Part shown: one piece after another, positions 1-23,458 of the stretch
Layout: the number at the start of each line of letters is the position of its first letter
Position numbering within the stretch: position 1 is the stretch's first letter
Source: a virus
Length of the DNA stretch: 23,458 nt
Virus record (IMG/VR): IMGVR_UViG_3300031772_000294
Coordinates: 1 to 23,458 of that record
Direction: 5' to 3' (one strand)
Notes under the pieces: model-generated
Database searches by the model: none
Told to the model about the DNA's origin: nothing
What the model saw: the letters and a program-made list of their open reading frames with translations, nothing else
Made by a program: the position numbers and the translations under genes

Positions 1-127
1 CTCTAGGGTATCTGAGGCAAATCAATATATTAAGTGTTGTTTTCTGTGTTTTGGGAGAGGGAAGTTGAAGGATTGGCGCCGGAAATACGAGTACGGTGTC
101 ACTCGAGGCGAGGTTCAGGCTTTTGTC
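1..127. repeat. Left copy of 127-bp terminal redundancy
   Basis: These 127 bases recur exactly at 23332-23458, so the two window ends overlap and the molecule closes into a circle of about 23,331 bp. The repeat holds the promoter region and the first 21 codons of the integrase gene. 127 is a common largest k-mer in short-read assemblers, so an assembly overlap on a circular or permuted genome is likelier than a physical direct terminal repeat, though the sequence cannot separate these. Confidence 0.95.
18..31. promoter_or_regulatory. Palindromic TATA box between divergent integrase and zinc-protein genes
   Basis: The self-complementary octamer AATATATT lies at 24-31. It is about 37 bases before the integrase TTG (65) and, crossing the circle junction, about 40 bases from the ATG of the minus-strand zinc-protein gene (23319). 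An archaeal TATA box sits about 26 bases before the transcription start, so either direction would give a leader of about 10-14 bases. The purine-rich GCAAA on the left (18-22) resembles a BRE and favours the integrase direction. Seen: palindrome and spacing. Inferred: promoter function. Confidence 0.5.
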
Positions 128-1249
128 GATGGTAATCTCTGCGTCAAGCAGTTCCTAGCAAAGTATTCTGAGGCAAGCAAGTACAATTTCAGTCGGTACC
201 TATGTATGTTTTTCAAGTGGTTGAAGATCCGAAAGAGTCTCAAGTTGAGGCCTGATGAATTTCTGCAAGCGATCTGTGAGAAACGTCAGAAAGTGTCGGT
301 TGAAGAGCGTTGTTGGGGACGTAACCTGGTGCTCGAGTTCACCCGGGATAATCCTGATTTGAAAGGCAAGTCTCACAGCCTTCTCTATGGTGCCATGTTC
401 AAGAGCGTTAACTTGTTCTGCAAGGCTCATGAGGTTGATTTGACGATTGCCCGGGGCGCTTATGGTGAGAAGAAACATCGCAAGTACCGTCCGGCGCCCT
501 ATACCGTGGCTTTGGCAAAGAAAGTTCTCGCAGTCGTCAATCAGCGAGACCGGGCGATATGCATGGTAGGCCTTCAGACCGGGCAAAGTGTGACGCAGGT
601 CCTCGGCGATATTAATGGTCAGTACGATTACATAGTACGAATGATCAATGAGGGAAGACGCAGGATCCGCTTTGATTTTGGAGAGCGCAAGGGAAACGAT
701 TTTCAATATTACACTTTCTGTTCGATCGATGCTATAGTAGAGATTCAGAAGTGGCTGCCTATTCGCAGGAGATGGCTTAACGGTCGAAAGAGCCCATACC
801 TATTCATCAAGCGAGATGGTGAGAAGTTGACGCCTGCCTCCTGGAGGAGCCCCTTCAGAGAGAGATTGCAACGTCACGGCATCTATAAGGGACCTTTCTC
901 AGTGATTTTTCACATGTTTCGGAAGATCTTTGAGTCTGAGGCGAGCCCCCCGGACCGGGGCATCAGTAAAGACTATGTGCGGTTCATGATAGGTCACACC
1001 GTCGACGACGTGAATGGAGATCAGCTTGATATTCCCGGAGGCGTTTACGATCAGGCTCCTTTCACGCATTCCGATGCGGTTGAACGAGAGTACAGCAAAC
1101 TAGAGCCCTACATCAACATTTTCTCGCAGCGGACCAGCGATGACTCCGGCCTTGGCGTGAGGGCAAGGTTTGAAAGAACCCTCAATCGATATTTTGAAGA
1201 GAACCCTGGCAAGGAAGACAAGTTTTGGGATATGGTTAGATCGCTTTAA
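65..1249 (+). CDS. int: Tyrosine recombinase (integrase), archaeal type, box I arginine replaced
   Basis: A 394-residue site-specific recombinase, probably for integration into or excision from the host chromosome. The TTG start at 65 follows purine-rich GGGAGAGGGAAG. The N-terminal half (about 1-140) fits a helical core-binding domain. The catalytic half has a candidate beta-hairpin lysine (K209), an HMFR box (H283, R286), MIGH (H311) and the candidate nucleophile Y343 in EREYSKLEPY, a context usual in archaeal integrases. The first catalytic arginine, expected in TG-LR-xSE, is not there: the protein reads LQTGQSVTQVL (170-180), with S175 in that place. It may belong to a variant subfamily or be weakly active. 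The last 14 bases overlap the end of the convergent surface-protein gene. No attachment site was recognised nearby. Confidence 0.85.
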   Translation: MKDWRRKYEYGVTRGEVQAFVDGNLCVKQFLAKYSEASKYNFSRYLCMFFKWLKIRKSLKLRPDEFLQAICEKRQKVSVEERCWGRNLVLEFTRDNPDLKGKSHSLLYGAMFKSVNLFCKAHEVDLTIARGAYGEKKHRKYRPAPYTVALAKKVLAVVNQRDRAICMVGLQTGQSVTQVLGDINGQYDYIVRMINEGRRRIRFDFGERKGNDFQYYTFCSIDAIVEIQKWLPIRRRWLNGRKSPYLFIKRDGEKLTPASWRSPFRERLQRHGIYKGPFSVIFHMFRKIFESEASPPDRGISKDYVRFMIGHTVDDVNGDQLDIPGGVYDQAPFTHSDAVEREYSKLEPYINIFSQRTSDDSGLGVRARFERTLNRYFEENPGKEDKFWDMVRSL

Positions 1250-1718
1250 AACGAGCCCTACGCTTGATCGCAGTTGCGATGACGATAGCGATTATCAGCA
1301 TTGCGAAAAGGAGCCCTACAGGGAATTCGGGAACTGAATTGAGATCCTGCTCGATTATGATCGTGTAGTCGACCAGATTTGCGACTCCTATTGTGAGGTA
1401 AAAGGTTCCAGGCTTGTTATGGATGTAGGTTAGTCCTGAGGTGCTTTCGTTGCCGCTTTGAATGATAGAGTCGACGGTCAGGCTCTCATTGTCTTTTATC
1501 GTGCATGCAAAGCCGGCAAGAGTGGGATATTGTGGACTCGGCGTGTAGGTCCAGTTGAGTCGCCACTCATTATGATTGCATGTAAAATAAGCTGTGTTTT
1601 GATCTGCGGAGCCGGTGAAACGTGTTGCTTCTGTCCATTGTTCAGGGGAAGCTCGGCTCACTCCAAGAGCCATGAGCGAGATGAGTACCGCTAATGTAAG
1701 CGTCGTTGTTTTTCTCAT
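1236..1718 (-). CDS. Secreted, membrane-anchored surface protein with PEFP C-terminal tail
   Basis: A 160-residue protein with an N-terminal signal peptide (MRKTTTLTLAVLISLMALG, cleavage probably after SRA), an extracellular beta-rich body with several Asn/Thr/Ser sites, and a C-terminal tail: PEFP, then a hydrophobic helix (about 134-150), then KRRAR. This tripartite tail resembles PGF/PEF-type sorting signals of archaeal cell-surface proteins and is common in Bathyarchaeia-like genomes. The ATG at 1718 is preceded by a strong GGGAGGTGA ribosome binding site. It lies just downstream of the minus-strand regulator at 1731-2123, probably in one transcript. Possible roles are changing the host surface, blocking superinfection or being cargo taken from a host; none is shown by sequence. 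Confidence 0.75.
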   Translation of the reverse strand: MRKTTTLTLAVLISLMALGVSRASPEQWTEATRFTGSADQNTAYFTCNHNEWRLNWTYTPSPQYPTLAGFACTIKDNESLTVDSIIQSGNESTSGLTYIHNKPGTFYLTIGVANLVDYTIIIEQDLNSVPEFPVGLLFAMLIIAIVIATAIKRRARFKAI

Positions 1719-1730
1719 CAGTTCACCTCC

Positions 1731-2123
1731 CTAGACGTCCGGTACTTTCCAGCCTTCCTTTCGTTTCTTCCGAATGACTTCTTGGATATCCTTTTTGCTT
1801 AGGGCAAATTGAACGTGTTTACAGTCGTCGCTCTGATCTTGCTCACAGAGCATGCCCGTCGGTTTAAACGAGATCTGGAGGGCTTTCTGGAGTCCGGGAT
1901 CCCAGATCAAGACGCCGGTCGTGTTGAGGTTGATGTGGAACATGCTTTTCGGTGGTCCAGTGAGTTCACTCTGGTGTTGATTGTAATACCAGCTGATGAG
2001 AGCTCTGACGACTTCCGTGTCTTGTTCGAGTCCGAGGAAGGATTTGATCCTCTTGAATTTTTCTGCGTTGTCTCCTTTCAGAATGACGTTGAGTTTTTCT
2101 GCGGTATCCTTTTCTTTGGACAC
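1731..2123 (-). CDS. Ribbon-helix-helix regulator with SWIM-like zinc motif
   Basis: A 130-residue protein starting at GTG 2123. Residues about 10-50 (LNVILKGDNAEKFKRIKSFL followed by TEVVRALISWYY) have the strand-helix-helix pattern of MetJ/Arc/CopG dimeric DNA-binding proteins. The C-terminal half contains C-x7-C-x-H (CEQDQSDDCKH), a SWIM-like zinc arrangement, then a basic helix ending in WKVPDV. Its first domain resembles the divergently encoded protein at 2237-2413 (AEKF...IK.F.G.E..TEV.R.LI), so the two look like paralogues. A likely role is repression of the shared intergenic region, controlling the surface-protein and early operons. Confidence 0.72.
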   Translation of the reverse strand: MSKEKDTAEKLNVILKGDNAEKFKRIKSFLGLEQDTEVVRALISWYYNQHQSELTGPPKSMFHINLNTTGVLIWDPGLQKALQISFKPTGMLCEQDQSDDCKHVQFALSKKDIQEVIRKKRKEGWKVPDV

Positions 2124-2236
2124 TGTACCACAATTTATGTATAATCCAGCTTTCGCTCTTAAGGATTATTCCCATAAAAAATTCAGAAGAAAGCTTATAT
2201 GTATTATGCATAGATTCTGTATCAGAGGTTGAAATT
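2124..2236. promoter_or_regulatory. AT-rich divergent control region between two ribbon-helix-helix genes
   Basis: This 113-base stretch is clearly AT-richer than its surroundings. For the + operon, TTATAT at 2195-2200 preceded by purine-rich AGAAGAAAGC is a good BRE/TATA pair; transcription would start near 2223, and GAGGT (2225-2229) is well placed before the GTG at 2237. For the minus gene the best candidate is TTTTTATG, read on the minus strand around 2172-2180. Divergent paralogous regulators flanking one AT-rich segment suggest an operator switch; an origin cannot be excluded. Confidence 0.55.
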
Positions 2237-2413
2237 GTGCAGAAGGAAGAGAAACTGGTTAAGATAAACTGTCTCCTGCATGGTGAGTCAGCTGAAAAGT
2301 TTCTCGCTATCAAAGACTTCAAAGGCATTGAAAACAACACTGAGGTCATCCGGTCTCTGATCGCTGATTTCTATCGGACTAACATCAGGAGGGCTGCTAG
2401 TGAGCAGGTCTGA
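2237..2413 (+). CDS. Short ribbon-helix-helix DNA-binding protein
   Basis: A 58-residue protein with GTG start at 2237, preceded by GAGGT at a spacing of about 7 bases. It reads as one complete ribbon-helix-helix domain: strand VKINCLLHG, helix ESAEKFLAIKDFKGI, then NNTEVIRSLIADFYRT. It matches the N-terminal domain of the minus-strand regulator at 1731-2123 but lacks that protein's zinc-binding extension. As first gene of the + operon it is well placed to autoregulate. Its end overlaps the next small frame, which starts at 2400. Confidence 0.7.
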   Translation: MQKEEKLVKINCLLHGESAEKFLAIKDFKGIENNTEVIRSLIADFYRTNIRRAASEQV

Positions 2414-2489
2414 TGTTTTCTATGCTCGTTTCACCGAGATTCTTGAGGCTAAGTTGAAAAAGAAGACTCCGGAGGTTAGGCCTGAATGA
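2400..2489 (+). CDS. Microprotein of 29 residues, TEIL-x-AK type
   Basis: A GTG-initiated 29-residue frame overlapping the end of the preceding gene by 14 bases and ending in the ATGA that starts the next gene (2486). The peptide contains FTEILEAKLKKKTPEVRPE. A second microprotein at 6133-6234 has the same TEIL-x-AK core, the same overlap with the gene before and the same ATGA junction. That recurrence is the main support for coding. Function unknown; it may act mainly in translational coupling or as a small adaptor. Confidence 0.5.
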   Translation: MSRSDVFYARFTEILEAKLKKKTPEVRPE

Positions 2490-2716
2490 TTGAAATTGAG
2501 ATGCGTGTCACGGCTCACGGTCACGGCGAAACAGATCAGAAAGACGCTTGGTACTCAGTCACTTTGAAAGGCAGCAACACCGCTCTCCAGGAGATTTCAG
2601 AGTTCAAGTTGACTTTGAAGAGCGAGAAAGAATCGATCTTCAATTCCTATCCGATCGGGAAAACTGTGTCTTTGAAGTTGCATGATCCTCAGCGGAAACT
2701 AACGGAGGGCTCCTAA
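2486..2716 (+). CDS. Hypothetical 76-residue protein
   Basis: Starts with an ATG in an ATGA overlap with the microprotein before it and ends in a TAATG overlap with the next gene, so it sits in a translationally coupled chain. The sequence alternates hydrophobic and polar residues (IEIEMRVTAHGHG, YSVTLKGS, FKLTLKSEK, VSLKLHD), which suggests a small all-beta fold. A His-rich HGHGE lies near residue 11. No family recognised. Confidence 0.65.
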   Translation: MIEIEMRVTAHGHGETDQKDAWYSVTLKGSNTALQEISEFKLTLKSEKESIFNSYPIGKTVSLKLHDPQRKLTEGS

Positions 2717-2835
2717 TGCGGTTGCCGAAGGTTTACAGAGTGCTTTTGGCTCCAGTCCTCGTTTGTTTCGGAGTCCTCGGCATCATAATGGTCGTTGTCG
2801 GCGCCCGTAAAAAGGAGGCTTCAGATGCCCGGTAA
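2716..2835 (+). CDS. Small single-pass membrane protein, 39 residues
   Basis: ATG at 2716 overlaps the previous stop by one base (TAATG). The protein has a short basic start (MRLPKVYR), one hydrophobic helix (about residues 9-30, VLLAPVLVCFGVLGIIMVVV) and a basic end, ARKKEASDAR, consistent with an inner-membrane small protein. Its end overlaps the next frame (2825) by 11 bases. Function unknown. Confidence 0.55.
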   Translation: MRLPKVYRVLLAPVLVCFGVLGIIMVVVGARKKEASDAR

Positions 2836-2944
2836 ATTTGACAAGGAGTCTCGGGCTCTTTTGAAACGCCTAGATCTCGTGAAACGTGGCGTCGACCTTC
2901 TGGACTTGCAGATCCAGGAGATTGCTGCGGAGGCGCCTGCATGA
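2825..2944 (+). CDS. Small helical protein, 39 residues
   Basis: ATG at 2825, with AAAAAGGAGG just upstream inside the previous gene as a strong ribosome binding site, which supports coding. The peptide is almost entirely an amphipathic helix (KFDKESRALLKRLDLVKRGV, then DLLDLQIQEIA), so it may form a coiled coil or dimer. It ends in an ATGA junction with the next gene at 2941. No homologue recognised. Confidence 0.6.
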   Translation: MPGKFDKESRALLKRLDLVKRGVDLLDLQIQEIAAEAPA

Positions 2945-3777
2945 TTAATCTTGAGCAGTTGAAACAGCGTTTTCCAGTTCAGAACGTGCCTCCATACGGC
3001 GAATGCGTTGTCGTTCCCGGTATAGAGTTTGACCCGGATTGGGAGGCAATGCTCGATGAGGGAGGCTACGGGTGCATTTTCACAGATATCAACAGCAAGC
3101 CGGTGACGTTGGTTCTGACGATCAAACGTCATGGGGACTCGAAGAGAACGGTGTACGAGCCCAGAGCCGAGTCTCGAGGACCTGCAGAACAACCTTTGCC
3201 CGTCGGCCTATCCGCTATGAAGGGTCCGCAATGGACTCGAGAGGACGAGGACCGCCTGGTCAAACGAATAGGTGAATTGAAGGGCAAGCTAGAAGAGAAA
3301 TGCAGGATCCTCTCAAAAGAGTTCAAGGGACGGAGCCCTAACGCAATCGTGCAGAAGTTCCATAAACTTAAGAAACAGCACAAACTGGGACTGGGACTAG
3401 GAAAGCCGGGACCGAAACCCGGGCAAAAAAAGAAGGCCGTTAGTCCTGCGCTCCAGAAGGATCTCGACAAAGCTCTGGAGAATGTTTGCCGAGATTGTGG
3501 TTTGCCGAAGGATCTCTGTTGCTGCGACGAAGAAAAGAAAGAAAGTCTCAAGGTAGCCGGACCCTTTTACTCGAAAGTTGAGGAAGAGCCCAGGGCTCCA
3601 ATTCAGAAGCAACCTGCGCGCGCGCTAGAGAAACTGGTTCCATCCGGCTTGATGGATTTTGAGGCTTACTGCAGAAAATGCGGGACACGTCGAACCGTCG
3701 AAGATTACGATGTTTGGCGTGTTTGTCCAGTCTGTCTTGAGTCTCTGATTGTTTGGGACGTTCGGGAGAGTCTCTAG
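2941..3777 (+). CDS. Myb/SANT-like DNA-binding protein with zinc ribbons
   Basis: A 278-residue protein beginning in an ATGA overlap. Residues about 1-65 form a separate N-terminal domain. Residues about 97-147 resemble a Myb/SANT helix-turn-helix unit (QWTREDEDRLVKRIGELKGK with later RSPNAIVQKFHKL). A basic Gly/Pro linker (GKPGPKPGQKKK) resembling an AT hook follows. Near 183-195 is a Cys cluster (CRDCGLPKDLCCC), and near the C-terminus a zinc ribbon with two CxxC knuckles (CRKC ... CPVC). Probably a viral DNA-binding protein acting in transcription or replication initiation alongside the ParB-like protein encoded next. The family-level call is moderately sure; the role is inferred. Confidence 0.65.
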   Translation: MINLEQLKQRFPVQNVPPYGECVVVPGIEFDPDWEAMLDEGGYGCIFTDINSKPVTLVLTIKRHGDSKRTVYEPRAESRGPAEQPLPVGLSAMKGPQWTREDEDRLVKRIGELKGKLEEKCRILSKEFKGRSPNAIVQKFHKLKKQHKLGLGLGKPGPKPGQKKKAVSPALQKDLDKALENVCRDCGLPKDLCCCDEEKKESLKVAGPFYSKVEEEPRAPIQKQPARALEKLVPSGLMDFEAYCRKCGTRRTVEDYDVWRVCPVCLESLIVWDVRESL

Positions 3778-3778
3778 A

Positions 3779-4801
3779 ATGACGGTTCAGACTCCGGTGG
3801 AATTTGCTGAGAAAATCGTTGAAAGCCTGGCAATCAAAGCGGAAGAGGTCGGCGACTTATTCAACATCGACGAAGACAAAGAAGGCTATTTTGTAGCTAC
3901 ATTGTGTCCGAGAAAATTCCTGAACAAAGACCAATTCAAAATGATGTGTGGGCTCGTTAAGGATCTGGGAGGAGAAAGCTATCTTCAGGGTGCGAAAGCG
4001 TGGAAGGTTCCTGGTCCTTTGGCGAAAAAGAGCCCTACGTCGATACCTACAGAGACGCCTACGCAGACACCTACCAAGATCAGTCAGTCAAGCGAACTTC
4101 ATATTTCAAGTCTTCCGGAAGATGAAGACGTCAAAGCGTTGAGGGGCTCATCTAGGAAGATCGGCTCTCTCTATCCGGTTCTTATGACCAGGAGCGGAGA
4201 AGTGATCGATGGTTTTCACCGTTTGAAAGCAGATCCTGATTGGCCAAAGTTCACGGTTGAAGGGATCCAGGATCCGGTGCAGCTGGCCAAGGCTCGTCTG
4301 ATCTCTAATGAAAGACGAAATGTTTCACCGGAAGAGAAAGGGCAGCTGCTCCGGGAAATCGTTGTCTACACAAATTGGAGTACTGCGAAACTCGCGGAAG
4401 AACTCGGCTGGAATATCAGCACAGTCTACAAATATCTCCCTGACAGCTTGAAAGATCAGACCAAAGCAGCAGCCGGGGCTCTGGGAGGCTCAGATTCTGC
4501 TCTACGCCGTAGAGCAGACAATGGAAAACCCGTTTCAAATGAAACTGTGAAGCCTCAAGAAACCACAGTGCCGATCGGAGAAAAATCAGACAACACTACT
4601 CAACAACCTGAGAAGACACGGTTTGGTGAAGAGAAGGAAGGCTGGGGCAAACCTGAGCCCGGCGCCACTCAACAAGTCTCAACAGAGTCAGGTCCCGTTC
4701 AGATTGCCGAGTTTGATTGTCCCGACTGCCATCAACATTTAATCGTTGAGCATTTGCCAAGCGGAAAACATGTTATTCGCATCGTCCGGGAGGTTGGATA
4801 A
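3779..4801 (+). CDS. ParB-like protein with HTH and C-terminal zinc knuckle
   Basis: A 340-residue protein. An in-frame start at 3749 would overlap the upstream gene, so the ATG at 3779, one base after its TAG, is preferred. Residues about 25-80 form a small mixed domain, followed by a Thr/Pro-rich linker (PTSIPTETPTQTPTK). Residues about 105-190 resemble a ParB/sulfiredoxin fold, with GEVIDGFHRLKA as the box I equivalent and ISNERRNVSPEEKGQL as box II. A helix-turn-helix follows (STAKLAEELGWNISTVYKYL, about 201-220). The C-terminus has FDCPDCHQHL, half of a zinc ribbon. ParB relatives bind and partition DNA or act as nucleotide-dependent switches; no ParA is encoded, so here replication, transcription or nuclease roles are equally possible. 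Confidence 0.72.
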   Translation: MTVQTPVEFAEKIVESLAIKAEEVGDLFNIDEDKEGYFVATLCPRKFLNKDQFKMMCGLVKDLGGESYLQGAKAWKVPGPLAKKSPTSIPTETPTQTPTKISQSSELHISSLPEDEDVKALRGSSRKIGSLYPVLMTRSGEVIDGFHRLKADPDWPKFTVEGIQDPVQLAKARLISNERRNVSPEEKGQLLREIVVYTNWSTAKLAEELGWNISTVYKYLPDSLKDQTKAAAGALGGSDSALRRRADNGKPVSNETVKPQETTVPIGEKSDNTTQQPEKTRFGEEKEGWGKPEPGATQQVSTESGPVQIAEFDCPDCHQHLIVEHLPSGKHVIRIVREVG

Positions 4802-4804
4802 CTT

Positions 4805-5110
4805 TTGAGTGACCGTTACCTGTACCGGAGGATCCCGGTTGCTCAACGCAACTGCTCCTGGTGTCAAAGAGCTATCCTTCGCAACATCGCAAGAACCAAA
4901 GATGGTCGACTATGGCATTACGGCTGTCTCATGACTGCGAAAGATGCAAGGTATGAGTGTGCTAGGTGTGTCGGCTCTTTCGACGGAACAGAAGCAATCT
5001 TTGAGCTGACGCAAAGAACCTATGGCGATGATTTCCAGCAAACTATGAAAGCTTTCTGCCCCTCTTGCGGTGGTCCAGCGAAAAGTCTGATAGGAGGAAT
5101 AGAATTCTGA
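4805..5110 (+). CDS. Small multi-cysteine zinc-binding protein
   Basis: A TTG start at 4805 lies 3 bases after the ParB-like stop, giving 101 residues. Ligand pairs are visible in order: CSWC (18-21), H-x2-C (WHYGC), CARC and CPSC, enough for two zinc sites in a LIM/treble-clef-like order. It probably mediates protein or nucleic-acid contacts in the early operon. No specific family recognised. Confidence 0.65.
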   Translation: MSDRYLYRRIPVAQRNCSWCQRAILRNIARTKDGRLWHYGCLMTAKDARYECARCVGSFDGTEAIFELTQRTYGDDFQQTMKAFCPSCGGPAKSLIGGIEF

Positions 5111-5295
5111 AAATCTATACTGACAAACAAGTAGACGTTATTTATGGCGAGCTCCTGGAATTGGAGAAGCTTGTGAGCCAAAACAGTTACGTCGTTTCTG
5201 CAGGCGTCCGAACCGAGTCCATCCACCGGCTTGAACGGATCCGAGAAGTTCTCCTCGAAGGTGAAGTTGTCAACATTCAGGTTCAGACTGAATAG
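5107..5295 (+). CDS. Hypothetical helical protein, non-canonical start likely
   Basis: The frame is open from TTG 5065, but that would overlap the zinc protein by 46 bases. A strong GGAGG (5093-5097) is ideally placed for ATT 5104 or CTG 5107, giving about 62 residues beginning LKIYTDKQVDVIYGELLELE. The CTG shares bases with the upstream TGA stop. The protein is mainly one or two long helices (VDVIYGELLELEKLVSQ, SIHRLERIREVLLEGE), perhaps dimeric. Function unknown. The exact start is uncertain; coding seems likely from the ribosome binding site and operon position. Confidence 0.55.
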   Translation: MKIYTDKQVDVIYGELLELEKLVSQNSYVVSAGVRTESIHRLERIREVLLEGEVVNIQVQTE

Positions 5296-5303
5296 GTGTT
5301 TTT

Positions 5304-5753
5304 TTGAGTGAAGAGGAGATAGGAGATAGAGATAGAGACAGAGAGAGAGACTATAGACATAGACATATAGACATAGACATAGAGACAAGAGACAAGAGAA
5401 AAAGTCGAGAACGCCGCTTCTATATTCCAGTCTCTTTTGAAAACACTTTCGACCTACTACAGACAATTTTGAAGAGGGAAGGCTCAAACTTCAGTCGATG
5501 GGTAAGAGACAACGCTGAGTCTTACGTTCGACTACATGAGCCTGGTAATCCTCAGCAAAGACTTGACACGATTTTGAAGCTTGGCAAAGCCTATCATGCT
5601 CCGAGCCCTATATGCGGCTTCAAAGACTGCATGCGAGACGTAGTTGCAGTCGCCATTTTTCTTCAAACGGACAAGGAGTATGGGCTCTGCGAGAAACACA
5701 AGAAAGAAGCTGAAGAGTTAGGCCGAAAGGTTTGGAGGTTTCTTAAGAAATGA
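5304..5753 (+). CDS. RHH-like protein with Arg/Asp repeat arm and zinc-binding tail
   Basis: A TTG start at 5304 gives 149 residues. Residues about 7-36 are a low-complexity charged arm of alternating Arg/Asp/Glu/His, encoded by a hexanucleotide-like microsatellite. Residues about 37-80 (RRFYIPVSFENTFDLLQTIL, then SNFSRWVRDNAESYV) look like a ribbon-helix-helix domain. The C-terminal part has C-x4-C (CGFKDC) and, 20 or so residues later, C-x2-H (CEKH), a plausible treble-clef zinc site. Probably a DNA-binding regulator; the charged arm could bind nucleic acid or partner proteins. The next frame begins in an ATGA overlap at 5750. Confidence 0.68.
   Translation: MSEEEIGDRDRDRERDYRHRHIDIDIETRDKRKSRERRFYIPVSFENTFDLLQTILKREGSNFSRWVRDNAESYVRLHEPGNPQQRLDTILKLGKAYHAPSPICGFKDCMRDVVAVAIFLQTDKEYGLCEKHKKEAEELGRKVWRFLKK
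5316..5400 (+). repeat. GATAGA/GACATA imperfect microsatellite inside a gene
   Basis: About 85 bases of imperfect 6-base units (GATAGA, GAGACA, TAGACA, CATAGA) that strikingly lack C on the + strand except within GACA. Units of 6 keep the reading frame, so expansion or contraction would lengthen or shorten the charged N-terminal arm of the encoded protein without breaking it. This is the only simple-sequence tract of this size in the window. Confidence 0.85.
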
Positions 5754-5887
5754 GAATTTCAGAGCCCAGGCGAGCCTATGGGAAAAGTCCATCAAAACCA
5801 CGTTCGAGCCCTACAGAGCCTAATAGGCTAGGTATCCGAGTTTCAAAGTTTCTTCTCGCATGTTGTCAATATGAAAGGAGACAATGA
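5750..5887 (+). CDS. Basic 45-residue frame, possible gene
   Basis: ATG at 5750 forms an ATGA junction with the previous gene and ends in TGA at 5887, just before the next start (5891). The peptide is basic and Ser/Pro/Arg-rich (RRAYGKSPSKPRSSPTEP) with a short hydrophobic patch FLLACC. The ATGA junction is typical of this operon, but composition gives little coding support, so it may instead be a leader for the following gene, whose AAAGGAGA lies within it (about 5874-5881). Confidence 0.35.
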   Translation: MRISEPRRAYGKSPSKPRSSPTEPNRLGIRVSKFLLACCQYERRQ

Positions 5888-5890
5888 TGA

Positions 5891-6136
5891 ATGAGAAAAT
5901 CTAGGGAAAAGACCAAGAGTTTGGTGACGGTTCCGCATCCCGTTGAAAAAGTACATTTCAGTCAATTCGCTCAGCTTAGGCGTCATTCCAGAGTGCTCTA
6001 CATTCCGCTTGACTCGTTGACTGTGAGGTTGCTCAAGATCAAAAAAGGCGACATTGTGAAATATAGTTTGAACGAGTTGCGTAGGGCTCCTGACGAGGAC
6101 GAGCCCATAAGGGATGCTGGAGAATTGGAAACGTGA
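5891..6136 (+). CDS. AbrB-like swapped-hairpin DNA-binding protein
   Basis: An 81-residue protein with ATG at 5891 preceded by AAAGGAGA. The core HSRVLYIPLDSLTVRLLKIK with GDIVKYSLNEL matches the strand-turn-strand pattern of AbrB/SpoVT-type proteins, in which a hydrophobic IP motif is followed by a helix and a KGD turn. The C-terminus is acidic (PDEDEPIRDAGE). Such proteins act as dimeric transcription regulators or antitoxins; no toxin gene is adjacent, so a viral regulator is more likely. Its stop overlaps the GTG of the next microprotein. Confidence 0.62.
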   Translation: MRKSREKTKSLVTVPHPVEKVHFSQFAQLRRHSRVLYIPLDSLTVRLLKIKKGDIVKYSLNELRRAPDEDEPIRDAGELET

Positions 6137-6234
6137 GAGAATTCAGTTGGGAATTGCTCACGGAAATTCTTCATGCTAAAGAAGAGCAGGCTTGTAGTAG
6201 GCCAATTCGGAAACCTGGAAGACCAAAGAAATGA
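6133..6234 (+). CDS. Microprotein of 33 residues, TEIL-x-AK type
   Basis: GTG at 6133 overlaps the preceding stop, and the frame ends in TGA 6232-6234 inside an ATGA junction with the next gene. The peptide contains WELLTEILHAKEEQ, then ends GRPKK-like basic. It is the second copy of the design seen at 2400-2489 (FTEILEAKLKKK) with the same gene-junction geometry. Here it precedes a ribbon-helix-helix gene; there it follows one. Function unknown. Confidence 0.5.
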   Translation: MREFSWELLTEILHAKEEQACSRPIRKPGRPKK

Positions 6235-6470
6235 CGAAGCAGCGTGTTGAGTGCAACATTGACGAAAACCTGTTAAAAGAAATGGATAGAGCAGCCTCTC
6301 TCCTACACTTGTCAAGAACAGACTTCATCGTAACTTCAGTCACACATTATCTTCATACCATACGCCGAAGCACTAAACCGTTAAATTCACAGTCCGACCG
6401 ACCCTCTAATCAATCAACTTCTAACTTTCCGCCTAGAGTGGAACCTTTGAGAGTTGACTCCCAACCGTGA
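6231..6470 (+). CDS. CopG-like ribbon-helix-helix regulator
   Basis: A 79-residue protein starting in an ATGA overlap. Residues 1-45 (MTKQRVECNIDENLLKEMDR, then LHLSRTDFIVTSVTHYL) are a typical ribbon-helix-helix unit with the polar strand first and the SRTDFI turn between helices. The C-terminal 30 residues are Ser/Pro/Asn-rich and probably disordered. Likely a small transcription regulator of the virus. It ends in a GTGA overlap with the next gene (6467). Confidence 0.7.
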   Translation: MTKQRVECNIDENLLKEMDRAASLLHLSRTDFIVTSVTHYLHTIRRSTKPLNSQSDRPSNQSTSNFPPRVEPLRVDSQP

Positions 6471-6721
6471 CACATAAGCGCAGTCCTGAAGCGATAGAAC
6501 GTCGACAAGAAATCAGTGATCAACGTCGAAAAGCCAAACAAATCGTCCTCTCTTCCTCTTTCATGGATCGCCTGAAAGCCGAGTCCGTCAACCTTCTTTC
6601 ACCGCAACAGATCCTAGTCAAGTTGACAGAAGACTATCCCGAGCCCTACATGACAGCTGTAAAACAGTTCACTCAAGGAGAAGTCCTCATAGACAGCCGA
6701 GGGGAAGGATCCCTCAACTAG
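6467..6721 (+). CDS. Hypothetical basic helical protein upstream of terminase
   Basis: GTG at 6467 overlaps the previous stop (GTGA); 84 residues. The N-terminal half is strongly charged and helical (SPEAIERRQEISDQRRKAKQ), followed by SSSFMDRLKAESVNLLSPQQ. No family recognised. Position immediately before the small terminase gene suggests a role in packaging or late gene control, but nothing in the sequence proves this. Confidence 0.6.
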   Translation: MTHKRSPEAIERRQEISDQRRKAKQIVLSSSFMDRLKAESVNLLSPQQILVKLTEDYPEPYMTAVKQFTQGEVLIDSRGEGSLN

Positions 6722-6730
6722 AGGCCTAGA

Positions 6731-7141
6731 ATGTCCGATAATGACCAGAAACCACGTCTCATGTTACCTCTGTTGCCAAGGCCTAAGCAAAAAAGAGCCC
6801 TAATCAAGAAGACGGGACGAGTCAGCAAAATCCTTACGCTGCGAGTCAAAGGCCTGACACTTGAACAGATCGCAACTGAATTGAAGTGCAGCGAGAAAAC
6901 CGTGAGACGTAGCCTCAAAGACGAGCCCATACAAGAGTTCATAGACGCATTGCTTCAAGCGCAACTTGCTGATATTGCAGGTGCAAAGACAGGGACACGT
7001 CTTCATTATCGAGATAAGCTTCTTGAAAAGATGATGCCTCAGAAAGTGGAGCAGAAGTATTCGGGAGAGCCCGCAATCACTGTTAAGGTTTGGCGTCCGG
7101 AGGAGAAGAAAGACGAGCCTGCTGCCGAGCCTGGAGGTTGA
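6731..7141 (+). CDS. terS: Small terminase subunit (HTH)
   Basis: A 136-residue protein with ATG at 6731. Residues about 28-62 form a helix-turn-helix (SKILTLRVKGLTLEQIATEL with CSEKTVRRSL), as in small terminases that recognise the packaging site. The middle is helical (EFIDALLQAQLADIAG), fitting an oligomerisation region, and the C-terminal tail is acidic and Pro/Glu-rich, as in tails that contact the large subunit. The large terminase frame, shifted +1, begins before this gene ends. The call rests on HTH plus position; sequence conservation in this family is low. Confidence 0.68.
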   Translation: MSDNDQKPRLMLPLLPRPKQKRALIKKTGRVSKILTLRVKGLTLEQIATELKCSEKTVRRSLKDEPIQEFIDALLQAQLADIAGAKTGTRLHYRDKLLEKMMPQKVEQKYSGEPAITVKVWRPEEKKDEPAAEPGG

Positions 7142-8372
7142 ACTCAAATACGTCGGACATGCCTCGCAGATCCCTTTTCACCGAGACGCTGACAAAGTCT
7201 TTTATCGTGCGATCTTTGCTGGGACCGGTGCTGGTAAGACGATTGCTGGAGGTTACGAGGCGATCATTTGGGCTCTTGACAATCCGGGATCTGTCGGCTA
7301 CATTTACGAGCCCTCTTACATGATGGTCAAACGGGTCCTGATCCCGACTCTTGAGAAAACGTGGTTGCTCGGTCGACCTTTTCAAACAAATCCTCTAATC
7401 GAGAGCTACAATCAATCTGAGTTTAAAGTCACCTGGAGAAACGGGTCTGTTCAATATTTCGGGTCTCTGGAGGATCCTGAGTACAGTGAAGGACCAAACG
7501 TCGACTATGCCTGGATCGATGAGGCTCGCCTGGTCCGTCACATTGAAACGTCACTGAGCGTTATTAAACGTCGACTCAGAGGGTCCGGGTCGCCTCGGCC
7601 GAGTAGACGTGGGCTCTGGATTACGACGACGCCTCCGACAATCTACACGAGGGACGGACGCAAGGATCCGCTGTACGAGTTCTTTGAGGACCCCCTGACA
7701 CGTAATCCGAGGAGTCGAGTGTACCGGTTCTCGACCTTGGATAATCCGTTTCTGCCGAAAGACTACAAGGAAGAAATGGTTAAGAGTCACTCCGGGGGGC
7801 TCGCTGAACGCTTCATCTATGGGCGTTTTGCGAATGCTGGTTCGGGCTCTTTTCCGTTTGACGCCTCCGTCCACATATTTGATCCTGACAAGTCTTTGCT
7901 TTCAGGTATTACTTACGGAGTTGATTTCGGCTGGACCAATCCGTCCGCAATCGTTGTCGTCGGCTATGACAATGACGATCGACTGTTTGTCCTGGACGAG
8001 TTTTACAAGAGGCAATGTCACACGGAGGAGTTGATTGAGGCTCTTAAAGCGTTTGAGGCGGTGTATGGATCCGGAGAAGTCTTCTGCGATGCCTCGAGCC
8101 CGGAGACAATCGATCGGATCAGACTGTCAGGACTAGATGCTAAGAAGTATGATTTCAAGAGGGAGGACGGGATCCGAGCCCTGGGGAGCCGCTTCTTAAA
8201 AGCTGGGGACGGACGTCCAAGGATCTATGTCTCGAGCAAGGCTGTGAACTTGCAGGCTGAGTTAATGGAGTTTGATGAGAAGCAGAAGATTAACGATCAT
8301 GCCGTCGACGCCTTGCGATATGCGACGAGGTTGCAGCCCGAGGCCTTGACGACGGCGTTCAGGTTTGGTTGA
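7131..8372 (+). CDS. terL: Large terminase subunit (ATPase and nuclease), CTG start
   Basis: DNA-packaging motor, about 413 residues if started at CTG 7131. The first ATG (7320) would remove the adenine-binding QIPFH motif and Walker A AGTGAGKT (residues 30-37), so the true start lies upstream; in this frame no ATG, GTG or TTG exists back to the stop near 7034. CTG 7131, overlapping the small subunit by 11 bases, gives a natural N-terminus (LEVELKYVGHASQIPFH). Walker B is VDYAWIDEA, and the C-terminal RNase H-like nuclease shows YGVDFG, VFCDASS and NDHAVDALRYA. All expected motifs are intact, so it should be functional. Alternatives are another near-cognate start or +1 frameshifting from the small subunit. 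Confidence 0.88.
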   Translation: MEVELKYVGHASQIPFHRDADKVFYRAIFAGTGAGKTIAGGYEAIIWALDNPGSVGYIYEPSYMMVKRVLIPTLEKTWLLGRPFQTNPLIESYNQSEFKVTWRNGSVQYFGSLEDPEYSEGPNVDYAWIDEARLVRHIETSLSVIKRRLRGSGSPRPSRRGLWITTTPPTIYTRDGRKDPLYEFFEDPLTRNPRSRVYRFSTLDNPFLPKDYKEEMVKSHSGGLAERFIYGRFANAGSGSFPFDASVHIFDPDKSLLSGITYGVDFGWTNPSAIVVVGYDNDDRLFVLDEFYKRQCHTEELIEALKAFEAVYGSGEVFCDASSPETIDRIRLSGLDAKKYDFKREDGIRALGSRFLKAGDGRPRIYVSSKAVNLQAELMEFDEKQKINDHAVDALRYATRLQPEALTTAFRFG

Positions 8373-8382
8373 AGGCGTCAGA

Positions 8383-8613
8383 ATGTCAGAAAAAGAACAG
8401 CGTGACGGTTACGTCAGAAAAGACATTTATGAGACGGAAAAGGGGTCACAGAAAGCAATGTGTATCGCAAAACATGGGGTAGTTGACAGAGATATCACGG
8501 ATCTGCAGGAAGCTCAGAAATCAATCAATCGCAAGATCACGGCGACCCTGGTCTTTACTATTATGACGTTGATCTCAATCGTTGTCGCTGTCGCATCGAG
8601 GGCTCTAGTTTGA
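8383..8613 (+). CDS. Small C-tail-anchored membrane protein, XhlA/holin-like
   Basis: ATG 8383 lies 10 bases after the terminase stop and is preferred over TTG 8365, which would overlap that gene. The 76-residue protein has a polar helical half (VVDRDITDLQEAQKSINRK) and a single C-terminal membrane helix (ITATLVFTIMTLISIVVAVA). This layout resembles XhlA-type holin-associated proteins and other phage tail-anchored proteins. It ends in a TTGA overlap with the portal gene, so it is co-translated with head genes. A role in lysis or in membrane-linked assembly is inferred only. Confidence 0.6.
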   Translation: MSEKEQRDGYVRKDIYETEKGSQKAMCIAKHGVVDRDITDLQEAQKSINRKITATLVFTIMTLISIVVAVASRALV

Positions 8614-10235
8614 AGAAAACAATAGTCAAGAGAGTTTATTCTCGGCAGCCAGCTGGCGTTTTGGTCAGAGGAGACACTCTTCTCTCTAGATCCAAATCTA
8701 ACAGTACGATCCGGACGCCTCGAGGGAAAGGTCTCTTCGGAGGCGAACTTGAAGACCAGGATCTGCTCTTCGGCGTCAAAAGAGAGCCCATTGCCTATCG
8801 CATAGTTTACGGCGTCGCCCTCGACGTCTGGGACAACTGGTTTAAAATCGAGTTTGATCCCAAGAATGACGACCTCGTTGCTGACGTCATGGATAAGCTG
8901 GAGACTCTTCACGCAAAAGATCGGCTTGTACAATTAGCAGCGTTTGAGAGGCTTTTCGGCTGGGCTGCCCTAGTCCTCAAATACACGGACACGGGCGACA
9001 CGCTGGAGGATCCCGTCGGCGAGCCCAAGGACATAACGGACCTTGCCGTCTATAGCGCTATTGATGTCACCGGGATCGAAGAGGATAAGGATCCGGACAG
9101 CGAGCGATTAGGGCTCCCGGAGAAATACGTTCTCAAGGGCGCCGGAGGAAAAAGGATCCATTTCAGTCGCACAATTCACGCAGCCACTCGCCTGCTAGAT
9201 CACCCGTACAAGGGACTCTCAGCATTGAGTCCGGTCTACGACGATCTGATGGCTATTCGTTACAGTCGTTGGGGCGCTGCCTTAACAATGATCCGTTACG
9301 GATCAGGATTTCCAGACGTCACACTCCAGGGAGCAACACTCGGCAAAATCAACGAGTTCATAGACTCAGGGCAATTTGAGAACCTGAATGCAATGAAGTA
9401 TTTCGTGCACAACGAGAAGCAGACGCTCGAGTTTAAAGGAGTCTCTGGGCACGAGTTGGATCCGAGGAAATACTATCAGATCTTGAGTGAGTCAATCGCT
9501 GCGGGCTCGTTTATTCCGGAGCCTATTCTCAGAGGAGCCCAAGCAGGAGCCCTCACCGGATCCGAAGTGAACGAAAGAGAATACTTCAAATTTATCTCAG
9601 ATCAACAAAGCAAGTACGAGCCTTACTTGCGGCAGCTGATCAACAAGATTATGGTTGCTTGTTTCAGCGAGGATCCCGAAAATCTGCCTCAGTACACGAT
9701 TGTTTTTGAGCCCTCGTTTGAACTAACAGACGACGAAAAAGCCACGGTAGAACTCAAGAGGGCTCAGACTCAAGAAATCCGGTCCAATTGGTTGACAGTC
9801 AACGAGCTGAGAAAAGAGGAAGGTCTACCCAAACTCAAGGACGGCGATATCTGTATAGGGCTCGAAAAAGCCTCGGCTCCGAAAACAAGTCCTCCGGGAT
9901 TGCCTCCAGGGCTCCCTCCGGGACTACCTCCAGGTCTCAAACTTGAGTCAGACCAGGACCTCAGTGACAGCGAGAAAAAACTGTTTAAACTGCTCGAGGC
10001 TCTCCTGCAAGACGTCAAACAAGGCAAACTCTCCAGGGACGACAGCTTAACGAGCGCTGGGCTCCTGATTGAAGAGCATTTGAACCGAATGAAGAAACTC
10101 GTGCAGCTGCAACTCGAGAGTAAACTTGGAAAACCGCTCTCTTCATTGAGCCCGGAGCAAGAGCGCACGTTTGTGAGCATGAAGAAGCGTTACCTCGACA
10201 ACTTTGACAAGATCCTAAGTGATGCTAATCTATGA
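8610..10235 (+). CDS. Portal protein (DUF1073-like)
   Basis: A 541-residue protein from TTG 8610, overlapping the preceding stop. It forms the dodecameric DNA channel at the capsid vertex. The N-terminal AYRIVYGVALDVWDNWFKIE, the middle AALVLKY region, HFSRTIHAA and the C-terminal SNWLTVNELRKEEGLPKLKD are typical of DUF1073/HK97-type portals. After the core comes a run of four PPGL units and then a long helical, charged tail of about 100 residues. Position between the large terminase and the gp7-like protein fits. Length is within the usual range for portals with a C-terminal extension. Confidence 0.85.
   Translation: MKKTIVKRVYSRQPAGVLVRGDTLLSRSKSNSTIRTPRGKGLFGGELEDQDLLFGVKREPIAYRIVYGVALDVWDNWFKIEFDPKNDDLVADVMDKLETLHAKDRLVQLAAFERLFGWAALVLKYTDTGDTLEDPVGEPKDITDLAVYSAIDVTGIEEDKDPDSERLGLPEKYVLKGAGGKRIHFSRTIHAATRLLDHPYKGLSALSPVYDDLMAIRYSRWGAALTMIRYGSGFPDVTLQGATLGKINEFIDSGQFENLNAMKYFVHNEKQTLEFKGVSGHELDPRKYYQILSESIAAGSFIPEPILRGAQAGALTGSEVNEREYFKFISDQQSKYEPYLRQLINKIMVACFSEDPENLPQYTIVFEPSFELTDDEKATVELKRAQTQEIRSNWLTVNELRKEEGLPKLKDGDICIGLEKASAPKTSPPGLPPGLPPGLPPGLKLESDQDLSDSEKKLFKLLEALLQDVKQGKLSRDDSLTSAGLLIEEHLNRMKKLVQLQLESKLGKPLSSLSPEQERTFVSMKKRYLDNFDKILSDANL
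9891..9938 (+). repeat. Four tandem PPGL-coding 12-mers
   Basis: Four 12-base units in a row encode PPGL x4 within the portal gene, as a hinge between the portal core and its helical C-terminal tail. Units differ at synonymous positions (CCG/CCA, GGA/GGG/GGT, TTG/CTC/CTA), so the array is either old or held apart by selection. Units of 12 preserve the frame if copy number changes. Confidence 0.85.
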
Positions 10236-10501
10236 GCTCTGACTTTTGGCTCTCGCCTCCAGGGATCGAGCTTCGCCTCCAGGATCTCGCTGAGTCCTTA
10301 ACATGGGAGAGCATCAACAAAACCCTCGAGGTCCTCGGCGAAAAAGCCGGGATCCAAAGACTCGAGTGGGTCACGGAAATCGACGATCGGACCTGCAATT
10401 ATTGTGACGGTCAATCCGGGAGAAGCTATGAGGTCGGTGGGCTTTTGCCTGCGATGCCGGCGCATCCTCACTGTCGCTGTCATTGGGAGATTGTTTACTA
10501 G
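10232..10501 (+). CDS. Minor head protein, Mu F/SPP1 gp7-like C-terminal domain
   Basis: ATG 10232 overlaps the portal stop (ATGA). The 89-residue protein has the signature end of phage head-morphogenesis proteins: EIDDRTCNYCDGQSG, then P-x-HPHCRCHWEIV, with a C-x2-C and a C-R-C-H pair that may bind zinc. Full-length relatives usually have 200-400 residues, so this one keeps only the conserved C-terminal domain plus a short helix. The domain acts in procapsid assembly and DNA entry in SPP1-type phages. The N-terminal function may be covered by the long portal tail. Confidence 0.78.
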   Translation: MSSDFWLSPPGIELRLQDLAESLTWESINKTLEVLGEKAGIQRLEWVTEIDDRTCNYCDGQSGRSYEVGGLLPAMPAHPHCRCHWEIVY

Positions 10502-10542
10502 ATTTCAAGATCGTTTTTGAAACGTTGTGAACTGCAAAAACC

Positions 10543-10647
10543 ATGGGGAAACGGAGAAACGTATTAGAGGCGACCAACCCAGAAACTCCGAAAGGAGAAA
10601 CGAAGGGGTCAAAGCTGATGACGAGCGACACTCCTCTCTTTCCCTAA
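10543..10647 (+). CDS. Possible 34-residue basic/acidic peptide
   Basis: This frame fills most of the 166-base gap after the gp7-like gene. ATG 10543 to TAA 10647 encodes MGKRRNVLEATNPETPKGET and a further 14 residues. There is no good ribosome binding site and the composition is unremarkable, so it may be chance. A pyrimidine-rich run (about 10630-10645) near its end resembles other gene-end tracts here. Confidence 0.28.
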   Translation: MGKRRNVLEATNPETPKGETKGSKLMTSDTPLFP

Positions 10648-10667
10648 CTCACAGTCACGGGAGATAA

Positions 10668-11666
10668 GTGAAAATGAAATTCGGAACAATCAACGTCGAG
10701 TTAGACGCAACCAAGATCGTTAAAGAGGACGAGAATGAGCTCGTCATTCCAGCGGTCCTGGCAAGAGAGACAGTTCTGGAGTATCCAAACGGCAAGGCCT
10801 ATCGTCCAGCATCCGAGCTCCAGGAGAGCCTCTTCACGTTCGAGGGAGCTTTCCTTGTCCCGGACAAACACCCGGACACTATGATCCTGACCAAACCGAA
10901 AACAATCATAGGAAAATCTCGAAATATACAGTGGGATGCAGCGGAGAACAAGGTCAAAGGCGAGGTCGTTATCAACAAGAAAAGAGCTCCGTCTACTTTT
11001 ATTGCAGACATCAAAAACGGAGTCAAGAGAGACGTTTCAATCGGATTCATCCATGATGAAGACTGGAGTCCTGGAGAGTTCAAAGGTCAAAAATACGACT
11101 ATATCCAGCGAAACATCATTGTCAATCACATAGCGATCGGGGTTCCGAGAGGACGAGATCCTTTTCCGCATCTAGGGCTCGGACTGGACGAGGCCGTCGC
11201 TAAGATGGGTGCTGATCCCTGGGAGCAAACAGAAGAATATATCCGGTCTGGACACGGCTCCGTCGAAATGGCTGAGACTTGTCGCACAACTGACTTTAAC
11301 GGTCGACTGCCTCAGGGCATGAAAGCAGTCTACTGCAAGAAGAAAGGCTCGGACGAGTGGTATGTCCAGAGCTACCTTTTCCCATGGAAAGAGGGCTGGA
11401 CCATGGACAAGGCGAAGACGTGGTTTAACAGTCATCAGGACGCAAACGTCCTCGTCGACGAGGACGAAAAGAAGCTTCCAGGGACTCCTCCAGTTTCAGG
11501 ATCCCCACTGGGAGCGCCGCCTCCAGGAGCAACCCCTCCGGGACAGAAGCCTCCAGTCGACGATAAGAAGCAGGATCCTCCTCCAGAACCTAAGAAGCTA
11601 GATCCTGACGAGGTTCATGCTGAGACTCGTCGGTTGCTTGAGATTCGTAAGTATCGAAAACAGTGA
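10668..11666 (+). CDS. DUF2213-like prohead protease with C-terminal accessory domain
   Basis: GTG 10668 (or ATG 10674) gives 330-332 residues, preceded by GGGAGATAA. Residues about 1-170 match DUF2213 prohead proteins: an early YRPASELQES, FLVPDKHPDTMI with a conserved His, VKGEVVINKK and KRDVSIGF. Residues about 175-265 form a second compact domain (DPWEQTEEYIRSGH ... DEWYVQSYLFPW ... MDKAKTWFNSH). A Pro-rich linker leads to a charged helix. Its likely role is processing capsid and scaffold proteins during maturation; catalytic residues cannot be assigned with certainty. It precedes the scaffold-like gene, as usual for this module. Confidence 0.72.
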   Translation: MKMKFGTINVELDATKIVKEDENELVIPAVLARETVLEYPNGKAYRPASELQESLFTFEGAFLVPDKHPDTMILTKPKTIIGKSRNIQWDAAENKVKGEVVINKKRAPSTFIADIKNGVKRDVSIGFIHDEDWSPGEFKGQKYDYIQRNIIVNHIAIGVPRGRDPFPHLGLGLDEAVAKMGADPWEQTEEYIRSGHGSVEMAETCRTTDFNGRLPQGMKAVYCKKKGSDEWYVQSYLFPWKEGWTMDKAKTWFNSHQDANVLVDEDEKKLPGTPPVSGSPLGAPPPGATPPGQKPPVDDKKQDPPPEPKKLDPDEVHAETRRLLEIRKYRKQ

Positions 11667-11732
11667 GACGCCCTTCTCCTTCTCTTCCTATTCCGCATTT
11701 CCCTCTTCAATAATGGTTAGAGAGGGCGTCTC
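11665..11732 (+). terminator. 9-bp inverted repeat with pyrimidine-rich loop after the protease gene
   Basis: GAGACGCCC (11665-11673) pairs exactly with GGGCGTCTC (11724-11732); the left arm starts at the protease stop codon. The 50-base loop is strongly pyrimidine-rich (11674-11708), as at other gene ends in this genome. It could stop or pause transcription or protect an RNA end. The rest of the gap to 11868 holds an open frame without a normal start and an imperfect palindrome GTCCTTTAAGGAC (11839-11851) just before the next ribosome binding site. Confidence 0.4.
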
Positions 11733-11868
11733 TTCCCGTTTCAACTGCAACCGCTGCGGCTGACGATATCGCTTTTGCGGCGCCTCCAGGAGCTTCATCT
11801 GCAACAGTTTTGCCCTTGCGCATGGGGCTCGTTTCATGGTCCTTTAAGGACAAAAAGGAAAGATCTCA

Positions 11869-12252
11869 ATGCCCGAAGAAGAAAAAGTAAAGTCTAACGG
11901 CCTTGCAGCGATGAGCGTCGATGCTCTAGCTGAAGAGGTCGAGAGACTGAGAGCAGAACTCACAGACAGAGACGCAAAAATCAAGACATTGACCGAAGAC
12001 AACAAAGAACTCAACGACGTCGTGACTGCAGACATGACCGGAAAGCTGAAAGCAGACATCATGAGGCTCGCACGTTACAAGTCGGAAGATCTTAAGGGTC
12101 TCTCAATCGATGAGCTCCAGATCAAACTCGACGCTTTGAAACGTGTCATTCCGAGCTCAAAAGCAATCGCAATCGCAGCCGACGAAGAGGAAAAGAAAGG
12201 ATTCTGGACAGTGGGCGATCTCCGCTCCGAGCGTTTCAAGGAGGCTAAATAA
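11869..12252 (+). CDS. Scaffold-like coiled-coil protein
   Basis: ATG 11869 follows AAAGGAAAG. The 127-residue, mostly helical protein contains a coiled coil (about 17-60: LAEEVERLRAELTDRDAKIK and following) and a conserved-looking C-terminal FWTVGDLRSERFKEA. Position between a prohead protease and the decoration and capsid genes, plus composition, fits an internal scaffold. Scaffold families are too divergent for a firm call. Confidence 0.6.
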   Translation: MPEEEKVKSNGLAAMSVDALAEEVERLRAELTDRDAKIKTLTEDNKELNDVVTADMTGKLKADIMRLARYKSEDLKGLSIDELQIKLDALKRVIPSSKAIAIAADEEEKKGFWTVGDLRSERFKEAK

Positions 12253-12254
12253 GT

Positions 12255-12743
12255 ATGCCTCAATACTTGACAGCCCCAGCAAATAGCATCCTAGCCGCAG
12301 GAGCTCCTCTCATCCTGGAGCTCGAGGTAGGCGCTAACGCTACGGCTGCGCAAATGCTCGCTGGGAAAATCGTGATCCATGATGCAACAGACGGCGACGT
12401 CAAAGAAGCAGGATCCAAAGCCCTCAATCCCCTCGGCGTTCTAATGGAAAAACCAGATCAACTCGAAGCAACGGCCTACGCTGTCGGAGACGCTTGTCGA
12501 GTCATAGTCGGAGGACCATGTATCGTCAAATTGACGATAACCTCGACTGGCTCGGGATCCGTCGCTCCAGGCGATTGGCTTGCTTGCGCAGCAAACGGTA
12601 AAGTCTCAAAAGACGCAGTCGGAGCAATGGGAGGACAAGGAGCAAGAGTCGGACAAGCCCTCGGAACCTGGACGCAGTCATTGACAGACGGAGAAATCCT
12701 CGTCAACTTCAAGATCACGCCGGACGCTAGAGCCGCATCCTAG
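12255..12743 (+). CDS. Head decoration protein (DUF2190-like)
   Basis: ATG 12255, 2 bases after the scaffold stop; 162 residues. The sequence is Ala/Gly-rich and all beta in character, with the pattern of DUF2190-type capsid cement proteins: an N-terminal ILAAGAPLILELEV, a central NPLGVLMEKPDQ, DACRVIVGGPCIVKL, then DWLACAANGKVSK and WTQSLTDGEILVNFKI. These small beta-barrel proteins sit on the capsid surface and stabilise it. Immediate position before the capsid gene supports the call. Confidence 0.7.
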   Translation: MPQYLTAPANSILAAGAPLILELEVGANATAAQMLAGKIVIHDATDGDVKEAGSKALNPLGVLMEKPDQLEATAYAVGDACRVIVGGPCIVKLTITSTGSGSVAPGDWLACAANGKVSKDAVGAMGGQGARVGQALGTWTQSLTDGEILVNFKITPDARAAS

Positions 12744-12754
12744 GAGCCCTGACA

Positions 12755-13645
12755 ATGACAGACTATAAATTGTCTAAAGTTGGGGTTGACACGGGAGCCC
12801 TCACAGACGAAGAAGCCCGCTACATCGACACTCAAATCATAAAAGTCGTTCGACCAATTCTCGTCGGACGCCAAATATTCTCAGCTGTCAGACTCCCAGA
12901 CGCCGGATATCGCACCTGGAGACAGTTCAGCGAAACCGATATGAGTGCAGCCGCAATCGACATGGACGGCATGAACGCAGCAATGGATAGGGTCGAGTTG
13001 ACGTCGAAAGACATCACAATCCCGATGATTCATAAAGACGTAAAACTGTTCAGACGAGACATCCTCGCAAGCCGCCGAGGAGGCCTACCACTTGATGCAA
13101 TCAACATCGACAACGCAAGTCGAAGGATCGCAGTCGACGAGGACAAGCTTCTCATTTCCGGCGAATATACTGGTTGGAGAGCCCTCGGGATAGAAGGACT
13201 CGCAAACGCTACCGGACGAAACACTCAAGCAACCGCTGGAACCTGGGGAACCATTGCTAACATCTACACCGACGTCTCAGCAGCCATAACCAAACTCGAA
13301 GAAGACGGACACTATGGACCTTATGACATGCTCCTCAGATCAGCGCTCAACACTCGTTTGAGACAGCTGGCGACAAACACCGATAGACTCGTGAAAGAGT
13401 CCATTCAAGCGATGCTTGGAGGCAAGATCTTCGTCACTGACAGCCTTTACTCCAGCGCCGGAGCCACAACCAGCGTTCTCGTCGTAGAGAACAAGCCTGA
13501 AAACTTCCAGATTGGAGTAGCTGAAGACTTGCAGACAAACACTTTCATCGACCAAGACATGAACACGGTCCTCAAGATCTTCGAGACGCTAGCGCCGAGA
13601 ATACGTCATCCCCTAGCGATCTGTGAGCTTACGGGCGTCAGTTAA
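12755..13645 (+). CDS. Major capsid protein, HK97 fold, encapsulin-like
   Basis: A 296-residue protein starting at ATG 12755. The opening DEEARYIDTQIIKVVRPILV is reminiscent of encapsulin and related compact HK97-fold proteins; the middle VELTSKDITIPMIHKDVKLF plus LASRRGGLPLDA resembles the E-loop and start of the spine helix; FVTDSLYSS and the C-terminal LKIFETLAPRIRHPLAICEL fit the A-domain and P-domain ends. The size is normal for a capsid protein without a large N-terminal delta domain, consistent with a separate scaffold gene. A pyrimidine-rich terminator candidate follows. Confidence 0.83.
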   Translation: MTDYKLSKVGVDTGALTDEEARYIDTQIIKVVRPILVGRQIFSAVRLPDAGYRTWRQFSETDMSAAAIDMDGMNAAMDRVELTSKDITIPMIHKDVKLFRRDILASRRGGLPLDAINIDNASRRIAVDEDKLLISGEYTGWRALGIEGLANATGRNTQATAGTWGTIANIYTDVSAAITKLEEDGHYGPYDMLLRSALNTRLRQLATNTDRLVKESIQAMLGGKIFVTDSLYSSAGATTSVLVVENKPENFQIGVAEDLQTNTFIDQDMNTVLKIFETLAPRIRHPLAICELTGVS

Positions 13646-13698
13646 ACATAATCTGACAATCCTCGCTCTCGGTCAACAAAAACGCTCTTTTCGTCATA

Positions 13699-13711
13699 TC
13701 CCCCTTTTCTT
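13699..13711 (+). terminator. Pyrimidine-tract terminator candidate after capsid gene
   Basis: TCCCCCTTTTCTT lies 54 bases after the capsid stop. The identical 13-mer lies at 19076-19088, after the tail-tube gene. Archaeal transcription often ends at short T-rich runs without a hairpin, and both sites follow genes whose products are needed in many copies. Confidence 0.5.
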
Positions 13712-13753
13712 AGGAAACAGTCAAAAATCGAAACCAACTCAGAGTTGAAAGTC

Positions 13754-15010
13754 ATGGGAATTAAAGCTTCAGAAGGATTTCTCGATCTTATAGCAATCAC
13801 GGAGACAGCGACCGGGCTCCTGAAAACAGGGCTCTCTCCGACTTGCACACTCTACAAAATCAGCGATGGAACGTCGACGAGTCTGACGGTTGCTGAGGTA
13901 GGGTCCACTGGGCTCTATAAGGTTACTAATCTCACGTTTGGAGCGGCAACGGAGTATGTGACGGTTTGGGCTGTCGCCGGAGCCTACACGATCCATTATC
14001 CCTTCAAACTTTTCAAAGTCGGAGGAGGCCAAGAAGCCGACATCTACACGGACACTCAAGCCCTCTCGACGAGATTGACAGCAGCTCGAGCCGGATACCT
14101 CGACGAGCTCGGAGCGGCAAATATTCCAGCAGACGTCGACACATTGCTCACTAGACTGTCAGCCTTGCGAGCTGGGTATCTTGATAATCTCAGCGCCGGC
14201 GCCATTGCATTAAACTCGGACATGGCGACGGTCCTAACTCGGCTCTCAGCTGCGAGGGCTGGATATCTCGATAATTTGAGTGCTGGCGCCGTTGCTCTTG
14301 CCTCAGTATGTACCGAGGCGAGACTCGGAGAACTTGCAGCTGCTAATCTTCCGGCAGATGTGGACACGCTTCTCACGAGGATCTCGGCTGCCCGAGCCGG
14401 TTATTTTGACAACTTGAGCGCCGGGGCTGTTGCTCTTGCGAGCGTTTGCACCGAGGCCAGAGTCGGCGAGTTGGCTGCTGCAAACTTGCCCGCAGACGTC
14501 GACACTCTGATCTCGAGGCTGACGGCGGCGAGAGCTGGATACCTGGATAAACTGACAAATCATGAAATCATTAAGACCTTCTGGAGCGACGTCGACGACG
14601 TTGTGGATCTCCCGGCAGCTGCAACCGACACGGATCTCCCCAACATAGTGCTCCCCAACATTGCCGGGACCTTGGATCACGTTTACGTAGGGATCAAGGT
14701 CCGCATGATCGAGAACACAAGCGCCTCGGGAGCCAATGCCATCCAGACGGCTCAAAACATCAGGATCAAGAAGTCTTCTGGAGCATGGGATACGGACGAC
14801 GTCATTGCAATCAATCTTATTGACAATCAATGGACCGTGGCAGCGAGTACGAGGGAGGGAGGAGACGTCCAGATCGGAGACAACGACGTCGTCGCAGAGG
14901 TCGACGCTTTCAATGCAACCTATAATCTCAGGATCGACAGCGCAAACGTAGACTACGACTTCCTGAGACTCAACGATCTCCAGGTCTTTCTCATACTTCA
15001 CTATCATTAG
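13754..15010 (+). CDS. ARAGYLD-repeat fibre protein, possible head fibre
   Basis: ATG 13754 (TTG 13745 is also possible); about 418 residues. Residues about 1-95 form a beta-rich N-terminal domain. Residues about 100-270 carry repeats of RLSAARAGYLDNLSAGAVAL alternating with ARLGELAAANLPADVDTLL, expected to form a trimeric helical or beta-helical shaft. Residues about 275-418 form a beta-sandwich-like head. Such repeats occur in fibre and spike proteins of many viruses. Its place directly after the capsid gene and before the connectors, not after the tape measure, suggests a head fibre or a receptor-binding spike. Confidence 0.7.
   Translation: MGIKASEGFLDLIAITETATGLLKTGLSPTCTLYKISDGTSTSLTVAEVGSTGLYKVTNLTFGAATEYVTVWAVAGAYTIHYPFKLFKVGGGQEADIYTDTQALSTRLTAARAGYLDELGAANIPADVDTLLTRLSALRAGYLDNLSAGAIALNSDMATVLTRLSAARAGYLDNLSAGAVALASVCTEARLGELAAANLPADVDTLLTRISAARAGYFDNLSAGAVALASVCTEARVGELAAANLPADVDTLISRLTAARAGYLDKLTNHEIIKTFWSDVDDVVDLPAAATDTDLPNIVLPNIAGTLDHVYVGIKVRMIENTSASGANAIQTAQNIRIKKSSGAWDTDDVIAINLIDNQWTVAASTREGGDVQIGDNDVVAEVDAFNATYNLRIDSANVDYDFLRLNDLQVFLILHYH
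14060..14556 (+). repeat. Degenerate tandem repeats encoding the fibre shaft
   Basis: Five ARAGYLD-type motifs appear, in two alternating unit kinds. At DNA level the units have drifted at synonymous sites (for example GCTCGAGCCGGATACCTC versus GCCCGAGCCGGTTATTTT), while the protein is almost unchanged. This means purifying selection on the peptide, or selection against recombination between copies. Confidence 0.8.
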
Positions 15011-15021
15011 AGCGGAGGTGA

Positions 15022-15204
15022 GTGAAAACGGCAAACAGTTATGTCATGACGATTCGAGTTGAAATTGGGACGGATCCAGTCAAGAAGGATGCTGTCAAGA
15101 ATGCTATCGTTCAGAAGTTGCAAGATGCGAAAACAGCCGGGAGCATAAACTCGGCGACATGGAATATTCAGGAGATTCCGATAACTGAAGGAGGCTCGGT
15201 CTAG
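15022..15204 (+). CDS. Hypothetical 60-residue structural-module protein
   Basis: GTG 15022 follows a strong GGAGGTGA. The protein reads as one beta-alpha-beta unit (YVMTIRVEIG, DAVKNAIVQKLQDAK, ATWNIQEIPI). Its stop overlaps the GTG of the next gene by one base, so the two are translated together. Position suggests a small fibre or virion component; the function is unknown. Confidence 0.65.
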   Translation: MKTANSYVMTIRVEIGTDPVKKDAVKNAIVQKLQDAKTAGSINSATWNIQEIPITEGGSV

Positions 15205-15950
15205 TGGCGGTTTTCAGCGACGGCCATGTCGGGAGTACGATGGAAACAGCGGGCGACTTCAGCGCTTGGACCGGAACCAGTGGCTCGCCAACCGTTCAAA
15301 CATCAATAAAACATCATGGTAACAATGCGGCAAGCGTAACCGTCGATGCTGGGGGTTGGTCTGCCTATTTTTGGAAGGATGTTACTTCAGGCGACTCTTT
15401 GTATGCTAGAATGTATTTTCGGTTTTCACGTTTACCGGCTTCAGGAGAAGAATACGATAGATTAATGATGGTCTACGGTGCCGGCGACGGCTTCGGCGGT
15501 GTAGAAGTAAGGGTAAACTATGATGATGCTGATGGCTTCGCCAGACTTATGGCTCGAAACAACTATTTTGGAACTATCGTTGATGGGCCGCAAGTTTATG
15601 CGGATACCTGGTATTGTGTAGAGACTCTTAATGTTAAGTCGGGGACTGAAAATTGGTGGGTTGATGGTGCGCTTCAAACGAGCCCAGGTAACGGAGCGGT
15701 GTCAATGGACCGGTTTTGCTGTGGAGGTGTGCACATCGGAGGCAGTTCACCAGTTACAATTATCAGCGACTGTTTCGGCTTGGACACTAGCGCTATTGGT
15801 GTTGAGACGTCGGGACCAACCGTGAAGAAAGGTTCTTGCGTTCCGGCAATGACCGCTCTCCTCACAAAATTCAGCGCTCTCCGGCAGCCTAGAGAGCCAA
15901 GATTTCAGCCTCGCACTTTTCCTAAATTCTCGCCTCGGAGCCTGGTCTAG
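15204..15950 (+). CDS. Concanavalin-like (LamG) lectin-fold adhesin
   Basis: GTG 15204 gives 248 residues. Residues about 1-205 look like a jelly-roll lectin domain: FSAWTG, WSAYFWKDVTSGDSLYARMY, RLMMVYGAG, ADTWYCVETLNVKSG, NWWVDGALQT and a final beta strand, as in LamG/concanavalin folds that bind sugars. The C-terminal 35 residues are Pro/Arg-rich. Likely a virion surface protein that binds host glycans. The gene has no GATC and almost none of the hexamers common elsewhere here and is richer in A/T at third positions, which suggests a separate or recent origin. Confidence 0.68.
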   Translation: MAVFSDGHVGSTMETAGDFSAWTGTSGSPTVQTSIKHHGNNAASVTVDAGGWSAYFWKDVTSGDSLYARMYFRFSRLPASGEEYDRLMMVYGAGDGFGGVEVRVNYDDADGFARLMARNNYFGTIVDGPQVYADTWYCVETLNVKSGTENWWVDGALQTSPGNGAVSMDRFCCGGVHIGGSSPVTIISDCFGLDTSAIGVETSGPTVKKGSCVPAMTALLTKFSALRQPREPRFQPRTFPKFSPRSLV

Positions 15951-16121
15951 TTGAGTTTTTTCTGTACTCATATAATCGCTAAAGAACAGGTTCCAGGAGT
16001 CCAGAGCGGATCTGTTGCCGTTGTTGTTCCGTCGAGGACGAAAGAGATCTCACTGTCCGGGACAAAAGGCTCATTCACATTGACGACAAACAAGGGAGAT
16101 ATCACTATTGACGAAAGTTGA
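15951..16121 (+). CDS. Small beta-rich protein, 56 residues
   Basis: TTG 15951 directly follows the lectin gene stop, and the frame ends at TGA 16121, overlapping the next gene by 14 bases. The peptide (SGSVAVVVPSRTKEISLSGT, then FTLTTNKGDITIDE) is made of regular beta strands and has the base usage of neighbouring structural genes. It could be a remnant of a fibre C-terminus left when the lectin gene was inserted, or a small virion protein. Confidence 0.55.
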   Translation: MSFFCTHIIAKEQVPGVQSGSVAVVVPSRTKEISLSGTKGSFTLTTNKGDITIDES

Positions 16122-16452
16122 GTTTGAAATGGTCAAAAGCGACCTCTTGCCGGCGATCGTTGCAACATTGAAGGACACCGACGGCGCCGTCATAGCCCTC
16201 ACCGGAGCCTCCGTCAAATTCCATTTGAAAAAGGGAGCCACAATTCTCGTCGACTCGGCGTGCACGATTAACAGTGCTCTCGGAGGCATCGTCCAATACG
16301 ATTGGGTCACGGGAGACACTGACGTCACGATTGATCTGGACGGACTCGCAGTCTGCGAAGGCGAATTTGAAGTCACGTTTGCCGGAGGCAAAATCCAGAC
16401 ATTCCCGACTAAGCCCGAGTTTTTCGTGATCTTCAGGGACCAGGTGAAATAG
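16108..16452 (+). CDS. BppU-like beta-sandwich virion protein
   Basis: TTG 16108; 114 residues. The pattern SDLLPAIVATLKDTDGAVIA with SVKFHLKKG, GGIVQYDWVTGDTD and EGEFEVTFAGGKIQTFPT matches the N-terminal immunoglobulin-like domain of BppU-type baseplate proteins, here as a stand-alone protein. In baseplates it serves as an attachment module for receptor-binding proteins, so it may link the lectin or fibre proteins to the virion. Confidence 0.62.
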   Translation: MTKVEFEMVKSDLLPAIVATLKDTDGAVIALTGASVKFHLKKGATILVDSACTINSALGGIVQYDWVTGDTDVTIDLDGLAVCEGEFEVTFAGGKIQTFPTKPEFFVIFRDQVK

Positions 16453-16845
16453 TTGACTGTCAACGTTAGCCCGGATCGAGTTAGAGCCCGCATCAATGTC
16501 AAGGCAGTTCAGGAGCTCAACGACCCAACTGTCCAGACCTTCATTGACGACGCAACTGCAATCGTCCAGGACGAAACAGGATCCACAATCGTCTCGACGG
16601 CATGCTCAGCCTTGGAGGCTGTTGCTATTACTTGCAAGGCAGCGCTCCTCGCTTATGCACACTTGAAATCTGGAGGATCCTCAAACCTGACGTATACTGC
16701 AGGAGGCGTTCTCGCTGTCCAGACCGGGGATCCGACGATTCAGATCCTTGAGAAAACCTATCAAGAAGCCATCAAACGGCTGAGTGAGGTTGCCTTTAAA
16801 GTAGCTGAAAGCGCCGTCACTGACACCGATCAACTTTGGGAATAA
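16453..16845 (+). CDS. Head-tail connector (adaptor), gp6-like
   Basis: TTG 16453 directly follows the previous stop; 130 residues, mostly helical. The opening VSPDRVRARINVKAV and following VQTFIDDATAIVQDETG, then AAIT..AALLAYAHLKSGG, follow the layout of HK97 gp6/SPP1 gp15-type adaptors that form a ring below the portal. The next gene is gp10-like, the normal order. Confidence 0.65.
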   Translation: MTVNVSPDRVRARINVKAVQELNDPTVQTFIDDATAIVQDETGSTIVSTACSALEAVAITCKAALLAYAHLKSGGSSNLTYTAGGVLAVQTGDPTIQILEKTYQEAIKRLSEVAFKVAESAVTDTDQLWE

Positions 16846-16851
16846 GAGCCC

Positions 16852-17304
16852 TTGTCAACCGGCATAACATTCTCAGTCAACATTCAAGGGCTTAAAAATT
16901 GGCTCTCTTCAATCGAAGTCCGGAGTCCTCAGACTCTCCAAGAATTTCTCAGAGGCGCCGGCGATATCGCTTATGAAGAACTCGAGAAGACAACGCCGAA
17001 ACGCTCGAGTTACTTGTGGTATTCAACGATCACGGAGATGAGCGAGAAAAGCGTCCTGGTCAAGCCGACGGCCTTCTACGCTGCGTTTGTAGAAAGCGGG
17101 ACGGCTCCTCACATAATTCGACCGAAGAGCCCGGACGGGGTCCTCCGTTTCGAGATTGGAGGTGAAGTGATCTTCGCAAAATATGTCAATCATCCGGGGA
17201 CTAGGCCGACGTTCTTTGTTAAGACAGCGAGAGAGGCAACTGCCAAACGAGTCGCCCTTCTCGCCCTGGAAGTCTATAAGAAACTGTACGGAGCCAAATC
17301 TTGA
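16852..17304 (+). CDS. Head-tail joining protein, HK97 gp10-like
   Basis: TTG 16852; 150 residues. It has the family hallmarks: an N-terminal helix, TPKRSSYLWYST, YAAFVESGTAPHIIRPKSPD with a beta hairpin LRFEIGG, then NHPGTRPTFFVKTAREAT. The family (HK97 gp10/SPP1 gp16-17 region) completes the head-tail joint. It ends in a TTGA overlap with the tail terminator. Confidence 0.8.
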   Translation: MSTGITFSVNIQGLKNWLSSIEVRSPQTLQEFLRGAGDIAYEELEKTTPKRSSYLWYSTITEMSEKSVLVKPTAFYAAFVESGTAPHIIRPKSPDGVLRFEIGGEVIFAKYVNHPGTRPTFFVKTAREATAKRVALLALEVYKKLYGAKS

Positions 17305-17738
17305 CACTCAAGGAAATTCAGCAAAAAATCATCGATCTCCTGGCAGCGAGCTCCACAGTCAATATCAAGTCGGATCATTGGTTTTACGGTCCTCCCTTGA
17401 CCAGGGACGAGACGCCTTTCGGTTTCGTCCGTTGGATCGGAGGACCACTCACCGTTGAAGCTTTCGGGAAAAAGCGTTGGACTCAAGATTTCGAGGTCGT
17501 AATGGTCGAGTCAAGCAATGAGGAAGACGTCGCTGAGAAGGCCGTCGAGGATAAAGTTGACGCCGCAAGGCTGGTCCTGGACTCTAATAATACTCTTGTA
17601 GGGCTCGTCCAAGACTCCGACGTCGTCTCAATCACTGGAGACGTCGCTTTCTCGGGCACCGATTGGGGACACATCGAGAACATCATTGCAGCCGGCAAAC
17701 TCGTTTTACGAGTGCAGATCCTGGGAGATCTCCGCTAA
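17301..17738 (+). CDS. Tail terminator (completion) protein
   Basis: TTG 17301 overlaps the gp10-like stop; 145 residues. The N-terminal helix (LKEIQQKIIDLLAAS) followed by strands WFYGPPLTRDETPFGFVRWI and WTQDFEVVMVESSNEED, then LVLRVQIL, fits the fold of tail terminators that cap the tail tube. The call is mainly from order and length. Confidence 0.58.
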   Translation: MTLKEIQQKIIDLLAASSTVNIKSDHWFYGPPLTRDETPFGFVRWIGGPLTVEAFGKKRWTQDFEVVMVESSNEEDVAEKAVEDKVDAARLVLDSNNTLVGLVQDSDVVSITGDVAFSGTDWGHIENIIAAGKLVLRVQILGDLR

Positions 17739-18200
17739 ATGGAACAAGTCAATAGCGAAGTTAAAGTCCAATGGACGTATGATTTGCAGAATCGCAAACC
17801 GACAAAGGTTGAGTCGAACTTTACCCTCGGTTTTCCAGATGGAGGACGATATGACGTCGTTCTGCCGATGGGGATAAGACTCTTAATGTTAAAACGAGAC
17901 TCCGGCAAGCTCTACGAGTTGTTTCTAATGCCGAGAAAAATCCGATCAACTGTCCGGTCGGCATTGGAACGAGGAAAACACGGGCTAAGTTGTCAACTTT
18001 TCTGTGGTCATCGTCTCTATAGAGTACACTTGTCATGCCTAAACTGTCGGATACGGAAAATACTGCAGAAAAAAATGAAGCCTCTTTATCCGATCTCAAG
18101 CTGGCATATCATAACTATCCGGGCTGATCGAAGGTTTGCGAGGGCTCGAGACCTTTTGATTAAGCCTCTTGCGTCATTGATCGAATTTCTTGCAAGTTGA
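17739..18200 (+). CDS. Zinc-knuckle protein inserted in the tail module
   Basis: ATG 17739 follows the previous stop directly; 153 residues. Residues 85-103 hold C-x3-C-x7-H-x2-C-x2-C in FCGHRLYRVHLSCLNCR. The minus-strand protein at 22966-23319 has the same motif with the same spacing (CGYRLRRPHLSCRGCR), so they are paralogues. The N-terminal half is beta-like; the C-terminal half is basic. A zinc protein is unusual between tail terminator and tail tube genes and may be a regulator or nucleic-acid-binding insertion, not a tail part. Confidence 0.62.
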   Translation: MEQVNSEVKVQWTYDLQNRKPTKVESNFTLGFPDGGRYDVVLPMGIRLLMLKRDSGKLYELFLMPRKIRSTVRSALERGKHGLSCQLFCGHRLYRVHLSCLNCRIRKILQKKMKPLYPISSWHIITIRADRRFARARDLLIKPLASLIEFLAS

Positions 18201-18206
18201 TCCTTT

Positions 18207-18620
18207 ATGAAAACCCTGAAAGTTGATACACTCGTCTCAGTCGAGCAAGTTGCAGCGATCCCGATCCCGTTCAAGATCACACTGGACCAGGGCGAATATC
18301 AGGCCTACTTCCAGCGTCTCTTCAAACACCGTCGATGGTGGAATTTCAGGAGCCCTGTCAATGTTCCGGACCACACGGCAAATGGACATGTCGATTATTA
18401 CGACGAGCCCCACGGACATCTCGATCACGGCAACATAGTTCAGGTTGCGCTTAAGGCTCGTCGACGTTGGCCCTGGGGGCTCGTTGAAATCTTCGGAGTC
18501 ACTAACCCGATCGGACGGTTTTGCTTTACCGGTTGGGGAATAATGAAATTGCGGATCGTCGGTCCGGTCCTCAATTTCGAGCTTGAGACACGTTTCAAGA
18601 CCGTTATCAAAACATCCTAG
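18207..18620 (+). CDS. Hypothetical 137-residue tail-module protein
   Basis: ATG 18207. No family recognised. Visible features: N-terminal beta pattern (LKVDTLVSVEQVAAIPIPFK), an aromatic-basic stretch FKHRRWWNF, a His/Asp-rich segment VDYYDEPHGHLDHGN that could bind a metal, and two late strands (LKARRRWPWGLVEIFGV, LRIVGPVLNFELE). Place just before the tail tube suggests a tail role. Confidence 0.58.
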   Translation: MKTLKVDTLVSVEQVAAIPIPFKITLDQGEYQAYFQRLFKHRRWWNFRSPVNVPDHTANGHVDYYDEPHGHLDHGNIVQVALKARRRWPWGLVEIFGVTNPIGRFCFTGWGIMKLRIVGPVLNFELETRFKTVIKTS

Positions 18621-18654
18621 TCCTCTATGGACACACAAAGGAGAAAAACAAAGT

Positions 18655-19047
18655 ATGGGTTCAGGACCGTTTAACGGAAAAGACGGCATCCTTAAAATAG
18701 CGACCGTTGCTGTCGGATACATCAAAAACGTCAATCTGGATATGACTGCGGAAGAAATCAAAGAATACGTGTGGGGCTCAGATAAGCCGAGCGTTCTGAA
18801 AAGCGGAAACAAAAGCTTTGCCTTCGACGCAGATCTCATCTACGTCGACTCAGTACATATGAAACAGGTTCTCGCTGGGACCGAGGTTGATATTGCCGTT
18901 TATCCCGAGGGAGTCCTTGCCGGAAAACAGCTTTACACCGTCAACAGCGCAAAGCTTCTGCATTGGGGTTATGCTCACCCACAAAACGGAGTTATACTCT
19001 CAAGGATCTCCGGGACTGGAATGGATATCACGCCAAGCAACCAGTAG
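18655..19047 (+). CDS. Major tail tube protein
   Basis: An in-frame start at 18583 would run into the previous gene. ATG 18655, 11 bases after AAAGGAG (18637-18643), gives 130 residues. The sequence is beta-rich (ATVAVGYIKNVNLDMTAEEI, YVWGSDKPSVLKSGNKSFAF, VDIAVYPEGV, SAKLLHWGY) and resembles the single-domain tail tube fold, whose hexameric rings stack into the tail. The terminator candidate after it and the chaperone and tape measure genes that follow are the standard order. Confidence 0.68.
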   Translation: MGSGPFNGKDGILKIATVAVGYIKNVNLDMTAEEIKEYVWGSDKPSVLKSGNKSFAFDADLIYVDSVHMKQVLAGTEVDIAVYPEGVLAGKQLYTVNSAKLLHWGYAHPQNGVILSRISGTGMDITPSNQ

Positions 19048-19075
19048 GTCTAGCAAACAGTTTGTCCGATCAGCT

Positions 19076-19088
19076 TCCCCCTTTTCTT
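19076..19088 (+). terminator. Pyrimidine-tract terminator candidate after tail tube gene
   Basis: TCCCCCTTTTCTT, an exact copy of the 13-mer at 13699-13711, lies 28 bases after the tube stop and 28 bases before the chaperone ATG (19117, with GTAGGTGA upstream). It may end part of the transcripts so that the tube is made in excess over the chaperone and tape measure. Confidence 0.5.
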
Positions 19089-19116
19089 GATGGTGACGTC
19101 GTAAGTAGGTGAAATC

Positions 19117-19521
19117 ATGCAAAGTGAAGAGGAAAAAATCAAACAATTCCAAAAAGAAATCGAAGAGTTTGAAAAGAAACAAGCCCAGAAGGCCGAGATC
19201 TTCGATCCGGTGCAAATCATCAAAGACGCCGGAGAGATCCATATTCTCAAGGATCCCAAACTAGGAGTCATCCGGTACACTCCGCTGACAAATAAGGACC
19301 TTTTCGCTATCAACAAGATCCAGGACAAAGAAGCCCGGACTCGAGAGATAATCTTTCGACTGTTGCACAAGGCGAGCCCAGAGCTCAAGGTCCAAGACGT
19401 TGATGAAATGCCCATGGCAATAACGACGAGACTCCTGGAGCTCCTGGTCGTGGATGAGGATTTTTTAAAGACCTCAGCAAAGTTGGCGAATGGATCGAAG
19501 CAAGCAAAGACGCACAAGTAA
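19117..19521 (+). CDS. Tail assembly chaperone, short form (G-like)
   Basis: ATG 19117; 134 residues in the zero frame. It starts with a charged coiled coil (EEEKIKQFQKEIEEFEKKQA), then a compact domain (VIRYTPLTNKDLFAINKIQD, EIIFRLLHKAS). In lambda-type phages the short chaperone binds the tape measure protein and recruits tube subunits. Here the frame contains a heptamer T-TTT-TTA at 19461-19467, after which the last 17 residues are low in structure (TSAKLANGSKQAKTHK), as expected for a tail read only when no frameshift occurs. Confidence 0.75.
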   Translation: MQSEEEKIKQFQKEIEEFEKKQAQKAEIFDPVQIIKDAGEIHILKDPKLGVIRYTPLTNKDLFAINKIQDKEARTREIIFRLLHKASPELKVQDVDEMPMAITTRLLELLVVDEDFLKTSAKLANGSKQAKTHK

Positions 19522-19646
19522 TAGGCCTGATTGCTCAGGTCTACGGGTACACGCTTGAAGAAATAGGAAAACTGACGCCTCTCCAAACCGCTTTTCTCGT
19601 CAAATCCTTCGACTTCTGGACGCAAGTTTTCAATCGGAGACGCTGA
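19117..19646 (+). CDS. Tail assembly chaperone, long -1 frameshift form (GT-like)
   Basis: Slippage by -1 at 19461-19467 joins residues 1-117 to 59 more codons (19467-19643, stop 19644-19646), giving about 176 residues. The downstream frame has no start of its own and reads as sound protein: KDLSKVGEWIEASKDAQVIG, then YGYTLEEIGKLTPLQTAFLV and WTQVFNRRR. It ends exactly before the tape measure ATG (19647). The G/GT pair with -1 frameshifting is a well-known feature of tailed phages; this is the same design in an apparent archaeal virus. Confidence 0.8.
19461..19467 (+). promoter_or_regulatory. -1 ribosomal frameshift site T-TTT-TTA
   Basis: The codons GAT TTT TTA in the zero frame provide the X-XXY-YYZ heptamer TTTTTTA, allowing both tRNAs to re-pair after a -1 shift. 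The overlap between zero-frame stop (19521) and the -1 frame is open throughout. I could not establish a downstream pseudoknot or hairpin by eye. Confidence 0.78.
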
Positions 19647-20990
19647 ATGAGTCAACCTGAAATCGAGATCCTAGTTTCCGCTGTTGACAAAGCGACAGCT
19701 GCAATCAAAGAGATAGGAAACAAGATCGACGGTTCAATGGATAAAATCAACACGGCAAACTCGAAGGTCGATGCTTCAAACAAGAAGGTTGAGGCCTCCG
19801 GGAAGCAAGTCGCCCTCGCATTCAACAATGTAGCAACGAGTGGAATGGCTCTCTATAATGCGATCGACCGAGTCCAGGACATGCAAGTCCAAGTCGACAA
19901 GGCCAATCTCGCCGTCAAATCAAGCCTCAACAGTCTCGAGGATGCTCAGACACGATACAATAAAACCGTCGAGAAATTCGGGATCCTCAGTCCCGAGGCG
20001 ACGGCTGCTCTCTCAGATCTGCAGATCGCCCAGGAGCGACACACACTCGCCCAATCAAAAGCCGAGGTTATGCAAGGCAATCTCAATGAGGCAATGGTCC
20101 AGAGCGCTCTCACCGTGATCCCGAGCCTAATCACCATGATAACAAGCGTCATGACGATCTCAACGTCCTGGACCGCTGTCACGCATGGAGTCTCAGGGGC
20201 TCTCAGTTTTCTGGCTGCAAACCCGATTATTCTGGTCATCGCTGCGATCGCAGCCCTGGTCATCGGCCTGATATGGCTCTATAACAACTGTCAAGAATTT
20301 CGAGACCTCATAAACACGATCGGAGCATATCTCGGAGGAGCCTTCAAAGCAGCTTTCGACGGGCTCGTTTGGCTCTGGAATAATTATTTTGCTCCAGCTC
20401 TTGCAGCGATCCGCAGCGGGCTCGAGTGGCTCTGGAATAACATTCTCGTCCCTCTAGCAAACTATCTCGTCGGCACGTTTGTCGCAGCCTGGAACACTCT
20501 TGGCAATGCGATCTCCTGGGTTTACAACACGCTCATTAAACCTATTTTCGACGCCTTGAACTGGGCATACAACAACATCCTCAAACCGATTGCAGACTTT
20601 CTCGGAGGAATAGCCTCAGCAGCACAAGGAGCAATTAACGCCGTCACCGGAGTCGGGAAAGCCGCTGGACCTTTATCAGTACCAGGTATGCCGCTCTCTT
20701 ATCCAGGTCGTCAAAAAGGAGGGATTGTCACGAGCCCGCAACTCTCCTGGATCGGCGAGGCTGGACCCGAGGCAGTAATTCCGTTGAGCGGTCCCTATAT
20801 GCCAAGGGGGCTCGGAGGAGTCACGATCCAGGGTCCTCTTATCTACGTTGCCGGCAATATGGACGACGCTATCGTTGATAAAACAATCGTCAAGCTCGAA
20901 AGAGTGCTTGGAAGTGTCCTAGTGGAGAACTCAAGTTCTGGAGCTCTCACAACTCACAAAAGAATCAGATACGGATCTCAGAGGAGATAA
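19647..20990 (+). CDS. Tape measure protein
   Basis: ATG 19647; 447 residues. Residues 1-150 are helical and coiled-coil (LQIAQERHTLAQSKAEVMQG). Two hydrophobic segments follow (about 153-172 and 187-212, PIILVIAAIAALVIGLIWLY). Residues about 225-330 carry Trp-rich repeats (LVWLWNNYFAPAL, LEWLWNNILVPLA, ISWVYNTLIKPIF, LNWAYNNILKPIA). The end has the GGIVTSPQLSWIGEAGPEAV motif typical of tape measures. It sets tail length and helps DNA enter the cell. At roughly 1.5 angstrom per residue, a tail of around 65 nm would be expected, fairly short for a siphovirus. Confidence 0.85.
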   Translation: MSQPEIEILVSAVDKATAAIKEIGNKIDGSMDKINTANSKVDASNKKVEASGKQVALAFNNVATSGMALYNAIDRVQDMQVQVDKANLAVKSSLNSLEDAQTRYNKTVEKFGILSPEATAALSDLQIAQERHTLAQSKAEVMQGNLNEAMVQSALTVIPSLITMITSVMTISTSWTAVTHGVSGALSFLAANPIILVIAAIAALVIGLIWLYNNCQEFRDLINTIGAYLGGAFKAAFDGLVWLWNNYFAPALAAIRSGLEWLWNNILVPLANYLVGTFVAAWNTLGNAISWVYNTLIKPIFDALNWAYNNILKPIADFLGGIASAAQGAINAVTGVGKAAGPLSVPGMPLSYPGRQKGGIVTSPQLSWIGEAGPEAVIPLSGPYMPRGLGGVTIQGPLIYVAGNMDDAIVDKTIVKLERVLGSVLVENSSSGALTTHKRIRYGSQRR

Positions 20991-20996
20991 GAAAAC

Positions 20997-22145
20997 TTGC
21001 CAATGTTTGCCGAGCAGGAAAGGCTCTACGCCGACGAACTAAGCCTTAGTTCCGACTCTACGGAATACGAGGAGCACGCTGCAACTCATGACTGGACGGC
21101 TAGGAAAACGGTTACGTTCACAACGACAAAGGACCTCATCCTTTGCGTGAAAGCTAATTTTTGGTCTGTGGTCGGAGCCTCAGTCGCCAAGGGAGCGATG
21201 AGGATAACTATCGATGATAAGCCGATCTGGGCGAGCGGAGGAAAAAGTCTCCCAGCCGGAACAACAACGAATTTTCCGACCCCCGACATCTATGTTTACC
21301 TTGCGAGCGGAGCTCATCACCTCGACTTTGATACTGCTGTCTGGGTGCTGGGGTCTATTCAGAAATTCGGCTTGAACAGTCACAACGTCGGGCTCTTAAA
21401 CTTCAATGATAAACTGGGCTCGATCACTGACAGCGGATCGGTTGCTAATGCCGCCGGAGTCCTCACGACAATTCTCAACGTCGACGTCACAGTCCCAGCA
21501 GCTCGAAAACTCCCAGTTGGAGAGATCGCCCACTATTCCGCTCTGATCTATGCTGTCGCAGTCGACAGCCACACCGGCACGACCAGGAGAACGAAAATGC
21601 TTCTGATCGGAGAGAGCAACGTCGCAGCCCATAACAACTGTCACCTATTCATCAACGACGTCGAAGTCGACTGGTCAGATCATCTCGACGACGATGAGGA
21701 CGCTGATGCAACAAACCCGACCTATGGACTCGGAGCAAAAGGGATCTACATAATCGGCAGCGTCACTCCGGCACAGACATTCAACGTGAAAGTGAAATCT
21801 TATTGCAGCACCGACTCCCATACTCAGGTCTATGGACAAGTTCTTCTCTGTCCATGGCTGTCTCCTCAAGTCGATTATTCCCCGGTTACTCTCAAGTTTG
21901 GTCAGGCCTCGACGTTCTATGCGATCCTGGAGCCTCTCAACACCGATACAAGCAAAAGCAGTAAGCTTGGAAAAACGAGATTTCACACTTTCGGAGACGC
22001 AACCGACTTTTATGACGTTGACACGGGAACCGGGATCCTGCTCGCTAGTTACACGTTTGAGGTCGTCGACGTCGAGTCCTGCTCCTGGATCGTGAGCTGC
22101 ACGAGTATTATCTGTATCAGTTATCTCGGAGTTGATCTGTTTTGA
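20997..22145 (+). CDS. Distal tail or baseplate protein
   Basis: TTG 20997 is better placed after GGAGATAAG than ATG 21003; 382 residues. The protein is beta-rich throughout, with two similar-looking beta-sandwich halves (about 30-130 and 150-280), then a tail-hub-like end (LASYTFEVVDVESCSWIVSC). Being directly after the tape measure, it is the best candidate for the distal tail protein. No specific domain was recognised. Confidence 0.55.
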   Translation: MPMFAEQERLYADELSLSSDSTEYEEHAATHDWTARKTVTFTTTKDLILCVKANFWSVVGASVAKGAMRITIDDKPIWASGGKSLPAGTTTNFPTPDIYVYLASGAHHLDFDTAVWVLGSIQKFGLNSHNVGLLNFNDKLGSITDSGSVANAAGVLTTILNVDVTVPAARKLPVGEIAHYSALIYAVAVDSHTGTTRRTKMLLIGESNVAAHNNCHLFINDVEVDWSDHLDDDEDADATNPTYGLGAKGIYIIGSVTPAQTFNVKVKSYCSTDSHTQVYGQVLLCPWLSPQVDYSPVTLKFGQASTFYAILEPLNTDTSKSSKLGKTRFHTFGDATDFYDVDTGTGILLASYTFEVVDVESCSWIVSCTSIICISYLGVDLF

Positions 22146-22507
22146 CAGCCACGCTCGCTGGAAAAACTCTCAGTCTCCAGGACGTGCAGATCCTCCCGGA
22201 GTTTCATCTTAACGAGTGGGACGGCTGGAAATCTTCAGCGTATAAACGCAGTTGTCGACCGCTAGGGCTCCAGAGGATCTATCAGATCGCTTGCCTCGAG
22301 AAAGACGTCTCCTGGACCAACTCGGCAGCTAAGGCCTTCTTAACTCAAATGACCGTTGACTCAAGTGTCCTTCTCTGGATCTCTGAAGGCGACAAACTGA
22401 CGATCGACAGCGCTCAAGTGAGGATCCTCAGCTGCCCGGTCAATATGCCTCAGATAGGCAATCAGAACGTCCGCTTTTTCACGGTCACGGTTCGAGAGGA
22501 CCCGTGA
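22142..22507 (+). CDS. Tail tip-associated protein, hypothetical
   Basis: TTG 22142 overlaps the previous stop (TTGA); 121 residues. Features: ATLAGKTLSLQDVQILPEFH, an aromatic WDGWKSSAYKRS, then KLTIDSAQVRILSCPVNMPQ and FFTVTVRED. The pattern of short strands suits a tail-tip or hub component. No relatives recognised. Confidence 0.58.
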   Translation: MTATLAGKTLSLQDVQILPEFHLNEWDGWKSSAYKRSCRPLGLQRIYQIACLEKDVSWTNSAAKAFLTQMTVDSSVLLWISEGDKLTIDSAQVRILSCPVNMPQIGNQNVRFFTVTVREDP

Positions 22508-22522
22508 GCAAAAGGGAGGTGA

Positions 22523-22969
22523 ATGAGAGTGAAAGTAAACGTCTATTTTGCTGTCGTTCTCTTGCTCGTCCTCGCCGGCGTCTTCGGAGGAGTCTCCGTA
22601 GTCATCGGCACGATCAACACCGACGGAATGCCAGATTTCATAGTTGTCTTTGTCAACGGCCTGAAGTATGTTTTCTTGACTTCAGCGGTGGCGCCGTTGT
22701 TCGTGATGATTCGGAACGTCTATGGTTACTTCACTAACAAAGCTGCCAATCCAAACAGTGAGATGCAATATGAGGGAGCCAAGCTTCTGAAAACCTGGCT
22801 CATTTATGAAGGATACATCAAAGGCCTAGCAATCCTGATCGTTTCGTTGACGTCCGGAACAGAATATCAACGCTACGCTTACCTGATCGCCGGCTCATTA
22901 GCCTTCATTGTTGACCTTATTAGAAAGAGCCTCAGCGACATAGCGACAGGCCGCAACGCACCGGTCTAG
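22523..22969 (+). CDS. Multi-pass membrane protein, holin candidate
   Basis: ATG 22523 directly follows GGGAGGTGA (GTG 22529 is also possible). The 148 residues hold at least three and perhaps four hydrophobic helices: about 6-30 (FAVVLLLVLAGVFGGVSVVI), 39-63, 99-112 and 120-138. The last part is basic/polar (RKSLSDIATGRNAPV). At the end of the structural genes, this is where a holin is often found, but no endolysin is visible. It ends overlapping the convergent zinc-protein gene by 4 bases. Confidence 0.6.
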   Translation: MRVKVNVYFAVVLLLVLAGVFGGVSVVIGTINTDGMPDFIVVFVNGLKYVFLTSAVAPLFVMIRNVYGYFTNKAANPNSEMQYEGAKLLKTWLIYEGYIKGLAILIVSLTSGTEYQRYAYLIAGSLAFIVDLIRKSLSDIATGRNAPV

Positions 22970-23319
22970 GTTGAAAAGATTTCTGCGAGACTGCAGAACA
23001 ATTTTGAAACCCTCTTTTTCAAGGCTCCTCTATTTTTTCTGAACAGGATAACGTAGGGCTCGACTTCTAGGATCCTCGGAATTTTGCCACTGTTCACTTT
23101 TTTCAGGCGACAGCCTCGACAACTCAAATGCGGACGTCGCAGCCGGTAGCCGCAGATCTGTCGACACTTGCCCTCAACCTTTGGAAAAACAAACACCTGG
23201 CACATTTTGCCATCAATTTCGCAGAGCAAGGACAACGGTTTCTTATCGGTTGATGAGTCAGCCCATTCCAAATTGAGTTTCCGAGCCCTTACGGTCTTTA
23301 CTTCAGATACAGCCCCCAT
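22966..23319 (-). CDS. Zinc-knuckle protein divergent from the integrase
   Basis: ATG at 23319 on the minus strand; 117 residues. Residues 52-70 hold C-x3-C-x7-H-x2-C-x2-C (KCRQICGYRLRRPHLSCRGC), identical in spacing to the protein at 17739-18200. The region before it is a beta hairpin-like KKPLSLLCEIDGKMCQVFVF; the C-terminal part is basic. Placed next to the integrase with a shared palindromic TATA box, it is a candidate regulator of integration or of the lysogeny decision. Function inferred. Confidence 0.65.
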   Translation of the reverse strand: MGAVSEVKTVRARKLNLEWADSSTDKKPLSLLCEIDGKMCQVFVFPKVEGKCRQICGYRLRRPHLSCRGCRLKKVNSGKIPRILEVEPYVILFRKNRGALKKRVSKLFCSLAEIFST

Positions 23320-23331
23320 ATGCCCAGCCGC

Positions 23332-23458
23332 CTCTAGGGTATCTGAGGCAAATCAATATATTAAGTGTTGTTTTCTGTGTTTTGGGAGAGGGAAGTTGAA
23401 GGATTGGCGCCGGAAATACGAGTACGGTGTCACTCGAGGCGAGGTTCAGGCTTTTGTC
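23332..23458. repeat. Right copy of 127-bp terminal redundancy
   Basis: Exact repeat of 1-127, containing the divergent promoter and the beginning of a second, truncated copy of the integrase frame. This copy should be removed when the genome is drawn as a circle. Confidence 0.95.

Follow-up and report, generated by a model that had tools for sequence, protein, structure and literature searches.

The slippery site of phage lambda is G_GGA_AAG. In the lambda G/GT system, a short tail assembly chaperone and a low-level -1 fusion are produced from a locus before the tape measure gene (PMC5009743). In phage P2 (gpE and gpE+E'), a T6 site, T_TTT_TTG, lies in phase (GGT TTT TTG) in the zero-frame chaperone gene; the -1 extension is unstarted, its stop overlaps the start of the tape measure gene (gpT), and the tail tube gene lies upstream (PMC3931495). 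Among haloarchaeal viruses, a -1 heptamer is predicted in the gene pair upstream of the tape measure in HVTV-1, HCTV-1, -2, and -5, and Hardycor1 (PMC5009743, PMC7911831), and a +1 shift is predicted for the same gene pair in HSTV-2 (PMC5009743). Besides these haloarchaeal predictions, a 2021 review counts one experimentally reported archaeal -1 programmed frameshift, that of fucA1, the alpha-L-fucosidase gene of the Thermoproteota archaeon Saccharolobus solfataricus (PMC8211752).

The viral record analysed here (the window) comprises 23,458 bases. Positions 1-127 and 23332-23458 form an exact 127-bp direct repeat, indicating that the unit is about 23,331 bp long and probably complete and circular or terminally redundant. 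An integrase-like ORF (weak match) spans the end-to-end junction. The other recognisable genes encode terminase, portal, protease, capsid, tail tube, and tape measure, and the window contains no tRNA genes. The major capsid protein (12755-13645) fits the encapsulin family Linocin_M18 (Pfam, E = 9e-30) more closely than it fits most families of phage capsids. The chaperone locus sits between the tail tube gene (PHROG 1407) and the tape measure gene, with the following features.

18655..19047, + strand: probable major tail (tube) protein (match to PHROG 1407, major tail protein, with E = 6e-4; gene order shared with relatives).
19117..19521, + strand: zero-frame tail assembly chaperone (putative "G" product), 134 aa (ORF; match to Phage_TAC_7 below the cut-off; purifying selection).
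19461..19467, + strand: slippery heptamer T_TTT_TTA in zero-frame phase (kept in four related viruses and most Bathyarchaeia copies).
19464..19470, + strand: overlapping in-phase heptamer T_TTA_AAG (also in virus _000228, absent in _000227).
19458..19646, + strand: -1 frame ORF (putative "T" domain), 59 post-slip codons (free of start codons; TGA at its end; pN/pS).
19117..19646, + strand: deduced -1 fusion (putative "GT"), 176 aa (bases 19117-19467 in the zero frame, followed by 19467-19643 in the -1 frame).
19647..20990, + strand: tape measure protein, 447 aa (matches to several PHROG tape-measure families, best E = 3.5e-16).

At the seam the zero-frame codons read GAT TTT TTA AAG, which places T_TTT_TTA in phase at 19461-19467, as the sequence-only reading had stated. 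The -1 frame is bounded upstream by a TGA at 19455-19457, has only sense codons between 19458 and 19643, and ends with the TGA at 19644-19646, directly followed by the tape measure ATG at 19647-19649. The same reading had described the post-slip part as 59 codons that lack a start and end at this ATG, and the whole -1 ORF is indeed devoid of ATG, GTG, and TTG. The + strand of the window has a single TTTTTTA, the one at the seam, and the two strands together have two (3.0 expected); TTA is the rarest leucine codon in the window's genes (19/519). In-phase X_XXY_YYZ heptamers are found at 9 of the 5544 codon positions in these genes, two of them at the seam (19461 and 19464), and the chance of one in-phase hit within the overlap of ~20 codons is about 3%. 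Therefore, the case for frameshifting rests on the relatives.

Two close viral relatives, IMGVR_UViG_3300032046_000228 and _000227, have deduced fusions 86% and 80% identical to that of the window and retain T_TTT_TTA, the -1 frame, and the adjoining tape measure start. At the position of T_TTA_AAG, _000227 reads TTTTTTAACA, with loss of the second heptamer. Viruses 3300044799_000643 and 3300048762_000473 (~35% identical) also retain T_TTT_TTA and both frames. The conservation that had been proposed as a check is thus found in four related viruses, in which the downstream frame remains unstarted rather than being a separately started gene. The tape measure start is overlapped or directly adjoined by the -1 stop in several relatives, and the window's deduced fusion can be aligned over its full length with those deduced from 10 further sequences.

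Comparison of the window, _000228, and _000227 gives pN/pS values of 0.15-0.22 for the zero frame. For the -1-only part, the values are 0.28, 0.29, and 0.18 in the -1 frame against 1.2-5.4 for the remaining two frames, indicating that the -1 frame is selected as protein. Values for the 17-codon overlap itself are noisy and uninformative.

The virus had been called "apparently archaeal", and relatives of both its capsid and its chaperone do lie in Bathyarchaeia genomes. A capsid relative is present in an assembly named Candidatus Bathyarchaeota archaeon palsa_989, which also carries a chaperone copy with T_TTT_TTA, where the zero frame stops almost immediately after the site. A profile search of 257 Bathyarchaeia genomes yields clear chaperone copies in G005, G057, G089, G091, G092, G118, and G148; a weaker copy was found later in G034, and a search of 398 genomes of the phylum Thermoproteota added three genomes from a small second class. 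One G057 contig (C1) carries two chaperone copies and an archaeal 16S rRNA gene, indicating that the chaperone copies lie in archaeal chromosomes. Judging by these relatives, the host of the window itself is most likely a Bathyarchaeia archaeon. At least four chaperone copies of three distinct types are present in G092 (contigs C30, C107, C133, and C152), which suggests several proviruses. In two loci of the second Thermoproteota class, L061 (2018-3337) and L067 (2022-3323), both in reverse-complement coordinates, the frameshifted chaperone is immediately followed by a gene for a P-loop ATPase-like protein (GESGGGKTTLLKAF), and no recognisable tape measure stands there.

An in-phase X_XXY_YYZ heptamer is found in the overlap in all 13 distinct lineages that have a -1 ORF (lineages grouped by inspection). 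The site is T_TTT_TTA in the window's clade, G001, G002, G005, G057, the first type of G091/G092, and the second and third types of G092; T_TTT_TTG in G148; A_AAT_TTT in G118; A_AAT_TTC in G268/G296; C_CCT_TTC in G275; and C_CCT_TTA in G034. The product of the per-lineage chance probabilities, calculated from the window's own motif rate, is ~10^-19, a figure that assumes independence and is overstated by shared ancestry. The representatives are only 23-38% identical to the window, and the letters of the site differ among them; the Y position is U in every site of the Thermoproteota set. Two loci (L030 and L048) read GGG TTT TTT A, and G_GGT_TTT and T_TTT_TTA overlap in phase there. The sole relative without a -1 ORF, that of G089, also has no in-phase site in the region and serves as a natural negative. 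By its sequence, this relative is one that has lost the -1 domain, and its slippery site is gone too. Its chaperone ORF (L034, ~1486-1854, reverse complement) directly overlaps the tape measure ORF (1823 onward).

Two other causes of the conservation were considered. A constraint on the amino acids Phe-Leu is rejected, as the dipeptide encoded there is Asn-Phe, Pro-Phe, or Pro-Leu in other lineages, and an archaeal T-run terminator is unlikely, as four lineages are without the run.

Taken as a whole, the locus is very probably a tail assembly chaperone cassette expressed via programmed -1 ribosomal frameshifting. Most ribosomes would complete the 134-aa, G-like zero-frame protein. In a minority, the Phe- and Leu-tRNAs paired with TTT TTA would shift back jointly by one base to TTT TTT; these ribosomes would then read on in the -1 frame and make a G-T fusion of 176 aa that extends as far as the tape measure start. 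If the products act as in lambda and P2, the short form may coat the tape measure and the fusion may recruit the tail tube protein, and tape measure translation could in addition be fed by ribosomes that have completed the fusion. The occurrence of the shift, the direction of causation, the frequency of the shift, and the roles of the two products are all inferred. The pattern X_XXY_YYZ is kept while its letters, the encoded peptide, and the run length vary, consistent with tandem slippage of the P- and A-site tRNAs. The case that archaeal ribosomes slip at T_TTT_TTA, drawn from comparison of the genes, is strong but indirect. Peptides VGEWIEASK and DAQVIGLIAQVYGYTLEEIGK are deduced for the -1 domain and LLELLVVDEDFLKDLSK (one missed cleavage) for the seam, while LLELLVVDEDFLK is the same in the zero-frame product and the fusion and so is uninformative for the shift.

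The fusion could also arise at the level of RNA, if the polymerase inserted an extra T into the T6 run and some of the mRNAs then encoded it. Such a run is present in the window and most relatives, and one extra T gives exactly the -1 frame; the product would read Asp-Phe-Phe-Lys instead of Asp-Phe-Leu-Lys. However, all T-type members have a run of exactly six, with no longer case, and in the four lineages with A_AAT_TTT, A_AAT_TTC, C_CCT_TTC, and C_CCT_TTA no run exceeds three or four bases. Sites such as A_AAT_TTC and C_CCT_TTC would not be expected if the polymerase slipped on a run of T, and the conserved long homopolymer by which a transcriptional slippage site is recognised is absent from the set. 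We consider transcriptional slippage improbable.

Still less probable is that the -1 frame is a gene of its own, translated alone from a non-canonical start or by re-initiation, with no fusion made. ATG, GTG, or TTG codons do occur inside the -1 frame of some relatives, and in G034 start codons are located upstream of the slippery site, as an exception. However, these codons are lacking altogether in the window, _000228, and one copy from G148, the first start in most other lineages is at least 13 codons past the heptamer, inside or after conserved positions, and the phased heptamer would be left unexplained. The prospect that an error in the T run splits one normal gene can be set aside almost entirely, because, although homopolymers are error-prone, the same arrangement recurs in independent viral contigs and many genome assemblies, some of them without a long homopolymer.

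For programmed ribosomal frameshifting, the reading we favour, no shared stimulator is found: folding of 50-nt and 80-nt segments downstream of the heptamer, done for 15 sequences, gives no consistent signal of a stem-loop or pseudoknot, with z from -2.0 to +1.7 against dinucleotide shuffles. No Shine-Dalgarno-like stimulator common to all is obvious by eye; G-rich stretches are present in the window (GAGGA) and G268 (GAAGGAG) and absent in G001, G005, G057, and G118. The slippery site appears simple, without a stimulator structure. It is possible, though we hold it only tentatively, that tailed viruses of Thermoproteota share a lineage-wide, stimulator-free -1 device with UUN in the A site (X_XXU_UUZ), reflecting properties of archaeal Phe and Leu tRNAs. 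If so, these sites would be the broadest natural set of -1 sites in TACK archaea.

The deduced fusion matches Pfam Phage_TAC_7, the family of P2 gpE and Mu gp41, with E = 7.3e-4 and 20.0 bits, below the curated cut-off of 25, and the family profile matches 2 of 11 members at E up to 0.1. Compared directly with P2 E+E' by profile, the fusion falls short of significance (P = 0.18 with hhalign; E = 0.016 with hmmsearch, for one target), with the seam in register. Structure models (pLDDT 69 and 72) have several tail assembly chaperones among their viral fold matches, none with E < 0.1; Foldseek of the models against the PDB gives no match, a search of solved structures gave nothing useful, and tblastn of the fusion in the phage collection gives no match. 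By analogy, the protein would work like the P2 and lambda chaperones, while membership in Phage_TAC_7 is not established.

The 13 natural, comparable sites from Bathyarchaeia and the second, small Thermoproteota class offer material for studying archaeal slippage and a possible preference for U-rich sites, and they show that viruses of archaea distant from the haloarchaea retain a frameshifted tail chaperone. Gene prediction, in which the latter half of the chaperone gene is overlooked, would benefit as well. We found no prior report of such sites in Bathyarchaeia viruses in the part of the literature covered, and frameshifting is unmentioned in the main text of PMC10848311 and PMC11705971. 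The novelty implied by the sequence-only reading is overstated, as the haloarchaeal virus predictions (PMC5009743, PMC7911831), fucA1 (PMC8211752), and the P2 site T_TTT_TTG (PMC3931495) precede it. To our knowledge, what is new is the extension of the device to Thermoproteota, the uniform U in the Y position, and the lack of a detectable RNA stimulator.

Among the archaeal precedents, fucA1 is unlike the window in being a cellular enzyme gene rather than a tail gene, with an A-rich site and a split form that is unconserved across relatives (PMC8211752). The haloarchaeal virus sites share the position upstream of the tape measure with the window, but their Y position is A, whereas it is U in the window's set, and their hosts are haloarchaea (PMC5009743, PMC7911831). 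The claimed G/GT-type logic stands, in that the position and arrangement equal those of lambda G/GT (PMC5009743), although no sequence similarity to lambda is detected. The locus is closer to P2 E/E+E', with which it shares the in-phase T6 site in the zero-frame chaperone, the unstarted -1 extension ending at the tape measure start, and the tail tube gene upstream (PMC3931495); it differs from P2 in a heptamer that ends in A and in a host that is probably archaeal.
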